Origin: Clostridiales bacterium FE2011
GTDB taxonomy: Bacteria > Bacillota > Clostridia > Christensenellales > Aristaeellaceae
Assembly: GCA_017569305.1 (NCBI GenBank)
Contig: CP069418.1
Location: forward strand, 558,001 to 622,000
Direction of reading: 5' to 3'
DNA: 64,000 bases
In this document: piece after piece, positions 1 to 64,000 of the stretch
How the letters are laid out: each line of letters begins with the position of its first letter
How positions within the stretch are numbered: the first letter of the stretch is position 1
Translations under genes and position numbers: made by a program
The notes under the pieces: model-generated
What the model was told of the DNA's origin: nothing
What the model saw: only the letters and a program-made list of their open reading frames with translations
The model's database searches: none

Positions 1-83
1 ACTTTGCCATTCTCACAATTTAGCAGATTTTATTCTTTTGTAACAATATTTATAAAAATTTAATTTTTAATTTGAATTTTTCA

Positions 84-112
84 TTGCCATTTTTCTTTCC
101 TTGTGCTAAACT
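84..112 (+). promoter_or_regulatory. promoter of the rpsM operon
   Basis: TTGCCA at 84-89 and TAAACT at 107-112 lie 17 bases apart, in AT-rich DNA, with no gene between them and rpsM. This fits a sigma-A promoter for the ribosomal protein block. The -35 and -10 each deviate from consensus, so the call is by position and spacing. Confidence 0.5.
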
Positions 113-380
113 GTGGAAGTTAGCCCTGGTTTGCCGCCGGGCGGCTGCATCCGTTGAAAAACGGGTGTTCCGGTGGGAAATCAAACCCCGTCTCTTTAGG
201 CGCTGGCAGACTGCACCTTCCATAGCAGTCCGTCAGTGTTGTTGTGCGCCTGCTTTCACCAGGAGCCAACATGGAGTCGAGTTTCGCGGTGCCTGGTTGG
301 GTTGCCTCGCCCCATGCGAAACAAAACTTTTCCCGGTTGACCATTTAGGTCAAACAACATACGGAGGTGTATTACTTAAA
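113..380 (+). promoter_or_regulatory. long leader of rpsM operon
   Basis: About 260 bases separate the predicted promoter from rpsM. The stretch is GC-rich, unlike the AT-rich promoter DNA, and holds short complementary pieces (CACCAGG at 257-263 against GCCTGG near 290, CCAAC against GTTGG), so it could fold. The usual infA and rpmJ genes are not here. An open frame runs through it into rpsM, but its translation resembles nothing I know. A leader for autogenous control by S4 or another r-protein is a guess by analogy with other r-protein operons. Confidence 0.35.
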
Positions 381-758
381 ATGGCACGCATTGCAGGTGT
401 TGACCTGCCCAGAGAAAAGCGCGTTGAGATCGGCCTGACCTACATCTACGGCATCGGCCTGACCACTTCGCAGAAGATGCTCGCGGAAGTCGGTGTGAAT
501 CCCGACACACGGGTAAAGGATCTCTCCGAGACCGAAATCAGCAAGCTGCGTGAATACATTGAGCACAACCTGAAGGTGGAAGGTGATCTTCGCCGTGAAG
601 TTTCGCTCAACATCAAGCGTCTGATTGAGATCGGCTGCTATCGCGGCGTTCGTCATCGTCATGGCCTTCCCGTTCGCGGACAGAATACCAAGCAGAATGC
701 CCGCACCCGTAAGGGCCCCAAGAAGACCATCGCCGGCAAGAAGAAAGCCACCAAGTAA
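381..758 (+). CDS. rpsM: 30S ribosomal protein S13
   Basis: This 125-residue protein sits in the head of the small subunit and contacts the P-site tRNA and 50S bridges. It starts [14 protein letters not shown], carries the S13 helix-two-turn-helix region with [17 protein letters not shown] around residues 85-101, and ends in a lysine-rich tail. Length is normal. The start at 381 is chosen because GGAGGTG lies at 363-369 and the S13 N-terminus begins there; an in-frame extension upstream is non-homologous. First gene of an operon with rpsK, rpsD, rpoA and rplQ. Confidence 0.97.
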
Positions 759-814
759 GTCTCTGACTGAATTGATTCCGCTTTTATGCGGATAATACGG
801 AGGGAGTAAAATCA

Positions 815-1216
815 ATGGCACCTAAGCAAAAGCTGAAGAAGGCTACGCGTAAACGCCGCGAACGGAAGCTCGTTGAGCGCGGCGCTGCCCATATCCGTTC
901 TTCTTTCAACAATACCATCGTGACCATCACTGACACCCAGGGCAATGCTCTTTCCTGGGCCAGCGCCGGCGGTCTAGGCTTCCGCGGAAGCAAGAAGTCT
1001 ACGCCCTTCGCTGCTCAGATGGCCGCTGAAACCGCCGCCAAGGCCGCTATGGAATACGGTCTGCGCACGGTTGAAGTGTATGTCAAAGGCCCCGGTTCCG
1101 GACGCGAAGCCGCTATCCGTTCTCTTCAGGCCGCCGGTCTGGATGTGAACATGATCAAGGACGTGACGCCCATTCCTCACAACGGTTGCCGTCCGCCCAA
1201 ACGCCGTCGCGTGTAA
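815..1216 (+). CDS. rpsK: 30S ribosomal protein S11
   Basis: A 133-residue small-subunit platform protein that helps shape the Shine-Dalgarno/anti-SD site. It has the typical basic N-terminus ([18 protein letters not shown]), the [16 protein letters not shown] stretch near residues 24-39, and the family-ending [20 protein letters not shown] ribosome site precedes the ATG. It lies 56 bases after rpsM in the same operon and 18 before rpsD. Confidence 0.97.
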
Positions 1217-1234
1217 GAAGGAGGACAGACAGAA

Positions 1235-1831
1235 ATGGCAGTGAATAAAGATCCGATTGCCAAGAAATGCCGGAAGTTCGACATTTCCCCGGCCGTTATG
1301 GGCTATGGCAATAAAAAATCCACCCGCAATCCCGGCGGAAACCGCCGCAAGAAGGTCTCCGAATACGGCGCCCAGCTGCAGGAAAAGCAGAAGGTTAAGT
1401 TCGTATACGGCGTCCTGGAAAAGCAGTTCCACAAGTACTACCTGAAGGCCGCCAACATGAAGGGCATCACCGGTGACAACATGCTCCGCCTGCTGGAGCA
1501 GCGTCTGGACAACGTTGTGTTCCGTCTTGGTCTGGCCAAGACCCGTCGTATGGCTCGTCAGATCGTCTGCCACGGCCACATTCGGGTCAATGATATCAAA
1601 GTCGACATTCCTTCCTACCAGGTGAAGGTTGGCGATAAGATCACTCTGCGCAAGCGCAGCGAAGAGATGGAGATGTTCAAGAGTCTGCGTGAAGGAACCA
1701 GCACGCTGATCCCGAAGTGGCTCAGCTTCGACGCTCAGAACCTCACCGGCACCGTCAACGCTCTTCCCACCCGCGAAGATATCGACCTGCAGGTTCAGGA
1801 GAACATGATCGTCGAGTTCTACTCCCGTTAA
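1235..1831 (+). CDS. rpsD: 30S ribosomal protein S4
   Basis: A 198-residue 16S rRNA-binding protein that starts assembly of the small-subunit body. The S4 RNA-binding domain is visible around residues 88-150 (RLDNVVFRLGLAKTRRMARQ, then GHIRVN). The N-terminus has a single cysteine (KKCRKFD), so it is the zinc-free form of S4. AAGGAGGA precedes the ATG. In many bacteria S4 represses its own operon, which makes the long leader upstream of rpsM relevant. Confidence 0.96.
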   Translation: MAVNKDPIAKKCRKFDISPAVMGYGNKKSTRNPGGNRRKKVSEYGAQLQEKQKVKFVYGVLEKQFHKYYLKAANMKGITGDNMLRLLEQRLDNVVFRLGLAKTRRMARQIVCHGHIRVNDIKVDIPSYQVKVGDKITLRKRSEEMEMFKSLREGTSTLIPKWLSFDAQNLTGTVNALPTREDIDLQVQENMIVEFYSR

Positions 1832-1869
1832 TGATTACTGGACAACCCGAATGAGGAGGGTACAACGAA

Positions 1870-2817
1870 ATGATCGTCGAAATCGAAAAAGCCCGTATCG
1901 ACTGCGTCGAAGTTGGACAGAACGGCTGCTATGGCCGCTTTGTGATCGAGCCGCTTGAACGCGGATTCGGCCACACCCTGGGCAACTCCCTGCGTCGCGT
2001 GCTTCTTTCCTCCCTCCCCGGCGTGGCAGTCTCTTCCGTGCACATCGAAGGTGTGCAGCACGAGTTCTCCACGATCCCGGGAGTCAAGGAAGATGTAACG
2101 GAAATCATCCTGAATCTGAAGACTATGGCCTGCAAGATGTTTGCCGATGGCCCCAAGCAGCTCACCATCGATGTGAAGGGTCCCTGCGAACTGACTGCCG
2201 GCGATATCAAAACGGATGATGAGGTTGAAATCGCCAACCCGGAACTCCATATCGCCACGCTGAATGAGGATGCTCATCTGCAGATGCAGCTGACCCTCGA
2301 TCGCGGCCGCGGATATGTGAGCGCCGACAAGAACAAGACCCCCAGCATGCCTATCGGCGTGATCCCGATCGACTCCATCTTCACTCCTGTGAAGAAAGTC
2401 AACTACACGGTCGAAGATACCCGCGTAGGTCAGATCACGGACTATGACAAGCTGACCCTTGAGATCTGGACCAACGGCACGCTGAAGCCTGAAGAGGCTA
2501 TTTCCAGCGCCGCCAAGATTCTGAATGAGCACCTGAACCTGTTCATCAGCCTGACCGACCAGGTCATGCCCGTGAGCATGGTGCAGCCCGAAGACGACAA
2601 GAAGGACAAGGTTCTGGAGATGACTATCGAAGAACTGGATCTTTCCGTCCGTGCTTATAACTGCCTGAAGCGTGCCGGCATCAACAGCGTTGCTGAGCTG
2701 GTGCAGAAGAATCAGGAAGACATGATGAAGGTCCGCAATCTGGGCCGTAAGAGCCTGGAAGAAGTTGAGCAGAAGCTCAGCGCTCTGGGTCTGGGCCTTC
2801 GCCCCAATGATGACTAA
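1870..2817 (+). CDS. rpoA: DNA-directed RNA polymerase subunit alpha
   Basis: A 315-residue alpha subunit that dimerises to nucleate RNA polymerase. The N-terminal assembly domain carries [20 protein letters not shown] (residues 23-42) and the C-terminal domain that contacts UP elements and activators carries [20 protein letters not shown] (near 258-277) and the [10 protein letters not shown] helix. Length is normal for Firmicutes. A GAGGAGGG site precedes the ATG, 38 bases after rpsD; rplQ follows after 17 bases. Confidence 0.97.
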
Positions 2818-2834
2818 TTTAGGAGGGAATTCCC

Positions 2835-3347
2835 ATGGCTAACCAACGCAAGCTGGGTCGCACCGCGGATCAGCGCAAGGCGCTGCTTCGTAACCAGGTG
2901 ACCAACCTGATCTGGAACGGCCGGATCACGACTACCGAAGCCAAGGCCAAGGAAGTCCGCCGGATCGCCGACAAGATGATTACCCTGGCTGTGCGCGAAT
3001 GCGAAAATACGGTTTCCACCACCAAGGAAACCCATAACGACAAAGGACAGCTGGTCACCCTGGAAGTGGTGAACGATGCTCCGTCCAAACTGCATGCCCG
3101 CCGCATCATGATGGCTTACCTCTACGATCTGAAGGAAGCCAAGAATGCCGACGAGAACAAGGCTGAATACCGTGAGCGTACCAAGGACAACAAGCATCCT
3201 GTGGTAGAGAAGCTCTTCCGTGAAATCGGACCCAAGTACAAGGCCCGCAACGCGGAAAAGAACTGCTCCGGTGGCTACACCCGCATCTACAAGCTCGGAC
3301 CGCGTCGCGGCGATGCCGCCGAGATGGTCATTCTCGAGCTGGTCTGA
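2835..3347 (+). CDS. rplQ: 50S ribosomal protein L17
   Basis: L17 lies near the peptide exit tunnel. The N-terminus [20 protein letters not shown] and the C-terminal [19 protein letters not shown] are characteristic. At 170 residues it is about 50 longer than the roughly 120-residue Bacillus protein. The extra length lies in the middle (about residues 60-130), where charged sequence replaces the short linker. Longer L17 forms occur in other Clostridia. Last gene of the operon; an intrinsic terminator follows at 3372. Confidence 0.95.
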
Positions 3348-3371
3348 CATTAACCGACACATCAAGCAAGC

Positions 3372-3407
3372 AAAAACTCCTGCCCCCTGCACAAGGGCAG
3401 GAGTTTT
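3372..3407 (+). terminator. intrinsic terminator of the rpsM-rplQ operon
   Basis: A 13-bp perfect stem (AAAACTCCTGCCC with GGGCAGGAGTTTT) around a 10-base loop, ending in a T-rich tail, begins 25 bases after rplQ. Confidence 0.9.
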
Positions 3408-3498
3408 CTTATTGCTCAAAACCTATGTATTAATATCAACACATAGGGTTTATATGTCATCCTTCGACACGACCATTTCCGTTTTTTTACTCAATGCC

Positions 3499-3527
3499 TT
3501 GACATTTTTTCCATAAACCATCATGAT
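3499..3527 (+). promoter_or_regulatory. promoter of the 3601 membrane protein gene
   Basis: A perfect -35 TTGACA (3499-3504) is followed after 17 bases by CATGAT (3522-3527). TGATAT two bases further on is an alternative -10 with a 19-base spacer. It points to the gene at 3601. Confidence 0.5.
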
Positions 3528-3550
3528 ATTCTCATGTCTGCACAACACAT

Positions 3551-3583
3551 AATTATGAATTATGAATTGTGAATTATGAATTT
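3551..3583. repeat. heptanucleotide repeat (AATTATG type)
   Basis: Four units of seven bases (AATTATG, AATTATG, AATTGTG, AATTATG) plus a partial unit, placed between promoter and start codon of the next gene. It differs in sequence from the TTTTAAG-type heptads elsewhere in the first 24 kb but shares the 7-base period. Confidence 0.75.
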
Positions 3584-3600
3584 AAGAAAGCGTGGCTTTT

Positions 3601-4071
3601 ATGAAAGACCTTTACTCGGAAAATGACCTCTTCTCCCTCTCTTCCCAGCTGAAAAAGCGCTATACCCTGCTGGGCGTCATCCTGGCCGTAATCCTGGGCC
3701 TGTTCATCTATTCCATGATCATCCGGGTGGAATGGCTGAGCGTTGTCCTGTTTGCCCTTCTCTGTGCCGTTGCAGTCTTCTTTATTGAGCTGTTCTGCCT
3801 GCCGCTGCACCGGTATAAAAAGCTGGTTCAGTCCGCGCTGAAGGGCCGTACGCACACTGATACGCTGATCTATGACCACGCGGAAGCAGAGCCCTCCCTT
3901 GTGGACGGCGTACACTGCACCGGGCTGATTCTCCTCGGCGAGCCGGACAAACACGGCATCCGTGAACAGCGGTATTACTGGGACAACGAGCTGCCCCTTC
4001 CCGCTTTCAACTCCGGCGATCAGATCACCATCAAATACACCGGCAAAAACATCATCGGCTACGAACTATAA
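3601..4071 (+). CDS. two-helix membrane protein of unknown function
   Basis: I do not recognise this protein. After a charged N-terminus (MKDLYSEND) there are two hydrophobic helices, about residues 23-42 (LLGVILAVILGLFIYSM) and 48-68, then a soluble tail of about 90 residues rich in beta-prone sequence and ending in TGKNIIGYEL. The two-helix plus small C-terminal domain layout recalls small bacterial anchor proteins with an OB- or SH3-like tail, but this is inference. I take the ATG at 3601; a GTG at 3592 would add three residues, and neither has a strong ribosome site. Confidence 0.7.
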   Translation: MKDLYSENDLFSLSSQLKKRYTLLGVILAVILGLFIYSMIIRVEWLSVVLFALLCAVAVFFIELFCLPLHRYKKLVQSALKGRTHTDTLIYDHAEAEPSLVDGVHCTGLILLGEPDKHGIREQRYYWDNELPLPAFNSGDQITIKYTGKNIIGYEL

Positions 4072-4142
4072 TTTCCTTCTGATATGAAACCCACATGATT
4101 AGCAGATGCAACCAAGACTGAACAACCGTCCAGATACATAAA

Positions 4143-4180
4143 ATTTTTAAGTTTTAAGTCTTAAGTTTTCAGTATTCATT
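4143..4180. repeat. TTTTAAG-type heptad tract
   Basis: Successive seven-base units TTTTAAG, TTTTAAG, TCTTAAG, TTTTCAG and TATTCAT run directly into the inverted repeat at 4182. The same tail recurs at 5903-5950, 7531-7566, 8371-8408, 14271-14296 and 23367-23400, always ending just outside the 3' end of a minus-strand gene. Confidence 0.85.
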
Positions 4181-4181
4181 A

Positions 4182-4212
4182 AAAACGACCCATGCATTGC
4201 ATGGGTCGTTTT
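4182..4212. terminator. near-perfect palindrome, bidirectional terminator
   Basis: Fifteen-base arms (AAAACGACCCATGCA and its complement) around one base. It ends in a T run on either strand and lies between the converging genes at 3601 and 4217, so it probably ends both transcripts. Confidence 0.8.
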
Positions 4213-4216
4213 CTTC

Positions 4217-5716
4217 TCACGGCAAGTCTGTCATCCCGTTTTTTATGAGATAAAACCTGCTTGCTCCGTCCAGCGTAACCAGGTCGTGCATCTGATCCAG
4301 GTCAGACAATTCCAGGATATGCGTCCTGCCGCTTACTGTGCGGAACGTATACTTGGTATGCACGTTCCCCGGCTCATATTCCTGTGAAAGCTTCCCGCTC
4401 ACCGTCACCGTCAGCAGCCTGTCCCAGGCAGCTTCAAACGTCTCATACGGGATTTCTTCGCCGTTTTTCAGGCAGCGATATGTCTGTTCCGTCACTTCTT
4501 CCCCGTTCCCGGCATCCTCCACAGGCTCCAGGACGTAGGAAACCGTCTCCTGGCCATGCTTCTCCACCACTGCGCTTTCCAGCGAGGTCAGCGGGATAGT
4601 AACCACATAACGGGCTACTGTGCTTGTGGGCTCCACGTTCAGGAACGCGCTCATTGTGAAATCGGTGACGGAATAGATACAGCCTTCGTACAGGACGTAA
4701 GAAGACATCTCACTCTTGCTCCCACCGACAGTCAGGGTATACAGGTGTTCTTCCCAGTCGCTCACGTCAAACACGCCGCTCATCCCTACCGTACCGGTGG
4801 ATCCTGCTGCCGTATGGAACTCAAGGATTGCCGAAGGCTCTTCAAAGCCGTAAAGCTTCAGCGTTTCTTCGTTTGCCTCTTCTATAAACACACCCAGCCG
4901 TAGATTCCCGGCGTTTTCCTTCAGGTTTACAATCGAGTTGTAATCCGCAGGGTAAGTAAAAGGCGCCGTCAGCTGCCAGTTTTCCGCCGCGTCCCTGTCC
5001 TTTACGTCTCCCTGCAGGCTCCATTCCTTCCGGACGCTTCCGTCTGCGTTTTTCACGCTGATTCTGTCCAGCAGTGCGCTCTGGATCTCCAGCCGCGGGA
5101 CCGGATGAAGCAGGGTCTGTTCCGTGCTCAGATCGTCCATAATACCCGCCGAAACAGCGTACAGGTGTTCATCTCCGTCCACAGACATGTAGTAGTACCT
5201 GTTGTTTTCAGGATCAGCCGATTTCCCGACATGCACAGTCACATCTGTGCCATCCTGGAAGCTGAACACAGCGGTTACCAGCGGATCCTTCAGGCCGAAA
5301 GCATCCAGAGCGACTTCCCATTCTGACCGTTTTTCCGCGAATATGTCGTCATAGGTCAGGTTTGTGGCCACGCTCATCAGCAGTTCTGCGATGTTTTCGT
5401 CCACCGTCCAGGAAGAGGGTTCTCCTGTTTCCTCATGCAACAGATGAAGTTTGCCTTCCGCGTCTGTCTCCACGGTCCAGGGATCTTTCCCTTGCTGGAT
5501 CAGCGTCAGGCTTTTCAGTTCGCTTTCTTCGTGCAGAAAGATATTGCCTGTTTGTGCTTCATATTTCACGTTCGCTTCGGATGCCGTTTTCTCTGCCTTA
5601 TCCCGCAGCAGCAAACCAACCGCAACGCAGATCACCAGCAAAAGAGCGCACAGAATCACCCCGGTCAGCCTTCTCCGCTTCCGGTCCTTATGCTTCTGTC
5701 TCTCCACCTTTTGCAT
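4217..5716 (-). CDS. DUF4340 domain-containing membrane-anchored protein
   Basis: A 499-residue protein with a basic N-terminus, one membrane helix (about residues 16-36, LTGVILCALLLVICVAVGLLL) and a long extracytoplasmic part. It follows a GldG-like gene. DUF4340 proteins are known partners of Gld-type ABC export systems; their task is not established. The repeated pattern of short beta-rich blocks (WTVETDAEGKLHLL, WQLTAPFTYPAD) fits DUF4340. ATG at 5716 has GAGGAA nine bases upstream. Last gene of the dnaE-gtrA-ABC run. Confidence 0.8.
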   Translation of the reverse strand: MQKVERQKHKDRKRRRLTGVILCALLLVICVAVGLLLRDKAEKTASEANVKYEAQTGNIFLHEESELKSLTLIQQGKDPWTVETDAEGKLHLLHEETGEPSSWTVDENIAELLMSVATNLTYDDIFAEKRSEWEVALDAFGLKDPLVTAVFSFQDGTDVTVHVGKSADPENNRYYYMSVDGDEHLYAVSAGIMDDLSTEQTLLHPVPRLEIQSALLDRISVKNADGSVRKEWSLQGDVKDRDAAENWQLTAPFTYPADYNSIVNLKENAGNLRLGVFIEEANEETLKLYGFEEPSAILEFHTAAGSTGTVGMSGVFDVSDWEEHLYTLTVGGSKSEMSSYVLYEGCIYSVTDFTMSAFLNVEPTSTVARYVVTIPLTSLESAVVEKHGQETVSYVLEPVEDAGNGEEVTEQTYRCLKNGEEIPYETFEAAWDRLLTVTVSGKLSQEYEPGNVHTKYTFRTVSGRTHILELSDLDQMHDLVTLDGASRFYLIKNGMTDLP

Positions 5717-5795
5717 GCTTTATATTCCTCTATTATTTCCACTAATCTTATGTATAAACTATCCAGCTTACTTTAGGATAGCATTCAGTAACTAT

Positions 5796-5950
5796 TATTT
5801 TTAAGTTTTCAGTTATTGAGGAGGCATCCGTGCTTCAGCACGGCCAATGCCTCCCATGCTACAGCTGTCAAAGTTTCGAAGGAACTTTGGTAACAGCGAT
5901 CGCAAAGTTTTCAGTATTCATTTGATAATATATTGTCTTCAGTATTCATT
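5796..5950. repeat. heptad-bounded structured element, short copy
   Basis: Starts with TTTTTAAG/TTTTCAG heptads and ends with GTTTTCAG/TATTCATT. In between is a folded block. Stem P1 pairs 5820-5827 (GGAGGCAT) with 5847-5854. P2 inside it is CCGTGCT/AGCACGG (5828-5843). P3 pairs GCTGT (5864-5868) with ACAGC (5893-5897), and P4 inside it pairs CAAAGTT with AACTTTG (5869-5889). Bases between stems (CATGCTACA, then GATCGCAAAG) match the long copy at 14064-14296. Function unknown; no coding. Confidence 0.75.
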
Positions 5951-5951
5951 A

Positions 5952-5976
5952 GAAAAACAGATGTTATCTGTTTTTC
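5952..5976 (-). terminator. inverted repeat across the stop of the GldG-like gene
   Basis: GAAAAACAGAT (5952-5962) pairs perfectly with ATCTGTTTTTC (5966-5976). The TAA stop of the upstream gene lies in the three-base loop region. It is terminator-like in form, though the following gene seems to belong to the same operon. Confidence 0.6.
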
Positions 5977-7406
5977 CTCGGTCCCAGCACCAGCAGTGCC
6001 GCAAACAGCACCGACAGCGGCAGGGCAATCAGCAGGATTGATCCCAGGCTCAGGCTTTCCGTTTTCAGTCCGGGACGTGCCGCATCCTTCGGCGTAATAT
6101 TCAGGCCTGTTCCGTCATTCTGCAGCAGGAACTCCATCACGTTCACCGTCAGCTCCTGGCAGTGTGTGACCGAGTACAAGGATTTACTTATCAGCACCTC
6201 ACCGCAGCCAATGATAAAAGCTCTGGATACATAACTCTCCGTGGTGATACGACGGGCTTCCAGCGCCAGCGGATATCCGTCTGTTACGCTGGGTGCAATG
6301 TTTGTTCTGTCAATTTGGCGGATTGCCGTATCAGCGCTGCGAAGCACAACGCTTACGCTCAGGTTCCGGTCTCCCTCTTCCGGTTCCGCGAAGGCTCTCG
6401 TTTCCGGAATAATCAGGTAATCCCTGCCCAGTCCCACCAGGTCCATCGTGATATCCGTAGAGCACATCACAGGTAAAAGAAAATACTGATTGGATTCGTA
6501 ATAGGAATTCTTGTCCAGCGGATCGGCGCGAACCAGGCCGTCCAGCGGCTCAAATCCGTAGCTCCGCAGCAATGTCATATAATTGGGCATATTCGCCAGG
6601 GGGGCACTATAATCACAGACAAACAGGAAGCTGCCGCCCTTCGCGGCGAATTCCGTTAGTTTTGTCATCTCAATATCCGTCAGATCTTTCTGTGCGTTAA
6701 AGAAAATCAGCAGGTCTTCAGGATCCGGCGTATATTCATTATCCCTCAGGGTCTGATATTCCACTTCATACTGATTGGCTTCCAGCAGGTTCTGGAAGTC
6801 TGTCAGGTATTGTAGTTCATACTCATCGTGTCCCTGCAGGATCACAGCCTTTGGCACCCGGTCCTTCACCACATAGGCAATCGCTCCGGTAATGGCACTT
6901 TCAAACGTCAGGCTGTCATATTCCATTGTGCCAGTCTCAAGGTTGTAACCCAATCCCATAAAGTCCTCGCCGCCAAGGATTCTGAAGCGGTTCGTCTGTT
7001 CACACCAGACAATGAAGTTGGACTCTCCCGGCACCAGGTTATCGGTCGAAAACTGCTCCAGCAGCTGCGGATTAACCGCCGGATCCACCTGCTTCCAGGT
7101 GATCTTATCACTGGACGCGGCATACTTATTCAACAGTTCCTGAAGCTCCAGCCAGTCCCTTTCAGAAGATTTCCGGAACAGTGCATAGATCTCAACCGGT
7201 TTATCCAGTTTTTCAATCACGGCCTTTGTTTCCGCGCTCTGGGACAGAATACCGTTAAAGGAGAGATCAATACGCCATCCCTTATTCTTTTCCAGCGCGT
7301 ATACGCCCGCGTTCAGCGCAATCAGTGCCAGCAGCACCATTGCCAGCATCAGGGCTGATACGGAACCGTATTTCCACTTCCCGGTTTTAAACTTCCCTTT
7401 ACTCAT
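5964..7406 (-). CDS. GldG-like auxiliary protein of ABC exporter
   Basis: A 480-residue membrane protein with one N-terminal helix (about 14-37) and one near the C-terminus (about 455-473), and a large extracytoplasmic domain between. This is the layout of GldG/ABC-auxiliary proteins that pair with a GldF permease and GldA ATPase. The stretch PKAVILQGHDEYEL near residue 188 and the following FNAQKDLTDIEMTKL match that type. AAGGAG precedes the ATG. It lies between the permease (7586) and the DUF4340 gene, consistent with one export complex of unknown substrate. Confidence 0.8.
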   Translation of the reverse strand: MSKGKFKTGKWKYGSVSALMLAMVLLALIALNAGVYALEKNKGWRIDLSFNGILSQSAETKAVIEKLDKPVEIYALFRKSSERDWLELQELLNKYAASSDKITWKQVDPAVNPQLLEQFSTDNLVPGESNFIVWCEQTNRFRILGGEDFMGLGYNLETGTMEYDSLTFESAITGAIAYVVKDRVPKAVILQGHDEYELQYLTDFQNLLEANQYEVEYQTLRDNEYTPDPEDLLIFFNAQKDLTDIEMTKLTEFAAKGGSFLFVCDYSAPLANMPNYMTLLRSYGFEPLDGLVRADPLDKNSYYESNQYFLLPVMCSTDITMDLVGLGRDYLIIPETRAFAEPEEGDRNLSVSVVLRSADTAIRQIDRTNIAPSVTDGYPLALEARRITTESYVSRAFIIGCGEVLISKSLYSVTHCQELTVNVMEFLLQNDGTGLNITPKDAARPGLKTESLSLGSILLIALPLSVLFAALLVLGPRKNR

Positions 7407-7430
7407 GGATGGCGTTTTTCTCTCCTTTCT

Positions 7431-7447
7431 GCCCGCATCCCGCGGGC
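7431..7447 (-). promoter_or_regulatory. hairpin abutting the SD of the GldG-like gene
   Basis: GCCCGC (7431-7436) pairs with GCGGGC (7442-7447), ending a few bases before the AAGGAG site. A second copy of the same hairpin module lies at 7468-7479. Short hairpins in this place recur before five other genes here. Confidence 0.6.
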
Positions 7448-7566
7448 AACTCTTCGCCCTTCACTGTCCGCATCCGCGGGCAACTCTACACTCTTCACTC
7501 ATCACTCTGCACTGACAAACTTAAATCATTTTTAAGTCTTAAGTTTTAAGTTTTCAGTTTTCATTA
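7448..7566. repeat. longest phased heptad tract
   Basis: From 7481 the sequence reads as about twelve consecutive 7-base units without a phase slip: CAACTCT, ACACTCT, TCACTCA, TCACTCT, GCACTGA, CAAACTT, AAATCAT, TTTTAAG, TCTTAAG, TTTTAAG, TTTTCAG, TTTTCAT. Consensus drifts from a TCACTCA type to a TTTTAAG type. A shorter piece (CAACTCTTCGCCCTTCACT) with its own hairpin precedes it. No coding. Confidence 0.85.
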
Positions 7567-7591
7567 CGGTAAAAATCCAGGATTTTTACCG
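7567..7591 (-). terminator. inverted repeat across the stop of the permease gene
   Basis: CGGTAAAAATCC (7567-7578) and GGATTTTTACCG (7580-7591) are perfect 12-base arms around one base. The TAA stop of the permease (7586-7588) is inside one arm. The heptad tract starts at the outer edge. Confidence 0.6.
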
Positions 7592-8296
7592 CGTATATCT
7601 TTTTCGATCGAGCCTGAACACCGCCAGTGCCAGGAACGCCGCGATAAAGGACAGGTCATACAGGATCGCAGCGAAACTCAGCTGCCCCAGCTTGATCATG
7701 TTCTCATTCCGCCGGTATATGGACAGGAATTTCAGGATCTCCGAAAGCCATTCCACCTGGATCATGCCGTACATCTCATCCAGGATCCACAGCAGCAGGT
7801 TGGCGCCGTATGCCAGTACCGCAGCCGTCACCGGTGTGCCCGCGCATCCCGAAAGGAACAGATCCAGTGCGGCCAGGGCGCAGCCCTGCAGGATGAATCC
7901 CAGGTAGTTTACCGCCAGTTCCGCCGGATACACCCTGCCGTAGAGAGCTACCACCAGCACAAACAGCAGCGTCATCCCCGCGGTTATCAGCAGCACCGTC
8001 ACTGCGGCCAGGTATTTGCCCAGCACAATACCCGGCAGGGATACCGGGCTCGTCAGCAGCAGCTGATCCGTCTTCTTCTGCTTTTCTTCCGCCAGCAGGC
8101 GCATCGTCAGGATCGGGCAAAGCAGCATCCACAGATAGCTCATCGTATAGATGAAATTCGGCAGTTCACCGCTTCGCGTCCTGAGTATACTCACATAAAA
8201 CAGGATGGAGGAAATAATCAGGAATACCCCGATAAACACATAGCCTACAGAAGTATAAAAGTACCCCTGTATCTCCCGTTTCCGGATCGTATTCAT
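7586..8296 (-). CDS. ABC exporter permease (GldF-like)
   Basis: A 236-residue integral membrane protein with six predicted helices (for example YFYTSVGYVFIGVFLIISSI near residues 12-31, then VTVLLITAGMTLLFVLVVAL near 97-116). A conserved cytoplasmic stretch MRLLAEEKQKKTDQLLLTSP near 61-80 is typical of ABC-2 permeases such as GldF and NosY relatives. GGAG lies eight bases before the ATG. It sits between its ATPase (8430) and the GldG-like partner (5964). Confidence 0.85.
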   Translation of the reverse strand: MNTIRKREIQGYFYTSVGYVFIGVFLIISSILFYVSILRTRSGELPNFIYTMSYLWMLLCPILTMRLLAEEKQKKTDQLLLTSPVSLPGIVLGKYLAAVTVLLITAGMTLLFVLVVALYGRVYPAELAVNYLGFILQGCALAALDLFLSGCAGTPVTAAVLAYGANLLLWILDEMYGMIQVEWLSEILKFLSIYRRNENMIKLGQLSFAAILYDLSFIAAFLALAVFRLDRKRYTR

Positions 8297-8315
8297 GGTC
8301 TTCTCCTCTCCGCCT

Positions 8316-8332
8316 GCCTGCCTTCAGCAGGC
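8316..8332 (-). promoter_or_regulatory. hairpin abutting the SD of the GldF-like gene
   Basis: GCCTGC (8316-8321) pairs with GCAGGC (8327-8332) around CTTCA. On the minus strand it ends just before the GAGAGGAG ribosome site. Confidence 0.6.
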
Positions 8333-8409
8333 AAACTTTTCACTAATCACTGGTCTCTTACAAACTTAATCATTTTTAAGTCTTAAGTTTTAAGTTTTCA
8401 GTTTTCATT
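8333..8409. repeat. heptad tract between ATPase and permease genes
   Basis: Seven-base units AAACTTT, TCACTAA, TCACTGG, TCTCTTA, CAAACTT, then after a one-base phase slip TTTTAAG, TCTTAAG, TTTTAAG, TTTTCAG, TTTTCAT. Same design and order as the tract at 7481-7566. Confidence 0.85.
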
Positions 8410-8453
8410 GAGATCTTTCTGTGAAACACTTATGTGTTTCTCAGGAAGATCTC
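8410..8453 (-). terminator. long inverted repeat across the stop of the ATPase gene
   Basis: Two 20-base arms (8410-8429 and 8434-8453) pair with two mismatches around TTAT, which contains the TAA stop. The inner arm encodes the last residues EIFLRNT of the ATPase. The outer arm is non-coding. Confidence 0.6.
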
Positions 8454-9356
8454 CTCCAGGCTGTCCTTCTCCTCCGTCATCATCCGGATCGGCGCGTTCA
8501 GCCCTGCCAGCAGCCGGAAAATCTGGTCCGTTGCCCTTCCCTGCTCATCTGCCGTTTTACAGGTCAGCAGGAACTCTGCTGTGCCCGCCTCCGGACTGTT
8601 GACTCCTTCTGCCTGCAGTACGCATTGCAGGCCCTTCAGGGCCCCCAGAAGGGCTTCCTTCCGTCCGGCCGCACGTACCCGCAGCCGCAGGGTATCGGCC
8701 GGTTTCTCCGTCAGGTCAATGCTCTGTACCATCCGTCCTTCGTTCAGGATTATCACCCGGGAGCAGAGCTGCTGAACCTCGGTAAGGATATGGCTGGAGA
8801 ATACGACCGTGTGGTCCTTTCCCAGCTTCCGGATCAGTTCCCGCATTTCCACCGTTTGCCGCGGATCCAGGCCGACCGTCGGTTCATCCAGGATCAGGAC
8901 GTCCGGTGCGCCGCACAGTGCCTGCGCAATACCGACGCGCTGACGGTATCCCTTGCTCAGGTGGCCGATAACCCGTTCCCGGACTTCCTTCAGGGAGCAC
9001 AGCTCGATAATCTCGTTCACATGCTCCCGGTTTGCTTTCCGGGTCACTTCCCGCAGTTCGCTGACAAAGGCCAGGTACTCCTCCACCGTCATTTCGTCAT
9101 ACAGCGGCGGCTTCTCCGGCAGATAGCCGATCATCCGTTTGCAGGCCCGCGGGTCAGCCAGCATATCCTTTCCGCCCACCCGTACCTTGCCTTCTGTCGG
9201 CGGAAAATAGCCGGTCATCAGGTTCAGCGCCGTGGTCTTGCCAGCGCCGTTGCGGCCCAGCAGTCCCACCGTCTGCCCTTTGGGAACATGAAGCGAGACA
9301 TCCCGGAGTCCCGGGATGCTTCCGTACAGCTTGGTAACATGTTCCAGTTCAATCAT
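8430..9356 (-). CDS. ABC transporter ATP-binding protein (GldA-like)
   Basis: A 308-residue ATPase that powers the GldF-like exporter. Walker A GRNGAGKTT lies at residues 34-42, the signature LSKGYRQRVGIAQAL near 133-147, Walker B LILDEPTVGLDP after it, and the H-loop in VVFSSHILTE. A C-terminal domain of about 90 residues is typical of GldA/CcmA-type subunits. The ATG at 9356 overlaps the GtrA stop as ATGA, which argues for translational coupling; an in-frame extension upstream lies inside that gene and is rejected. Confidence 0.9.
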   Translation of the reverse strand: MIELEHVTKLYGSIPGLRDVSLHVPKGQTVGLLGRNGAGKTTALNLMTGYFPPTEGKVRVGGKDMLADPRACKRMIGYLPEKPPLYDEMTVEEYLAFVSELREVTRKANREHVNEIIELCSLKEVRERVIGHLSKGYRQRVGIAQALCGAPDVLILDEPTVGLDPRQTVEMRELIRKLGKDHTVVFSSHILTEVQQLCSRVIILNEGRMVQSIDLTEKPADTLRLRVRAAGRKEALLGALKGLQCVLQAEGVNSPEAGTAEFLLTCKTADEQGRATDQIFRLLAGLNAPIRMMTEEKDSLEEIFLRNT

Positions 9357-9793
9357 TGCTTTGCCCTGCGGTACAATACCGCCCGTTTCGAGAAGTAATT
9401 CCAGATCATCACAATCAGCGTCGCCATGCACTTGTTCAGCACATACATGTTGATCGTTCTGGATCCGAAAGTCAGTATCACAGCGTCTTCACCCAGGAGC
9501 ACCCGGAACAGCAGCATCAGCACCTCGTTCAGTCCCAGGCCGATCAGGCTGGTAATCAGGAAGCCCGCCTTTGCGCCAGCTCCCCGGTTCTTTGCTCCGC
9601 GGAAAACCCAGACGACGCACAGCAGGTAATTCAGGATCACTGAAATCAGGAAAGCGATGGGCGTTGCAATCAGCGTATCCACGCCGAACTTCCCCTTCAG
9701 CAAAATCAGTACGGCCAGTTCCACCACAAAACAGACGCCGCCGGTCAGGGCAAACCGAATGATCTCCGCTGCCCGGCTCTTCTTCTGTTCCAT
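9353..9793 (-). CDS. GtrA family membrane protein
   Basis: A 146-residue protein with four hydrophobic helices, the GtrA fold linked to flipping or passage of lipid-linked sugars. Helices lie at about 10-30, 38-60, 75-97 and 112-135, and the family-typical FALTGGVCFVVELAVL begins near residue 13. The ATG at 9793 has AGGGG eight bases upstream. A GTG at 9802 overlapping the dnaE stop is the alternative, but the SD would be only two bases away. Coupled to dnaE upstream and the ATPase downstream. Confidence 0.85.
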   Translation of the reverse strand: MEQKKSRAAEIIRFALTGGVCFVVELAVLILLKGKFGVDTLIATPIAFLISVILNYLLCVVWVFRGAKNRGAGAKAGFLITSLIGLGLNEVLMLLFRVLLGEDAVILTFGSRTINMYVLNKCMATLIVMIWNYFSKRAVLYRRAKQ

Positions 9794-9798
9794 GAGTC

Positions 9799-12700
9799 TC
9801 ACCCCTTTTGTTTCAGTACCACATTTTCCGCACCCAGCACATCCCTCAGCCGCTGGATGCAGTTTTCATCCGCGCTGCACCAGTTTTCCTTCGGGCACAG
9901 CAGTGTAATCTTTTCTTCCGGAATATGCATATAAACCGGAATCTCTCCCGCGCACAGCGCCAGCACGGCACCGGCCCGGTCCATATCCTGCCGGCTCAGC
10001 CGCAGGAAGACTTTTTTCTCTGCTTCAGCCGCCAGCTGGGCGTCCGTTTTCGGTGCTTCCCGCTTCTTCCGGAATTCCTCCAGCCGCAGCGTGGAGGGCT
10101 GCGTTGTCCACTCTTCCAGCCGGGTTACCCGCTCCGCCAGCAGCTTGGGAGCTTCATCCTCCCGTACGCTGATCTTGCCGCTGATCACCACGGCTTCATC
10201 CGTGTTCAGCAGCAGCCGGTATTTCTCAAACACCCTGGGGAACACCAGGCATTCAATCTGTCCGGTCATGTCTTCCAGGGTAACAAAGGCCATATAGTCG
10301 CCCTTCTTGGTCGCCTTTTCCTTGACCTCTGTCAGGATGCCGCCCAGGTCCACAAACATTCCGTCCAGGTCCGGAGTCTCGGCTTCCTCTTCGGGTTCGG
10401 TGATTTCAGCCGCCGTATAGGTCAGCTTTTTCAGCTTCTCCCGATAATCATCCAACGGATGACCCGTCATATAGACTCCCGCGGCGTCCTTTTCCATTTT
10501 CAGTTTGGCCTTCGCCGGGCAGTCCGGAATGTCCGGCAGCCGCAGTTCGGCGTCAAACATGGGCTGTTCTTCCCCGCCGCCGAACATATCAAACAGGCTT
10601 ACCTGGCCGGATACATTCTTCTTTTTCCGTGCCTGGTTCGCATCCATGGCAGCCTCGTATACTGCCAGCATTTGCGGCCTGTTGGCGCCAAAGCCGTCAA
10701 AGGCTCCTGCCTTGATCAGGCTCTCCGTGACCCGCTTGTTGCACTCCGCCGTATCAATCCGCCGGCAGAAGTCAAAGATATCCCGGAAAGGCCCGGCGCT
10801 TTCCCGCTCGCGGATGATCGCGTTCACAGCATTCTCGCCTACGCTCTTGATTGCGCCCAGGCCGAACAGGATCGCGGCTTTTCCTTCCGCGTCCCGGTCC
10901 ACTGTAAACTTCCAGCGGCTCCGGTTCACGTTGGGCGGCAGCACGGAAATATCCCGGCCCCGGCAGTACTGGATGTATCCGGCAATCTTGCCGGTATTGC
11001 CGTACACGCTGTTCAGCATGGCCGCCATGAACTGCACGGGATAATACCGCTTCAGCCAGGCTGTCTGCATAGCCACCACACCGTAAGCCGCGGCGTGGGA
11101 CTTATTGAAGGCGTAGCTGGCGAAAGCGATCATTTCATCGTAGATTTCGTTCGCTACATTCTCCGGAACGCCGTTGCGCACGCATCCGGGCACAGTGACG
11201 TTCCCGTCCTTGTCTGTCAGGCCGTGAACGAAAATCTGCCGTTCCTCTTCCATGACCTTGTGCTTTTTCTTCGCCATGGCGCGGCGCACCAGGTCACTCC
11301 GGCCGTAGCTGTATCCGGCCAGGTCACGCACGATCTGCATAACCTGCTCCTGGTACACCATACACCCGTAGGTCACGTCCAGGATCGGACGCAGTTTTTC
11401 AGTTTTATACTTTACGCTGGCAGGGTTCGCCTTGCCTGCGATATAGCGCGGAATGGATTCCATGGGGCCCGGACGGTACAGGGAGATGGCAGCGATGATG
11501 TCTTCAAAGCAGCTGGGCTTCATGTTCGTCAGGAAGCCGGTCATGCCCGCGCCTTCCATCTGGAACACTCCGTCCGTATCGCCCCGGCTGATCATTTCAT
11601 AAACCGCCGGATCATCCAGCGGAATATCCTCCGGCTTCATGTCCTTGCCGGTTTCCCGCATCATGTCCAGCGTATCCCGGATCACCGTCAGGGTCCGCAA
11701 TCCGAGGAAGTCCATCTTCAGCAGGCCCAGGCGCTCAATGGTGCCCATCGGATACTGGGTGGTGATGACCTCGTCGTTCCGCTGCAGGGGCACAAATTCC
11801 ACCACCGGCTTACCGGTAATCAGCACGCCCGCCGCGTGGGTGGAAGCATGCCGGGGCATCCCTTCCAGCGTCAGTGCCGTATCAATCAGTTCCCTGACCT
11901 TCGGCTGGTTGTCATACATTTCCCGGAGCACCGGGCTGATCTTCAGCGCCTTGTTCAGCGTCATGCCCAGGTCAAAGGGAATCGCCTTGGCCACCGCGTC
12001 CGTTTCCTGGTAGCTCATGCCCAGCACCCGGCCCACGTCGCGCACAACGCCCTTGGCCGCCATGGTACCGAAGGTGATGATCTGGCTCACATGGTCCGAT
12101 CCGTATTTCCGGGCCACGTAGTCAATAACCTCCTGCCGCCGTTCGTAGCAGAAGTCCACGTCAATATCAGGCATGCTGACACGTTCCGGATTCAGGAAGC
12201 GCTCAAACAGCAGCTGGTATTTCAGCGGATCCAGCATGGTAATCCCCAGCGTATAGGCCACGATGGAGCCGGCGCCGCTGCCGCGGCCCGGGCCAACCAT
12301 GATCCCGTGGGATTTGGCATAGTGGATGAAGTCCCAGACGATCAGGAAGTAGTCCACATAGCCCATATGTTCAATGGTGGACAGCTCATATTCCAGCCGC
12401 TGATAGGGTTCATCTCCCTCTTTGGCGTCCGGATAGAGCTTCTTCATGCCTTCCCCGCACAGGCGGCGCAGCATGCTCTTTGCGGTTTCGCCTTCCGGCA
12501 CCGGATAGTGCGGCAGGCGGGTTACACCGAATTCAAACTCGACGTTGCATCGATCTACGATCTCCTGGGTCCGGTCAACGGCGTCCGGCACCTGCCGGAA
12601 CAGGGCGCGCATCTCCTCTTCGCTCTTGACGTAGAGCTCTTCTGTCTCCATCCGCATCCGCTGGTCGTCCGCCAGCGTCTTGCCGGTCTGGATGCACATC

Positions 12701-13353
12701 AGCACTTCCTGGGCATGTGCGTCCTTCTTCTCCAGGTAGTGACAGTCGTTGGTCGCAACCAGCGGAACATTCATTTCCCGGGCCAGACTGATCAGCCGGG
12801 GCAGAACGGTCTTTTCTTCCCGCAGGTTGTGATCCATGATTTCAATATAGAAATTCTTCTCGCCGAAGATCTCCTGCATTTCCCGCACATAGGCATGGGC
12901 GCTTTCATCCTGCCCGTTCAGCAGCATTTTCGGAAGGTCGCCGCTCAGGCAGGCGCTCAGGCAGATCAGGCCTTCATGATGTTCCCGGATCAGGTTATAG
13001 TCGATCCGCGGCCGGTAATAGTAACCCGTCAGGAAGCCCTCACTGATCAGGTACATCAGGTTCTGATAGCCGGTATTGTTCTCGCACAGCAGGATCAGGT
13101 GGCTGTTTTCGCGGCCGGTCATGGACTTGTCCGTCCGGTCCCGGCAGACGTATGCTTCGCAGCCGATGATCGGTTTGATCCCGGCTTCCTTCATCGCGTT
13201 ATAGAAATCGATCGCGCCGTACAGTACGCCGTGATCCGTAATTGCGCAGGAGTCCATTCCCAGCTCTTTCAGCCGGTCGGCAAGCGAACTGATCCTGCAG
13301 GCGCCATCCAGCAGGCTGTACTCCGTGTGCAGATGAAGATGCGTAAAGCTCAT
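9799..13353 (-). CDS. dnaE: DNA polymerase III subunit alpha
   Basis: The 1184-residue replicative polymerase of the DnaE type. The PHP domain opens with FTHLHLHTEYSLLDG (residues 3-17). The polymerase active-site acidic motif PDIDVDF is near residue 400, GPGRGSGAGSIVAY shortly before it, and an OB-fold (GGILTEVKEKATKKGDYMAFVTLED) near the C-terminus. The ATG at 13353 follows GGAGGGATT. Length fits DnaE, not the exonuclease-bearing PolC. First gene of a run with gtrA and the ABC genes. Confidence 0.95.
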   Translation of the reverse strand: MSFTHLHLHTEYSLLDGACRISSLADRLKELGMDSCAITDHGVLYGAIDFYNAMKEAGIKPIIGCEAYVCRDRTDKSMTGRENSHLILLCENNTGYQNLMYLISEGFLTGYYYRPRIDYNLIREHHEGLICLSACLSGDLPKMLLNGQDESAHAYVREMQEIFGEKNFYIEIMDHNLREEKTVLPRLISLAREMNVPLVATNDCHYLEKKDAHAQEVLMCIQTGKTLADDQRMRMETEELYVKSEEEMRALFRQVPDAVDRTQEIVDRCNVEFEFGVTRLPHYPVPEGETAKSMLRRLCGEGMKKLYPDAKEGDEPYQRLEYELSTIEHMGYVDYFLIVWDFIHYAKSHGIMVGPGRGSGAGSIVAYTLGITMLDPLKYQLLFERFLNPERVSMPDIDVDFCYERRQEVIDYVARKYGSDHVSQIITFGTMAAKGVVRDVGRVLGMSYQETDAVAKAIPFDLGMTLNKALKISPVLREMYDNQPKVRELIDTALTLEGMPRHASTHAAGVLITGKPVVEFVPLQRNDEVITTQYPMGTIERLGLLKMDFLGLRTLTVIRDTLDMMRETGKDMKPEDIPLDDPAVYEMISRGDTDGVFQMEGAGMTGFLTNMKPSCFEDIIAAISLYRPGPMESIPRYIAGKANPASVKYKTEKLRPILDVTYGCMVYQEQVMQIVRDLAGYSYGRSDLVRRAMAKKKHKVMEEERQIFVHGLTDKDGNVTVPGCVRNGVPENVANEIYDEMIAFASYAFNKSHAAAYGVVAMQTAWLKRYYPVQFMAAMLNSVYGNTGKIAGYIQYCRGRDISVLPPNVNRSRWKFTVDRDAEGKAAILFGLGAIKSVGENAVNAIIRERESAGPFRDIFDFCRRIDTAECNKRVTESLIKAGAFDGFGANRPQMLAVYEAAMDANQARKKKNVSGQVSLFDMFGGGEEQPMFDAELRLPDIPDCPAKAKLKMEKDAAGVYMTGHPLDDYREKLKKLTYTAAEITEPEEEAETPDLDGMFVDLGGILTEVKEKATKKGDYMAFVTLEDMTGQIECLVFPRVFEKYRLLLNTDEAVVISGKISVREDEAPKLLAERVTRLEEWTTQPSTLRLEEFRKKREAPKTDAQLAAEAEKKVFLRLSRQDMDRAGAVLALCAGEIPVYMHIPEEKITLLCPKENWCSADENCIQRLRDVLGAENVVLKQKG

Positions 13354-13362
13354 AATCCCTCC

Positions 13363-13377
13363 GGCGGCTGAACCGCC
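13363..13377 (-). promoter_or_regulatory. hairpin abutting the dnaE SD
   Basis: GGCGG (13363-13367) pairs with CCGCC (13373-13377) around CTGAA. On the minus strand it touches the GGAGGG site and lies about 20 bases from the predicted transcript start. Confidence 0.55.
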
Positions 13378-13401
13378 ATTTTGTGCAAATATGAACACTT
13401 G

Positions 13402-13431
13402 ATTATACCACAAATCAAGTTATAAACACAA
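13402..13431 (-). promoter_or_regulatory. dnaE promoter
   Basis: On the minus strand TTGTGT (13426-13431) precedes TATAAT (13402-13407) by 18 bases. The leader to the ATG is about 40 bases. Confidence 0.7.
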
Positions 13432-13455
13432 AGCCGGATCCTCACGGATCCGGCT
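13432..13455 (-). terminator. terminator of the secreted protein gene at 13477
   Basis: A perfect 10-bp GC-rich stem (AGCCGGATCC with GGATCCGGCT) around a four-base loop follows the stop of the gene by 21 bases. The T tract is weak and merges into the dnaE -35. Confidence 0.7.
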
Positions 13456-13476
13456 GAAATACAATTATTCGATTGA

Positions 13477-13950
13477 TTACTCCTGCCTGATGGAAGACAT
13501 GATCTGCACAGTCCGGTCAGCCGCTTCCTGGGTGGCATACCAGAAGTCAATTTCAATCATCAGGTCACCGTCTTCAAAGATGTATCCGATCCCCGGAGCT
13601 CCGTCTGATTCATCCTTCATCCGGACGCATACCATCGTGATGCGGTTCACCTTCCGGAGTTCTGCTTCCCAGCCTTTCTCCTTAAGCACGTTCACGGTTT
13701 CCTTCAGCGTTTCCGCCATGCCCAGGTTCTCAGCCTCAGATTTCGGATAGCAGAAGCAGTCCATCTCCAGGTCGTTGTTGAAATAGGTCTCAACACCGTT
13801 CTCCGAGGCTTCCGGAGACACATATTCCATATCATCCGGCAGGTCCACCACATAGCCCAGTCCGGGCAGCAGTTCAACCGTCTGATCCGCCATTGCAAAC
13901 CCGCTCACCAGCATCATCAGGCAAACCACCAGACCGATAATCTTCTTCAT
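13477..13950 (-). CDS. secreted protein of unknown function
   Basis: A 157-residue protein with a clear signal peptide (MKKIIGLVVCLMMLVSGFAMA, cleavage likely after AMA) and an acidic mature part with no motif I recognise. The body (LPGLGYVVDLPDDMEYV, then YIFEDGDLMIEIDFWYATQEAAD) suggests a small alpha/beta domain. I take the second ATG at 13950 because AGGGG lies seven bases before it; an ATG at 13956 would be too close to that site. Monocistronic, with its own terminator. Confidence 0.75.
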   Translation of the reverse strand: MKKIIGLVVCLMMLVSGFAMADQTVELLPGLGYVVDLPDDMEYVSPEASENGVETYFNNDLEMDCFCYPKSEAENLGMAETLKETVNVLKEKGWEAELRKVNRITMVCVRMKDESDGAPGIGYIFEDGDLMIEIDFWYATQEAADRTVQIMSSIRQE

Positions 13951-14003
13951 GTTCATTCCCCTTCCGGTTAGTGCCTTGATTATACTTTCCTTCTCAATTT
14001 TCT

Positions 14004-14296
14004 GTCAATTACTCATCACCATCACAATGATTCACAAGCCCAAAACACTATATCATTTTTAAGTTATTGAGGAGGCATCCGTGCTTTAGCACGGGCGAAG
14101 CTCTGATGACTGCCGGTGGCAGAAATCTCGTCAGAGCTGAGGTCATCTGAAACGAGTGATCTTCCCAGTGGGAAGTCACGACGATTGAAGATGCGGTATA
14201 TGCCTCCCATGCTACAGCCGTCCATTTCTGCGAGTCTATGACGATGCAGAAATGGAATACGGCGATCGCAAAGTTTTAAGTTTTCAGTATTCATTA
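14004..14296. repeat. heptad-bounded structured element, long copy
   Basis: This fills most of the 376-base gap between 13950 and 14327. Outer left sequence includes AGCCCAAAACACTAT, also found at 23180-23194. The core from 14064 repeats the layout of 5813-5950: P1 14071-14078/14200-14207, P2 CCGTGCT/AGCACGG, P3 GCCGT (14217-14221) with ACGGC (14259-14263), P4 CCATTTCTGC/GCAGAAATGG (14222-14255). Between P2 and the P1 closing arm is an extra insert of about 105 bases with its own hairpins (CTGCC/GGCAG, CTTCCC/GGGAAG, AGCTCTGA/TCAGAGCT). It ends in TTTTAAG/TTTTCAG/TATTCAT heptads. No gene seen. Confidence 0.75.
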
Positions 14297-14328
14297 AAAC
14301 AAAAAGAGGCTTTCGCCTCTTTTTGTTT
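14297..14328 (-). terminator. terminator of the ABC permease gene
   Basis: A 14-bp stem (AAACAAAAAGAGGC with its complement) around a four-base loop, followed by T residues on the minus strand, overlaps the TAA stop at 14327. Confidence 0.85.
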
Positions 14329-15988
14329 AGCCCTTGCAGTAATACTTCTCCGCATTATTTTTCATGATCGCATGTGTTGCGATGGCCAGGATCACCAAGG
14401 CACCCGCAAGAATTCCGAAGATCGGCAGCAGCTCCAGGTGAAGCTTGTCAATCAGGACGTAAGTCAGGGCCGCCAGGGCAATCAGGATACCCCAGGAGAC
14501 GAACATGGAGATCATCACACCGAAGTTCTGCTTCACAGCTTCCTGCTCTGTCACCCAGTCCAGTTTGGGCTTTTTGATATCCCGGCTCAGGGCCAGGGCG
14601 CAGTTCACATAGCTGAACAGCAGGCACAGCACAAGCGCCATGATAACCTGCAGTTCCACGCCAGGATACATGATCAGCAGGACGATTGAAGCAGCGATCA
14701 CGCCGGCCGCTCCGAATCCGTAGCCCACGATGAATTTCGCGCGGATAAAGGTCATGGTCGGCACCGGCAGTGCCGTCAGGAAATCATGGCCTTTGCCTTC
14801 CCGCGTCACCGCGGTGGAAAGTGCGGGGTTCATGCCCGCCATATAGGCCATCATTGCCGCCAGGATGCCCATGATCAGGGCCGGATGCATGCTCTGGAAC
14901 AGTCCGCTCAGGCTTTCACCGGCTTTGCCGATAGACACACTGAAGATAATCACCATCATCAGCGGCATGAAGCAGATCGGCAGGATATTGGTCGCGTAGG
15001 ACGGCACCCGCAGGATCGTCTTAACTTCACGCAGGATGCAGGCCTTCAGCTGGCCGCCGGCTGTAAAGGATTCCCGTCCGGTAAACTTTTTCTTCTTTCC
15101 GCCGGGTGTCTCGGACTGCATCATGGACAGCTTGCGGTAGCTGTAGCCCAGGAGCCATACCATGACGACCGGAGCCGCCAGGGAAACCAGGATCCATACA
15201 AGGAACATCTGGTTGTTCTGGCCCAGCATGCCTTCAGCAGCCCATTCAGCAGGCGGGAACATCTTCGTCAGGCCGGCGAACCTGCTGGCGCTTCCCGTTA
15301 CGAAGCTTTCCATCATCGCTCCGCCGTCCGTGGTGCTGCTGCCGGTCATGCCGCCAAGGTTCGACATCAGGAACATATAGGCAACCAGCAGGGCGATACC
15401 GCCGACGGTCATAATCGTTTCACGGTGTTTCCACAGAGCGGAAAGACGGATCAACAGGCTGGACAGGAAAGCAATCAGGCAGATCGGCAGAATTGCAATC
15501 AGCAGCCAGACCACAATCATCCTGACGTAGAAGAGCGCTTCAGCGCCGGTCTTTACACCGTAGAGGATACAGGCCGGCAGGATCAGCAGAGCGTCAATGC
15601 AGGTTTCAGAAATCCACACCTGGGTCAGTTTGGCGCTCAGCAGCGTCCGGGGCTTGATCGGCAGCGATGCCAGATAAGTCGCGTCACGGCCAAGGTACAA
15701 AACGCTCAGGGTGAAGAAGAACGCCATGATCAGCGTACCCGTGGTGGCAAGGACCACCGCCAGGGTCACCAGCATTTCAGGCATGTGAAGCCTGATCAGG
15801 ATGTCGATCATCTGGGTTTCCAGATAGAACAGCATACCGCCGAGATATGCAATCGCGAAAATGACCGCGATGATCATTCCAATGGTGCGGCCTTTCTTTT
15901 CCTTCAGCGCTGTCTTCAGGTTACGCGGTTTCATGTCCGCGTATCTGGACAGCAGCTGCAGCCGCAGCAGTGCAAGAAAGCTTTTCAT
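14327..15988 (-). CDS. ABC-2 type exporter permease, large
   Basis: A 553-residue integral membrane protein with about twelve hydrophobic helices. It is coded directly after an ABC ATPase with a four-base overlap, so the two form one transporter. The long soluble loop at about residues 290-310 (SYRKLSMMQSETPGGKKKKF) separates two six-helix halves, as in large two-half ABC-2 permeases. Substrate is unknown; drugs, peptides or lipids are possible. I see no motif that decides it. Confidence 0.8.
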   Translation of the reverse strand: MKSFLALLRLQLLSRYADMKPRNLKTALKEKKGRTIGMIIAVIFAIAYLGGMLFYLETQMIDILIRLHMPEMLVTLAVVLATTGTLIMAFFFTLSVLYLGRDATYLASLPIKPRTLLSAKLTQVWISETCIDALLILPACILYGVKTGAEALFYVRMIVVWLLIAILPICLIAFLSSLLIRLSALWKHRETIMTVGGIALLVAYMFLMSNLGGMTGSSTTDGGAMMESFVTGSASRFAGLTKMFPPAEWAAEGMLGQNNQMFLVWILVSLAAPVVMVWLLGYSYRKLSMMQSETPGGKKKKFTGRESFTAGGQLKACILREVKTILRVPSYATNILPICFMPLMMVIIFSVSIGKAGESLSGLFQSMHPALIMGILAAMMAYMAGMNPALSTAVTREGKGHDFLTALPVPTMTFIRAKFIVGYGFGAAGVIAASIVLLIMYPGVELQVIMALVLCLLFSYVNCALALSRDIKKPKLDWVTEQEAVKQNFGVMISMFVSWGILIALAALTYVLIDKLHLELLPIFGILAGALVILAIATHAIMKNNAEKYYCKG

Positions 15989-16722
15989 TCGTTGTCTCCT
16001 CCGTCATCGGTCAGCTGCAGGAACAGGTCTTCCAGGCTGGCGCTCTTTTCACCGGAACGCAGTTCTTCCAGGGTGCCCTGGGCACGCAGAGTACCGTGAT
16101 CGATCACGCCGATGCGGGTGCACAGCTTTTCAGCAACTTCCAGCACGTGGGTAGAGAAGAACACAGTATTTCCCTCGTTGCAGTGACGGATCATCTCTTC
16201 CTTCAGCAGGTGAGCTGCCCGGGGATCCAGGCCGCCCAGGGGCTCGTCCAGGATCCAGATCGGAGGATTATGAATCAAGGCGCCGATCACGACCAGCTTC
16301 TGCTTCATACCCTTGGAATAGGTACGCACCTGGCTGTTGATGGCGTCTTCCAGTTCAAAGATATGCAGGTATTTTTCAATGTGGGCCTTCCGGCGGGAAG
16401 CGCTCACCTGGTAAATATCCGCCATAAAGTTCAGGTATTCCATACCGGACAGCCGGTCATACAGATCGTTTCCGTCCGGCACAAAGCCGATCAGGCGCTG
16501 GGCCTCCAGGCGCTCGGAATCCATCCGGTGTCCCGCCATGGTGATGGAGCCTTCATCGGGCTTCAGCACGCCGGTCAGCATTTTGATCGTGGTGGTTTTG
16601 CCGGCGCCGTTCGGCCCGATAAAGCCGAACAGCTCGCCGCCCTTTACACTCAGGGACAGGTTGTCCACGGCCTTTTTATTATTCTTTGAGTACGTTTTGG
16701 TTACGTTCTGAATCTCAATCAT
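15985..16722 (-). CDS. ABC transporter ATP-binding protein
   Basis: A 245-residue ATPase with Walker A GPNGAGKTT at residues 36-44, signature YSKGMKQKLVVIGAL near 137-151, Walker B PIWILDEPLGGLDP near 154-167 and H-loop FFSTHVLEVAE. Its stop overlaps the permease start (ATGA), so translation is coupled. GGAGGAGG lies close to the ATG. Length is normal for CcmA-type subunits without a C-terminal extension. Confidence 0.92.
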   Translation of the reverse strand: MIEIQNVTKTYSKNNKKAVDNLSLSVKGGELFGFIGPNGAGKTTTIKMLTGVLKPDEGSITMAGHRMDSERLEAQRLIGFVPDGNDLYDRLSGMEYLNFMADIYQVSASRRKAHIEKYLHIFELEDAINSQVRTYSKGMKQKLVVIGALIHNPPIWILDEPLGGLDPRAAHLLKEEMIRHCNEGNTVFFSTHVLEVAEKLCTRIGVIDHGTLRAQGTLEELRSGEKSASLEDLFLQLTDDGGDNE

Positions 16723-16734
16723 GGGTCCTCCTCC

Positions 16735-16749
16735 GGCGGTTTCACCGCC
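16735..16749 (-). promoter_or_regulatory. hairpin abutting the SD of the ABC ATPase gene
   Basis: GGCGGT (16735-16740) pairs with ACCGCC (16744-16749) around TTC. It sits between the promoter and the GGAGGAGG site, nearly the same stem as that before dnaE. Confidence 0.6.
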
Positions 16750-16777
16750 CTTGCTTGTTTTTTACGTATCAGATGAT

Positions 16778-16806
16778 AGCATACTGTGTTTGGAAAAAAA
16801 ATGCAA
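16778..16806 (-). promoter_or_regulatory. promoter of the ABC exporter operon
   Basis: On the minus strand TTGCAT (16801-16806) and TATGCT (16778-16783) lie 17 bases apart, with a leader of about 50 bases. Confidence 0.65.
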
Positions 16807-16851
16807 TCATAAGAGACATATCCGTACCTATTTTTCTGCCCGCGGATAAAA

Positions 16852-16880
16852 AAAGACGCTATTTTCTCAACAGCGTCTTT
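16852..16880 (-). terminator. terminator of the NAD salvage operon
   Basis: AAAGACGCT (16852-16860) pairs with AGCGTCTTT (16872-16880). On the minus strand a run of seven T follows. Confidence 0.85.
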
Positions 16881-16894
16881 AGGCTTGTATTTCC

Positions 16895-18700
16895 TTATTT
16901 TTCGCGGTTCAGGCGGAACGCGACAGAGCGTTCCAGGTACTCCATATACTCGTCGTCCCGGCACATGGTCTTTCCGGCCGAATCAGACAGTTTTGCAACC
17001 GCACGCCCGTTCACCGTCTGCAGCTTGATGACTATATTCAGCGCTTCCTCGCTGGTATCGTTGGAGCAGAAGGTGCCGATACCGAAGGATACCTTCGCCC
17101 GGTCCTTAAAGTAATCGTACAGCGCCTGGGCCCGGTCAAAATCCAGGCTGTCGCTGAACAGGAGCAGCTTCGTCTTCGGATCCGCCCCGTACTTCTTGTA
17201 ATGGGCGATCATCTTTTCGCCCCACTCATAGGGATCGCCGCTGTCATGGCGCACGCCGGTAAAGTTGTTCACCATGGCCCGGTTGAAGTCCAGCAGGAAC
17301 AGGTCCGTGGTCACGGTATCGGTCAAGGCTGTTCCGTTGTCGCCGCGGTACTCGTCATACCAGTCTTCCAGGGCGTAATGGTTGGTATACGCCAGCGGAA
17401 TGGAGTCAATGCCCTGGTACATCTGTACAAACTCATGGGCATAGGTTCCGATGGGCTTCAGCCCGTATTTCTTTGCCAGCATGACGTTGGAGGTACCCAC
17501 GCAGTTCTTTGTCTCCGTGGCCAGGCGCCGGACCACTTCGTCCTCCCATTCCCGGGAAAGACGGCGGCGGCAGCCGAACTCAGCGAAGCTGAAGGTGTAT
17601 TTTCCGGTCTGGAAGGCTTTGATCTTCTCATCCAGCCGTTCCTCCGCCGACTTCCTCAGTTCATTGTAATCATACTTCAGGCGGAAATAGACTTCATTGA
17701 CGATCTCCAGCAGGTAAATCTCAAACTGCATGGCGGAGAACAGCGGTCCGCGCACAGTAATCTTCAGCGTTCCATCCTTGGTCAGCCGCGTTTCCACATA
17801 ATCCCGGATCGGCCGCCACAGCCGCAGGAATTCCACATAGTCGCTCTTCAGGAAGCGGATGGACCGCAGGTAGTCCAGTTCCTCCTTCGTGAAGGTCAGC
17901 GAACACAGGTGGTCAATCTGGGCGTTGATTTCCTCAAACATCTCAGGAGTAAAAACAATCCCCTCATTCCGGCAGCGGAAATAGTATTCGCCGCTCAGGT
18001 CCGTGTGTTTGTGGAAGATCACCTGGTCCATATTGAACTTGTACAGGTCGGTATCCAGCAGGGAGGTAATGATCGGATCCAGCTTCATTGCGTGCTCTTT
18101 CCGTTCCGTGCCCAGCAGGCCGAGGATTTCACCCGGCACCAGCCCCTCGGGAGTCTCACCGCGGGTAATCAGTTCCCGCACCTGTGTGGAGGAGATATTC
18201 TTTGTTTCCTCCGGTGTTTTCAGCACGGTGACATAGGGCATCAGCTCCGTCAGGAACGCGCTGCCACGGATAATCTCCCCGCAGTCATCTCCTGCCCGCT
18301 CCATGCAGACAATGCCGAATTCCTCAGCAATCTCCCGCACATACTTCCAGTTTGTTTCCAATTCCGTCAGTTTGTCGGAGCCCATCAGCAGGGCTGCGTC
18401 ATACCCTTCTTCTTTCAGGCGGCAAAGGGTCTCATAGGACCGGGGCTGATGGTCCAGCGTCAGCTCATAGTCAGTGACCGCCATCCACGGCCGTTTTTCA
18501 CGGGCCGCCCGGAGCATCGCCAGGCGGGCACGGTCAGAATAGGCATAGTCCTTTCCCTGTTCTTCCCGGATATAAGCCGACCGGGACGGTACAAACACCA
18601 CCGTTTCGCGGCCTGTCTGCTCCAGTGCGTAGCGGGCCAGCTCCAGGTGTGCTGTGGTAGGGGGATTAAATGCTCCGAAAAATGCCAGTGCCTTTTTCAT
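16895..18700 (-). CDS. NadD-PncB fusion: NaMN adenylyltransferase and nicotinate phosphoribosyltransferase
   Basis: A 601-residue protein joining two steps of NAD salvage. Residues 1-204 are a nucleotidylyltransferase (AFFGAFNPPTTAHL near 6-19, ISSTQVRELI near 169-178) that would adenylylate nicotinate mononucleotide. Residues 205-601 match a full-length PncB (LLDTDLYKFNM near 214-224, GVRHDSGDP, FSDSLD, IGTFCSN), which makes NaMN from nicotinate. The order places the later step first in the chain. An internal ATG at 18088 with AAAGAG upstream could give PncB alone. Start overlaps the nadE stop by four bases. Confidence 0.88.
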   Translation of the reverse strand: MKKALAFFGAFNPPTTAHLELARYALEQTGRETVVFVPSRSAYIREEQGKDYAYSDRARLAMLRAAREKRPWMAVTDYELTLDHQPRSYETLCRLKEEGYDAALLMGSDKLTELETNWKYVREIAEEFGIVCMERAGDDCGEIIRGSAFLTELMPYVTVLKTPEETKNISSTQVRELITRGETPEGLVPGEILGLLGTERKEHAMKLDPIITSLLDTDLYKFNMDQVIFHKHTDLSGEYYFRCRNEGIVFTPEMFEEINAQIDHLCSLTFTKEELDYLRSIRFLKSDYVEFLRLWRPIRDYVETRLTKDGTLKITVRGPLFSAMQFEIYLLEIVNEVYFRLKYDYNELRKSAEERLDEKIKAFQTGKYTFSFAEFGCRRRLSREWEDEVVRRLATETKNCVGTSNVMLAKKYGLKPIGTYAHEFVQMYQGIDSIPLAYTNHYALEDWYDEYRGDNGTALTDTVTTDLFLLDFNRAMVNNFTGVRHDSGDPYEWGEKMIAHYKKYGADPKTKLLLFSDSLDFDRAQALYDYFKDRAKVSFGIGTFCSNDTSEEALNIVIKLQTVNGRAVAKLSDSAGKTMCRDDEYMEYLERSVAFRLNREK

Positions 18701-19485
18701 TGTTCTCCGTCCTTTCCGAAGGGGTCCAGGATCAGCGGCATCCGCCGCTTGTGCATGTTGGCCGCTTCCCTTCTGCGGATTTTTTCATCGATTTCCGGAT
18801 TGCCGCAGGTACCTTCCCGCAGGTAGAGGTGGATATCCGCGTACTTCAGTCCCATGTTTTCCTCGTCGCTCTTGCCGCTCAGGCCGTCGCTGGGCGTCTT
18901 TTCCACCAGCTCCCGCGGCAGCTCCGCCATGGTCTTGCCGACCTCAACCACCTCAACGCTGGTCAGTTTTCCCAGCACGGCAAAGTCGCAGGAGGTATCG
19001 CCGTCCTTGGTGCAGTAGCCGGTTGTAGCCTCGCTCAGGTTGCCTGTGCCCGCCAGTCTGGCATCCAGGGCCTGGGCGATATAGCGCAGCGTTGTCATCC
19101 GCAGGCGCGGTCCCACATTGATATCTGCCGCCCGGCTGTAAGCCACAGAAAATTCTCCTTCCGCCGCCACAGATCCGTTCTGGTCGGTCACTTCCTTCAG
19201 GGCTTTATGCATCGCCCCGATATTCACTGTCCGCTGCTGAATACCCAGTGATTCGCAGACTTTCCGGCTGTCGCTGATATCCTTCTGTTCCCCGTCTGGC
19301 AGCATCACACCATATACGTTTTCCTTGCCCAGTGCCCGGGCGCACAGCGCCGCGGTCACCGTGGAATCCTTGCCGCCGGAAATGCCGATCACCACGCGGC
19401 TGAAGCCTTGCCGCTCCGCCGTTTCCCGGATCAGCTCCACCAGCCGGTCCCGTACTTTTTCCGCGTTAAACTCATAAGCTTTCAT
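18697..19485 (-). CDS. nadE: NAD synthase, ammonia-dependent type
   Basis: A 262-residue enzyme that amidates nicotinate adenine dinucleotide to NAD. The ATP-pyrophosphatase P-loop ISGGKDST lies at residues 34-41 and TGNLSEATTGYCTKDGD near 140-156. There is no N-terminal nitrilase domain, so it should use free ammonia. GGAGG lies nine bases before the ATG. It sits between the PncA-like gene and the NadD-PncB fusion, so this operon covers nicotinamide or nicotinate to NAD. Confidence 0.93.
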   Translation of the reverse strand: MKAYEFNAEKVRDRLVELIRETAERQGFSRVVIGISGGKDSTVTAALCARALGKENVYGVMLPDGEQKDISDSRKVCESLGIQQRTVNIGAMHKALKEVTDQNGSVAAEGEFSVAYSRAADINVGPRLRMTTLRYIAQALDARLAGTGNLSEATTGYCTKDGDTSCDFAVLGKLTSVEVVEVGKTMAELPRELVEKTPSDGLSGKSDEENMGLKYADIHLYLREGTCGNPEIDEKIRRREAANMHKRRMPLILDPFGKDGEQ

Positions 19486-19509
19486 ATATCGGTTCCTCCT
19501 TGAGGTTGA

Positions 19510-20046
19510 TTACAGGATATCGATCTGGCAGCTTGCCATGGTTTCCAGCGCCGCCTTGTGCTTCTCCGGCGTCACACCGGCGCAGCAGCCGCTGCTGACC
19601 TGGATCGTTGCTTCCGGGAATGCTGCCTTCAGCAGCAATGCGTTGGAAACCACACAGATGTCCGTGCAAAGACCAATCAGCTCAATTGTCGCGCCTTTTC
19701 CGTCCCCGATCTTTTCCCGGATCAGTTCCGGCAGGCGGATGCTGCCGAAAGTGGGTTTCTCCACCAGGATACAGTCTCCAAGCGCTTCCCGGATGACCGG
19801 ATTCAGCTGCCAGCCTTCTGTCTCCCGGATACAGTGTGCCACCGGGAGCCGCTTTCCTTCCTGTGTTTCAGCGTAGTTTTCTTCATGAGTATCCAGGGTG
19901 GCAAAGATTTCCGCTCCGTCTTCCCGCCATTCCCTGATCCTTGCTGCCGCGGCGGGTACAATCGCTTCCGCTTCCTTTGTGCCCAGGGCGCCGTCTATAA
20001 AGTCATTCTGCAGGTCCACTGCAACCAGTATCTTTCTGTCTTTCAT
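19510..20046 (-). CDS. isochorismatase-fold hydrolase, likely nicotinamidase
   Basis: A 178-residue cysteine hydrolase. Catalytic Asp lies in VAVDLQNDF (residue 10), a Lys in VEKPTFGS near 95, and the nucleophile Cys in GLCTDICV near 128-130. The operon makes a nicotinamidase (PncA) role likely, feeding nicotinate to the PncB half of the neighbour. The fold also includes other amidases, so substrate is inferred from context. It lies four bases after the regulator gene, with GGGAG before its ATG. Confidence 0.82.
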   Translation of the reverse strand: MKDRKILVAVDLQNDFIDGALGTKEAEAIVPAAAARIREWREDGAEIFATLDTHEENYAETQEGKRLPVAHCIRETEGWQLNPVIREALGDCILVEKPTFGSIRLPELIREKIGDGKGATIELIGLCTDICVVSNALLLKAAFPEATIQVSSGCCAGVTPEKHKAALETMASCQIDIL

Positions 20047-20050
20047 GGTT

Positions 20051-20764
20051 TTATTCTCCCTTCAGTTGGTAAAGCAGGGACGGCCGTCCTCTGCTCTTCC
20101 TGCCTTCCCGGTCTGTCAGTGTCATCTTTCCGGTATCTTCATACCGGGCTTTGATCGTACGGCGGAAATTGCTTTTGTCCAGCTGCTTTCCCAGTACCGC
20201 TTCAAACACGGTCTGCAGTTCTCCCAGGGAAAACGCGTTCCGGTCATTCAGGAACCGGAATCCGACCTCGGTGTAGTCAATCTTGCCCTGCAGGCGCTGT
20301 ACGCCCGTCCCGATAATCCGTCCGTGGTCGAAAGCCAGGTCTCCGCCGGTCAGGATTGTTCCGTCCGTTCCTTTCAGCCGCAGCCAGTCCGCTTCTCCGG
20401 ATATTTCAAACCGGCTGAAGGGAATCCGTGCTTCCTCAAACAGTGTTTCCAGCCTGTTCCAGGGGATAATCACCAGGTAGGCGGTGGAGATCACCCGGCC
20501 CCGGGGATCCCGGTTAACTTCTGAGAAGGTGTAAAGTTGTTCCAGGAACGCGTCCTTTACCGGCAGCATCTCCTCCAGCAGTTTATGGACCGTTGTCTCT
20601 GCTGATTCGTCCAGCCCGACAAACCGTCCCGGCAGAGCCCACTGTCCGGCATAGGGTTTATCTTTCCTCTGGGACAGCAGCAGGTTCAGCTTCCCTTCCC
20701 GCACGGTGAGGATCATCATATCCACCGTCACATACAGCTGACCCTCTTTCAGTGAATCATGCAT
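20051..20764 (-). CDS. nrtR: NrtR-like Nudix transcriptional regulator of NAD metabolism
   Basis: A 237-residue protein with an N-terminal Nudix-like domain and a C-terminal winged helix (FSLGELQTVFEAVLGKQLDKS, then RPSLLYQL). The Nudix box is degenerate: GRFVGLDESAETTVHKLLEEM lacks the Arg-Glu pair, as in NrtR repressors that sense ADP-ribose rather than hydrolyse it. It heads the NAD salvage operon. I take the ATG at 20764, with GGAG eight bases upstream; the ATG at 20770 is too close to that site. Confidence 0.85.
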   Translation of the reverse strand: MHDSLKEGQLYVTVDMMILTVREGKLNLLLSQRKDKPYAGQWALPGRFVGLDESAETTVHKLLEEMLPVKDAFLEQLYTFSEVNRDPRGRVISTAYLVIIPWNRLETLFEEARIPFSRFEISGEADWLRLKGTDGTILTGGDLAFDHGRIIGTGVQRLQGKIDYTEVGFRFLNDRNAFSLGELQTVFEAVLGKQLDKSNFRRTIKARYEDTGKMTLTDREGRKSRGRPSLLYQLKGE

Positions 20765-20791
20765 CCTCATCTCTCCTTTATGGTCTGTTTG

Positions 20792-20856
20792 ACTATAATT
20801 AAAATATACACCTTTGCTGTATTTGTCAAGTATTTTTTGTCATTTTTACTATAATT
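20792..20856 (-). promoter_or_regulatory. promoter of the NAD operon with flanking direct repeats
   Basis: On the minus strand TTGACA (20824-20829) and TATTTT (20801-20806) are 17 bases apart. The nonamer ACTATAATT occurs at 20792-20800 and 20848-20856, one on each side of the promoter. They are candidate sites for the NrtR-like regulator, although known NrtR sites are palindromic. Confidence 0.5.
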
Positions 20857-20873
20857 CTTTGAGAGTGCAAAAA

Positions 20874-20893
20874 AACAGGCCTTGCGGCCTGTT
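20874..20893 (-). terminator. terminator of the 20913 gene
   Basis: AACAGGCC and GGCCTGTT form a perfect 8-bp stem around TTGC, with a T run next to it on the minus strand. Confidence 0.8.
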
Positions 20894-20912
20894 GGTATAT
20901 AAGGTTTCCGGC

Positions 20913-22322
20913 TCACTGGATCGTGGTGTCCGGTCTGCAGGAGAAGGATTCAATCCGGAGATCCGGGCTGATCCTCACCACAACGGTCACGACGCTGCTG
21001 TTTTCATCCTGCGTTTTCCCGGTGTACTGTGCGTATACATGGTCGTACCGTTTATACAGCCAGTCCGTTTTCAGTTCCTTCAGGCTTTTCGACAGGTCCG
21101 GATTCACTCCCTGGATAAAGGAGTTCACGAACTCCAGGGCTTGTTCATCCATTTCTTTGTCCGGTTCCGGATTGTAGGTAAACTGATCCTCAGAACCGTT
21201 CTGCCATTCGGAGCTTGCCGGGATCATTTCCGTCAGCTTTTCATCTGCGGAAATCAGGAAGGTCTCTTCCCATCCTTCCGCGCCTCCGAAACTGACTTCA
21301 TATCCTTCCTCTGCTTTGTTGTAGTATGCCATGTAGACGATCGTGTTCTTGTCAAAGCCTGCGCTGGTCAGGGTATTCAGTGCCTGCAGTTCAGGTCCGT
21401 TCAGGTCTGAGTCGTCAAAAAATCTCGGTTCTGCGGCTGCCATTTCATACTCTGAAACAACGCCGTAATCATCCGGTGCAAACCGCTTCACGGTCGTTTT
21501 ATCCACGTCTTTCACGTTCACCTGGAATGAGACATCCACCTGCCGCATGCCTTCCCCGTCGTTTTCCACGTTCAGGGCAATATCGCCTTCCAGGTATTGC
21601 ATAACACCGTTCCCGTACCGTTTTAGCGTAACAGACGCTTCCTTCAGTGATACAGTCCGGGCGGTGTAAAGAATGCCGCGGGTGACCGTTTCATAATCAT
21701 CGATTCTCGCGCTATTCTCCATGGAATAGCAGTCGAAGTCCTCATCAAAGTACCGTCTTCCCGCAAACTGGAAGATATTGTTCACCATGGCATTGAACAG
21801 ATCCGGTACATTGTCCTTCAGCTCAAAGCGAATGTCGCCTTCCCGTGTTTCCGTCACGGCATCGGCACCCAGGAACAGGTCTGCCTGACCCACCAGGGCC
21901 CTGCCCAGGCCGATCAGCTGTTCTGTCTCGAGGGAATTGCGGAGCAGCGAGGTATGCTCTGCCGTTCCGCCTGTTCTGTAAACACCGGGAGTAACGGCCT
22001 CCATCAGGTAGAGCGCAGTACCGTCTGTAACAATGGTATAACCGTTCTTCTGGACCGTTCCGTCCCGTTTGGGGCCTCTGAGCGACAGTTCCCTGAAGGT
22101 CCGGTTTCCGTCCTGCTTCAGGGTGATCTTTGCGGTTTTGAACCACACCCCGTCCAGGGAGAATTTCGCCGTGCCGGTCAGTGTGATGTTGTCCGTATGG
22201 AACAGTGTCTGCACAAGGGAATCATACAGTTGCGTCGCAGGGCTGCTGTTCTCCGCCATTACGGAAATGCAGACAAACAGCACCAGCATCAATGCGGTCA
22301 GGCTTATGAGCAGTTTTTTCAT
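20913..22322 (-). CDS. secreted protein of unknown function
   Basis: A 469-residue protein with a signal peptide (MKKLLISLTALMLVLFVCISVMA, cleavage before ENS). The mature part is acidic and beta-rich, with repeated patterns such as NGYTIVTDGTALYLME (near 92-107), reminiscent of lipoprotein-like domains that sense or carry lipids. No motif is diagnostic. AGGAG lies eight bases before the ATG. It follows the YczE-like gene by three bases, so the two are cotranscribed. Confidence 0.75.
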   Translation of the reverse strand: MKKLLISLTALMLVLFVCISVMAENSSPATQLYDSLVQTLFHTDNITLTGTAKFSLDGVWFKTAKITLKQDGNRTFRELSLRGPKRDGTVQKNGYTIVTDGTALYLMEAVTPGVYRTGGTAEHTSLLRNSLETEQLIGLGRALVGQADLFLGADAVTETREGDIRFELKDNVPDLFNAMVNNIFQFAGRRYFDEDFDCYSMENSARIDDYETVTRGILYTARTVSLKEASVTLKRYGNGVMQYLEGDIALNVENDGEGMRQVDVSFQVNVKDVDKTTVKRFAPDDYGVVSEYEMAAAEPRFFDDSDLNGPELQALNTLTSAGFDKNTIVYMAYYNKAEEGYEVSFGGAEGWEETFLISADEKLTEMIPASSEWQNGSEDQFTYNPEPDKEMDEQALEFVNSFIQGVNPDLSKSLKELKTDWLYKRYDHVYAQYTGKTQDENSSVVTVVVRISPDLRIESFSCRPDTTIQ

Positions 22323-22325
22323 TTT

Positions 22326-22991
22326 TCATACTCCTTCTGTTCGTGAGGAAACAAGAATCCGTATTGTGTTCAGTGCGTCCCTGTGCCGGATCTGCCGGGG
22401 TTCAAACTTCAGCAGGTTATACACCAGCTGCATCACAATGCCGGCACCGAAGGTGCTGATCAGCGTTCCGATACCGATCGGTCCGCCAAGCAGCCAGCCG
22501 GTCAGCAGTACCGCTGCCCAGAGCATAACTTCCACAATGCCGATCGGCACCTTCGGAAGCCTTTTGCCCAGGCCGACCAGCAGGGAATCCCGCGGTCCGC
22601 AGCACTGTTCCCCCTTCATATAGATCCACATACCCAGGGCCATAAACACAAAACCGGTAAGCATGATCAGAATGCCAAGCCAGGTGTTCTTATTTTCCGC
22701 CAGGGGATTCAGGTCGTTGAACATCTGCACAAAATTGCCGGTCAGCAGCGCGTCAATAATAGTTCCGAAACCGATCCGCTCCTTCAGCAGCAGGTCGATT
22801 CCCAGGATAATCAGCGCCATAACCGTCATGGAAAGGCCGTAATTCAGCGGTGTATGCTTCGCAATTCCCATTCCGAGACAGTCCCAGGGAGCCAGTCCGA
22901 TATTGGCAAAGATCGTCAGATGAACGCCAAAGGCAAACACCAGCAGGCCGAGTATGATTCTTCCCCACTGTACAACAATCTTTTTCCGCAT
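22326..22991 (-). CDS. YczE/YitT-like membrane protein
   Basis: A 221-residue protein with five or six hydrophobic helices. The N-terminus (GRIILGLLVFAFGVHLTIFANIGLAPWDCLGMGI) and the middle CCGPRDSLLVGL match the YczE/YyaS group, members of the wider YitT-like family. Function is not established; roles in export of small compounds have been suggested for relatives. The ribosome site GGGAGAG lies directly after a hairpin. Cotranscribed with the secreted protein downstream. Confidence 0.8.
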   Translation of the reverse strand: MRKKIVVQWGRIILGLLVFAFGVHLTIFANIGLAPWDCLGMGIAKHTPLNYGLSMTVMALIILGIDLLLKERIGFGTIIDALLTGNFVQMFNDLNPLAENKNTWLGILIMLTGFVFMALGMWIYMKGEQCCGPRDSLLVGLGKRLPKVPIGIVEVMLWAAVLLTGWLLGGPIGIGTLISTFGAGIVMQLVYNLLKFEPRQIRHRDALNTIRILVSSRTEGV

Positions 22992-23005
22992 ATCGTTCTC
23001 TCTCC

Positions 23006-23033
23006 CTGTATCCCGAATACAGCGAGCATTATA
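23006..23033 (-). promoter_or_regulatory. -10 element and 5'-terminal hairpin of the yczE-like gene
   Basis: On the minus strand TATAAT (23028-23033) is followed within five bases by CTGTAT/ATACAG (23006-23022), which ends at the GGGAGAG ribosome site. The hairpin would sit at the very start of the transcript. No good -35 is visible. Confidence 0.5.
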
Positions 23034-23109
23034 TCACACCCTCGCCTCCTCTGCCTATCCCGCTTCTGATCATATATATAATGCTTTATCTGCCGATTTT
23101 ATTCCCTGC

Positions 23110-23200
23110 CGTGCAGCGGCAACTCTTCACTTTTCACTCATCACTATTCACTTATTACCCTTTACCCAATGTACACACCAGCCCAAAACACTATCATCAC
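23110..23200. repeat. TCACTCA-type heptad tract
   Basis: Units CAACTCT, TCACTTT, TCACTCA, TCACTAT, TCACTTA, TTACCCT, TTACCCA run in phase from 23110. A degenerate stretch ending in AGCCCAAAACACTATCAT follows. The last part is shared with 14041-14054. A hairpin GCCG/CGGC lies at the left edge near 23098-23110. Confidence 0.8.
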
Positions 23201-23312
23201 TTTTGACGAAGTCAAAAATATCATATTCGCCTTTAGGTGAATCTATCATATTTGCATTAAGCAAATATATCATGTTGCGCAGCAACATATCATTCTTTTG
23301 CGAAGCAAAAGA
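23201..23312. repeat. array of five unlike hairpins with NTATCAT spacers
   Basis: Five small inverted repeats follow one another: 23201-23217 (TTTTGAC), 23225-23242 (ATTCGCC), 23250-23266 (ATTTGC), 23274-23286 (GTTGC), 23294-23312 (TCTTTTGC). Loops are three to five bases. The four spacers are each seven bases: ATATCAT, CTATCAT, ATATCAT, ATATCAT. Stem sequences are unrelated, while spacer and size are conserved. It lies in the 393-base gap 22992-23384, with heptads on both sides and no coding. Not a CRISPR: units are about 24-25 bases and the constant part is only the spacer. Confidence 0.85.
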
Positions 23313-23366
23313 CTATTCCTTTTCATCGAAGAAACCGCTTCCCTCCGGAAGCGGGTTCCTCTACCA

Positions 23367-23400
23367 TTTTTAAGTTTTAAGTTTTCAGTTTTCAGTATTA
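23367..23400. repeat. TTTTAAG-type heptad tract overlapping a gene end
   Basis: Heptads TTTTAAG, TTTTAAG, TTTTCAG, TTTTCAG, then TATT. The minus-strand reading supplies the last codons (Asn-Thr-Glu-Asn) and the TGA stop of the alpha/beta hydrolase gene. A hairpin with a 9-base stem (AACCGCTTC type) lies at 23334-23357 just outside. Confidence 0.8.
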
Positions 23401-24485
23401 ATTTTGTTAGACAAACTGCTGTCATAAAATTCCAGCAGTTTGTCTAACAGCTCCCTATTCAGCCTGTTTTCCCAGTATTTCTTCACGTCCACATTCACCT
23501 GGTAATACTTTTCCCGATCCTTTTCCAGCCGTTCAGCGTTAGCCTTGTCATTATAATCATAGTCCAGGGTTTCCAGCCATTGCTGGTAAGCTTCATCCGT
23601 TTCTGTCACATAGGGCGTAGCCTCATGGAAGTACCTGTGTCCCTTATCTTCATAGCAGATAAAGGAGAAACGCGGATCATCCTTATGGTTCCTGTAATAG
23701 ATGTCATATCCAATCTCAGTCGGTACCACTTTGTCGTCCATACTGTGGACAATCATAATCCGGGCGTCGGTATTGTTGAAGCCGTCTTCAGCTGTGATGG
23801 TGGAATACTTCCCGAATTTAATATAATCATGCAGTCTCAGGAAAGGCAGCGTCAGGTAAACCGCCGGCCCCGCGATGGCCTTTCCTTCAGAAATGAATAT
23901 GCCCAGTGAATCATTGTAGCCGGAGCAGGCGACTACTGCTTCCACCTCGGGATGAAGCGTCAGCACAGCGCTCACGCAGTATCCGCCCCAGCTGTGGCCG
24001 AACAGTGCAATGGGAAGCTGCGGGAAATTTCCGCTTTCTTCCACAAATGATATCGCGTATGACAGGTCAATCATGCCCTGCGGCAGTCCCCGCGTGGATT
24101 CGCCTTCGCTTTCTTCACTACCAGTAGCGTCAAAAGCAAATACATAATAGCCGTGCTTCGCGAAATAATCCGCGCAGTTCATATAATAGCTCTGTCCGCC
24201 GCCGTACCCGTGGGCAAAGATAATAATACCTTTCTGGTCTGACCCTGAAGAGTACAGATACCCTGTCAGTTTCTGTCCTTTATCAGAAGGAAAGATATAC
24301 TGTGTCCGTTCAAGTCCGTCATAGAACTCTGCGCGCTGCCTTGTCAGCTTATCGGTTTCGTAGCGCCTGCCAAAGAAGCGGCTGCATTCCACTTCCGTCA
24401 GGATCCAGGCGCCCGCAATCACCAGGACCAGTACACAGGCCAGGATAATCAGGATCTTTTTCCTGACAGGCATCTTTTTCTTCAC
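23385..24485 (-). CDS. membrane-anchored alpha/beta hydrolase
   Basis: A 366-residue serine hydrolase with an N-terminal membrane helix (about 10-30). The oxyanion-region motif HGYGGG is near residue 120, nucleophile Ser in GHSWGG near 183-188, Asp in MDDKVVP and His in DKGHRYF. Substrate unknown. I choose the GTG at 24485, with AAGGAG nine bases upstream; ATG at 24473 is the alternative. The last four residues come from repeat DNA, and the segment before them spans a 15-base perfect inverted repeat (23407-23447). Confidence 0.85.
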   Translation of the reverse strand: MKKKMPVRKKILIILACVLVLVIAGAWILTEVECSRFFGRRYETDKLTRQRAEFYDGLERTQYIFPSDKGQKLTGYLYSSGSDQKGIIIFAHGYGGGQSYYMNCADYFAKHGYYVFAFDATGSEESEGESTRGLPQGMIDLSYAISFVEESGNFPQLPIALFGHSWGGYCVSAVLTLHPEVEAVVACSGYNDSLGIFISEGKAIAGPAVYLTLPFLRLHDYIKFGKYSTITAEDGFNNTDARIMIVHSMDDKVVPTEIGYDIYYRNHKDDPRFSFICYEDKGHRYFHEATPYVTETDEAYQQWLETLDYDYNDKANAERLEKDREKYYQVNVDVKKYWENRLNRELLDKLLEFYDSSLSNKINTEN

Positions 24486-24660
24486 CCCATACAGCTCCTT
24501 CCCTGTATTTGGTCCTCTGTCTTGTGTCTTTGTCTTCTGTTTTGCGCTTTGTATTGTTTGAATTATACCATAAAACCCGGTATTCTTATGTGACTTCATC
24601 TCACTCGTTGCGTAATAACATGTAAAAGTACTGCATTTCATTGTTTCTTTATGGTATTTT

Positions 24661-24689
24661 TTGACGGGACACAAAGAACTTGGTATGAT
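24661..24689 (+). promoter_or_regulatory. promoter of the ComB-like operon
   Basis: TTGACG (24661-24666), 17 bases, TATGAT (24684-24689) preceded by TGG, an extended -10. The same TGGTATGAT occurs at three other promoters in this window. Confidence 0.75.
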
Positions 24690-24733
24690 GTGTCAAATAA
24701 TCCGTATCGCATGTCGTCAGCGGGGGTGAAAGT

Positions 24734-25426
24734 GTGGAGATCAGGATTAACCATCTGATTGAGGGCGCAAAGCAGGCGAAAGGCCTGGTTGTCATCATTG
24801 ACGTGTTCCGCGCCTTCTCCCTGGAATGCTGGCTTTATGCCATGGGTGCGAAAGAGATCCGCCCCGTCGGTGCAATTGAGGATGCGCTTTCCTGGCGTGA
24901 AAAAGATCCGGAAGCTGTGCTGATCGGAGAACGTCACGGCAGGAAACTGGACGGTTTTGATTTCGGAAACTCCCCTTCCACGGTTAACCCGGAAGCCATC
25001 CGGGGAAAGCGGATCATTCATACCACCAGTGCCGGAACTCAGGGCGTAACCAATGCTGTCCATGCGGAAGAAATCCTGACAGGCAGTTTTGTAAATGCGC
25101 AGGCCATCGCCGGTTATATCCGTCAGCGAAGCCCGGAAACCGTCACCCTTGTCTGCATGGGTAAGGAAGGCCTGGCCCCCGCGGAGGAAGATGAGCTCTG
25201 TGCGCTCTATCTGCGAAGCCTGCTGACCGGGGAAGATATGCCGGATATTGATGAACGGCTGAAGGCGCTTCGCGCAGGCGGCGGCAGGCACTTCTTTGAT
25301 CCTGATCTTCAGGATGTTTTCCCGGAGAAAGATTTCTGGATGTGCATAGACCGGAACAGATTCAATTTCATCATCCGGATCGAGAAAAACACTGATGGGC
25401 TGATTTCGGTCAAAACCGTTTTCTGA
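24734..25426 (+). CDS. 2-phosphosulfolactate phosphatase family protein (ComB-like)
   Basis: A 230-residue protein of the ComB family, which in methanogens dephosphorylates 2-phosphosulfolactate in coenzyme M synthesis. Family motifs are IIDVFRAFS (residues 21-29), GERHGRKLDGFDFGNSP near 65-81 and TTSAGTQG near 97-104. In a fermentative Firmicute its substrate is probably different and is not known. GTG start at 24734, since the family N-terminus begins there. First gene of a run with two P-loop genes and a GNAT. Confidence 0.85.
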   Translation: MEIRINHLIEGAKQAKGLVVIIDVFRAFSLECWLYAMGAKEIRPVGAIEDALSWREKDPEAVLIGERHGRKLDGFDFGNSPSTVNPEAIRGKRIIHTTSAGTQGVTNAVHAEEILTGSFVNAQAIAGYIRQRSPETVTLVCMGKEGLAPAEEDELCALYLRSLLTGEDMPDIDERLKALRAGGGRHFFDPDLQDVFPEKDFWMCIDRNRFNFIIRIEKNTDGLISVKTVF

Positions 25427-25456
25427 TCCGCTCAGAGCACTGAAAAGGAGAAATAT

Positions 25457-26059
25457 ATGGCAAATCTGATCATTGTATGCGGGCCCCAGGCTGTCGGAAA
25501 AATGACGGTGGCGGAAAGCCTGAGGGATAAACTGAAATATAACATGATGATGAATCATGACAGCATTGAGCTGTCAGACAGGATCTTTGGCTTTGCCACG
25601 CCTGCACAGAGGGAGCTCAATGAGGATATCCGGGAAAAAGTCTTTTCACTGGCCGTAAAACACAATGTGGACCTGATCTTCACATATGTCTGCGCGTTTA
25701 ACGAGCCGGAAGAACGGGAATACCTGACAAGCCTGCAGCGTCAGTTTGAGGAAAGCGGCGGCCGCTTCATTTTTGTCGAACTCAGTGCCAATCTGGAAAC
25801 CAGGCTGGCCCGGAATGAGACGCCGCACCGGATGGAGCGCAAAGCATCCAAGCGTGATGTTGCCTGGAGCAGGGCCGATATCCTCAGGAGCGATCAACAG
25901 TATAAACTGAACTCAGACGAAGGCGAAACCTGGTTTGAAAACCATCTGAAGATTGATAACACGAATCTGGATCCGGACGAAGTTGCGGACCGGGTCATCA
26001 GCACATTTGATCTCAAAGCAAACGATAAGGAAGAAAAAGAATATCGCTTCGGCGTCTGA
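25457..26059 (+). CDS. P-loop ATPase, kinase-like
   Basis: A 200-residue protein with Walker A GPQAVGKM at residues 9-16, then a nucleoside-kinase-like body (HDSIELSDR; DLIFTYVCAF; FVELSANLETRLARN, a lid-like Arg segment). It resembles shikimate- or adenylate-kinase-fold proteins of unknown substrate. AAGGAG precedes the ATG, 30 bases after the ComB-like gene. Another P-loop gene follows after 19 bases. A role in small-molecule or RNA phosphorylation is only a guess. Confidence 0.8.
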   Translation: MANLIIVCGPQAVGKMTVAESLRDKLKYNMMMNHDSIELSDRIFGFATPAQRELNEDIREKVFSLAVKHNVDLIFTYVCAFNEPEEREYLTSLQRQFEESGGRFIFVELSANLETRLARNETPHRMERKASKRDVAWSRADILRSDQQYKLNSDEGETWFENHLKIDNTNLDPDEVADRVISTFDLKANDKEEKEYRFGV

Positions 26060-26078
26060 AAATCAGGAAGAGTACGAT

Positions 26079-26603
26079 ATGGCAATCATTATAATCACGG
26101 GTGCGTCCCACACCGGGAAAACCGTTCTGGCACAGCGAATGCTGGAAAAATACAAGTATCCCTATCTGTCCATTGACCATCTGAAAATGGGCCTCATCCG
26201 CAGCGGAAACTCTGCCCTCACTCCGGAGGATGATAACGAGCTCACCGCTTATCTCTGGCCGATTGTCCGGGAGATGATCAAAACTGCCGTTGAAAACGTG
26301 CAGAATCTCATCGTGGAAGGCTGTTATATCCCTTTTAACTGGCGTCAGGACTTTAACGAAGAGTATCTGCCGCATATCCGTTATATCTGCCTGGCTATGA
26401 CAGATTCGTACATTGATGCTCATTTTGAAGCCATCAAAGGCTATGCGTCAGAAGTTGAATGCCGGGGAGAAGACTCCGCCTGTACAATTGACCGGGTACG
26501 TGCGGAAAACCGGGCATACAGGGAAGGCTGCGCGCGTGCAGGCGAGCAGCCGGTTCTCATTGATTCGGATTATGAGCAGACCATCCGTTCCCTTCTGGAT
26601 TAA
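26079..26603 (+). CDS. P-loop kinase-like protein
   Basis: A 174-residue protein with Walker A GASHTGKT at residues 8-15 and a short nucleoside/nucleotide-kinase-type fold (YLSIDHLKMGLIRSG, NLIVEGCYIPFNW). Substrate not recognised. The ATG at 26079 has AGGAAGAG upstream and starts just before the P-loop strand, as in the neighbour; an in-frame start inside the previous gene is rejected. It forms a short operon with the preceding ATPase and the following GNAT. Confidence 0.78.
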   Translation: MAIIIITGASHTGKTVLAQRMLEKYKYPYLSIDHLKMGLIRSGNSALTPEDDNELTAYLWPIVREMIKTAVENVQNLIVEGCYIPFNWRQDFNEEYLPHIRYICLAMTDSYIDAHFEAIKGYASEVECRGEDSACTIDRVRAENRAYREGCARAGEQPVLIDSDYEQTIRSLLD

Positions 26604-26627
26604 TCAGTTCGTTTTATGGAGTCTATT

Positions 26628-27038
26628 ATGGAAATCATCAAATGCGGCATGGAAGATACTCCCCGCCTGGCAGCCATGAACAAAATGCTCATCCAGGATG
26701 AGCAGAGCGATAACCCCATGAGCGTTGAAGAACTGCAGAACCGTATGGCCGGTTTCCTGTCCGGCGATTATTCTGCTTATTTCTTTTCAGAGCAGGACGA
26801 AATCATCGGATATGCGCTGATCCGGCACACTTCTGATCCGGTTTACCTTCGGCAGTTCTATATTGACAGGCCGTATCGCAGGCAGCACAAAGGAAAGCAG
26901 GCTTTCCGGGAGCTCATGGCACACCTCGGGCTCGATACCGTAGATATCGACGTGCTGCCCTGGAATGAGAGGGGCCTGTCCTTCTGGAAAAGCTGCGGAT
27001 TCACTGAAGCCTGCGTCTCTATGAGATATAAACGTTAA
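26628..27038 (+). CDS. GNAT family N-acetyltransferase
   Basis: A 136-residue acetyl-CoA-dependent acetyltransferase. Beta strand 4 and the acetyl-CoA loop read YLRQFYIDRPYRRQHKGKQAF (near 77-97), where the usual R/Q-x-x-G-x-G/A is RQHKGK. The C-terminal NERGLSFWKSCGF motif is typical. ATG at 26628 has GGAG six bases upstream; an ATG at 26616 lacks one. Substrate unknown. Confidence 0.82.
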   Translation: MEIIKCGMEDTPRLAAMNKMLIQDEQSDNPMSVEELQNRMAGFLSGDYSAYFFSEQDEIIGYALIRHTSDPVYLRQFYIDRPYRRQHKGKQAFRELMAHLGLDTVDIDVLPWNERGLSFWKSCGFTEACVSMRYKR

Positions 27039-27046
27039 TTTGTGAA

Positions 27047-27589
27047 TTACAATGGTTTTCTCATAAACGCCGTCACGTCTCTGACGGCGTTTTCGTCTGT
27101 CATCAGGTCGCCGCGGATACTGACCTTCCCGTATTGCTTTGCGGACAGGAACAGGATATCCGGCTCCTTGTATGACTGATAAGCCAGTGCGGTTTTGAAA
27201 TTATCCTCATTTGTATTGCTTACAACGATTGCGCGTTTGGGAACCTTCTCATAAGCTTCCAGCAGTTCAGGATGGCCCTGGAAATAGCACTGGCTTCTTT
27301 CGTTAAAAACGAAATAGTTGGCGCAGGGATAATCGCAGTAATTCGGCAGGATGAAGTAAGTCAGGTCACTATTTGTAACTGCGTCAAGCAGCCGGTATTC
27401 CATATCGCTGTAATACGGGCACTTGCTGCGGTCTGCGAAGCATTCATATCCGCATTTCCCGCAGGCATGAATCTCAAAATTCGAAAACTGAAACAGCACA
27501 GCTTCCTCAGACAAGGATCGGATCAGTTTTCCGATCTGTGCGCAGTTACCGTTTCCCCTTGAGCTGAAAGAGATAATGCAGGTTTTCAT
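27047..27589 (-). CDS. flavodoxin-fold reductase with cysteine motif
   Basis: A 180-residue protein resembling NADPH-dependent FMN reductase-type flavoproteins. The N-terminal strand and FMN phosphate loop are ISFSSRGNGNCAQIGK (residues 5-20). A cysteine cluster CGKCGYECF...CPYY (near 43-58) suggests an iron-sulfur-flavoprotein relation. It converges with the GNAT gene, with only eight bases between. AAGGAG precedes the ATG. Redox role inferred; partner unknown. Confidence 0.75.
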   Translation of the reverse strand: MKTCIISFSSRGNGNCAQIGKLIRSLSEEAVLFQFSNFEIHACGKCGYECFADRSKCPYYSDMEYRLLDAVTNSDLTYFILPNYCDYPCANYFVFNERSQCYFQGHPELLEAYEKVPKRAIVVSNTNEDNFKTALAYQSYKEPDILFLSAKQYGKVSIRGDLMTDENAVRDVTAFMRKPL

Positions 27590-27685
27590 TTGCCGGCTCC
27601 TTATTGTTTCAGGCTGGAATCATAATCCGTATTATGCAGGATTATACTTTTTTTCGCAATATTAATCATCATTGTTTCTTTCTCT

Positions 27686-27714
27686 TTGACTGTGCGGTTG
27701 TTTTCTGCTATGCT
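27686..27714 (+). promoter_or_regulatory. promoter of the Nudix gene
   Basis: TTGACT (27686-27691), 17 bases, TATGCT (27709-27714). The start codon is 36 bases further on. Confidence 0.7.
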
Positions 27715-27750
27715 GGCTGACAAGATTTCAGAACGTTAGGAGGCAGTACA

Positions 27751-28224
27751 ATGGCTATGACGCAGGAAGAGATTAACAACACCAACTGGAGCCAATCGGT
27801 TGCCGGTGTCTGTATAAAGGACGGCAAAGTGCTGCTCGCACGCCATACTTATGGAAGCGGCAACGGCAGGCTGATCATCCCCGGCGGCTACGTGAAATAT
27901 GGCGAAGTGCCGGAAGAAGCTCTCATTCGGGAGTATCTGGAGGAAACCGGCGTCCGTGTCAAAGCCGGCCGCCTCATCGGCATGCGGTTCAACGCAAAGG
28001 ACTGGTACGCCGTCTTTGCCGTGGAGTATGTGGAAGGTGAAGCCAGGTCTGATGGAGATGAAAACAGTGAAGTTGTCTGGATGGATACCACCGAAGCCCT
28101 GAAGGATGACACGGTCCCCGGCCTGACAAAAACAATGATTGAATGTGCGCTGTCCGGAACAGGGTTTGAACTTACTCCCTACCAGACAAGTCATCCCGGT
28201 TATCTGTATACGCAGCAGCCATAA
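27751..28224 (+). CDS. Nudix hydrolase
   Basis: A 157-residue pyrophosphohydrolase with an intact Nudix box, GGYVKYGE then REYLEETGV (near residues 45-68), unlike the degenerate box of the NrtR-like regulator. Substrate could be an oxidised nucleotide, a sugar nucleotide or a coenzyme; nothing in the sequence decides. TAGGAGG precedes the ATG. Monocistronic, with its own promoter and a terminator shared with the response regulator gene. Confidence 0.88.
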   Translation: MAMTQEEINNTNWSQSVAGVCIKDGKVLLARHTYGSGNGRLIIPGGYVKYGEVPEEALIREYLEETGVRVKAGRLIGMRFNAKDWYAVFAVEYVEGEARSDGDENSEVVWMDTTEALKDDTVPGLTKTMIECALSGTGFELTPYQTSHPGYLYTQQP

Positions 28225-28233
28225 ACCTATAGC

Positions 28234-28260
28234 AAAAGGCACCCGAGCAGGGTGCCTTTT
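28234..28260. terminator. bidirectional terminator, GGCACC family
   Basis: AAAAGGCACCC (28234-28244) and GGGTGCCTTTT (28250-28260) around GAGCA. It lies between converging genes and has A/T runs on both sides. Confidence 0.9.
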
Positions 28261-28261
28261 C

Positions 28262-28966
28262 TTAATTATCCGTAATTCTGAGCATCCGGTATCCGATACC
28301 GACGTGGGTCTGGATCAGCATGGATGCGTCCGGCGATACTTCCAGTTTTTTGCGCAGGGTAGCCATAAACACCCGCAGGGAAGCCACATTGTTTTCCCAG
28401 GAGGCGCCCCAGATCTGCTGCGTTATGTATTTATGCGTCAACACCTTGCCGCAGTTCCTGGCCAGCACGCACAGAAGCTTGTACTCAATCGGTGTCAGGT
28501 GCAGTTCCTCGTCAGACACATAAGCGCACCCGGAAGCGAAGTCAATCTTCAGGCTGCCGTTCATGAAAACGGGGCTATCAGCACTGTCAGTCTTTGTCTG
28601 ATTCAGCCGCCGGATCGTCACCCGCAGCCTTGCCAGCAGTTCATCCACGGAAAACGGCTTGGTCAGGTAGTCATCCGCGCCCGCATCCAGGGCTTCGATC
28701 TTGTCCGCGTCGTCGCTGCGGGCACTGATGACGATGATGGGCATATTGGACCAGCTCCGGATTTTCCGGATCACTTCCACTCCGTCCATATCCGGTAGGC
28801 CCAGGTCCAGCAGCATGATATCCGGATTATGGGATGTTGCCTCCATAATGGCCGCTCCGGCGTTTCCCGCTGTAATATGCCTGTATTCATGGGCTTCCAG
28901 TGTCACGGAGATCAGATTGCGGATCGGCGCGTCATCCTCAACGATCAGAATCAGCGGTTTATTCAT
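28262..28966 (-). CDS. KdpE-like response regulator
   Basis: A 234-residue OmpR-type regulator. The receiver has DD (residues 11-12), phosphoacceptor Asp in MLLDLGLPDMDG (near 55) and Lys in LTKPF (near 104). The C-terminal winged helix contains LTPIEYKLLCVLARNCGKVLT. It closely resembles KdpE and overlaps the sensor kinase gene by eight bases. In this operon it probably controls the Ktr potassium uptake genes rather than a Kdp ATPase, none of which is in the window. Confidence 0.88.
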   Translation of the reverse strand: MNKPLILIVEDDAPIRNLISVTLEAHEYRHITAGNAGAAIMEATSHNPDIMLLDLGLPDMDGVEVIRKIRSWSNMPIIVISARSDDADKIEALDAGADDYLTKPFSVDELLARLRVTIRRLNQTKTDSADSPVFMNGSLKIDFASGCAYVSDEELHLTPIEYKLLCVLARNCGKVLTHKYITQQIWGASWENNVASLRVFMATLRKKLEVSPDASMLIQTHVGIGYRMLRITDN

Positions 28967-30926
28967 TCAGGTTCACCTCGTCCCTCGGCAGCACAAATTC
29001 AAACACGGCCCCCTGTGGTTCATGGTCCATAACGGTAATGGTTCCGTTATGCGCCTTGATAATGGACTGGCACAGGGCAAGTCCGATACCCAGTCCCCGA
29101 CGGCTGTCTCCTGTCGGATTGCCGCTCGAGTAGAAAAGATCAAAGATATGATCCTTCTGGTCGTCCGGTATGCCCGGCCCGTTATCAGCAATCCGTACAA
29201 CCACATTCCCGTCCCGTGCCAGGGTATCAATCCAGATCGTGGATTCTTCGGGTGCGTATTTGATGGCATTGTCCAGCAGGTTGATCACAACCTGCACCAG
29301 CAGCCGGGCGTCCGCCTTTACAAACAGCAGTTCATCAGACTGGCTTCTCTGCAGGTTATAGGCTTTCAGCTGCCGGCTCAGGTGTGTAACAGCCTCACTG
29401 ATCATATCATCCATCAGCTCGGTTGTCATCTTCAGGTTCAGCTTTCCTTCCTTCATCCGGCTGGCGGAAAGCAGGTTCTCCACCATACCGGTCAGCCACT
29501 GGGCGTCCTGGTAGATGTCGTTATACAGCTGTCCGCGTGTCTTCGCGTCCAGCGTATCCCCGCAGGTCATCAGGCTGTCTGCATTTCCCATGATGGATGT
29601 CAGCGGCGTACGCAGGTCATGGGATACCGCGCGCAGCAGATTGGCACGCAGGCGCTCGTTTTCCGCCAGCACCATGGTCTCTTCTTTTTCCCGGGCGTTC
29701 CTGGCGTTTTCCATAGCCAGGGAACACTCACCTATAACAGAGGCAAGCACGCTCTGCTCAGAAGCGTCCAGCGGGGTATCATGCACCGCTACACCGACAA
29801 CGCCGTAGGCATGCTCCAGGACCCGCATGCTGTAATACAGGTAATCGGTTTTCGGGAAGACTTCGGTTGTGGCACCCGCGCGTTTATGATGCGCGAAAGC
29901 CCATTCCACCGCCTGTTTTTCTTCATTGGTCCGGTACGGCACCGTATCTCCGGCAGCGGGATAGAAAATCGGATCCCCCAGCGTATCGTTTTCCGCCGGG
30001 AAGATGATCAGGCTTCTGTCCAGCAGCTTTGTCAGTTGGTTGGCCAGCACGGAAAGGATTTCCTCCATGGATTTTGCCTTTGTCAGCTGCCGGTCTGTTT
30101 CCAGCACAACGCTCATCCGCTGGGCCGCCTTGGCGGACTGTCCGGCATTTTGCTTCAGCCGGATTGCCAGCGTACTGATTGTAAAGGCCGCCGCCAGCAT
30201 GATCAGGAAGGTCACGGGATATCCTGTACCGTAGGCATAGAATGTAAACTTGGGCGTAGTAAACAACAGGTCAAACAGCAGCACGCTGATGACCGCCCAG
30301 ACCATGCTGTATGCCCGGTGCGTGGTGGAGATGGAAACCACCAGCAGGCCCAGCAAGTAAACCATGATGATGTTTGCGTCTGTAAAACCCAGATGAGAAA
30401 ACAGGAAACCGATGGCTGTACTGACCAGCATGGAGGCCAGGAAGATCGCACCGTCCGCCAGCAGGCGTTTCCGGTTCCTCTCCGGCTGCTTCCGGGCCAT
30501 ATAAACCTTTGTGCCGTAATCCGGGATGATGAAATAATCCAGGTCCGGCGCATAGGTCATCAGTCGGTCTGTCAGGGATTTCTTCCGCCGCAGCAGCCCG
30601 CCAACCGTATTGGTCTGACCGATAACGATGCTGGAAATATCCGAAACCCGGGCAAACTCAGCAATCTGATAAGGGACGTCGTCACCCGTCACTGTTTCCA
30701 GCGTTGCCCCCAGCTTTTCAGCCAGGTTCATATTGCTGCGGAGACGCTTCCTGTCTTCATCTGACATGAGGGCATAGGAAGGCGTCTCCACGAACAGGGC
30801 GATCAGCGTCCCGTGAAATGCCGCTGTTATTTTGGATGCGGCATGGATAACTTTTACATTAGAAATGGAGGAAGAGAGACATACCAGAATACGTGCGTTT
30901 TGATTTTCCGTCTTCTGAAGGCTCAT
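28959..30926 (-). CDS. KdpD-like sensor histidine kinase without the N-terminal KdpD domain
   Basis: A 655-residue membrane kinase. A universal-stress-protein-like domain lies at about 12-140 (ARILVCLSSS, IVIGQTNTVGG). A four-helix DUF4118 region spans about 155-260, a GAF-like domain about 280-400, then HisKA with SHDLRTPLTSIMG (near 430) and the HATPase boxes NLLDNAIKYAP, DNGPGIP and GLGIGLALC. It lacks the N-terminal Walker-bearing KdpD domain found in the roughly 900-residue E. coli protein. Fifth of the ktr operon; GGAGAAG precedes the ATG. Confidence 0.88.
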   Translation of the reverse strand: MSLQKTENQNARILVCLSSSISNVKVIHAASKITAAFHGTLIALFVETPSYALMSDEDRKRLRSNMNLAEKLGATLETVTGDDVPYQIAEFARVSDISSIVIGQTNTVGGLLRRKKSLTDRLMTYAPDLDYFIIPDYGTKVYMARKQPERNRKRLLADGAIFLASMLVSTAIGFLFSHLGFTDANIIMVYLLGLLVVSISTTHRAYSMVWAVISVLLFDLLFTTPKFTFYAYGTGYPVTFLIMLAAAFTISTLAIRLKQNAGQSAKAAQRMSVVLETDRQLTKAKSMEEILSVLANQLTKLLDRSLIIFPAENDTLGDPIFYPAAGDTVPYRTNEEKQAVEWAFAHHKRAGATTEVFPKTDYLYYSMRVLEHAYGVVGVAVHDTPLDASEQSVLASVIGECSLAMENARNAREKEETMVLAENERLRANLLRAVSHDLRTPLTSIMGNADSLMTCGDTLDAKTRGQLYNDIYQDAQWLTGMVENLLSASRMKEGKLNLKMTTELMDDMISEAVTHLSRQLKAYNLQRSQSDELLFVKADARLLVQVVINLLDNAIKYAPEESTIWIDTLARDGNVVVRIADNGPGIPDDQKDHIFDLFYSSGNPTGDSRRGLGIGLALCQSIIKAHNGTITVMDHEPQGAVFEFVLPRDEVNLNE

Positions 30927-31059
30927 TTGTTATCTTCTCCTGCTCTGTTTCATCTCTGTCGGCAGTATGACGGTCGATCGATTGATCAATCCGCCCCATC
31001 ACTACATGCCCTATTATACCAAAGATGGCAAGTACCAGGAGCAAAATCCAGTCCTTCAT
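30859..31059 (-). CDS. small single-helix membrane protein in the ktr operon
   Basis: A 66-residue protein: one hydrophobic helix at about residues 4-22 (WILLLVLAIFGIIGHVVMG), then a hydrophilic, highly charged tail (RIDQSIDRHTADRDETEQ). A strong ribosome site, GGGGGAGG, lies eight bases before the ATG. It sits between ktrA and the sensor kinase gene and overlaps the latter by 68 bases. The context suggests a small subunit or regulator of Ktr or of the kinase, in the manner of KdpF; this is inference. I know no named family for it. Confidence 0.75.
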   Translation of the reverse strand: MKDWILLLVLAIFGIIGHVVMGRIDQSIDRHTADRDETEQEKITNEPSEDGKSKRTYSGMSLFLHF

Positions 31060-31090
31060 CGTACATACCTCCCCCTTTAAGGAAAGTCGG

Positions 31091-31738
31091 TTATATTCTG
31101 AAGCACTTCTGAACGTCTTTCCATTTACCGAGCACGAGGATGGTCTGGTTTTCCTGCAGCATTGTATCGCCGGTAACCACCATACTCGGCTGGCCGTCTC
31201 CCCGGACCGCCAGGATGTTCAGGTTATACTTTCTGCGTATATCCAGTCCGCCGACTGTCTTCCCATGCCATTCTGCAGGCACTGAAAGGTCATAGATGGC
31301 ATACTCGCTGTCCAGCGCGATATAATCCAGCACATGCTCTGTAGTATGGCGGATCGCGGTCCAGGCAGCCAGCTGGCCTTCCGGATACACCACGTCATCC
31401 GCCCCGTTCCGCAGCAGGAACTTTTTGTGCACTTCACGGGAAGCACGGGATACCACCTTTTTGGCTCCCAGTTCCTTCAGCAGTGAAGTGGTTTCCAGGG
31501 AACTCTGGAAATCCTCACCAATGGTCACAATGCAAACGTCAAAGTTATCAACACCAAGCGAACGAAGGAAGGTTTCACTGGTTGCGTCCCCGATCTGCGC
31601 GTCTGTCACCAGCGGAAGAATCTCGTTGACCCGTTCCTCGTTCTTATCCACTGCGAGCACCTGATGGTGAAGCTCGTTCAGTTTTTCCGCCACACCGCGG
31701 CCAAACCGTCCCAGTCCGATCAGCAATACAGATTTCAT
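31091..31738 (-). CDS. ktrA: Ktr/Trk potassium uptake regulatory subunit
   Basis: A 215-residue peripheral RCK protein that gates KtrB. The N-terminal Rossmann motif is LIGLGRFGRGVAEKL (residues 5-19), with the acidic VDKNEERV at 34-41. The RCK-C domain occupies about 140-215 (LDIRRKYNLNILAVRGDG). Such subunits bind NAD(H), ATP/ADP and in some cases c-di-AMP. AAGGAGAAG precedes the ATG, 12 bases after ktrB. Confidence 0.92.
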   Translation of the reverse strand: MKSVLLIGLGRFGRGVAEKLNELHHQVLAVDKNEERVNEILPLVTDAQIGDATSETFLRSLGVDNFDVCIVTIGEDFQSSLETTSLLKELGAKKVVSRASREVHKKFLLRNGADDVVYPEGQLAAWTAIRHTTEHVLDYIALDSEYAIYDLSVPAEWHGKTVGGLDIRRKYNLNILAVRGDGQPSMVVTGDTMLQENQTILVLGKWKDVQKCFRI

Positions 31739-31750
31739 TTTCTTCTCCTT

Positions 31751-33082
31751 TTATCCAACCGTAACTTTCTCCATGGGCAGCGTACAGCATGTGGTTTTCC
31801 GGACCGACTGTGCCGCGTAGATCAGCGTCAGGCCGCCCACCCTGCCCATGAACATCAGTGCCACCAGGATCAGTCTCGAAAGGTCGCCGATCCGGGTCGT
31901 AATCCCCAGGCTCAGTCCGACTGTGCCCAGTGCGGAAGCCGTTTCAAAAAGGCAGCTTCTCAGCGGAAGAGCTTCAAGCTTGCTGATGATCAGTCCGCCG
32001 GCAAAAAACAGGGCGAAATACATAATCATCAGCGCCACTGCGTTCTTTACCGCGTCATCCCCGATACGTCTTCCGAAGCAGGTAATATGTTCTTTCCTTC
32101 GGAAGATTGCAATTGCCGTCAGCAGCAGAACCGCGCCCGTGGTGGTTTTCATACCACCCGCGGTTGATCCGGGTGATCCGCCGATCAGCATCCACAGGAT
32201 CATAAGCGCCTGGCTGCTTCCGCCAACGTTATTCAGCTCCATGGTGTTGAAACCGGCGGTCCGCAGCGTCACCGACTGGAACAGGGACGGCAGGATTCTT
32301 TCCCCTGCCGGCAGCTGTTTCATTTCGGAGAAGCACAGCCACAGGAACGGAATCAGGATCATCACGCCGGAAGCCGTCAGGGCAATCTTGCTCTGCAGGC
32401 GGTACTGTTTCAGGCGGAAGCGATGCTCCTTCACGTCATTCCATACCAGGAATCCGATACCGCCGATGGTGATCAACAGTACCAGCACAATATTAACCAG
32501 TACGTTCTGGGCATAAGTGGTCATGGAAGAATACGCCCCATGAACGCCCATCAGGTCAAAACCGGCATTACAGAAAGCGGATACGGCGTGGAATACTGAA
32601 AACCAGATTCCCTGACCCCATCCGAATTCGGGGATGAAAACCGGCATCAGCAGCAGTGCGCCAATCAGCTCAATGCTCAGTGATGTCAGGACAATAAAGC
32701 GTGTCAGTTTTACAATGCCGCCGACCTGCGGTGCGGAGATAGCTTCCTGCATAACGCTCCGCTGCATCAGACCGATCCTGCGGCCGGAGATAAACGCCAG
32801 TGTAAGAGCCGCGGTAACCACACCCATTCCGCCGATCTGAATCAGCATCAGGATAACCGCCTGTCCGAACACGGACCAGTGACTGACTGTATCCCGTACA
32901 ACCAGGCCGGTTACACAGACGGCGGAAGTTGCCGTAAACACACAGTCTGAAAAGCAAGCTCCGCCAGGTTGCTTGCTGGAAATCGGGAGCATCAGCAGCA
33001 GCGTCCCGACCATGATAATCAGAAAAAATCCCAGAGCGATAATCTGGAAAGTTGTGATCCGATGATTTCCCCAGATTCTCAC
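31751..33082 (-). CDS. ktrB: Ktr/Trk potassium channel subunit (TrkH family)
   Basis: A 443-residue integral membrane protein with four M1-P-M2 repeats that form the K+ pathway. Selectivity-filter stretches include VFTATSAVCVTGL (near 47-59), AVSAFCNAGFDL (near 168-179) and GGSPGSTAGGMKTTT (near 296-310). GTG start at 33082, with GGAGG six bases upstream. Heads a five-gene operon with ktrA, the small protein and the KdpDE-like pair. A perfect inverted repeat (33094-33121) touches its ribosome site. Confidence 0.92.
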   Translation of the reverse strand: MRIWGNHRITTFQIIALGFFLIIMVGTLLLMLPISSKQPGGACFSDCVFTATSAVCVTGLVVRDTVSHWSVFGQAVILMLIQIGGMGVVTAALTLAFISGRRIGLMQRSVMQEAISAPQVGGIVKLTRFIVLTSLSIELIGALLLMPVFIPEFGWGQGIWFSVFHAVSAFCNAGFDLMGVHGAYSSMTTYAQNVLVNIVLVLLITIGGIGFLVWNDVKEHRFRLKQYRLQSKIALTASGVMILIPFLWLCFSEMKQLPAGERILPSLFQSVTLRTAGFNTMELNNVGGSSQALMILWMLIGGSPGSTAGGMKTTTGAVLLLTAIAIFRRKEHITCFGRRIGDDAVKNAVALMIMYFALFFAGGLIISKLEALPLRSCLFETASALGTVGLSLGITTRIGDLSRLILVALMFMGRVGGLTLIYAAQSVRKTTCCTLPMEKVTVG

Positions 33083-33093
33083 AAAAAGCCTCC

Positions 33094-33121
33094 CTCCATT
33101 ACCATAGTTATGGTAATGGAG
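33094..33121 (-). promoter_or_regulatory. palindrome overlapping the ktrB ribosome site
   Basis: CTCCATTACCATA (33094-33106) and its exact complement (33109-33121) flank two bases. On the minus strand the distal arm ends in GGAG, which merges into the GGAGGGAGG ribosome site. It may be an operator or an RNA hairpin that occludes or presents the site. The -10/-35 of ktrB could not be placed with confidence; TTATAAAG around 33156-33163 is possible. Confidence 0.6.
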
Positions 33122-33206
33122 AGGCCATTAGCATCACGTTAGAATCTTCTGCGCTTTATAAAGATAGTATTAAGACAGATATTATTCAGTGTTCTAGGAT
33201 ACAAAA

Positions 33207-33230
33207 AAGCCTGTCTTTTCAGACAGGCTT
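33207..33230 (-). terminator. proS terminator
   Basis: AAGCCTGTCT (33207-33216) and AGACAGGCTT (33221-33230) around TTTC, followed by six T on the minus strand. Confidence 0.9.
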
Positions 33231-33246
33231 ATTAAACTTGATAGGA

Positions 33247-34974
33247 TTACAGCTTGCACTCCAGTTTCGCCAGGGCGTCCTCAACAAAGCGGACCACAAA
33301 GTCCTCCGCTTCATTCACCGGCACGAGTTCCTTCATGGACTTATCGCGGGTCGCGATTTCGATGGTGCCGTTCTGGAGGCCCTTGGGGCTGACAACCACG
33401 CGCAGCGGCACGCCGAACAGGTCAGCGTCGGAGAACATGACGCCGGCGGAAACGCTGCGGTCATCCCACAGTACTTCAACGCCGCGGGCGGTCAGGGCGT
33501 CATACAGCTTCTGGCTTATCTCGATCACTTCCGGCTGGTCGGCTCTCAGGGAGCAGATCTGCACGTGCCAGGGAGCGATACTCATGGGCCAGACGGGGCC
33601 GTAATCATCGTGATGTGCTTCGCAAACGGAAGCGGCCAGGCGGCCTACGCCGATACCGTAGCAGCCCATGATGGGATGCTTCAGGCTGCCATCCTGGTCC
33701 ACATAGGTCATATCCATAGACTCGGTGTATTTGGTACCCAGCTGGAAGATGTTACCTACCTCAATACCGCGGCTGGTGTAGATGGAGGGCTTGCCGCATA
33801 CCGGGCAGATACCGCCGTCAAAGGCCTTGGCCACGTCCACGTATTCAACTTCGCCGATATCCCGGGCGATGTTGAAGCCGATGTAGTGTTTGTCCTCCTC
33901 GCAGGCGCCGGTGGCCAGCCACTCGATGCCCTTCAGGGAGCTGTCATATACAATGGTCGTGCCTTCCGGCAGGCCCATCGGTCCGGTGAAGCCGGCATGG
34001 ATGCCGCTGTCTTCGGTCACAACGGCGGGATGCACTTCAGCCTTCAGGTAGTTGCGCAGCTTGGTCTCATTCACGTCCAGGTCGCCGCGAACAAACACGA
34101 TCACGAAGGAATCGTCCACGTTGCGCTGGTACATCACAGCCTTGCAGGTCTGCTGGGGCTTGATCTTCAGGAAGGCACACAGGTCTTCAATTGTCTTGAC
34201 GTTGGGGGTGTCCACCTTTTCCAGCGGAGCAATCTCACCGGGCTCATTGTTCAGCAGGCAGGGAGCCGCTTCCATGTTGGCACGGTAGTCGCAGTCATGG
34301 CACAGCACGATGGTGTCTTCGCCCACGTCGGTCAGCAGCATGTATTCATGGCTCACCTTGCCGCCCATCATACCGCTGTCGCTGGCCACCGCCACAACCT
34401 CCGGCACGCCGCAGCGGGCATAGATGCGGTTGTAGGCTTCGTAGCAGCGCATATAGTACTGCTCCAGGTCTTCCTGGGAGGTGTGGAAGGAGTAGGCGTC
34501 CTTCATGGTGAACTCGCGCACACGGATCAGGCCGCCGCGGCAGCGGGGTTCATCCCGGAACTTCGTCTGGATCTGGTAGATCATGAACGGATACTGGGTA
34601 TAGGAGTCAGCCACGTCCGTCATCAGCTGGACGGAAGCTTCCTCATGGGTCATACCAAGCACCATATCTCCGCCGGAACGGTCTTTGAACCGCAGCAGTT
34701 CAGAACCGATGGAATCATACCGGCCGGACTTGCGCCACATATCTGCGGGCATGGTAACCGGGAACAGCACTTCCTGTCCGTCGATGCGGTTCATCTCCTG
34801 GCGGATGATGTTTTCGATCTTCGCGGTGATACGCTTGGTGATGGGAAACAGCGTAAAGATGCCGTTGCCCACGGGCTTGATGTAGCCGCCGCGCATCATC
34901 AGTGCCTGGCTGGCAATCTGACAGTCCGCAGGAGTTTCCTTGAAACGCTTGGATACGAGATTTCTGACCTTCAT
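33247..34974 (-). CDS. proS: prolyl-tRNA synthetase, bacterial type
   Basis: A 575-residue class II synthetase that charges tRNA-Pro. Motif 2 is visible as TKFRDEPRCRGGLIRVREFTMKDAYSFH (near 137-164) and motif 3 as MGCYGIGVGRL (near 440-450). The editing INS domain lies between (about 230-390), so this is the longer bacterial type. Preceded by a T-box leader with its own promoter, so expression should rise when tRNA-Pro is uncharged. GGAGG precedes the ATG. Confidence 0.95.
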   Translation of the reverse strand: MKVRNLVSKRFKETPADCQIASQALMMRGGYIKPVGNGIFTLFPITKRITAKIENIIRQEMNRIDGQEVLFPVTMPADMWRKSGRYDSIGSELLRFKDRSGGDMVLGMTHEEASVQLMTDVADSYTQYPFMIYQIQTKFRDEPRCRGGLIRVREFTMKDAYSFHTSQEDLEQYYMRCYEAYNRIYARCGVPEVVAVASDSGMMGGKVSHEYMLLTDVGEDTIVLCHDCDYRANMEAAPCLLNNEPGEIAPLEKVDTPNVKTIEDLCAFLKIKPQQTCKAVMYQRNVDDSFVIVFVRGDLDVNETKLRNYLKAEVHPAVVTEDSGIHAGFTGPMGLPEGTTIVYDSSLKGIEWLATGACEEDKHYIGFNIARDIGEVEYVDVAKAFDGGICPVCGKPSIYTSRGIEVGNIFQLGTKYTESMDMTYVDQDGSLKHPIMGCYGIGVGRLAASVCEAHHDDYGPVWPMSIAPWHVQICSLRADQPEVIEISQKLYDALTARGVEVLWDDRSVSAGVMFSDADLFGVPLRVVVSPKGLQNGTIEIATRDKSMKELVPVNEAEDFVVRFVEDALAKLECKL

Positions 34975-34998
34975 AAAATGACCTCCCAGTACTTCACA

Positions 34999-35240
34999 TA
35001 AAAACAGCCTGTCCCTGTGCAGGGACGAGGCTGATGCTTCGCGGTACCACCTTGCTTGACGGCGTATGCCGTCATCTCTCTGCCCTGTATCGGGAGCCCC
35101 CGGCGGAATTTCACCTCATCGGCGCTTACTTCCGCGCACTCTGGAGACGGGCGGCCTGTTCGCCGGTGAATACGCACCTTTCAGCCTTGGATGCGCTCTC
35201 TGCAAATCCCCTGCGGAGCCTTCTCCTTCATCGTACGGCA
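34999..35240 (-). promoter_or_regulatory. T-box leader controlling proS
   Basis: On the minus strand the leader has the T-box sequence GGTGGTACCGCG (35040-35051), which pairs with the NCCA end of uncharged tRNA. After it comes a terminator (AGCCT/GTCCCTG arms, 35006-35032) with a GTTTTTA tail. Upstream are AGAGAGCGC (near 35194-35202), the GCTGAAAGG distal segment and GAGTGCGCGGAAGTAAGCGC, all normal T-box parts. Proline codons (CCG, CCC) occur near 35148-35153 where the specifier is expected, but I cannot fix which is read. Confidence 0.92.
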
Positions 35241-35243
35241 TCC

Positions 35244-35272
35244 ATTATATAAAGGATTGGGCAAATATGCAA
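35244..35272 (-). promoter_or_regulatory. proS promoter
   Basis: On the minus strand TTGCAT (35267-35272), 17 bases, and a perfect TATAAT (35244-35249) directly precede the T-box leader. Confidence 0.75.
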
Positions 35273-35457
35273 GATGTTTTATAAATCAGGCCTTCCGGCT
35301 GTTGTCTGGGCTCCCTTTAACCCTTCAGCAACTTATTCCCTTCAGTGGTTTCTGACATGAATATCCGAATTTAGAACAACAAAAGTTACATCTTCCGGGC
35401 TGCTGTATGCTATAATTTCAGATAATTGTTCAGAACAAAAGAAAAGGAATGAAGAAT

Positions 35458-36519
35458 ATGAAGCCGGAACTGGAAAAACTCTGCGCGGACTACATTGCAA
35501 ACCGGGATACCGTTGGAAAAGTTTTCAAATGGGACAGCAATGACCTTTATACCGTATGTGCCAATGTGTTCTGTGCCTGCGGGCAGACGGCAGACACTGA
35601 CCGCCTGAAGGAATGCCGTGAAGTCATCAAAAAGCACACGGGGCTCTTTTCCAAATTCCGGAGTAAAAAGGTTCGTTCCATCCTGGCAAGCATGCTCTCC
35701 CTGGTGGAAAAACCGGAAGAGCGGATGACTCTCGCCAATGATTATTTCAGTCTGCTGAAGCGGCATTTCAAGGGCACGGAGTATCTTGTGCTGACCGCGT
35801 TCCTGCTTGCCGATCTCGCTGATCAGACCCTGACGGAAGAAACAGCACTCCGCGGCAAACAGATTTACCGCCGGATGAATCAGAAGCACCGTATCCTCAC
35901 AAATAAAACGGACAGCGTCTTTGCAATGCTCATGGCGTTCTCCGGCAAATCAGAAGATGAACTGACTGAGGAAGTGGAAGCCGGCTACCTGGCCCTTAAA
36001 AAGCACTTCTCCAACAGCGGCGCCTCCCAGACCGCCGCCCAGGTCTTTTCCATGACTGGCGGCCTGCCGGAGGAAAAAGCGCAGCGGCTGAATGATCTGT
36101 ATGACGCCCTGACGGAAGCGGAAATCAAGTACGGCCATGCTGACGAACTGGCTCCGCTGGCCGCCCTGTCCATCTCGGATACTCCCATTCCAACCCTGGT
36201 GGAAGAAATTAAGGAAGCGGATGAGTTCCTTAAAGACCAGAAAGGCTACGGCACTAAAGAGGACGAACTGAAAAAGCGCGCCTTGCATGCTGTGATGATC
36301 GTATCCGATCAGTATAAGGGCACAGCCCAGGTGAACGTCACCCTGATGACCAATACCCTGGACATGCTGTTTGCTAAACAACAGGCTTCCCGTTTCTCCT
36401 TTGCCGTCCATGTTGTGGAAGCACTGCTTAAGATGGTTGCCGCGTCTCATGAAGGAAAAGACGAGGCCAAAGTCGAAACAGACAACAAATCCGATGCGCA
36501 AAAGCAGCCGGAAGAATAA
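35458..36519 (+). CDS. DUF4003 family protein
   Basis: A 353-residue soluble, mostly helical protein that resembles DUF4003 of Firmicutes, with no known function. Features include KVRSILASMLSLVEKPEERM (near 70-89), NQKHRILTNKTDSVFAMLMA and a C-terminal lysine- and glutamate-rich tail (KQPEE). No catalytic motif is seen. ATG at 35458 has AAGGA nine bases upstream; an ATG at 35449 overlaps that site. TATAAT at 35410-35415 is the likely -10. The M42 peptidase gene follows after 23 bases. Confidence 0.7.
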   Translation: MKPELEKLCADYIANRDTVGKVFKWDSNDLYTVCANVFCACGQTADTDRLKECREVIKKHTGLFSKFRSKKVRSILASMLSLVEKPEERMTLANDYFSLLKRHFKGTEYLVLTAFLLADLADQTLTEETALRGKQIYRRMNQKHRILTNKTDSVFAMLMAFSGKSEDELTEEVEAGYLALKKHFSNSGASQTAAQVFSMTGGLPEEKAQRLNDLYDALTEAEIKYGHADELAPLAALSISDTPIPTLVEEIKEADEFLKDQKGYGTKEDELKKRALHAVMIVSDQYKGTAQVNVTLMTNTLDMLFAKQQASRFSFAVHVVEALLKMVAASHEGKDEAKVETDNKSDAQKQPEE

Positions 36520-36542
36520 CAAAGTGAACAAAGGGATTTATT

Positions 36543-37592
36543 ATGAAAAAGATCAGTCTGAAGAAGTACACAGATTTCCTGGTTAAGGAAACCGAAACCC
36601 TCCTGAACATCGATTCCCCTACAGGCTATACGGAAAATGCGGCCGCGTGGGTATTGGATGAATTTACGAAACTTGGTTTTGACGCAAAGCTTACCAACAA
36701 AGGCGGAGTACTTGTTTCTTTCGGCGGCAGCGACAAGGATAACGGTCTGCTTCTGGAAGCGCATGTCGATACCCTTGGCGGTATGGTTGCGGAAATCAAA
36801 GGAAACGGACGTCTCCGTCTCACCAACCTGGGCGGTATGAATCCCAACAACGCCGAAACGGAGAATGTGCGTGTTGTGACAAAATTCAACGGGGTCTATG
36901 AAGGAACCTTCCAGCTCTGCAACGCTTCGATCCATGTGAACGGCGAGTACAACAACGTCAAACGCGGATGGGACACCTGTGAGGTTGTCCTGGATGAGGA
37001 TGTAAAGAAAAAGGAAGACACGGAAAAGCTCGGTATCGCGGTTGGCGATATCGTATGCTTTGAGCCGAATGTCCGGATCACCAAAACCGGCTACATCAAA
37101 TCCCGCTTCCTGGATGACAAACTGAGCGTCGGCATTCTCCTCGGGCTTGCAAAATACATCCGGGATGAAAAGATTGTCCCGAAGCGCGCGCTTTATGCCC
37201 ACATCACCGTTTTTGAAGAGGTCGGCCACGGCGGATCCGGCAATGTCCCGGAAGGATGCACAGAAGCCGTTTCCGTGGATATGGGCTGCGTGGGTGAAGG
37301 CTTGCAGTGCACGGAAAAGCAGGTTTCCATCTGTGCCAAGGACAGCGGCGGTCCCTACAGCTATCCTGTTGTGAAAGGCCTCATTGAAGCAGCCAAGGCA
37401 AGCGGAGCAGACTATGCGGTGGATATCTATCCGCATTACGGAAGCGATGTGGAAGCCACGCTCGGAGCCGGCAACGATCTCCGTCATGGATTGATCGGCG
37501 CCGGAGTATATGCTTCCCATGGTTATGAGAGAAGCCACCGGGACGGTGCGGAAAACGTGCTGCGCCTGTTGGTTGCCTACGCGCTGGCGTAA
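36543..37592 (+). CDS. M42 family metallopeptidase
   Basis: A 349-residue di-metal aminopeptidase of the glutamyl/leucyl aminopeptidase group. Ligands and catalytic residues are visible as EAHVDTLG (His, near 77), FLDDKLS (bridging Asp, near 186), FEEVGHGG (catalytic Glu, near 223), VDMGCVGEG (Asp, near 245) and the final His in ASHGYERSH (near 328). Likely cytoplasmic, degrading peptides. Second gene after the DUF4003 gene; an intrinsic terminator follows at 37647. Confidence 0.88.
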   Translation: MKKISLKKYTDFLVKETETLLNIDSPTGYTENAAAWVLDEFTKLGFDAKLTNKGGVLVSFGGSDKDNGLLLEAHVDTLGGMVAEIKGNGRLRLTNLGGMNPNNAETENVRVVTKFNGVYEGTFQLCNASIHVNGEYNNVKRGWDTCEVVLDEDVKKKEDTEKLGIAVGDIVCFEPNVRITKTGYIKSRFLDDKLSVGILLGLAKYIRDEKIVPKRALYAHITVFEEVGHGGSGNVPEGCTEAVSVDMGCVGEGLQCTEKQVSICAKDSGGPYSYPVVKGLIEAAKASGADYAVDIYPHYGSDVEATLGAGNDLRHGLIGAGVYASHGYERSHRDGAENVLRLLVAYALA

Positions 37593-37646
37593 GAGGATAC
37601 TGGTAGAGTAAGCCGAATATCAGCCTGCTGGGCTGTTGGCAAAACC

Positions 37647-37685
37647 AAAGTGGACACTGTGCAGATGGTCTCCAGTGTCCACTTT
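37647..37685 (+). terminator. terminator of the M42 peptidase operon
   Basis: A 13-bp stem AAAGTGGACACTG/CAGTGTCCACTTT with a 13-base loop, 54 bases after the stop. The T run is short. Confidence 0.7.
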
Positions 37686-37774
37686 GTCATTTCGACCGAA
37701 GGCGCAGCCGTAGTGGAGAAATCCCTTGCTGCGTCCGAAGGACGAATGAACACCCGGGAATACCCCGGGTGTTC
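37686..37774. repeat. intergenic repeat of the CATTTCGACCGAAG type plus hairpin
   Basis: CATTTCGACCGAAGGCGCAG, then GTGGAGAAATCCC, then a perfect 11-bp hairpin GAACACCCGGG/CCCGGGTGTTC (37748-37774). Sequences like the first two parts are familiar to me as dispersed intergenic repeats in gut bacteria of several phyla. Only one copy is in this window. An 80-codon open frame across it has no support. Confidence 0.5.
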
Positions 37775-37888
37775 GATTATTCTACTATTGGTTGATTTTT
37801 CTTTTCAATTCTCCAAACAGATTATTGTTTTCGTGGAATTCTCCCCTATAATGGACTCATCAGAAGATGAATTCCGGGGAGGGGTACC

Positions 37889-38701
37889 ATGAGTATCGGT
37901 GAAACGATTACCAGGAAACGCAAAGCTCTGGGAATGACGCAAAAGGAGCTGGCAGAGAAATTATCCGTCTCCTTCCAGGCTGTTTCAAAGTGGGAAACAG
38001 ACGCATCCCATCCGGATGTGGAACTGCTGACAGCCCTTGCGGAAGTATTGGGAACAACCGTGGACGCCCTTGTGGGATACCGGTCTCCGATCCTGGCCGA
38101 TTATGAGGAAAGATACCAGACTTCAGAATACTATTGGGGTATTGAACCCAACCGTCTTTGCTATGATATCCTGCGGCTGCGGCCGCCGGTAAAGCCCTAC
38201 AAGGTACTGGATATCGGCTGCGGCGAAGGAAAGGATGCCGTTTTCCTGGCCCGGAACGGCTACCGCGTGTCCGCCATTGATATTGCTGAAAACGGTCTGG
38301 AAAAGGGTCGTATCCTGGCGGAAAGATGCAACACCCGCGTGGATTTCTTCAAGGCTGATATCTCGGATTATCGGTTGACAGAAAAATACGACATCATCCT
38401 GAGCAGCGGCGTTTTCCACTTCCTGCGCCCGGACATCCGGGAAGAAGTCACGGATAACCTGAAAAAGTATACCAATGACAGCGGGCTGCACGCGCTCAAC
38501 GTGTTCGTATCCAAGCCCTATCTGAAGCGCTCAGGAGAGAAAAAGGGCAACCGTTATGAGTGGAAGAGTGGAGAACTGTTCACATACTATCATGACTGGC
38601 ATATGCACAGGATTGATGAGGAACTCTTTGACTGCAACAGCGGCGGTATTCCCCACCAGCACTGTATGGACATCATGGTCGCTGAAAAGAAGGTGAAATG
38701 A
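37889..38701 (+). CDS. XRE-family HTH fused to a SAM-dependent methyltransferase
   Basis: A 270-residue two-domain protein. Residues 1-65 are an XRE helix-turn-helix (RKALGMTQKELAEKLSVSFQAVSKWE). Residues about 70-270 are a class I methyltransferase of TehB-like type, with the SAM loop VLDIGCGEGKDAVFLARNGY (near 107-126) and the acidic strand end SAIDIA. A transcription factor and a detoxifying or modifying enzyme in one chain suggests direct coupling of sensing and methylation, which is inference. GGAGGGG precedes the ATG. The HAD gene overlaps its stop. Confidence 0.85.
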   Translation: MSIGETITRKRKALGMTQKELAEKLSVSFQAVSKWETDASHPDVELLTALAEVLGTTVDALVGYRSPILADYEERYQTSEYYWGIEPNRLCYDILRLRPPVKPYKVLDIGCGEGKDAVFLARNGYRVSAIDIAENGLEKGRILAERCNTRVDFFKADISDYRLTEKYDIILSSGVFHFLRPDIREEVTDNLKKYTNDSGLHALNVFVSKPYLKRSGEKKGNRYEWKSGELFTYYHDWHMHRIDEELFDCNSGGIPHQHCMDIMVAEKKVK

Positions 38702-39366
38702 ATATGAACATGTACGATTTCATCTTTTTTGATCTGGATGGAACGCTGACTGATTCCGGTCCCGGCATCATGAACGGATTTGCCTATGCCATCCGGCAAA
38801 TAGAAGGCCGGGCGTCAGATCCCGCCGATCTGCGCAGATTCGTCGGACCTCCGCTAAAGGATTCTTTTGAAAAAGGTCTGGGATACTCCCCTGAAGAAAC
38901 TGAACGTGCCATTTCCTTTTTCAGGGAATACTACAACGGTATGGGCGGGCGGCTTGAAAACAGTGTTTATCCCGGCATAGAGGACATGCTCTCCGGTTTG
39001 AAAGCTGCCGGAAAAAAACTGATTATTGCTACTTCCAAGGGACTCCGTGGAACTGAAATGGTACTGGAACACTTTGGGCTGCGCAAATACTTTGATGTGC
39101 TGGCCACTGCCAATGATACGGACAGGCAGGATAAGCCTGACGTTCTTCGGTATGCTGTCAGCCTATGCGGAGTCAATGATATACGGAAAGCTGTCATGGT
39201 CGGAGACCGTGAAAATGACATCACTGCCGCGCGTAATCTTGAAATGGACAGCATCGGAGTCCTGTATGGATACGGTGACCGGAACGAACTGACTAACGCC
39301 GGTGCAACCTTCCTGGCCGCCTCGGCATCAGAAGTTGAAAACCTGGTTTTGAATCCACGTGGATAA
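38698..39366 (+). CDS. HAD-superfamily phosphatase, phosphoglycolate phosphatase-like
   Basis: A 222-residue hydrolase. Motif I FFDLDGTLTDSG with nucleophile Asp (near residue 12), motif II in IIATSKG, motif III Lys in DKPDVL, motif IV MVGDRENDITAARN. The cap (about 20-90) is the small helical type of Gph and PgmB relatives. Start overlaps the preceding stop as ATGA; ATGs at 38704 and 38710 are possible too. Coupled to the XRE-methyltransferase. Confidence 0.85.
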   Translation: MNMNMYDFIFFDLDGTLTDSGPGIMNGFAYAIRQIEGRASDPADLRRFVGPPLKDSFEKGLGYSPEETERAISFFREYYNGMGGRLENSVYPGIEDMLSGLKAAGKKLIIATSKGLRGTEMVLEHFGLRKYFDVLATANDTDRQDKPDVLRYAVSLCGVNDIRKAVMVGDRENDITAARNLEMDSIGVLYGYGDRNELTNAGATFLAASASEVENLVLNPRG

Positions 39367-39374
39367 GCAGAAAG

Positions 39375-39402
39375 AAAACCCCTTGAGCAATCAAGGGGTT
39401 TT
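39375..39402. terminator. bidirectional terminator
   Basis: A perfect 12-bp stem AAAACCCCTTGA/TCAAGGGGTTTT around GCAA, between converging genes. Confidence 0.9.
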
Positions 39403-39422
39403 ATCATTGGTCTCTGCAGGTA

Positions 39423-40067
39423 TTATTCAGGTTTTCTGGCTACGCAATGCAAACGGAAGAAGCCTCTTGCTTCAAACAGTTCCATCTTCAGGCCCGCATT
39501 ATTGCAGAGTGCTTCTACTTCCTTTCCACTGTACATATGAACATCCCCGTGACCGGTCAGGTTGATCAGCGGCACCTCCACATGGTTCATCAGCCAAAGC
39601 ATCACTGCGCTTTTCGCCGTCATATCCCTCAATACCAGTCTTCCACCCGGACGAAGCACACGGTATACGCTGTTAAAGAAATCCTGGACGTTGGGATAAT
39701 GATGAAAACTCTGGCAGCAGATAACCGCGTCAAATGAATTATCCTCAAACGGCAGGTTCTCACAGTCCCCTACCACAAGCTCGACGCCCTGCATATGCTT
39801 TGCCCTGGCAACCTCAATCATTTTCGGCGTCAGGTCTATGCCTGTATACCGCTTATCCGGGTATTTCTCCTTGAGCAGGGTCAGCATCGGGGCTGTCCCG
39901 CATCCGCAGTCAAGCAGATCATTGAACTCTTCTTTCTCCAGTTCGGCCAGCACATCCGGATAATCCTTCTTGCACATCTTATATACACCGGCCTGGTCTG
40001 TTTCATATACTTCAGCCGCTTTGGAGAACTCAGCAATGGATACTTTTTTATACTCTATACTGGACAT
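39423..40067 (-). CDS. class I SAM-dependent methyltransferase
   Basis: A 214-residue methyltransferase of the UbiE/Methyltransf_11 type. The SAM loop is LLDCGCGTAPMLTLL (near 51-65), the acidic residue in GIDLTPKMIEVA, and motif II in FDAVICCQSFHHYPN. Substrate unknown. GGAGG precedes the ATG. A 7-base inverted repeat AGACAAT/ATTGTCT (40087-40112) lies in its upstream region and may be an operator. Confidence 0.85.
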   Translation of the reverse strand: MSSIEYKKVSIAEFSKAAEVYETDQAGVYKMCKKDYPDVLAELEKEEFNDLLDCGCGTAPMLTLLKEKYPDKRYTGIDLTPKMIEVARAKHMQGVELVVGDCENLPFEDNSFDAVICCQSFHHYPNVQDFFNSVYRVLRPGGRLVLRDMTAKSAVMLWLMNHVEVPLINLTGHGDVHMYSGKEVEALCNNAGLKMELFEARGFFRLHCVARKPE

Positions 40068-40086
40068 ATGAAGCCTCCTCTTTGAA

Positions 40087-40112
40087 AGACAATCTGTTGT
40101 TTAGTATTGTCT
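40087..40112 (-). promoter_or_regulatory. inverted repeat upstream of the methyltransferase gene
   Basis: AGACAAT (40087-40093) and ATTGTCT (40106-40112) are exact complements 12 bases apart, about 20-45 bases before the ATG. A repressor site is plausible. Confidence 0.4.
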
Positions 40113-40197
40113 AATTGCAGATGTTAGCACCTGCCGTCATTGATGTCAAGGAAGCCATGCATATGCCAGTAGACGAGTATAATAATCATCCTGTTTT

Positions 40198-40227
40198 TTG
40201 ACTGAATCGGGTTATGTTTGGTATGAT
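40198..40227 (+). promoter_or_regulatory. promoter of the DJ-1/PfpI gene
   Basis: TTGACT (40198-40203), 18 bases, TATGAT (40222-40227) preceded by TGG. A leader of about 100 bases follows, with a small hairpin CCTGG/CCAGG near 40255-40269. Confidence 0.65.
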
Positions 40228-40331
40228 AATACCGTTCACTCTGAAGTGATATGTCCCTGGGTAATCCAGGCATTGGAAGATAAGCCTGTCTTGTCTGGAA
40301 TAATATAACCGGAAGGGTTTACTCGCGCGAT

Positions 40332-40916
40332 ATGAAAGTACTTTTGTTTTGCTGTAAAGGTTTTGAAATGATGGAATTCGCGCCCTTCTATGACGTTGTC
40401 GGATGGGCAAAAAGCGAATACGGTTATGATATTGAACTGGATACCTGTGGATTTAATTCATCCGTTCCCAGTGCTTTCTGGAACACTGAAATTAAGACAG
40501 ATAAGTTGATCCGGGATATTCATGCTGAAGAATATGACGCCCTGGCCATCCCCGGCGGAGATCACCTCTACGGATATTTTGAAGAAGCCTATGACGAACG
40601 CTTTCTGGAACTGATCCGGGAATTCAATAATCAGGAAAAGGTCATCGCAAGCGTATGCGTTGCGGCGCTTCCCATAGGCAAAAGCGGCGTCCTGGCAGGA
40701 AGGAATGCCACTACCTATCATCTGGCGGATGGCTATCGCCAGAAAGAACTGGCCGGCTATGGTGTCAATGTGATCAACGAGCCCGTAGTAATCGACGGGA
40801 ATATTATTTCGTCTTATTGTCCCCAGACCGCACCGGAGGTCGCTTTCGAAATGCTTGAAAGGCTTCTGGGCAAAGAGAAAGCAGCTACCGTCAGGTTCGG
40901 CATGGGGTTCAGATAA
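40332..40916 (+). CDS. DJ-1/PfpI family protein
   Basis: A 194-residue protein with the class I amidotransferase-like flavodoxin fold. The nucleophile-elbow Cys is in IASVCVAALP (near 110), preceded by ALAIPGGDHLYGY (near 72-84) with the conserved Glu replaced in context. Members are chaperones, deglycases or ThiJ-like enzymes; which one is not clear. The ribosome site is weak (GAAGGG is 14 bases off), so the start is by family N-terminus. Confidence 0.82.
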   Translation: MKVLLFCCKGFEMMEFAPFYDVVGWAKSEYGYDIELDTCGFNSSVPSAFWNTEIKTDKLIRDIHAEEYDALAIPGGDHLYGYFEEAYDERFLELIREFNNQEKVIASVCVAALPIGKSGVLAGRNATTYHLADGYRQKELAGYGVNVINEPVVIDGNIISSYCPQTAPEVAFEMLERLLGKEKAATVRFGMGFR

Positions 40917-40973
40917 GTCCCCGGTAAAAAGGGAAAACTTATGAATCGTTTTACATTAAAGGAGGTAGAAACA

Positions 40974-41639
40974 ATGAATCACTGCAAAAAAATAATGGCA
41001 CTGCTTTGTGCCATGGTCTTCAGTCTGTCCTGCACATACTGTCTCGCAGAAGAAGAAGCGGCCGCCGCCCCGGACCTCTATGAAACCGGCCTTAAGGTTG
41101 TCGGTGTGATGAATGAAATGGTGCAGAGCCGGGATTATCTGGAAATATTCATGTCTGCCAGTGCCAACCTGGATACGCTTGAGGCAACGTTCAACACAGG
41201 CGACTATGACAAGCCGGTTGCCGTATACAGCCTGAAACAGGCAGACCCAATGGGATGGCTGAAAATGATGATGTCCGAAAGCGAGCAGGAAAAGTTTAAC
41301 GCCCTTTCCCCTGCCCTGCAGGAGCAGCTCCTGGCCCGGGCCAGCGGCATCACCGCCCTTTCCAATATTATCAACGGCAAGAAGGGCGTGGATATTCTTT
41401 CCCTCACCTCTGCGCTGCAGGCCATCATGAACATGCCTGAACTGGAAATTGAAGAACCCGCATACTATCTGTTCATTTTTGAAAAGGGAGTGCCTGTATT
41501 GGTCACTTTGAGCTGGCATCATGCCACCGGCATGTTCCTCGTCCTGAGTGAAGCGGAAGCAGAATCCCCGGAAACAATCCAGGCATTGCTCCAGCCTTTG
41601 GGCATCGAAATGTCCCCTGTCGATATCCCTGCTCAATAA
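40974..41639 (+). CDS. secreted protein of unknown function
   Basis: A 221-residue protein with a signal peptide (MNHCKKIMALLCAMVFSLSC, cleavage probably at YCLA-EEE). The mature part is mostly helical and acidic. No motif recognised. The ATG at 40974 is preceded by AAAGGAGGT; the upstream ATG at 40941 is rejected. Cotranscription with the DJ-1 gene is possible across 57 bases. Confidence 0.78.
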   Translation: MNHCKKIMALLCAMVFSLSCTYCLAEEEAAAAPDLYETGLKVVGVMNEMVQSRDYLEIFMSASANLDTLEATFNTGDYDKPVAVYSLKQADPMGWLKMMMSESEQEKFNALSPALQEQLLARASGITALSNIINGKKGVDILSLTSALQAIMNMPELEIEEPAYYLFIFEKGVPVLVTLSWHHATGMFLVLSEAEAESPETIQALLQPLGIEMSPVDIPAQ

Positions 41640-41656
41640 GCGTTGCAGCCCGATAT

Positions 41657-41691
41657 AAAAACTCTGGCGGTCATCAGGCCGCCAGAGTTTT
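41657..41691. terminator. bidirectional terminator
   Basis: A 13-bp stem AAAACTCTGGCGG/CCGCCAGAGTTTT with an 8-base loop and T runs, between the secreted protein gene and the GH18 gene that ends at 41711. Confidence 0.9.
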
Positions 41692-41710
41692 TTTACTTTT
41701 TGATAACCCT

Positions 41711-42925
41711 TCAGGGTTGCAGTCCCTTGTGCATCTGTGTGATCATCGGCCAGTCGTTATCGATGCTGTCACCATGCACTTCCCAGATGATCAGGCCGCC
41801 CAGTCCGTTGGCCTTGATATAGTCCAGCTTCGCCGCCAGGGACTCGGTGCTTTCATAGGTGATGAAGTCGAGATATTCGGGAGCTTCCGGATTGTCGTTC
41901 CACAGCCAGGCAGCGCCCTTTTCCGCGTCATAGCCCTTATGCCATCCGGGCGTTCCTTCCGGCACAGCAGCCTGCTCGATCGCCATAATGTCATGCCAGG
42001 TCATATCGTCAATCGCGTCAGCGGGAGCGCCAACGGTTTCTTCCGCCGCTTCACGCATCTTCCAGCCATGGCTGTACAGCGGAGAACCGATCGTGATCTT
42101 TTCCGCCGGCACACCCTGCTCCAGCAGGTATTTCACGGCCGTATCCGCGGAAACTTCACCCAGCAGCGCCGTATGATGGCCCGTGTTCTCCTCCCAGGAG
42201 CCGGCCATGTCATAGGTCATCAGGTTGATCTTGTCCACATAGGGATGCAGGGAAGCGTAATCCTGCTTGCTCAGGGACCAGCCGACAGAGGCGCCGGCAC
42301 ACACGGTCAGGATCTTCTTTCCTTCGCCGAAATGCTCATCCAGCGCTTCACGGAGCTCTTTCAGCATCAGGGTATAGTTGGTCCAGTCGTCACCCACCAC
42401 CGGGCAGCCTTCGTCGCTTTCATCCTCGGGTTCACGTTCCACGCCGGGATACTCCCAGTCGATATCCAGGCCGGACAGGAAAGGATAAGCGTCCAGGGTA
42501 TCCAGGCAGCTCTGGATGAAAGATCCGCGGCTTTCCTTGGTCAGTGCCATCTCGGAGAAGTGGCCGGAGTCCGTCCATCCGCCGATGGAGATCAGGATCT
42601 GCTTGTCAGGATATTTCTCCGCGCATTCCGCATACTGGGCGAAATGGGCTACGGGGTTGTCCGGATCCGTATCCGCCCAGGGATCGGTGGACACGATAGC
42701 GAAACCGCCGTCCTGAGGAATGACTTCCCAGAAAGCGTGGTTCACGCAGTCGATTCGATCCCACGGCAGGCCGTTCACATCCTGCCGGCTGTCGGAATAA
42801 ATGTTCCAGTTCGGAAAGTAAACAGTCACGCCGGGTTCCTCTTTCTTCGTTTCGGCACAGGCGCCGCCCAGGAAAAGGGCACAGAGCAGGGCAGCAGTCA
42901 GTAACACGCAAAGGAGCTTCTTCAT
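41711..42925 (-). CDS. secreted glycoside hydrolase family 18 protein
   Basis: A 404-residue chitinase-like protein with a signal peptide (MKKLLCVLLTAALLCALFLG, cleavage near ACAE). The GH18 catalytic motif DxxDxDxE appears as LSGLDIDWEYPG (near 140-151), with ILISIGGWTDSGHF before it. This suggests action on chitin or N-acetylglucosamine-containing glycans outside the cell. ATG at 42925 has GGAGGG nine bases upstream; an upstream in-frame extension lacks homology. Confidence 0.9.
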   Translation of the reverse strand: MKKLLCVLLTAALLCALFLGGACAETKKEEPGVTVYFPNWNIYSDSRQDVNGLPWDRIDCVNHAFWEVIPQDGGFAIVSTDPWADTDPDNPVAHFAQYAECAEKYPDKQILISIGGWTDSGHFSEMALTKESRGSFIQSCLDTLDAYPFLSGLDIDWEYPGVEREPEDESDEGCPVVGDDWTNYTLMLKELREALDEHFGEGKKILTVCAGASVGWSLSKQDYASLHPYVDKINLMTYDMAGSWEENTGHHTALLGEVSADTAVKYLLEQGVPAEKITIGSPLYSHGWKMREAAEETVGAPADAIDDMTWHDIMAIEQAAVPEGTPGWHKGYDAEKGAAWLWNDNPEAPEYLDFITYESTESLAAKLDYIKANGLGGLIIWEVHGDSIDNDWPMITQMHKGLQP

Positions 42926-43179
42926 TGTTAATCCCTCCAAATGTAATTGTTGTCCCCTTGTTGGGCTCATTCTATCACACCTGGAATTGATCGTAATTGT
43001 CTCCCTTTGTGCTGTTGTTGTCAAGAATTGTGCTGTTATATTCATATGCTTCCGGATGCATATTTGTGTAACCGTTTCCGGCTGGAATGTCCCATTTTCA
43101 GGAAATAGTATTTTGTTGTAACGAAACCGGAACTTCTCCGTCTAACCAGCGTACCAAACAGAAAGGAAGGAGAAATTCC

Positions 43180-44025
43180 ATGATAAACAAAGAAACTCAA
43201 AACTCAATTCACTCAGGCAGGCTGCTGTGGTATCTGCTGCTGGTAGCCGCGCTTTCAGCCTTTTGTTATGTCACACTGCATGTCTGGCTGCTGCCGTATT
43301 CTGTTGCTTACAGCGAAACAGGCGCTGTGTCTGTCGGCTATGTGCTGTACGTTATCATCGGTCTGCTGTTTTCCACGCCAACGCCCTTTATTGCCGTATT
43401 GATCATCTCCCTGATCAGGGACAAAATCAGCGTAAAGCAGTTGTTCAGCAATATCATGTACACGGAGAATAAGGGAAAAACCATTCTGATCACCGGCGGG
43501 TTTTGCCTGTTTACCCTCATATATGCAATCTTATTTGGTAAGCCCAACGGCACGGCATGGTACATGCTTCCGCTTCTCTTTATCGTCATGATCCCTTTTG
43601 TAGGCATCGCCGAGGAAACCGGCTGGCGGGGACTGCTCCAGCCTGAAATGGAGAAAAGGATGCCCTTCCCCTTTTCCGTCCTGACAACTTCCGTCATCTG
43701 GTATGCATGGCACTATCCGGTATGGCTTGATCCAACGTCTCACCATTACGGAGACAGCATGATCGGTTTCGGAATCACAATTCTGATCTGGGCCTTTGCC
43801 CTGGCGGCCATCTATAAGGCAACAAAAAGCATCATTGCCTGCGCGGTATATCACGCGTTTATTGACTCAATCGGCGTAATCTTTGACTGGAACGCTCTGT
43901 TCGATCCCTTCCCGGGCGATCTTTCCGCCAATGTATTCCGGATTCTCTGGCTGGCCGCTGCTCTTATCCTGTGGTTTGCCGCTGACAGAATGAATCATGG
44001 TCAAAAGCTGAAAACAGGAGTATAA
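43180..44025 (+). CDS. CPBP family intramembrane protease
   Basis: A 281-residue membrane protein with about eight helices. The CPBP (Abi) motifs are EETGWRGLLQPEM (near 146-158), WYAWHYPVW (near 181-189) and VYHAFID (near 227-233), giving the Glu and His residues thought to be catalytic. Such proteins are Rce1-like proteases, often tied to bacteriocin immunity or signalling; the role here is open. AAGGAAGGAG precedes the ATG at 43180. Confidence 0.88.
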   Translation: MINKETQNSIHSGRLLWYLLLVAALSAFCYVTLHVWLLPYSVAYSETGAVSVGYVLYVIIGLLFSTPTPFIAVLIISLIRDKISVKQLFSNIMYTENKGKTILITGGFCLFTLIYAILFGKPNGTAWYMLPLLFIVMIPFVGIAEETGWRGLLQPEMEKRMPFPFSVLTTSVIWYAWHYPVWLDPTSHHYGDSMIGFGITILIWAFALAAIYKATKSIIACAVYHAFIDSIGVIFDWNALFDPFPGDLSANVFRILWLAAALILWFAADRMNHGQKLKTGV

Positions 44026-44155
44026 TAGCTGTAATCACAAAACAGCATATTGCCGCACAGGCTCCCCGCTCAGCGTCCCGAATGCACACAGGAGGAACAA
44101 AACGGCAAGGCGCATCGTTATATTTATTGAACACACGAAAAGGAGGTTGACGAGC

Positions 44156-44632
44156 ATGAAGAAACATGTCTGGTTAACAATTCTGGCCCTGGTAATGATG
44201 ATTGTTCTTGGAAGCGTTATAACTGCTCAGGCAGAGATTATTCCTCCCTATGGTCAAGGGCAGATCGGCCTTTCGGCCGTGGTTCTGTGCGAAGATCTGA
44301 CTCTGCGTCAGGCTCCCGGCACCAACGCTGGCATCCTGGATACCCTGCATGACGGAGCCCGGATCATTGTATATGAGCAGAAAGACGGCTGGGCCCATAT
44401 CTTTACCGGGGATTCTGAAGACAGCGCTGAAGGCTGGGTGAAGGCAGACTATCTGGCCATCGATCCAGCCTGGTTCAAAGCTGACAGCGCCACTCCGGTA
44501 TATGCCTGGAATGACACCTCCGCCCTGAAGGTCGGCCTGCTGGACAAGGATACCGTCCTGCCCATCCTGAAGGATGACGGCGAATGGCTCGTTGTCGGCC
44601 TGCGCGGCGCCTCCGGATGGATTCATAAGTAA
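44156..44632 (+). CDS. secreted SH3-domain protein
   Basis: A 158-residue protein with a signal peptide (MKKHVWLTILALVMMIVLGS, cleavage near AQA-EII). The mature part has a bacterial SH3 domain (TLRQAPGTNAGILDTLHDGARIIV, then GWAHIFTGDSEDSAEGWVKADYL) and a second SH3-like stretch to the end (GEWLVVGLRGASGWIHK). Such domains bind cell wall peptides. ATG at 44156 has GGAGG nine bases upstream; a TTG at 44147 is possible but weaker. Confidence 0.82.
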   Translation: MKKHVWLTILALVMMIVLGSVITAQAEIIPPYGQGQIGLSAVVLCEDLTLRQAPGTNAGILDTLHDGARIIVYEQKDGWAHIFTGDSEDSAEGWVKADYLAIDPAWFKADSATPVYAWNDTSALKVGLLDKDTVLPILKDDGEWLVVGLRGASGWIHK

Positions 44633-44650
44633 ACATTTCCGACATGATTC

Positions 44651-44678
44651 AAGGGCACCTGCGATATCAGGTGCCCTT
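44651..44678 (+). terminator. terminator, GGCACC family
   Basis: AAGGGCACCTG and CAGGTGCCCTT around CGATAT, with a T-rich tail on the plus strand. Confidence 0.85.
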
Positions 44679-44692
44679 GTTCTTTCGCTTTT

Positions 44693-45535
44693 TTACTTTC
44701 CCGAAACAGAATCCAGCAATCTGCCTACATGGCGGGTTTCAAAAAACATGTCCCTCTTTGCAGCGACGATAATCACTGTAGCTGCTATAACGACAATAGT
44801 CTGCACGCATTTCGTCTCGGGCGTCATGGCGATCTTCTCCTGCATGAAATTGACAAACAGGTGGAAGACCATGCAGGCCAGAATCGACCGGTCACTGGCA
44901 AGGTAGACCCAGGTAATGATGAATCCTAGCGGAATGCCGCTGACAAAGAAGTTAATCACATACAGCGGATTAACCATCAGTCCCGCCTGGTATGTACCCT
45001 GGATGAAGATCAGCGGAAAATGCCAGAAAGACCAGAGTGCACCGAAAATCATGGATTCCCAGAACCAGTTCATATAGTTTCCGATGGAATCCTCACAGTA
45101 TCCCTTCCAGCCCACTTCCTCGATAATCGAAGCAACCAGGATTGTCAGCAGCGCGCTGCCGATTCCCACACCGGTAAAGGAAAAATCCTCGGTAAAGGAG
45201 AACTGGCTCAGCGGCTGGCCAAATGCCAGGGACAGCAGGATGGAGCAGGCTGTAATCCCGGCGAATACCAGGATTGCCAGCAGGACGTTCATCCATTTCA
45301 CCTTGTAAAAGCCGACGATCTTCTGCCGCAGGTCCTTTTTGAGTGCGTCTGATCCGGAGAAGACAACAAACAGTGTGGAAACCACCGCCGGAGCAATAAG
45401 CCCCAGCATCATCAGGAACGTGCCGGTGTTTCCTTTGATAAAGATTGCCGGTATCCAAAAAATCCATGTGAACAGATAAGCCAGTGCAAAAAACAACACA
45501 GGCCTGTATCGATAGGCTGTAGGCTGCATATTCAT
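44693..45535 (-). CDS. CPBP family intramembrane protease
   Basis: A 280-residue membrane protein with about eight helices and CPBP motifs EEVGWKGYCEDSI (near 141-153), SFWHFPLIF (near 171-179) and VFHLFVN (near 228-234). It differs much from the CPBP protein at 43180. It is the third gene of the tetR-MFS operon, 22 bases after the pump gene. GGAG lies close to the ATG; a second ATG six bases on is also possible. Confidence 0.85.
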   Translation of the reverse strand: MNMQPTAYRYRPVLFFALAYLFTWIFWIPAIFIKGNTGTFLMMLGLIAPAVVSTLFVVFSGSDALKKDLRQKIVGFYKVKWMNVLLAILVFAGITACSILLSLAFGQPLSQFSFTEDFSFTGVGIGSALLTILVASIIEEVGWKGYCEDSIGNYMNWFWESMIFGALWSFWHFPLIFIQGTYQAGLMVNPLYVINFFVSGIPLGFIITWVYLASDRSILACMVFHLFVNFMQEKIAMTPETKCVQTIVVIAATVIIVAAKRDMFFETRHVGRLLDSVSGK

Positions 45536-45557
45536 TTTTCTCCTTAATTCTTATTGT

Positions 45558-46802
45558 TTATGCTGTTTGTTCCGTTTTGTTTTCCAGTCCCCGGATGCTC
45601 CGGATGAAAAGCATGCTGACAGCGATGGCCGCCATCATTCCGCCCGCCGCCTGGATTACCATGGCGGATCCCCTTCCGACTCCCATGCCGGTCCACTGAC
45701 CCAGTGCGTCAGCGGCAACGCCGGATACGGCATAGGCGATCACGTAGCCAAACTGGGACAGGAAGCCGATCAGTCCCCATACCCTGCCCTGGACATCGTC
45801 AGGAATATGGGTTCTCGTCAGGTAGTCCAGGCAGTTGTTGGCAAAAGGCAGGGCAGCAAAAAACAGGAACCCGGAAATGCAGATTGTGCAGATGTTTTCA
45901 AACAGGCCGAAACCGATCATCATAATCCCGGCAGCAGCAAGCGACATGCTCATGATGCCGGTAAAGTTCCTTTTGATTCCCCGCACGCCCAGGATCAGGC
46001 CGGATACCAGCATGCCGCTGGCACAGATGGTTTCAGTAATCCCCAGCGTTTTTTCATCTGAAAAAGAGAGCACCATAGGCTCCGCCAGGATCTGGAACAT
46101 CCCCATAAACAGGGTGATAGCGGAGGAAACAAGTACCAGAAGCAGCACGCCTCTTTCAGACCGCAGGATCCTCCATCCGTCCCGGATACTGTCCAGAAGG
46201 CCCTCCTTCTTTTCCGCAGTTTTCTTTCCAATGCTTTTCCGAACCACCGCGGCACTGATCACCGTCAGGAAAAAGGTGCAGATATCAATCACCAGCAGCA
46301 GTTTCACGTCGCTGACCGTCAGCAGAAAACCAGCCAGGATCGGGGAAAACAGATATCGGGCACTGCCCGCCAGGGAAACCAGGCCGCTGGCCCGGGAAAA
46401 CTCTTCCCTGGTCAGCAGGTCGGTAATCGTGGCACGGAATGCAGGCTCCAGCAGTGCGGAAAACACAGAGCTGATCAGTACGCCGATGCAGATCTGAGCC
46501 AGGGATGCGCCGCCGTTCATCATGCAGACCAGGATGAAAACAATGCCCAGCGCGGAGCACCCGTCACCGATCATCATCAGCAGCCGGCGGTCATACCGGT
46601 CCGCCAGGGCGCCCGCAGGCACACTGAGCAAAAGTGTAGGAAGAAATCCAAGCAGTGTGATCAGCGCCATGTTGGCTGCGCTTCCTGTCTGCTGGAAAAT
46701 GTAAACCCCCAGGCCAAAGCTGGTCAGTCCGCCTCCGATGGATGAAATCAGTTCGCCTGCCCAGAGCAGGATAAATTTCCGTAGATTTGATTTGGTTTTC
46801 AC
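45558..46802 (-). CDS. MFS efflux transporter
   Basis: A 414-residue major facilitator protein with twelve helices. The loop 2-3 motif A is GALADRYDRRLLMM (near 64-77). It resembles macrolide-efflux (MefA-like) and enterobactin-exporter-like members. With the TetR gene upstream, drug or toxin export is likely; the substrate cannot be read from sequence. GTG start at 46802, with AAGGA five bases upstream and 12 bases after the tetR stop. Confidence 0.87.
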   Translation of the reverse strand: MKTKSNLRKFILLWAGELISSIGGGLTSFGLGVYIFQQTGSAANMALITLLGFLPTLLLSVPAGALADRYDRRLLMMIGDGCSALGIVFILVCMMNGGASLAQICIGVLISSVFSALLEPAFRATITDLLTREEFSRASGLVSLAGSARYLFSPILAGFLLTVSDVKLLLVIDICTFFLTVISAAVVRKSIGKKTAEKKEGLLDSIRDGWRILRSERGVLLLVLVSSAITLFMGMFQILAEPMVLSFSDEKTLGITETICASGMLVSGLILGVRGIKRNFTGIMSMSLAAAGIMMIGFGLFENICTICISGFLFFAALPFANNCLDYLTRTHIPDDVQGRVWGLIGFLSQFGYVIAYAVSGVAADALGQWTGMGVGRGSAMVIQAAGGMMAAIAVSMLFIRSIRGLENKTEQTA

Positions 46803-46814
46803 TATGATCCTTCT

Positions 46815-47426
46815 TTACTGAATATCTTCCGCGTGCTGAATCAGCCCGCGGATAAATCCCATTGTCCCCGGCTCTGCGCCGAGGATTTTCTCTGTAGTAT
46901 CAATAAAAACGTCGATCGTTGCGGGTGTGGCAGGAACATGCCCGTCAAACATGTCACCGCTGAGGATCATGATCATCCTGACCCGTTCCGGAATATTGTC
47001 ACAGTGGAACAGGTCTTTTTCCACGCCCTCTTCTGCCGCCCGGGACAGGATCGGCACAATCAGATCATACAAACGCCCTTTGATCTTGTTATGCATCAGG
47101 ATGTTTTCCGGCTGGTGCAGGGCGTTGTCAATCGTCCGCTCTTCCTGGGCAGGCTGGATGGACGCGATAATCCCGACGATCTTTTGAGGCACAGAAAGAT
47201 CTGTATGGAGAACAGCTTCCGCTTTTTCCGCTTCCGCCTGCAGCATCATTTCAATCACTTCTTCCAGCATCTGTTCTTTGCTCTGGAAGTAATAGTAGTA
47301 TGTGCCCTTGGCGATGCCAGCTTCCTCAATGATCTCATCCACGCTGGTATGCTCGTATCCCCTGGAAACAAACAGCCGGTAGGCAATCTGAATCAGATCC
47401 AGCTTACGCTTTTCCCCTTTTTTCAT
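46815..47426 (-). CDS. TetR family transcriptional regulator
   Basis: A 203-residue repressor with an N-terminal TetR helix-turn-helix (AYRLFVSRGYEHTSVDEIIEEAGIAKGTYYYYF, residues about 15-47) and a helical ligand domain. ATG at 47426 has GGAGG nine bases upstream; an ATG at 47447 lies before that site and is rejected. Two matching palindromes bracket its promoter. It heads an operon with the MFS pump and CPBP gene and probably represses all three. Confidence 0.9.
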   Translation of the reverse strand: MKKGEKRKLDLIQIAYRLFVSRGYEHTSVDEIIEEAGIAKGTYYYYFQSKEQMLEEVIEMMLQAEAEKAEAVLHTDLSVPQKIVGIIASIQPAQEERTIDNALHQPENILMHNKIKGRLYDLIVPILSRAAEEGVEKDLFHCDNIPERVRMIMILSGDMFDGHVPATPATIDVFIDTTEKILGAEPGTMGFIRGLIQHAEDIQ

Positions 47427-47475
47427 TCTGTGTTTCCTCCTAAACATTGTTCTTTGTGCACATTCAGAACAAAAC

Positions 47476-47488
47476 CGACTGGCGGTCG
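47476..47488. promoter_or_regulatory. TetR operator, promoter-proximal
   Basis: CGACTGGCGGTCG, downstream of the -10 of the tetR promoter. It matches the second site at 47532-47544 in CGACTG and GTCG. Confidence 0.75.
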
Positions 47489-47494
47489 ATTGTG

Positions 47495-47523
47495 ATTATA
47501 GAGTGTCTTTGGCGGTTTGTCAA
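47495..47523 (-). promoter_or_regulatory. consensus promoter of the tetR-MFS operon
   Basis: On the minus strand TTGACA (47518-47523), 17 bases and TATAAT (47495-47500), a perfect sigma-A promoter. Such strength suits tight repression. Confidence 0.9.
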
Positions 47524-47531
47524 TCATTTTT

Positions 47532-47544
47532 CGACTGTTAGTCG
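47532..47544. promoter_or_regulatory. TetR operator, distal
   Basis: CGACTGTTAGTCG lies just upstream of the -35 of the tetR promoter, 56 bases from the other site. Confidence 0.75.
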
Positions 47545-47571
47545 GTTTTTCTTTTCACTGCTTCTTCCGCT

Positions 47572-47600
47572 TTGACTGTTCCCCCGGCTTCTGGTATGAT
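47572..47600 (+). promoter_or_regulatory. promoter of the 47650 GNAT operon
   Basis: TTGACT (47572-47577), 17 bases, TATGAT (47595-47600) preceded by TGG. Confidence 0.75.
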
Positions 47601-47649
47601 CGATGCGATCACAGGCTGATTTCAATTCCTGATACACGGAGGATAGAAT

Positions 47650-48198
47650 ATGATCTGTTCTGCGGAAACACTCACGCTCCGGGACGGCCGGCAATGTACG
47701 CTTCGTTCCGTGGAGCCGGAAGATGCGCAGCTCATGCTGCAATATATGAAAGTCATGCTGGGTGAAACGCCTTTCCTGCTGCGTCCCCCGGAAGAGTTTA
47801 ATTATACGGTGGAGGAAGAAGCTTCTGTACTGGCCGGGAGAAGAAATGATCCCCGCAGCCTGATGCTGGTGGCGGAGATGGATGGACGGATCATCGCCTG
47901 TGCGGATATATGTTCTCACGGTCCGAAGAGCCGTCTGATGCACCGTGGTGAACTCGGCATCTCAATCCTGAAGGATTACTGGCACCAGGGCATCGGTTCC
48001 GCTCTGATGGAACGGCTGATTGCCTTTGCCCAAAGGTCCGGTTATGAGCAGATTGAGCTGACTGTTGAGTCAAAGAACCGTCGCGCCATTAACCTGTACA
48101 TGAAGTATGGATTCACGGTTTTCGGCACCCGTCCCCACGGTATGAAATATCCTGACGGCAGCTATGACAATGATTACCTGATGGTCAGAATGCTGTAA
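47650..48198 (+). CDS. GNAT family N-acetyltransferase
   Basis: A 182-residue acetyltransferase with the acetyl-CoA loop in GISILKDYWHQGIGSALM (near 109-126) and a C-terminal ESKNRRAINLYMKYGF. This pattern resembles RimI/RimL-type enzymes. GGAGG precedes the ATG. First of a four-gene run, and related to the GNAT at 48780, with which it shares the layout HRGELGIS...HRAEFGIS. Confidence 0.87.
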   Translation: MICSAETLTLRDGRQCTLRSVEPEDAQLMLQYMKVMLGETPFLLRPPEEFNYTVEEEASVLAGRRNDPRSLMLVAEMDGRIIACADICSHGPKSRLMHRGELGISILKDYWHQGIGSALMERLIAFAQRSGYEQIELTVESKNRRAINLYMKYGFTVFGTRPHGMKYPDGSYDNDYLMVRML

Positions 48199-48217
48199 AA
48201 AACGTCCGGAGCATAGC

Positions 48218-48775
48218 ATGATGTATCTGTATCACTATTTTGACAAACGGAGCGGCCCCTTCCGGAGTCTCACGGCGCTGCCTGCGGAGGAGGCTGAGAA
48301 AGTACTGAATCAGTTGAAAATGGAGCGTCCCGAATCCCTGTGTGCCCAGAGGGACGATACCTACATTGAGAAGCGGCGCAGCTGCGAGGCAGTTCTTCGC
48401 CGGGAGTTTGCGGCCAAGGGTGGAATCATGGAGATCCCTTCGCCTTATTACATGGTTGTGGAGCACAGTCCCTGGCTGAACACCTGGTTTGAGCAGGGAG
48501 ACTTCCTGAAAATCCCGATCGAGGCGTTTGATACCCGAAAAATCTCCTTTACCTACGGGGACTCCATGCCCACCTTCAGTCCGCGTGTCAACGACGGAAA
48601 AGAATACAGGCGGAAGGTGTACACCTATGAAGAAATTCTGAAGGTCATTGAGAAATACGGACTGCCTCAGGACTGGAATGATGACGGTTCACACGGACCG
48701 GAACGGTACATAGAAGCACACGTCTGGTGTGACGATCCGGTCAGGCAGTACATAACACAAACGGAGCATAAATAA
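48218..48775 (+). CDS. protein of unknown function
   Basis: A 185-residue cytoplasmic protein that I cannot place. It is hydrophilic, with conserved-looking blocks MMYLYHYFDKRSGPFRSLTA at the start, PSPYYMVVEHSPWLNTWFEQ in the middle and YIEAHVWCDDPVRQYI at the end. No signal or membrane segment. GGAG lies before the ATG, 19 bases after the GNAT stop, so it is cotranscribed with the two GNATs around it. Confidence 0.75.
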   Translation: MMYLYHYFDKRSGPFRSLTALPAEEAEKVLNQLKMERPESLCAQRDDTYIEKRRSCEAVLRREFAAKGGIMEIPSPYYMVVEHSPWLNTWFEQGDFLKIPIEAFDTRKISFTYGDSMPTFSPRVNDGKEYRRKVYTYEEILKVIEKYGLPQDWNDDGSHGPERYIEAHVWCDDPVRQYITQTEHK

Positions 48776-48779
48776 ACAG

Positions 48780-49325
48780 ATGAAATATACACAGAAGATC
48801 GTACTGAAAAACGGCACAGAGGCACTGATCCGGAACAGCGACGCACCGGACGGAGCCAATGTTTATGAAGCCTTTAACCTCACCCACGCAGAATCAGATT
48901 ACCTGCTGTCATATCCTGATGAAAACAGTTATGATCCGGAACAGGAAGCTCAGTTCCTGGCTAAAAAAGCAGAAAGCCCGAATGAAATAGAGCTTGTTGC
49001 CATCATGGACGGCAAGATTGCCGGCATGGCCGGAATCGAAGCCGTCGGCAGCAAATACAAGGTAAAGCACCGCGCCGAATTCGGCATAAGTGTCCTGAAG
49101 GAATACTGGGGGCTCGGCCTGGGAAAAGCCCTCATGCAAGCCTGCATTCAGTGTGCCCGGGAAGCCGGATATGTCCAGCTGGAGCTGAACGTGGTTGCCG
49201 AAAACGAAAGAGCCATTGCATTATATAAAAGCCTGGGCTTTGAGGAATTCGGCCGGAATCCCCGGGGATTTAACTCCCGCACAAGCGGTTTTCAGGAACT
49301 GGTTTACATGCTGCTGAAGTTATAA
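48780..49325 (+). CDS. GNAT family N-acetyltransferase
   Basis: A 181-residue acetyltransferase with the CoA loop FGISVLKEYWGLGLGKALM (near 101-119) and NERAIALYKSLGFEEFGRNP. It is a likely paralogue of the enzyme at 47650 by overall pattern. Four bases separate it from the preceding gene. The ribosome site is poor, so translation may depend on coupling. Confidence 0.86.
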   Translation: MKYTQKIVLKNGTEALIRNSDAPDGANVYEAFNLTHAESDYLLSYPDENSYDPEQEAQFLAKKAESPNEIELVAIMDGKIAGMAGIEAVGSKYKVKHRAEFGISVLKEYWGLGLGKALMQACIQCAREAGYVQLELNVVAENERAIALYKSLGFEEFGRNPRGFNSRTSGFQELVYMLLKL

Positions 49326-49336
49326 CAGAAGGATGT

Positions 49337-49957
49337 GTGACTGTGAATATCTATATCGATTTTGATGACTGCCTGTGCGAGTCCGGAAGGGCCTTTGGCA
49401 GGCTGGCTGCTGATCTGTTCGGAAAGAACGTTCCCTATGATGAGATACGGTATTTCAATCTTCAGCAGGCCTTCGACCTGACAGATGAACAGTATGACGA
49501 ACTGCTCATCAAAGGTCATGAGCCGGATTTCCTTCTCTCCTTCGAAGAAGCGCCCGGGGCGTCTACAGTCATTAATGAATGGCTCCGCCAGGGGCATAAT
49601 GTGTCGATTATCACCGGCCGTCCTTACAGTTCCTATGAGCCTTCCCGCGCATGGCTGGACAGCCACGGACTTCAGGATGTCAACGTGTATTTCCTGGATA
49701 AATACGGCAGGGAAAACTTCCTGAAAAACTGTAATTTCAGCCTGAAACTCGATGATTACTATAAAATGCAGTTTGATTACGCTATAGAAGATTCACCGCT
49801 GGCTTTCAGGTTCTTCGATCATTTGCCGGATCTTAAGGTCATGGTCTTTGACCGGCCATGGAACAGAGCCGCTGCCTTCCCGAACGGAAACTATCGCCGG
49901 TGTCCCGACTGGGAAACCATCCGGGCGATCGTGGCAAAGCAGCAGGAAATGAAATAA
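49337..49957 (+). CDS. HAD-like 5'-nucleotidase-type phosphatase
   Basis: A 206-residue protein with motif I DFDDCLCESG (near residues 8-17), motif II in SIITGRP (near 92-98) and a late acidic motif in IEDSPLAF. It resembles 5'(3')-deoxyribonucleotidase (NT5C) relatives. Start is a GTG at 49337 or 49343; AAGGA precedes both. Last gene of the run; a GGCACC-type terminator follows. Confidence 0.8.
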   Translation: MTVNIYIDFDDCLCESGRAFGRLAADLFGKNVPYDEIRYFNLQQAFDLTDEQYDELLIKGHEPDFLLSFEEAPGASTVINEWLRQGHNVSIITGRPYSSYEPSRAWLDSHGLQDVNVYFLDKYGRENFLKNCNFSLKLDDYYKMQFDYAIEDSPLAFRFFDHLPDLKVMVFDRPWNRAAAFPNGNYRRCPDWETIRAIVAKQQEMK

Positions 49958-49967
49958 CGCAGCACAT

Positions 49968-49995
49968 AAAGGCACCCGCAATCGCAGGTGCCTTT
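49968..49995 (+). terminator. terminator, GGCACC family
   Basis: AAAGGCACC and GGTGCCTTT around a 10-base loop whose edges (CGC, GCG-like) extend the pairing, with a T run. Confidence 0.85.
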
Positions 49996-50006
49996 TTGAA
50001 TGCTGA

Positions 50007-50035
50007 TTGAACTCCGGCAGGGATTACGGTATAAT
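50007..50035 (+). promoter_or_regulatory. promoter of the 50155 gene
   Basis: TTGAAC (50007-50012), 17 bases, TATAAT (50030-50035), about 115 bases before the ATG. Confidence 0.7.
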
Positions 50036-50154
50036 ATTGATGAACGGAATGGAAAAAAATAGAAAAATCAAATTGTACTGCCGTCCCGTTTTTTGCTGCG
50101 TACAAATATATGTGTGCCGGACAGGCCGGCCACGCGACAAAGGAGGTTATCACC

Positions 50155-50904
50155 ATGAAAAAACTGCTTGCACTGCTTCTGGTTCTCTGTCTCTCCCTCA
50201 CCGTCGTATCAGTCCTGGCCGAGGAAGAATACGAGGAAGATGAGATTGGATATTATCCGGATGAATATCCGGAATCCCGGCCTTATATCAACACCTGGGT
50301 TGCCGAGGATGGCGACTGGCGCATTGAAGTTTACGGCGAAGACGGCGGCATTAAGCCCATGGTCATTCACCGGCTTGACGGTAAGGAAGACATCTGGGAA
50401 TATGCCATGGCCCTCAATCAGGAAAAGACCGCCCTCACCGCGGTTCCCTTCGGCCTGCATTACCGGCAGGATATCAGCACCGGTGACTGGGACGAAATCT
50501 ATTATGAAGACGGAGACGCGGTGTTGACCATCACCGAAGAAGGAACCCTTCTCTGGGAGGACCTGAAGGAAGACGCCGGCAAGGATCTGGAGTTCGAGCC
50601 CATCGGCAATTTCTACGGCGGCCGCTGGATGAAGGATGACATTGAAGTCATCTTCTATGACTGGTATGAAGGCGAGTATGATATCCGCTGCTACCAGTAC
50701 GGAGAAAATGATGAGATCCTGGCAGATGCCATCCTGAAGGGTGATTATGATCCCGAAACAGACACCATCACCGCGGAAGGTTTCTTCGATCCGGATCAGC
50801 CTTTCACCGTCACATTCTCCTATGACGACAATTACAATGTAGTCTGGACTGAGGATGGCGAAAGCACCGTCATGGATTACAGTTACCGCACAGACAACGG
50901 CTGA
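50155..50904 (+). CDS. secreted acidic protein of unknown function
   Basis: A 249-residue protein with a signal peptide (MKKLLALLLVLCLSLTVVSV, cleavage at VLA-EEE). The mature part is very acidic and rich in Tyr, Trp and Gly, with repeated short beta blocks (TWVAEDGDWRIEVYGEDGG; RWMKDDIEVIFYDWYEGEY). No family recognised. Calcium or sugar contacts are possible for such sequence, without proof. The ATG at 50155 has AAAGGAGG upstream. Confidence 0.78.
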   Translation: MKKLLALLLVLCLSLTVVSVLAEEEYEEDEIGYYPDEYPESRPYINTWVAEDGDWRIEVYGEDGGIKPMVIHRLDGKEDIWEYAMALNQEKTALTAVPFGLHYRQDISTGDWDEIYYEDGDAVLTITEEGTLLWEDLKEDAGKDLEFEPIGNFYGGRWMKDDIEVIFYDWYEGEYDIRCYQYGENDEILADAILKGDYDPETDTITAEGFFDPDQPFTVTFSYDDNYNVVWTEDGESTVMDYSYRTDNG

Positions 50905-50922
50905 TCATACCGGCAAACTCAC

Positions 50923-50951
50923 AGGCACTGGTTTCAGGCAAACCGGTGCCT
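50923..50951 (+). terminator. terminator, GGCACC-like
   Basis: AGGCACTGGTTT pairs with AACCGGTGCCT with one wobble, followed by TTTTGTTTT. Confidence 0.8.
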
Positions 50952-51083
50952 TTTGTTTTACCAGCTTTCCTTCATTGTGCGACAATTCAACATTTTTATT
51001 GGTCTTTTATGCTTTCAAAAGCACTTTACTTGCAATTCTTTTTTTGCTATTGTTTGATAACAAATAGCATAAGGAGCAGCGCC

Positions 51084-51365
51084 ATGAAACACTTTATCAT
51101 CGCCAAGTTCAGGGAAAACATAGACTGGAAAGCTCTCGTTCCGGAAATCACCAGTCACTTTGAGGCTGCCCGGTCCATTGACGGTATTTCGGATGTGATC
51201 ATCCACACCTCATGTTCAGACCGTTCCAACCGGTTTCATATCATGATCGAGCTTCAGATGACGCCTGCCGGTCTGGAGAATTTTGACAAGTCCGCCGTGC
51301 ACAGCGAATGGAAAGCAAAGTACGGAGACATGCTGGAAGGCAAAACCATTTTTGATTGTGAATAA
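51084..51365 (+). CDS. Dabb domain (stress-responsive A/B barrel) protein
   Basis: A 93-residue protein with the dimeric alpha/beta barrel fold. It opens MKHFIIAKFRENIDWKAL and has the family-type GLENFDKSAVHSEWKAKYGD stretch near 65-84. Function is not known for most members. AAGGAG lies nine bases before the ATG at 51084; in-frame sequence upstream overlaps the terminator and is rejected. Cotranscribed with the TSUP gene 29 bases on. Confidence 0.85.
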   Translation: MKHFIIAKFRENIDWKALVPEITSHFEAARSIDGISDVIIHTSCSDRSNRFHIMIELQMTPAGLENFDKSAVHSEWKAKYGDMLEGKTIFDCE

Positions 51366-51394
51366 CAAAATCAAGGCCGAAGGAGCACAAGAAA

Positions 51395-52111
51395 ATGGTA
51401 TTGTGGATTCTGGCAACGGTGGCTGCTTTTTTCATAAAAGGGGTATGCGGATTCGCCAACACCCTTGTTTTTACGTCAATCCTTGCCTTTGGCATAACAA
51501 ACGTCAGTATTTCTCCGGTCGAATTGTTGCTGGGATATCCGTCAAATATCATTCTGACATGGAAGAACAGAGCCAGGCTGCGACCGGGAATCTGGATTCC
51601 CCTGTCCCTGTTGGTTCTTGCAGGCAGCTTTGTCGGCACGCTTTTACTGAAAAACGTCAATCCCGGCTATATTAAAATCATCTTCGGCGTTGTGGTCATA
51701 TTGCTCGGAATTGAAATGCTCCTGCGGGAATCAGGCAGCGTCCGTTTTAAAGAATCAAAGGTTCTTCTCTCCGTCATAGGAATCATCTCAGGTGTTCTGT
51801 GCGGACTGTTCGGCGTAGGTGCGTTGCTGGCCGCCTATGTAGGAAGAACAACCGAAAGCAGCGATGAATTCAAAGCCAATATCTGCGCCATATTTATCCT
51901 CGAAAACACTTTCAGGATAATCCTCTATATCGTCCTGGGCATCATTACGCTGTCAGCCGTAAAACACGCCGTTATTCTGCTCCCGTTCATGGCAGCGGGG
52001 TTATATACCGGTATACGCTGCGGTAAAGTACTTCATGAGAAAACGGTAAAGCGTCTGGTGATTGCTTTTCTGATCCTGTCAGGCATTATAATGATCATAA
52101 CAAATATCTGA
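51395..52111 (+). CDS. TSUP (TauE/SafE) family permease
   Basis: A 238-residue membrane protein with about eight helices. It matches the sulfite exporter TauE/SafE family by helix layout and by the two repeated halves, each opening with a Gly-rich helix (KGVCGFANTLVFTSILAFG near 10-28 and GVLCGLFGVGALLAAYV near 133-149). Substrates of relatives are sulfur compounds or organic anions. AAGGAG precedes the ATG. Confidence 0.86.
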   Translation: MVLWILATVAAFFIKGVCGFANTLVFTSILAFGITNVSISPVELLLGYPSNIILTWKNRARLRPGIWIPLSLLVLAGSFVGTLLLKNVNPGYIKIIFGVVVILLGIEMLLRESGSVRFKESKVLLSVIGIISGVLCGLFGVGALLAAYVGRTTESSDEFKANICAIFILENTFRIILYIVLGIITLSAVKHAVILLPFMAAGLYTGIRCGKVLHEKTVKRLVIAFLILSGIIMIITNI

Positions 52112-52130
52112 CGACGTCACACCATGTTTT

Positions 52131-52156
52131 AAGGCACCTGCAGCCGCAGGTGCCTT
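52131..52156. terminator. terminator, GGCACC family
   Basis: A perfect 11-bp stem AAGGCACCTGC/GCAGGTGCCTT around AGCC, between the TSUP gene and the converging regulator gene. Confidence 0.9.
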
Positions 52157-52165
52157 TGCTTTTGC

Positions 52166-53062
52166 TTACCTTTCCACCCATTCTTTGCAACGGTTCATGA
52201 TCTGCAGTTTAAACCCGCACGGAGCATGCACATAGGTATCAGCGATTTCCAGCAGGCCAAAGAGCAGGCCGCCCATATTCATGTTCACTCCGTATGCCGT
52301 TTCCGCCTTGCCTTCGTCATTGACCACGGAAACGGACTGAATCGGATGATTCCCGTGCCCTTCTTCCAGGCTCATCAGGTATTCCAGCGATTTATCAATC
52401 TGATCCCCGCTTACACCAAGCGCCTTGATTAAGGTCTCCCGTCTCACATATTCACCGTATTTCAGACGGTACAGGTATCCGAGCAATTCCATATTGGTCT
52501 TGTCGGAAAGAAATCTGAAAAAGTTCCGGACGTCGTCTGACTGACGCAGCAGTCCGCCAAAGCCTTCCTTGTTCTCCGGCTCCTTCAGGTACAGATAAAA
52601 ATCTTTGTTCCTGTTCGGCGACATGTAGGAGTAACCGTAGTTGTTGGCATATACGCTGGCCATCCTGGAATTCTCATCTGTGCCTTCCGGCCGTGGATAG
52701 TAATCGCTGGTCTCTATCCATGCGCTGATCTGGAACGCCCACATGATATCGTAAATCTTTTCGATATAGGCTTTGTTGGCAGCGTCCATATCCGCACCGG
52801 ACTGACGATAGGATTCCCATAATGCATTCAGCGCACTGACAGCCTGCTGCTCAATGCCGGTCTCTTTTCCGGCGCGTCCATAAAGATAATCAATCGAAAC
52901 ATGGAAATAATCCGCAATCCGGGGAATCAGGTCACCTTCCGGGAAACTGCCGTTTTCCCACTTTGACACTGCCTGGGCACTGACGCCCAGGTTCTGGGCC
53001 AGCTCTTCCTGTGTTACCTTCGCTTCTTTCCGTAAGCTCTGTAATGCACTTGAAAATGGCAT
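52166..53062 (-). CDS. XRE family transcriptional regulator with large C-terminal domain
   Basis: A 298-residue protein with an N-terminal XRE helix-turn-helix (residues about 8-62, TQEELAQNLGVSAQAVSKWENG) and a 230-residue C-terminal part I do not recognise. That part includes YLYRLKYGEYVRRETLIKALGVSGDQIDKSLEYL, which looks like a winged-helix segment, and may bind a ligand. Upstream are two repeats with CAACTG/CAGTTG cores, probable operators, suggesting autoregulation. Confidence 0.78.
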   Translation of the reverse strand: MPFSSALQSLRKEAKVTQEELAQNLGVSAQAVSKWENGSFPEGDLIPRIADYFHVSIDYLYGRAGKETGIEQQAVSALNALWESYRQSGADMDAANKAYIEKIYDIMWAFQISAWIETSDYYPRPEGTDENSRMASVYANNYGYSYMSPNRNKDFYLYLKEPENKEGFGGLLRQSDDVRNFFRFLSDKTNMELLGYLYRLKYGEYVRRETLIKALGVSGDQIDKSLEYLMSLEEGHGNHPIQSVSVVNDEGKAETAYGVNMNMGGLLFGLLEIADTYVHAPCGFKLQIMNRCKEWVER

Positions 53063-53129
53063 ATGCTGTCCTCCCGCTTATTATTTCCGCCGCGCGCCGG
53101 TTGGTACAATGACAGCATAGCACTACTAT

Positions 53130-53206
53130 CAGTTGATTGGAATAGCAAATATCAACTGTAATTTAATTATATGTGGAGTTTTGCCTTGTTTTTCAACTTG
53201 TAGTTG
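53130..53206. promoter_or_regulatory. inverted repeats upstream of the XRE gene
   Basis: CAGTTGAT (53130-53137) pairs with ATCAACTG (53151-53158), and CAACTTGTAGTTG (53194-53206) is a palindrome. All share the CAACT/AGTTG half-site. They lie between the XRE gene and glgB and are candidate operators. Confidence 0.5.
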
Positions 53207-53232
53207 TTATTTGATGATATTCAGTGAATCTT

Positions 53233-55179
53233 TTATTTCTCTTTTTTCTGAACCCTGAAGAAAACCGCGGCCAGCGGCGGCAGGACGATCTCGCAGGAGA
53301 AGGGATGCTCTTCCTGGGGAATCTCTTCCGCGTGAAGCACGGTACCGTTATACAGGTTGCTGCCGCCAAACTCTTCCCTGTCAGAATTGAGGATTTCTGT
53401 CAGTTCACAGTCAAAGGGCAGTCCGATCCGGTATTTCAGATAGGGCTGGGGTGTAAAGTTCACCGCGCAGGCAATATAACCGTCTTCGCCGTCAGAACGC
53501 ATCACAGCCGCCACGCTGCGCTCCTTGTCATTGACGTTCAGCCATTTGAAGCCGTCCCAGCTGTCATCAATCTTGTGCATGGCCGGTTCGCTGCTGTACA
53601 GGTGATTCAGTGCTTTCACGAATTCCTGCAGATCCGGGTGCTTTTCATAATCCAGCAGGAACCAGTCAAGCTGCTGGTTGTCTCTCCATTCCACAAACTG
53701 GCCGAACTCCCCGCCCATAAACAACAGCTTTTTGCCGGGGTGCACCATATAGTATCCGTACAGGGCGCGCAGGCCTGCAAACTTCTTCCACAGGTCGCCG
53801 GGGTGTTTATCAAGCATGGAACCCTTGCAGTGGACCACTTCATCATGGGAGAAGGGCAGCACATAGTTTTCACTGAAGGCATACATCATCGAGAATGTGA
53901 TTTTATCGTGATGATACTGCCGGTAAATCGGATCAAGGGCAATATAAGACAGGATGTCGTTCATCCAGCCCATGTTCCATTTGAAGTTGAAGCCCAGGCC
54001 GCCGTCTTCCACAGGATGGGTAACCTTGGGATAGGCCGTGGATTCCTCTGCCACGGTGATTGCGCCGGGGCATTCCTTTTCCACGGCTTTGTTCAGGTTC
54101 TGCAGGAAGCGCACCGCGTCCAGGTTTTCATGCCCACCGTACTGGTTGGGTACCCACTGGCCGGATTCCTTGCCGAAGTCCAGGTACAGCATGCAGCTGA
54201 CCGCGTCAAAGCGCAGGCCGTCAACATGGTATTCCTTGAGCCAGAAAAGCGCGTTGGATGTCAGGAAGCTGACCGCCTCACCCCGCGCATAGTCAAACAA
54301 CAGCGTTCCCCACTGCGGCATTTCCGCCCGGCGGGAATCGGCGTGCTCGTAACAGGGTGTTCCGTCAAACAGGCGCAGTCCCGCTTCGTCCTTGGGGAAG
54401 TGAGCCGGAACCCAGTCCAGGATAACCGCGATGCCCGCCTGATGCAGTTTATCGATCAGGTACCGGAGCTGATCCGGCGTACCGTAACGGGAAGTCGCGG
54501 CATAATAGCCGATGACCTGATAACCCCAGGAACCGTCAAAGGGATGCTCCATCACCGGCATAAACTCCACATGCGTATAACCCATGTCCTGCAGATAAGG
54601 AACAAGCTGATCCGCAATCTCGGCATAATTCAGGATGCGTCCGCCTTCGCCCCGGCGCCAGGTGCCCAGGTGCATTTCATAGATGTTCATGGGCAGGCGG
54701 CAGGGTTCTTTTTCCTTCCGTGCTTCCATCCATGCACTGTCATTCCACTGATATTCCGCCAGGTTCCGCAGCTTGCTACCGTTGCTGGGCCGCAGCTCCA
54801 TCTCAAAGCCGTAAGGATCGGCCCGCATATGCCATTCTCCGTTGGCGCAGAGGATAGCATATTTGTAGGTGCGAAGCAGCTCTGCCGCCTCAGGAGAACT
54901 GTATTTCTCCGGATCCCGGTTCGGATTAAACAGCCCGTCCGGCAGCCGCAGTTCCCATATGCCGTCATACTGCTTTTCCATGGGATAGGCTTCCCTGTCC
55001 CAGCCGCAGAACTCACCCACAAGGGAGACGCGCTGGGCATTCGGCGCCCAGACGGAGAAATGCCATTTCAATTCCCCGTTTTCTTCCACGGGATGAGCAC
55101 CTAAAAAATCATATGCGTCCACACAGTTACCCATGTGAAAGCTTTCACGTCGCTGTCCGTCCGGCGGATTGTACCACAT
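53233..55179 (-). CDS. glgB: 1,4-alpha-glucan branching enzyme
   Basis: A 648-residue GH13 enzyme that makes alpha-1,6 branches in glycogen. After an N-terminal CBM48-type domain (LGAHPVEENGELKWHFSVWAPNAQRVSLVG), the catalytic barrel has DGLRFDAV (nucleophile Asp), VAEESTAYP (acid/base Glu) and PFSHDEVVH (third Asp). No other glycogen gene is nearby. Start is uncertain: ATG 55179 has GAGGGGG ten bases upstream; ATG 55203 sits almost at the transcript start; ATG 55134 has no ribosome site but fits the domain edge. TATAAT (55219-55224) is the -10. Confidence 0.92.
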   Translation of the reverse strand: MWYNPPDGQRRESFHMGNCVDAYDFLGAHPVEENGELKWHFSVWAPNAQRVSLVGEFCGWDREAYPMEKQYDGIWELRLPDGLFNPNRDPEKYSSPEAAELLRTYKYAILCANGEWHMRADPYGFEMELRPSNGSKLRNLAEYQWNDSAWMEARKEKEPCRLPMNIYEMHLGTWRRGEGGRILNYAEIADQLVPYLQDMGYTHVEFMPVMEHPFDGSWGYQVIGYYAATSRYGTPDQLRYLIDKLHQAGIAVILDWVPAHFPKDEAGLRLFDGTPCYEHADSRRAEMPQWGTLLFDYARGEAVSFLTSNALFWLKEYHVDGLRFDAVSCMLYLDFGKESGQWVPNQYGGHENLDAVRFLQNLNKAVEKECPGAITVAEESTAYPKVTHPVEDGGLGFNFKWNMGWMNDILSYIALDPIYRQYHHDKITFSMMYAFSENYVLPFSHDEVVHCKGSMLDKHPGDLWKKFAGLRALYGYYMVHPGKKLLFMGGEFGQFVEWRDNQQLDWFLLDYEKHPDLQEFVKALNHLYSSEPAMHKIDDSWDGFKWLNVNDKERSVAAVMRSDGEDGYIACAVNFTPQPYLKYRIGLPFDCELTEILNSDREEFGGSNLYNGTVLHAEEIPQEEHPFSCEIVLPPLAAVFFRVQKKEK

Positions 55180-55427
55180 ACAGCCAAGTCCCCCTCTTTT
55201 CATTTTTCCTGTAGGATGATTATATCACATTCGTATTTATCTGCGGTATACCTGGCCGCATTTTTTCCAAGATCGGTTCAGTTTTTCTGTGTGTTTATCA
55301 TACCATCGGTATCATAAATACATATACCAATAATACCATTGGTGTCTTCAAATAAAGGCTGTACTGTCTTATAATAATATGGATTATTGTTTGCCGGAAC
55401 TCTTTGAACAAATGGAGCAAAACCAAC

Positions 55428-56528
55428 ATGAGCAAATCAATGAAAGGCAGAAAGAAAAGAATTATGTTTATTGTGATAGGCATTGTGCTTTTCGCGGCGC
55501 TGGTGCTTGGCGGACTGATGATTTATGGGAAGATCCAGATGGGAAAGGTTCCCGGTCTGACCTTTGAGGATGCGCTGAACTACACCACCCAAGGCAAACC
55601 GGATGCCAGGATCACCGTCGGTATCATCCGGGACGGGCAGGCCTCTTTTACCGTTTATGGGGAGAATGCCCAGGTTCTTCCTCCTGAAAAGCATACATAT
55701 GAGATTGGTTCCCTGACCAAGACCATGACGGCTGCCCTGGTCAGCAAGGCAGTCGGCGAAGGTCTGATCAGTCCGGATGCCGCCATCGATACATATCTGT
55801 CCCTGCCCGCCGGAAAGAACTATCCCACCGTTGCGGAGCTCCTGACCCACACCTCCGGTTATAACGGTTTTTATTTCGAAACCCCGATGATCGGCAACTT
55901 CTTTTCAGGAAAGAACAGTTTCTTTGGGATCAGCCGGGAAATGGTGCTGGCAAAATGCAAAAGCCTGGATATGAATAAGGACAGCTACAGCTTTACCTAT
56001 TCCAACTATGGCTATGCCGTGCTGGGCCTGGTGCTTGAAGCAGTCTATGAAAAAGATTATACCGCTCTGCTGAATGGTTTTGTTCAGGAAGAACTCGGTA
56101 TGACCGCGACTAAGATTTCTGAACATGACGGTGACCTGGACAATTACTGGGACTGGCAGGAGAACGACGGCTATCTCTCCGCCGGTGCTGTCACGTCCAA
56201 TATTGAGGATATGCTGCATTATGCACAGCTGCAGCTGGAGGATAATCCCGTCTTCACTAGATGCCATCAGAGCCTGAAAACCATCAACGCCGCTTCGGAA
56301 AGCCATAAGATGATGGGAATCCGTTTGGATGAAATCGGGATGGCCTGGATCAAGGATCAGGAGAACGGATTCATCTGGCACAACGGCGGCACAGGGCATT
56401 ACAACAGTTATCTCGGGTTCAATCCGGAAAACAGGACAGCGGTTGTCATCCTGTCGAACCTGGGACCGAATGACCGGATCCCTGCCACGGTGCTTGGCAT
56501 CAAAAAGCTGCTGGAGCTGAAGCAGTGA
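55428..56528 (+). CDS. serine hydrolase, beta-lactamase/penicillin-binding class C fold
   Basis: A 366-residue membrane-anchored protein with one N-terminal helix (about 14-34). Catalytic motifs of the AmpC/PBP-like family are SLTK (near 97-100), YSNYGY with the Tyr general base (near 187) and HNGGTGHY (near 325). Likely acts on peptidoglycan stem peptides or esters outside the membrane. ATG at 55428 with GGAG ten bases upstream; a TTG at 55404 is an alternative. Confidence 0.85.
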   Translation: MSKSMKGRKKRIMFIVIGIVLFAALVLGGLMIYGKIQMGKVPGLTFEDALNYTTQGKPDARITVGIIRDGQASFTVYGENAQVLPPEKHTYEIGSLTKTMTAALVSKAVGEGLISPDAAIDTYLSLPAGKNYPTVAELLTHTSGYNGFYFETPMIGNFFSGKNSFFGISREMVLAKCKSLDMNKDSYSFTYSNYGYAVLGLVLEAVYEKDYTALLNGFVQEELGMTATKISEHDGDLDNYWDWQENDGYLSAGAVTSNIEDMLHYAQLQLEDNPVFTRCHQSLKTINAASESHKMMGIRLDEIGMAWIKDQENGFIWHNGGTGHYNSYLGFNPENRTAVVILSNLGPNDRIPATVLGIKKLLELKQ

Positions 56529-56556
56529 CTGCATACTGAGGGAGATTTGGATTGTT

Positions 56557-57000
56557 ATGGATAAAGAGGAAATCACCTTCCGTGAAGAACGCATCTCGGC
56601 AGAGGAATACATTGAATTCCTGAAAAGGACAGACCTTGGTTCCCAGTATCCTAAGGAACGGTTTGCCGAACGGATTCCGAAGCTGGTCAAAAATGTTTCG
56701 ATCAGTCTGGTCGCCCGGAATGCTGACGGGCTTGTTGTGGGTGTCCTTTTCGGGCTTACGGACTTCTGCTACTGGCTGTATATTACGGATCTTGGAGTAG
56801 ACAGGGCCTATGAGCGCCGGGGCATCGCGACAAAGCTGATGAAAAAAGCTCATGAACTTGCCGGCGGTGAAAAGGATATCGCGGTATACCTGATCGCCAA
56901 TGAAAATGCGGTCCCGTTTTATGAAAAGATCGGCATGAAGCGTGCCGATGATGTAATGCAATACAATCATATCGAGTGGACTGAATGGACCGTTGAGTAA
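56557..57000 (+). CDS. GNAT family N-acetyltransferase
   Basis: A 147-residue acetyltransferase with the CoA loop DLGVDRAYERRGIATKLM (near 81-98) and ANENAVPFYEKIGM. Substrate unknown. GGGAG lies before the ATG, 28 bases after the preceding gene. The methyltransferase gene follows after 46 bases. Confidence 0.85.
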   Translation: MDKEEITFREERISAEEYIEFLKRTDLGSQYPKERFAERIPKLVKNVSISLVARNADGLVVGVLFGLTDFCYWLYITDLGVDRAYERRGIATKLMKKAHELAGGEKDIAVYLIANENAVPFYEKIGMKRADDVMQYNHIEWTEWTVE

Positions 57001-57046
57001 CCGCATATAGTGTTTACAAGCAAAAAAGACAACAAAGGATAAGAAT

Positions 57047-57844
57047 ATGGAAAAGTATATTGAAGGTAACAAAGCTGCCTGGGAAGAGGCTTTTGATAAC
57101 AGGGACGCTTCCTGGGGCGCGGATATCACAGAACGCATACAGAATGAAGACTATCCCTTTTTCAATGAGGAAACAAAGAGCGTACTGAAACAGATCAACA
57201 CGGAAGATGCGGTGATCGGCCAGTTCTGCTGCAACAACGGACGCGAGCTGCTGTCCCTGGTCAAATGCGGAAAAGCAAAAGAAGGCATCGGTTTTGACAT
57301 TGCCGAAAACCAGGTGGCCTTTGCCAATGAAAAAGCGGAAGAGCTGAACCTCCCCTGCAAGTTTGTGGCGGCCAATATTTACGATATCGACGACCGGTAT
57401 AAGAACACTTTTGACGTGGTGATTATCACCATCGGCGCCCTCTGCTGGTTTGACGATCTGAACCGTTTTTTTGCGGTGATCGCGAAATGCATGAAGCCGG
57501 GAGCTATCATCCTGATCAACGAGGAGCACCCCTTCCGGAATATGCTTGCTGCGGAAGGCGACGAACCGTATGATCCTGAGCACAGGGCGGAATGCCACTT
57601 CTCCTATTTCGAGCATGAATGGACCGGCAACGGCGGAATGTACTATATGACCCAGAAACACTACCAGTCAAAAACCTTTACCGACTACACCCATTCATTG
57701 TCGGAAATCATCTCCGGCATGTGCGGCAACGGGATCGTTGTGACCGGGCTGCAGGAGTTTGATCATGATATCGGCGGCGGATTTGTTGAGCTCGACCATC
57801 AGGGATTCCCGCTTTCCATGATCATTCAGGGCCGCAAAATCTGA
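57047..57844 (+). CDS. class I SAM-dependent methyltransferase
   Basis: A 265-residue methyltransferase. The SAM loop appears as VIGQFCCNNGRELLSLVKCG (near 57-76), with an unusual Cys-Cys-Asn-Asn-Gly in place of Gly-x-Gly-x-Gly. The acidic strand end is GIGFDIAENQVAFA, and motif II FDVVIITIGALCWFDD. Substrate unknown. AAAGGA precedes the ATG. Confidence 0.83.
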   Translation: MEKYIEGNKAAWEEAFDNRDASWGADITERIQNEDYPFFNEETKSVLKQINTEDAVIGQFCCNNGRELLSLVKCGKAKEGIGFDIAENQVAFANEKAEELNLPCKFVAANIYDIDDRYKNTFDVVIITIGALCWFDDLNRFFAVIAKCMKPGAIILINEEHPFRNMLAAEGDEPYDPEHRAECHFSYFEHEWTGNGGMYYMTQKHYQSKTFTDYTHSLSEIISGMCGNGIVVTGLQEFDHDIGGGFVELDHQGFPLSMIIQGRKI

Positions 57845-57874
57845 ACTGACAGCATGTCCGCTTCCCTGCTTTGT

Positions 57875-57903
57875 TTGACCGGGAGCATTTGCTCTGGTAT
57901 GAT
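57875..57903 (+). promoter_or_regulatory. promoter of the 57950 kinase-like gene
   Basis: TTGACC (57875-57880), 17 bases, TATGAT (57898-57903) preceded by TGG. Confidence 0.75.
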
Positions 57904-57949
57904 CGTTTCAATTACTGAATGTACAAAGCGGCAAACAGGAGCATGAATC

Positions 57950-58435
57950 ATGAAAGTCATTATTCTGAACGGCCCCATGGGCGTTGGAAAAACCACAGTC
58001 GGCAAGTATATCGCGGATCATCATCCGGGAACCGCCTTTATTGACGGAGACTGGTGCCTGGATATCCATCCTTTTGTCGGCAATCAGGAAACCAAGGCTA
58101 TGGCTGTCGATAATATACTTCATATGATCGGCAACTATCAGAAGTGCTCTGTTTGCAATATGGTTGTGCTGGTATGGTTAATGGATGAACCTTGGGTGAT
58201 TCAAAAAATCACCCAAGGTCTTTCTGCTATGCAGGCGGAAGTAAAGAACATGACACTCGTCTGCAGCCGGGAAAGCCTGATCAGGCGGTGGAAAGATGAT
58301 CATAACTGTGAATGGCGGACGGATGAATGGCTGAATGTGAGCCTGAAGTCCCTGCCCGGTTTTGCATCCATGGACAACACCATCGACACCAGCGGCCTGC
58401 CTGTTGAACAGGTCGCGGAACTTGTCATGCAATAA
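57950..58435 (+). CDS. P-loop nucleotide kinase-like protein
   Basis: A 161-residue protein with Walker A GPMGVGKTT at residues 8-16, then FIDGDWCLDIHPF and ICSRE-type segments that resemble chloramphenicol phosphotransferase/shikimate-kinase-like folds. Substrate unknown. AGGAG lies eight bases before the ATG. A perfect 13-base inverted repeat with a 5-base loop (58189-58219) lies inside the coding region, over DEPWVIQKITQGL. Confidence 0.8.
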   Translation: MKVIILNGPMGVGKTTVGKYIADHHPGTAFIDGDWCLDIHPFVGNQETKAMAVDNILHMIGNYQKCSVCNMVVLVWLMDEPWVIQKITQGLSAMQAEVKNMTLVCSRESLIRRWKDDHNCEWRTDEWLNVSLKSLPGFASMDNTIDTSGLPVEQVAELVMQ

Positions 58436-58484
58436 CATTTCAGGAACCAAATCTCAGCCAAAAAGAAATAAAGGGGATAGAAAA

Positions 58485-58949
58485 ATGTGCGGTGTATGTG
58501 AACGGATTCAGATGACCAGGGACGGTACCAATCCTTATTTTGTAAAAGAACTGGAAACCGGTTACGTGGTAATTGGAGATTTTCAGCATTTTAAAGGATA
58601 TACGTTGTTCATCTATAAAGAACATGTTGTTGAACTGTTCGATCTCGAACCGGCAGTCAGGGCAAAGCATTTGGAGGAAATGACTCTCGTCGCCCAGGCT
58701 GTCAGCAACGCCTTCGGCGCCGACAAAATGAATTATGAATGCCTTGGCAACGGTAAAGGAGGGGCTCATATCCACTGGCACCTGTTCCCCCGCAAAGCCG
58801 GAGACCTCGGCGAATACGGCAACAAGGGAAAAGGCCCGACCTGGTGGTATCCGAGGGAAAAAATGTATGCGGATGACGAAAGGCCCAGCAGTGAAGAGCT
58901 GGAAGAAATGAAGCAGCTGCTGCTCAAAGAACTGGATAAGCTGCTGTGA
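58485..58949 (+). CDS. HIT family nucleotide hydrolase
   Basis: A 154-residue histidine-triad protein with the triad HIHWHLFP near residues 95-102. It begins MCGVCERI and has FKGYTLFIYKEHV, as in bacterial Hint/Ap4A-hydrolase relatives. An insertion with GKGPTWWYP near the C-terminus is typical of one HIT subgroup. ATG at 58485, with AAGGGG before it; in-frame sequence further upstream lies in the previous gene. Confidence 0.88.
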   Translation: MCGVCERIQMTRDGTNPYFVKELETGYVVIGDFQHFKGYTLFIYKEHVVELFDLEPAVRAKHLEEMTLVAQAVSNAFGADKMNYECLGNGKGGAHIHWHLFPRKAGDLGEYGNKGKGPTWWYPREKMYADDERPSSEELEEMKQLLLKELDKLL

Positions 58950-58994
58950 TGATGCCACCCGTATTATAAAAACTGTTTCAGAGAGGATAGTCGA

Positions 58995-59582
58995 ATGAAA
59001 ACAATCGTGATAAAACCACTGACATCTGAACTGACTGCTGACTATCTGGATTTTTTCGACAACCGTGCATTTACAGATGATAATCCAAACGGTCCGTGCT
59101 ATTGCACCTCTCCCAATCAGGACGAGGAAAGCATCAGCCGGATGGTCAGTGAGTTTAAAACATATGGCGTCAAAGAAACGCTGCGCAAATATGCCGTGGA
59201 GATGCTGAACCGGAATCAGATTCAGGGATACCTGGCTTATGACGGAGATCTGTCTGTCGGCTGGTGTAATGCGGCGGATATCGAAAGTTACGCCGGATTC
59301 GTTCCAGACTTTGCGAGAAAAAACACCTGCGGAAAAACAATCTCCATTGTCTGTTTCGAAATCGCACCCGAATACCGGGGAAAGGGCATAGCGTTAGCAT
59401 TTATTGACAGGGTTTGCAGCGATGCAAAAACAAAGGGATACGCGGCTGTTGAAGGTTATGCTCAGCTTTCTGATGAACGGAATGACTTTGATTATCAGGG
59501 ACCCGTCCGGCTATATCAGAAAGCAGGATTCGTTGAAGTCGCGAGAGAAAATGGCCAGGTTGTCATGCGGAAAACGCTGTGA
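58995..59582 (+). CDS. GNAT family N-acetyltransferase
   Basis: A 195-residue acetyltransferase. The acetyl-CoA loop is IAPEYRGKGIALAFIDRV (near 118-135), with SIVCFEIA as beta 4 and PVRLYQKAGF near the end. It has an N-terminal cysteine-containing stretch GPCYCTSPNQDEES typical of a GNAT subgroup in Firmicutes. AGAGGA precedes the ATG. Confidence 0.85.
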   Translation: MKTIVIKPLTSELTADYLDFFDNRAFTDDNPNGPCYCTSPNQDEESISRMVSEFKTYGVKETLRKYAVEMLNRNQIQGYLAYDGDLSVGWCNAADIESYAGFVPDFARKNTCGKTISIVCFEIAPEYRGKGIALAFIDRVCSDAKTKGYAAVEGYAQLSDERNDFDYQGPVRLYQKAGFVEVARENGQVVMRKTL

Positions 59583-59624
59583 TTTGTTCCGACTACAAGC
59601 CAGGAAATTAAGGGAGATGCGAAA

Positions 59625-60431
59625 ATGAACATTGGTATTATTGGTACTGGGCACCTGGGAAAAGCGCTCATCGCTGGTCTTGTAAGAAGCGGAGTAAAAC
59701 AAAACAGAATCATATTGAATGCCAGAACCGCAGAAACAATGAATGTGATCAAGCGCATTTATCCATGTATCAATGTGACTTCGAGTAAGCAGGATCTGGT
59801 TACTGAATCAGATGTTATTGTCATTGTTGTCAGATCGCAGAACGCACTGGAAGTATTTGCCGAGATCAGAGAAATGAACATCTCGGATAAAACGATTGTC
59901 AGCTTTATGGCTGGCGTCAGCATAAACGATATGAGGGAAATGCTCCAGGATACAAGTAAGGAATATCGTCTGATAAGAATGATGCCTAACTTGGGAATAT
60001 CACTCTGTAAAGGCGTTATCAGCGTTTGTTGCGAAAATGATTCAGCAGAAACAGAAGAAGCATTGAATCTTTTCCAGCCATTGGGATACCTGATCGTTCT
60101 GCCGGAGCAAAAGCTGGAGAGTATTACAATTTGCGCGGCCAGCGGCCTGGCTTTTGCGGCTTATCTGATGAAAGAATATAAGAATTCCTGTGACAGACTA
60201 ATCAATGATGCTGCTGTCAGTGAAGAAATCACGACCCGTATTTTTGAAAATGTGATTGAAATCATCAGGAACGAAGATAAAACATTTGAAAGCCTTATTG
60301 AACAAATCAGCACCAAAGGCGGCACAACAGAAGCAGGAATCAGCAAACTTCAGAACAGCAATCTGAGTGAAATCATCAATCAATGTATTGATGCAGCTTA
60401 TGATCGTGTAAGCGGATTAAAGACAGACTGA
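59625..60431 (+). CDS. pyrroline-5-carboxylate reductase family protein
   Basis: A 268-residue oxidoreductase of the ProC type. The N-terminal Rossmann loop is GIIGTGHLGKALIAGL (residues 4-19), followed by VIVIVVRSQ, and the C-terminal dimer part carries ISTKGGTTEAGI (near 226-237), which corresponds to the ProC PGGTT motif. The usual RxMPN region reads IRMMPNLG. It may make proline or act on a related imine. GGGAG precedes the ATG. AT content is higher from here on. Confidence 0.82.
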   Translation: MNIGIIGTGHLGKALIAGLVRSGVKQNRIILNARTAETMNVIKRIYPCINVTSSKQDLVTESDVIVIVVRSQNALEVFAEIREMNISDKTIVSFMAGVSINDMREMLQDTSKEYRLIRMMPNLGISLCKGVISVCCENDSAETEEALNLFQPLGYLIVLPEQKLESITICAASGLAFAAYLMKEYKNSCDRLINDAAVSEEITTRIFENVIEIIRNEDKTFESLIEQISTKGGTTEAGISKLQNSNLSEIINQCIDAAYDRVSGLKTD

Positions 60432-60496
60432 TCAAAAAGAAGCATGATTGTTGCAGCTGAAATCAAATCATCAGACTGTGGGAAAGGTACTGTTCA

Positions 60497-61276
60497 ATGA
60501 TAGGCATTTATGATTGTTTCGGTTATGGAGCCGGGTATGATGTGCCCTTCAGTGAAAGATATAAACTGATCAAAGCCGCCGGGTTCGACTGTGTAATGCT
60601 GTGGTGGAGCGATCAGTTCGGACGCGGTGATGGGTATGAGAAAGACGCAGATCTGGCACGTGATGCCGGTCTGCTCATTGAAAACATGCATGCGCCTGTT
60701 CATGAACAGAACGATCTGTCATCAGACAATCTGCAGGGAGAACATCTGTTCAGCGATTATCTGAAATGTGTCGATGACTGCCATAAGCATCATATTCCGA
60801 CAGTGGTGATCCACCTGCCTGATGACACATACCCGATCAACAGGCTCGGCAACGACAGACTGGACAGGATCATCGACCATGCCGGAGAATTGGACATTCA
60901 GATTGCGTTTGAAAATCTTCGCAATGTCCATAACCTGGTCGCCGTGCTTAACCGCGTAAAGTTTCCGCATATTGGTTACTGCTATGACAGTTGTCACCAT
61001 ATCAACTATGCTGCCGGTATAGACTTGCTGGCATTATATGGCGACCGGCTCAAGGCACTGCATCTTCAGGATAATGGAGGATCCCATAACCAGCATCGGT
61101 TACCTTTTGACGGTAACGTATACTGGCTTTCAGTTACGGAAAAGCTGAGGAAAACAGGATACACCGGTGCGATAACCCTGGAGCCGATGAACTGGGACTA
61201 TACGCATCTGGGGATTTGGGATTTCCTGCAACTGGCCTGCGAAAGAGCCAAATGGCTGGAACAGCTTCTGTTGTGA
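60497..61276 (+). CDS. sugar phosphate isomerase/epimerase-like TIM-barrel protein
   Basis: A 259-residue xylose-isomerase-like TIM-barrel protein (AP endonuclease family 2). Metal-ligand stretches appear as AFENLRNVHN (Glu, near 136), YCYDSCHHINYA (Asp and His, near 156-162), LHLQDNGG (near 183-190) and ITLEPMNWDY (Glu). Substrate unknown. AAAGG precedes the ATG. Confidence 0.83.
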   Translation: MIGIYDCFGYGAGYDVPFSERYKLIKAAGFDCVMLWWSDQFGRGDGYEKDADLARDAGLLIENMHAPVHEQNDLSSDNLQGEHLFSDYLKCVDDCHKHHIPTVVIHLPDDTYPINRLGNDRLDRIIDHAGELDIQIAFENLRNVHNLVAVLNRVKFPHIGYCYDSCHHINYAAGIDLLALYGDRLKALHLQDNGGSHNQHRLPFDGNVYWLSVTEKLRKTGYTGAITLEPMNWDYTHLGIWDFLQLACERAKWLEQLLL

Positions 61277-61322
61277 ATTTCATGATTCAAGTTCCCCATG
61301 AGCTTTTGTTTGGAGGCAGGGA

Positions 61323-62033
61323 GTGAAAAGAATAGCTGTTATAGGTGACTATAATCTAAATGAGGAAAGCCATTGCCTTATCATAGAGTCCATAAAGGAT
61401 GCAGCGGCAGAAATCCAGGGCGAACTTGAAGCTCAATGGATAATGAGCGATACTTTGGATGTGTCTGTTGCTTATTTAAAACACTTTGACGGGTTTTGGT
61501 TTTCCCCGGGAAGTCCTTATAAGGATGTAAACAATGTTTTGTCGGCAATTCAATATGCAAGGGAGAATAAGGTGCCCGCATTGGGTACGTGTGCCGGTTT
61601 TCAGCATATGGTTATTGAGTTCGCACGTAATGTATTGGGTTTGCATCATGCAGACAGCGAAGAAAATGATCCGGAATGTACAGACACCGTGATTGAAAAA
61701 CTGTCATGCACCTTAGTGAGGAAAAAGGAACAACTTGAGATACCTGATTCCAGTTCAATCCTCGCTCGAACAATAGACGGACAAAGATTCATCGGTGAAT
61801 ACCGCTGCAATTATGGGTTTAATGAAGCCTATCGCAATGCCTTTCAAAGCAGCAAAATGATTTCGTCTGTAGTTGAAACTGAAAATGGATATCTCAGGGG
61901 ATTCGAATTAAAAGAACATCCGTTTTTTGTCGGAACGCTTTTTATTCCCCAATTGGATTTCAGGGGAAACGGACCTTACCGGATTATTAACTCATTCGTA
62001 AAGGCTGTTTTAGGCAGAAGCGCTTTCGTATGA
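61323..62033 (+). CDS. CTP synthase C-terminal-like glutamine amidotransferase domain protein
   Basis: A 236-residue stand-alone class I glutaminase-like protein resembling the C-terminal half of PyrG. The nucleophile elbow is LGTCAGFQHM (Cys near residue 93), with FWFSPGSPYKDVN before it. A family described as CTP synthase C-terminal region-related (seleno)protein fits; this copy has Cys and no in-frame TGA. GTG start at 61323 with GGAGG upstream. Confidence 0.78.
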   Translation: MKRIAVIGDYNLNEESHCLIIESIKDAAAEIQGELEAQWIMSDTLDVSVAYLKHFDGFWFSPGSPYKDVNNVLSAIQYARENKVPALGTCAGFQHMVIEFARNVLGLHHADSEENDPECTDTVIEKLSCTLVRKKEQLEIPDSSSILARTIDGQRFIGEYRCNYGFNEAYRNAFQSSKMISSVVETENGYLRGFELKEHPFFVGTLFIPQLDFRGNGPYRIINSFVKAVLGRSAFV

Positions 62034-62035
62034 TA

Positions 62036-62095
62036 CAATAGCATTCCCGGAACATGAATATGAATCATTCAAAACCGTCTGAACACACAAGGAAA
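62036..62095 (+). pseudogene. remnant of an ASCH-GNAT gene start
   Basis: AATAGCATTCCCGGAACATG and the bases after it match the 5' end of the gene at 62611 (27 identical bases from 62036, then about 80 percent to 62095). The start codon context and frame are lost: reading from the nearby ATG meets TAG at once. It directly follows the stop at 62033. Confidence 0.75.
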
Positions 62096-62164
62096 TCAGG
62101 TTGTTTGAAAAAGGTCTGTGTTGACAAGTATCACTTCAAAGTGAATAGAATGGGAAGAGATAAA

Positions 62165-62515
62165 ATGACACACTATATGAACTTATGGGACGATTCTTTT
62201 CAGGCCATCAAAGAGGGCTGGAAAACAATTGAAATGCGCCTTAATGACGAAAAAAGATCAATGATTAAGGTGGATGATATCATTGAGTTCACAAATACAT
62301 CAAATCAGGAAAAGCTGTCCTGTAAAGTGATAAACATCTATAAGTATTCAGATTTCTCCGAACTATATGAGAACCATGACAAACAATCCATTGGATACAG
62401 GGAAAATGAAAAAGCGGATCCAGACGATATGCTCCTCTATTACACAAAAGAGCAGATCGAAAAGTACGGTGTTGTGGGTATCGAATTGACTAAATTGAAC
62501 AAAAGCACAGATTAA
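62165..62515 (+). CDS. ASCH domain protein
   Basis: A 116-residue protein with an ASCH-type RNA-binding-like beta barrel. The opening LWDDSFQAIKEGWKTIEMRLNDEKR and KVDDIIEFTN are the characteristic GxKxxExR-like and beta-strand parts. Members are linked to RNA or to nucleoside modification. ATG at 62165 with GAAGAG before it. TTGACA (62121-62126) and a small palindrome CACTTCAAAGTG (62132-62143) lie upstream. It is flanked by remnants of its neighbours. Confidence 0.8.
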   Translation: MTHYMNLWDDSFQAIKEGWKTIEMRLNDEKRSMIKVDDIIEFTNTSNQEKLSCKVINIYKYSDFSELYENHDKQSIGYRENEKADPDDMLLYYTKEQIEKYGVVGIELTKLNKSTD

Positions 62516-62522
62516 TATCTTC

Positions 62523-62570
62523 GGAGGAAAACCATGTCCGATAATCATGAACAGTATATGAAAAGATGCT
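62523..62570 (+). pseudogene. remnant of the deaminase gene start
   Basis: Forty-eight bases match 63693-63740 with one mismatch, including the ribosome site GGAGGA, the ATG and codons for MSDNHEQYMKRC. Then the match stops and the frame ends. The intact copy is 1170 bases downstream. Confidence 0.85.
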
Positions 62571-62610
62571 GTAGTAATGCAGAAATGTTTAGAATAATAG
62601 GAGTTTCTGT

Positions 62611-63714
62611 ATGTTGGAAAAAATAGCATTCCCGGAACATGAATATGAGTCAGTTCAAAACTGGCTGAACAAACAGGGATATTGCTATACCACAAGGGTA
62701 TTCAAAGAAGTTGGAAAATATAAAGTTGGAGAATCGTACCTGGCCCCCTGGGGTGATGTGCTCAGGATTGATGACGTTCAGATCTTCCGCAAAGTATTGG
62801 ACCGTCCTTTCTACGATGAAATGAGTGACGCCGAAAAAGCTGAAATCCGCAAGTATTCTGAAGATATGGATTTGCCCTATGAATTTATCAGGTTTTCCAG
62901 AATCAAGATGAATTTACAGGACTGCTTTATGCTGGAGGACCTTTTCCCCAGGAGCTTTACCAATTACGAGGAACGGCCGTATGGAATCCTGTTTTACAAC
63001 ACACAAAATAAAGATTCCTATGATTCGAATCACGCGGTTATCTTCCGGGATAAAATCAGGAATCTGTCAGACACTTTAAAAGATATCCTTGCCTTCTATC
63101 AGGAAAAAGGACTGACTCCGATGATCTATCAGTCAGCACGCGATAACGGATATTTTACGGAAATAAAGGATGATCTGGCCAAGGAAGGGTTCGATTCTTG
63201 GATTGAGGAACAGAAGTTTATGGTTCTGATGGCGGAGAATCGCATAACGCCGAATGAAGGCCTTGTTGTCCGGAATGTCCAAAGCTGGGATCCATCTTTT
63301 GAACAGGTTTTTATTGAGGCTGAAGAACCATGGGAAACAGAAGTGTTGAGAAAATCCCTGGATGATCCAAATACAGTCTTGTGGGTGGCTTACCTTGAAG
63401 ATAAACCGATAGGCGTTCTGTACTGTCTTACTGACAGCAAAGTATGCCGCGGAAACTATGTATTGGTTTCAAAGCAGCATCGCAATGTAGGTGCCGGAAA
63501 AACTTTAACTTATCACTATGTGGAGTGGTGTAAAGTAAGCGGTATCCGGAAAGCCTTTCATTGGCCGGACGGAGAACGTCCGGAAAAAATATATCTGGAA
63601 GCCGGTTTCCGTCACGTGGAAACGGTATATGCAGGCAGGGCTGTATACAACCCCCAAAGGATGACTCATATTCAGGAACGGATTGTTATCAGGGAGGAAT
63701 ACCATGTCCGATAA
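62611..63714 (+). CDS. ASCH-like domain fused to GNAT acetyltransferase
   Basis: A 367-residue protein. The first 90 residues (WLNKQGYCYTTRVFKEVGKY, then GDVLRIDDVQIFRKV) look like an ASCH/YqfB-like barrel. A linker domain of about 110 residues follows, and the last 150 carry a GNAT domain: VLVSKQHRNVGAGKTLTYHYV as the acetyl-CoA loop (near 288-308) and IYLEAGFRHVETVYAGR. AGGAG lies seven bases before the ATG. Its stop overlaps the deaminase start by 11 bases. Confidence 0.75.
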   Translation: MLEKIAFPEHEYESVQNWLNKQGYCYTTRVFKEVGKYKVGESYLAPWGDVLRIDDVQIFRKVLDRPFYDEMSDAEKAEIRKYSEDMDLPYEFIRFSRIKMNLQDCFMLEDLFPRSFTNYEERPYGILFYNTQNKDSYDSNHAVIFRDKIRNLSDTLKDILAFYQEKGLTPMIYQSARDNGYFTEIKDDLAKEGFDSWIEEQKFMVLMAENRITPNEGLVVRNVQSWDPSFEQVFIEAEEPWETEVLRKSLDDPNTVLWVAYLEDKPIGVLYCLTDSKVCRGNYVLVSKQHRNVGAGKTLTYHYVEWCKVSGIRKAFHWPDGERPEKIYLEAGFRHVETVYAGRAVYNPQRMTHIQERIVIREEYHVR

Positions 63715-64000
63715 TCATGAACAGTATATGAAAAGATGCTATGAACTGGCCGTCAGTTCAGGAAAAAAGGGACACGATACCTTTGGTGCCGTGCTTGTTT
63801 ATGATGGAAAAATCCTGGAGGAGGCGGAAAATACTGCCGACTTTGCCAAACGGATCTTCGGACATGCGGAATTCAATCTGGTACACAAATGCGCCAATAA
63901 GTATTCCGATGATATTCTGGAAAAGTCTGTTTTATATACCAGCTGTGCACCGTGCGAGAGATGTCTGGGTGCTATAGCCTCCCTGGGCATTCATACTGTT
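63704..64000 (+). CDS. cytidine/deoxycytidylate-type deaminase, cut by the window end
   Basis: The first 99 residues of a zinc-dependent nucleoside deaminase. The zinc and proton-shuttle motifs are GHAEFNLV (His-Ala-Glu, near 53-60) and TSCAPCERC (PCxxC, near 82-90). It fits the guanine deaminase/tRNA adenosine deaminase-like branch with an N-terminal YMKRCYELAVSSGKKGHDTFGAVLV. GGAGGA precedes the ATG. The 3' end lies beyond the window. Confidence 0.88.
   Translation, partial: MSDNHEQYMKRCYELAVSSGKKGHDTFGAVLVYDGKILEEAENTADFAKRIFGHAEFNLVHKCANKYSDDILEKSVLYTSCAPCERCLGAIASLGIHTV

Follow-up and report, generated by a model that had tools for sequence, protein, structure and literature searches.

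An array of five hairpins joined by constant heptads belongs to a high-copy intergenic repeat class catalogued as Gut-1 RNA and may act at the DNA level

Structure and Setting of the Hairpin Array

The stretch of DNA analyzed here (64,000 nucleotides of the Clostridiales bacterium FE2011 genome, contig CP069418.1, positions 558,001 to 622,000; hereafter the window) contains, at the locus of interest, two minus-strand genes, an alpha/beta hydrolase gene at 23385-24674 and a gene at 22326-22991. Between them, at 23201-23312, the plus strand carries five near-perfect hairpins (stems of 5-8 bp, loops of 3-5 bases) separated by four NTATCAT spacers. The preliminary description had reported five hairpins and four spacers of the same length, and re-reading of the sequence confirmed both the coordinates and the structure. 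In the list below the hairpins are numbered 1 to 5 as read on the minus strand and lettered A to E as read on the plus strand. The FE2011 genome is designated G000, and the relatives compared with it are G001, G002, G004, G005, G008 and G035.

22326-22991, minus strand: gene, no Pfam match
23122-23157, minus strand: tandem heptads of the GTGAAAA/GTGAAGA/GTGATGA type (as read on minus), absent together with the array at the G001 site
23185-23200, minus strand: conserved 3' tail of the element, GTGATGATAGTGTTTT on minus
23201-23217, minus strand: hairpin 5 (A), 7 bp, loop TTC on minus and GAA on plus
23218-23224, minus strand: linker heptad ATGATAT, ATATCAT on plus
23225-23242, minus strand: hairpin 4 (B), 7 pairs, one of them A.C on minus and G.T on plus; loop TAAA on minus and TTTA on plus
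23243-23249, minus strand: linker heptad ATGATAG, CTATCAT on plus
23250-23266, minus strand: hairpin 3 (C), 6 bp, pentaloop TTAAT on minus and ATTAA on plus
23267-23273, minus strand: linker heptad ATGATAT, ATATCAT on plus
23274-23286, minus strand: hairpin 2 (D), GTTGC-TGC-GCAAC on minus, 5 bp, loop GCA on plus
23287-23293, minus strand: linker heptad ATGATAT, ATATCAT on plus
23294-23312, minus strand: hairpin 1 (E), 8 bp, loop TTC on minus and GAA on plus
23262-23340, minus strand: sub-threshold match to RF01706 (Gut-1 RNA), 29.4 bits (cut-off 50)
23331-23359, minus strand: terminator-like hairpin between the hydrolase gene and the array, also found at the array-less G001 site
23367-23400, minus strand: tandem heptads of the ACTTAAA/ACTGAAA type (as read on minus), present with the array (G035) or without it (G001)
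23385-24674, minus strand: alpha/beta hydrolase gene, best Pfam match PF12146

In stems C and D two further pairs are possible, reaching into the spacers. Parts of the array recur in other arrays with NTGATAT-type links: the tail GTGATTATAGTGTTT is common to many of them, TTAAT is the commonest loop of their hairpin-3 slot, and GTTGC is the commonest stem of their hairpin-2 slot. RNA folding of the plus strand gave the five hairpins at -32.6 kcal/mol (z -5.3), a value equalled by none of 200 shuffles, and the minus strand of the array folded with a z of -2.7 (5 of 200 shuffles did as well). When the whole window was dinucleotide-shuffled 60 times and parsed on both strands, three link-hairpin-link units appeared, each of them single, and chains of two or more were absent. 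The same parser, which rejects some hairpins of the window array, recovered one three-unit chain on the minus strand and one single unit on the plus strand of the real window. A chance origin of the array was rejected on this count of zero chains.

Membership in the Gut-1 Class

At gathering cut-offs, Rfam returned no matches in the whole window, so a default annotation run overlooks the array. At a relaxed threshold, RF01706 matched it with an E value of 0.0025 in a search of 1401 bases and of 0.0015 in a whole-genome scan. The match arises because the Gut-1 model, too, consists of successive hairpins connected by UGAAAU links: when two sister arrays were aligned to it, the hairpin row was reproduced, with UGAUAU links where the model has UGAAAU. 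Weinberg et al. (2010; PMC2864571) give Gut-1 as probably a noncoding RNA from the human gut only, and the open-access PMC literature yielded no later paper on it after 2010. The elements described here share with Gut-1 the tandem hairpins with UGAAAU-type links, and at least 23 places in the FE2011 genome lie over the cut-off of 50. They differ in forming a many-copy intergenic repeat with almost no G-U pairs, found also in the relative G001 (a goat omasum record), and the window array itself differs in reaching 29.4 of 50 bits, in its NTGATAT links and in its five hairpins.

The FE2011 genome contains at least 72 RF01706 places at E ≤ 10, at least 64 at E ≤ 0.001 and at least 23 over the cut-off, several of which overlap one array. 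At E ≤ 10, 9 of 14 control genomes also showed weak matches, none over the cut-off, and the figure we quote is therefore the at least 64 places at E ≤ 0.001. All such counts are lower bounds, the scans having scored 150 candidates in the FE2011 genome, 63 in each relative and 11 in each genome of the class sample. In the genus, at least 7 of 37 genomes had matches at E ≤ 0.001, and among relatives overall at least 10 of 61 (FE2011 included in both), at a threshold at which one control genome, E. coli, also matches weakly. In the class sample, searched at 1e-6, matches were found in at least 52 of 391 genomes and 41 of 223 genera (again with FE2011 included) and in 0 of 14 controls. The preliminary description had named the lack of a second array in the genome as the outcome that would tell against its reading; dozens were found. 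Clusters of arrays lie at 2.17-2.20 and 3.33-3.40 Mb of the FE2011 genome. Genomes found to bear arrays are G000, G001, G002, G005, G008 and G035.

Within the fetched stretches, the plan of the four-hairpin arrays is AATGAAATA-hairpin-TGTGAAATA-hairpin-TGTGAAATA-hairpin-TGTGAAATA-hairpin-TGTGAYAGTTACT, with NTGAAAT or NTGAATT links. NTGATAT links and the tail GTGATTATAGTGTT characterize the five-hairpin form, of which the window array is an example, and a third form with ATGAATT links was found in G002 and G008. A GAATT pattern search gave matches in 5 of 41 genomes, those in G000, G001 and G035 being plain heptad runs. Link type is mostly uniform within an array, with one core in 75 of 123 arrays, TGATAT together with TGATAG in 23 and other mixtures in 25. 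Variant links, GTGATAT and GTTATAT, occur at loci from other families of the order, and one of these loci (L148) carries, as read by eye, about eight or nine hairpins in a row.

Across 173 parsed arrays of six genus genomes, the constant part is the unpaired link (NTGAAAT, NTGATAT or NTGAATT) and the variable part the paired one, with 339 distinct hairpins among 544; what had been noticed in the window array alone thus holds for the whole set. The link is a heptad of a kind also found as plain tandem heptads beside arrays or in their place. Among parsed FE2011 arrays, 45 of 57 have four hairpins and the remainder two or three, although the smaller numbers are partly an artefact of parsers that require recognizable links and so split or miss mutated arrays; in the same counts five-hairpin NTGATAT arrays figure as four, their first hairpin preceding the first recognized link, and the window array was parsed with only two.

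A copy of the window array that is 93% identical lies at 3353541 of the FE2011 genome, and further copies are 76-88% identical over most of its length. The window array is very probably one copy of a dispersed Gut-1-class element, representing the NTGATAT sub-type, with five hairpins, of an intergenic class that is high in copy number.

Turnover of Arrays at Orthologous Sites

At the orthologous site of G035 the array is identical in 137 of 137 bases, inside a stretch that is 96.9% identical over 4060 bases. In G001, where the genes at the site are about 86% identical, the array is absent and the terminator and the ACTTAAA heptads are present. Comparison of an 80-kb region with the six relatives, of which G005 yielded no pair, showed that the occupant of one intergenic site can vary: an array, plain heptads or an array with other links may stand there, or the site may be empty, and each such difference may be a gain or a loss. 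G000 and G035 carry an NTGAAAT array between groES and groEL (both named from sequence), and G008 carries one with ATGAATT links; at this site G001 has heptads and G002 two hairpins, and G004 is empty. Replacement of a whole array was seen at 3364939, where flanks that are 97-98% identical enclose different stems in G000 than in G035 and G001, and at 3364453 and 3369026 an array stands against heptads between relatives. A swap of a single slot was seen at 3393577, where one G001 slot differs and the others agree with G000. The first hairpin of the G000 array at 3336991 is terminator-like and is found in G035 too, where no array accompanies it.

Among 44 orthologous array pairs of the close trio, slot-by-slot homology was found in 31, a different parsed number of hairpins in 8 and no identical hairpin in 5; of these 5, three are homologous by eye, every hairpin being changed, and two are real replacements (a single locus, seen in two genomes). 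The 8 pairs differing in parsed number include at least one clean loss or gain of a single hairpin (L132 / L245) and two that represent the replaced 3364939 array. The 31 homologous pairs contain 99 hairpins, of which 72 are identical, 8 have a loop change, 17 a one-sided stem change, 1 a change on both sides (an apparent slot swap) and 1 a change in length; the ratio of 17 to 1 slightly understates two-sided changes, since the pair L129 / L220, counted among the 8, apparently hides one in slot 4. The 18 one-sided pair changes comprise 3 G-U, 6 A.C and 9 others, and the stems thus decay without a preference for wobble pairs. Their perfection, taken together with this one-sided decay, suggests that stems are renewed rather than repaired through compensation. 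Some selection on the stems is possible, since in homologous arrays they diverge by 1.6% and the flanks by 4.2%, a difference that is partly parser bias. The low divergence of the links likewise stems in part from what the parser selects.

Likeness among copies differed between the sub-types. Between four-hairpin NTGAAAT arrays more than 20 kb apart, 1912 same-slot comparisons found 37 shared stems (1.9%), and 5736 comparisons across slots found 58 (1.0%). For NTGATAT arrays the corresponding figures are 42 of 416 (10%) and 8 of 1248 (0.6%), and this sharing by slot makes the sub-type look copied. The NTGAAAT form looks as if its stems were rewritten or very quickly exchanged. One array, at 3369026, is present in G000 and missing in all five aligned relatives (G001, G035, G008, G002 and G004), and a search of the whole FE2011 genome found no near-identical donor for it, the best candidate being 84% identical over 86 bases.

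Genomic Position and Orientation

None of 62 parsed arrays of the FE2011 genome lies inside a gene as predicted by a simple script. For 42 of the 62 the upstream gene is on the same strand; 30 of these start within 35 nt past its stop codon, and in six arrays the TGA of the first link is itself the stop codon of the upstream gene. All three 16S rRNA genes (1.78, 1.90 and 3.12 Mb) are on the plus strand, and the GC skew switches sign between 1.49 and 2.01 Mb, from which the leading strand was taken to be minus on the left and plus on the right. By this assignment the Gut-1 strand, the one matching RF01706, is the leading strand in 55 of 62 arrays. Between convergent neighbors, where gene direction gives no preference, 18 of 19 arrays have the leading-strand orientation. 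Fourteen arrays run opposite to both flanking genes, and 10 of these follow the leading strand, a proportion that is not significant alone. Five of the seven exceptions to the orientation have an opposite-strand array no more than about 810 bases away. In G035 and G002, where the leading strand was judged from the GC-skew sign of each fetched stretch (array included), array strand agreed in 36 of 38 and 37 of 39 cases. In the stretches fetched from the FE2011 genome, plain heptads of the ACTTAAA and GTGAAGA types obey the leading-strand rule in 63 of 67 cases; those of the AATTATG type do not.

Base Pairing and Loops

Perfect hairpins make up 502 of the 544 in the 173 arrays of six genus genomes, a set that leaves out the last hairpin of each array. 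Its 4033 stem pairs comprise 3988 Watson-Crick, 7 G-U, 19 A.C and 19 other pairs. Terminator-like hairpins of the same genome, collected with similar tolerance, contain 16 G-U and 8 A.C pairs among 730 (Fisher 5e-9 against the arrays), although this control demands a T-run and G-C content and the arrays need neither. The comparison of 7 in 4033 with 16 in 730 indicates that wobble pairs are not favored in the arrays, unlike in an RNA under selection. Tolerated wobble and compensatory change, as would be looked for in RF01706 as an RNA, were not what the stems showed.

The loops have a marked polarity. Read on the strand opposite the Gut-1 strand, GNA (TNC on the Gut-1 strand itself) accounts for 268 of 383 triloops, with 4 in the reverse sense, and GNNA for 45 of 109 tetraloops, with 3 in the reverse sense. 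Three other families show the same polarity in 10 of 18 triloops and 29 of 33 tetraloops. The third base of the GNNA loops is a pyrimidine in 27 and a purine in 18, and given this lack of a purine preference they are not RNA GNRA loops. Innermost stem pairs are C-G in 469 of 544 hairpins. According to a published study (PMC4686876), DNA mini-hairpins with GNA or GNNA loops on at least two G-C pairs are extraordinarily stable, GCGAAGC melting at about 78 degrees. The second innermost pair of the array hairpins is G-C in only 70 of 121 seven-base arms, so a part of them falls below that published requirement. Control hairpins outside arrays, taken on either strand, have GNA-type loops in 19 of 74 and GNNA-type loops in 20 of 81, and the enrichment in arrays is therefore real, yet not unique to them. 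From the typical rule the window array deviates in its pentaloop slot, its TTTA loop and its one A.C pair.

Interpretation and Alternative Explanations

The scarcity of G-U pairs, the loop polarity and an orientation that follows replication together favor DNA over RNA, and we put the chance that the working form is a DNA hairpin at about even. Our preferred reading, to which we assign a probability of roughly 0.55, is that the arrays are a REP-like, strand-oriented DNA-hairpin repeat, mobile or renewing itself between genes and tied to the replication fork. The element would act and spread as single-stranded DNA, one strand folding into unusually stable mini-hairpins at or behind the fork. 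The constant heptads could serve as recognition or copying junctions, and gene 3' ends as tolerated landing sites, in which case the element would work like a mobile palindromic repeat of the REP/BIME type. Perfect stems would then reflect recent making or copying and not long-term compensatory selection, and a trans-acting factor would make or move the repeat. The step from a DNA-level, strand-specific element to one moved by a single-strand nuclease is one that we infer.

A first alternative, a functional RNA (a 3'UTR or small RNA, a true Gut-1 RNA) in which the hairpins would space UGAUAU or UGAAAU links with predicted protein binding, has a layout comparable to that of the CsrB/RsmZ-type decoys. 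In its favor, the one curated model to match describes an RNA, 30 of the 42 arrays with a same-strand upstream gene start where a 3'UTR element would, links and tail are conserved, both strands of the window array fold better than most shuffles (z -5.3 on plus, -2.7 on minus), and stems diverge less than flanks. We nevertheless regard it as unlikely: G-U pairs (7 in 4033) are rarer than A.C pairs (19), one-sided changes show no wobble preference, 14 arrays run opposite to both neighboring genes, and in the window array the plus strand folds better than the Gut-1 strand. Another explanation is a passive repeat, REP-like and without a dedicated factor, that ends transcription or protects mRNA and is copied by occasional template switching. 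Its copies would be kept because they are harmless at gene ends, and the strand bias would result from deletions that remove the orientation with the greater stability on the lagging template. This possibility, which we hold to be somewhat improbable but a serious competitor, agrees with the frequent location at gene ends, with slot 1 at 3336991 being the gene's own terminator-like hairpin, with the foldback palindromes that gene ends carry in general (in 10 of 239 genes, where 0.15 would be expected) and with the GNA strand being kept off the lagging template; however, exact heptad links, a nearly fixed hairpin number and conserved tails require some recognition, and the array hairpins precede a link and not a T-tract.

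The two remaining alternatives carry far less weight. Integron-like attC sites, or other recombination sites between gene cassettes recognized as a one-strand structure, would share with the arrays a structure conserved above sequence, a frequent position 3' of same-strand genes and an occurrence in clusters. The neighbors in the clusters are nonetheless ordinary-looking (GroES-like then GroEL-like, DnaK-like and TrpRS-like, as named from sequence), relatives preserve the gene order across the 11 kb compared, array flanks pair up in relatives, and no cassette exchange was seen in the parts compared. Integron cassettes were rejected on these grounds, and we consider such sites extremely unlikely. 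The preliminary description had itself proposed that the array may grow by adding hairpins and looks like a cargo of one heptad system, a model that we think very unlikely. The longer chain of L148, the one clean one-hairpin difference (L132 / L245) and the heptads that flank both arrays and structured blocks point toward it. Growth is not supported, given a hairpin number of four or five that is nearly fixed in the genus (45 of 57 with four) and the identical array in G035. The idea of a common cargo holds insofar as the array and the structured blocks both lie among heptads, and fails in that a block may be present or absent while the array stays (3393577, 3372762) and that array and block look unrelated by eye.

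Returning to the strand-oriented DNA repeat, a further and rather improbable elaboration is a single-stranded DNA element that writes new perfect stems on placement or renewal and keeps its links, its ends and the C(GNA)G loop core. It would work by templated palindrome synthesis from self-priming GNA hairpins at forks near gene ends, and it is suggested by the rare sharing of stems among NTGAAAT arrays and by the array at 3369026 having no close donor. The NTGATAT sub-type, with the window array and its 93% copy at 3353541, is more like ordinary copying. If the stem-writing reading were true, it would represent a new way of generating sequence diversity. The turnover at orthologous gene ends offers a natural experiment on the origin of perfect palindromes. 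An RNA family published in 2010 without a function appears here as a high-copy, replication-oriented hairpin repeat with DNA-level traits; if this is true, Gut-1 matches should not be annotated as noncoding RNA genes. Absence of wobble pairs combined with loop polarity may provide a general test separating DNA-level from RNA-level palindromes.

Comparison with Known Systems

REP/BIME and other GTAG- or CGTC-tagged repeats are described as high-copy extragenic palindromes near or overlapping stop codons, sometimes in inverted pairs (PMC3733652, PMC6006769). The arrays are likewise high-copy extragenic palindromes, often near gene ends. They differ in that REPs carry the GTAG/CGTC tag on a family-specific palindrome, whereas the arrays vary the palindrome and fix the heptad links, and in that no transposase was seen to track them, as judged from one family, PF01797. 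This Y1 transposase family has three places in the FE2011 genome and occurs in 25 of 41 genus genomes, array-less ones included. Its presence, taken as that of a candidate RAYT, was not seen to track the arrays; it was rejected as the obvious partner, and a search of the 41 genomes with the PF01797 model gave no cognate TnpA. With single-strand transposition of the IS200/IS605 type (PMC6006769), the arrays have in common hairpins read on one strand and a fork-tied orientation. A plain IS608-like route is at odds with their GNA-loop strand, which is the leading template rather than the exposed lagging one, and NTGAAAT copies lack the mutual resemblance expected of recent transposition products. 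Cyanobacterial STRRs are heptanucleotide tandem repeats. The arrays resemble such repeats in their seven-base intergenic units, and differ from them in placing a hairpin between successive heptads. TAACTGA repeats, which are heptanucleotide tandem repeats too, likewise had a uniform chromosomal orientation in the eight Microcystis sets between stop codons sampled in one study (PMC4679880). A CRISPR-like array does not fit, the variable units being palindromes (perfect in 502 of 544) and not non-palindromic spacers.

Other Repeats in the Region

The 3' end of the hydrolase gene (window 23407-23447) contains a 15-bp perfect palindrome followed by heptads that provide the stop codon, and its orthologue in G001 has a different 3' end. 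In L132 4003-5013, L138 4386-5336, L140 1752-2807 and seven other genes, the coding end forms the left arm of a perfect foldback palindrome of 9 to 19 bp; the expectation of 0.15 in 239 genes quoted above for such palindromes comes from shuffled downstream sequence. In G002 and G001, the orthologues of 3360714, 3369026 and 3350086 contain inverted repeats with GGGACGGTTCT or GGGACAGACC cores that interrupt arrays, lie beside them or replace them; we take these to recall the REP-type sequences of Y1 transposases.

The structured blocks at 5812-5912 and 14063-14280 of the window have a GGAGGCATCC...ATGCCTCC pairing and are repeats of the dispersed type. Of 20 stretches fetched from the FE2011 genome, 8 contain parts of the 14.1-kb block, and a related block lies inside the ACTTAAA heptad run at 3393577 in G000 and G035 and is lacking in G001. 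Tandem heptads of the AATTATG and TTTTAAG types occur at 3551-3582, 7530-7561 and 8374-8405 of the window, and a 34-base unit containing a short hairpin (CTGCCCGCATCCCGCGGGCAACTCT...) is present twice at 7429-7499, beside heptads.
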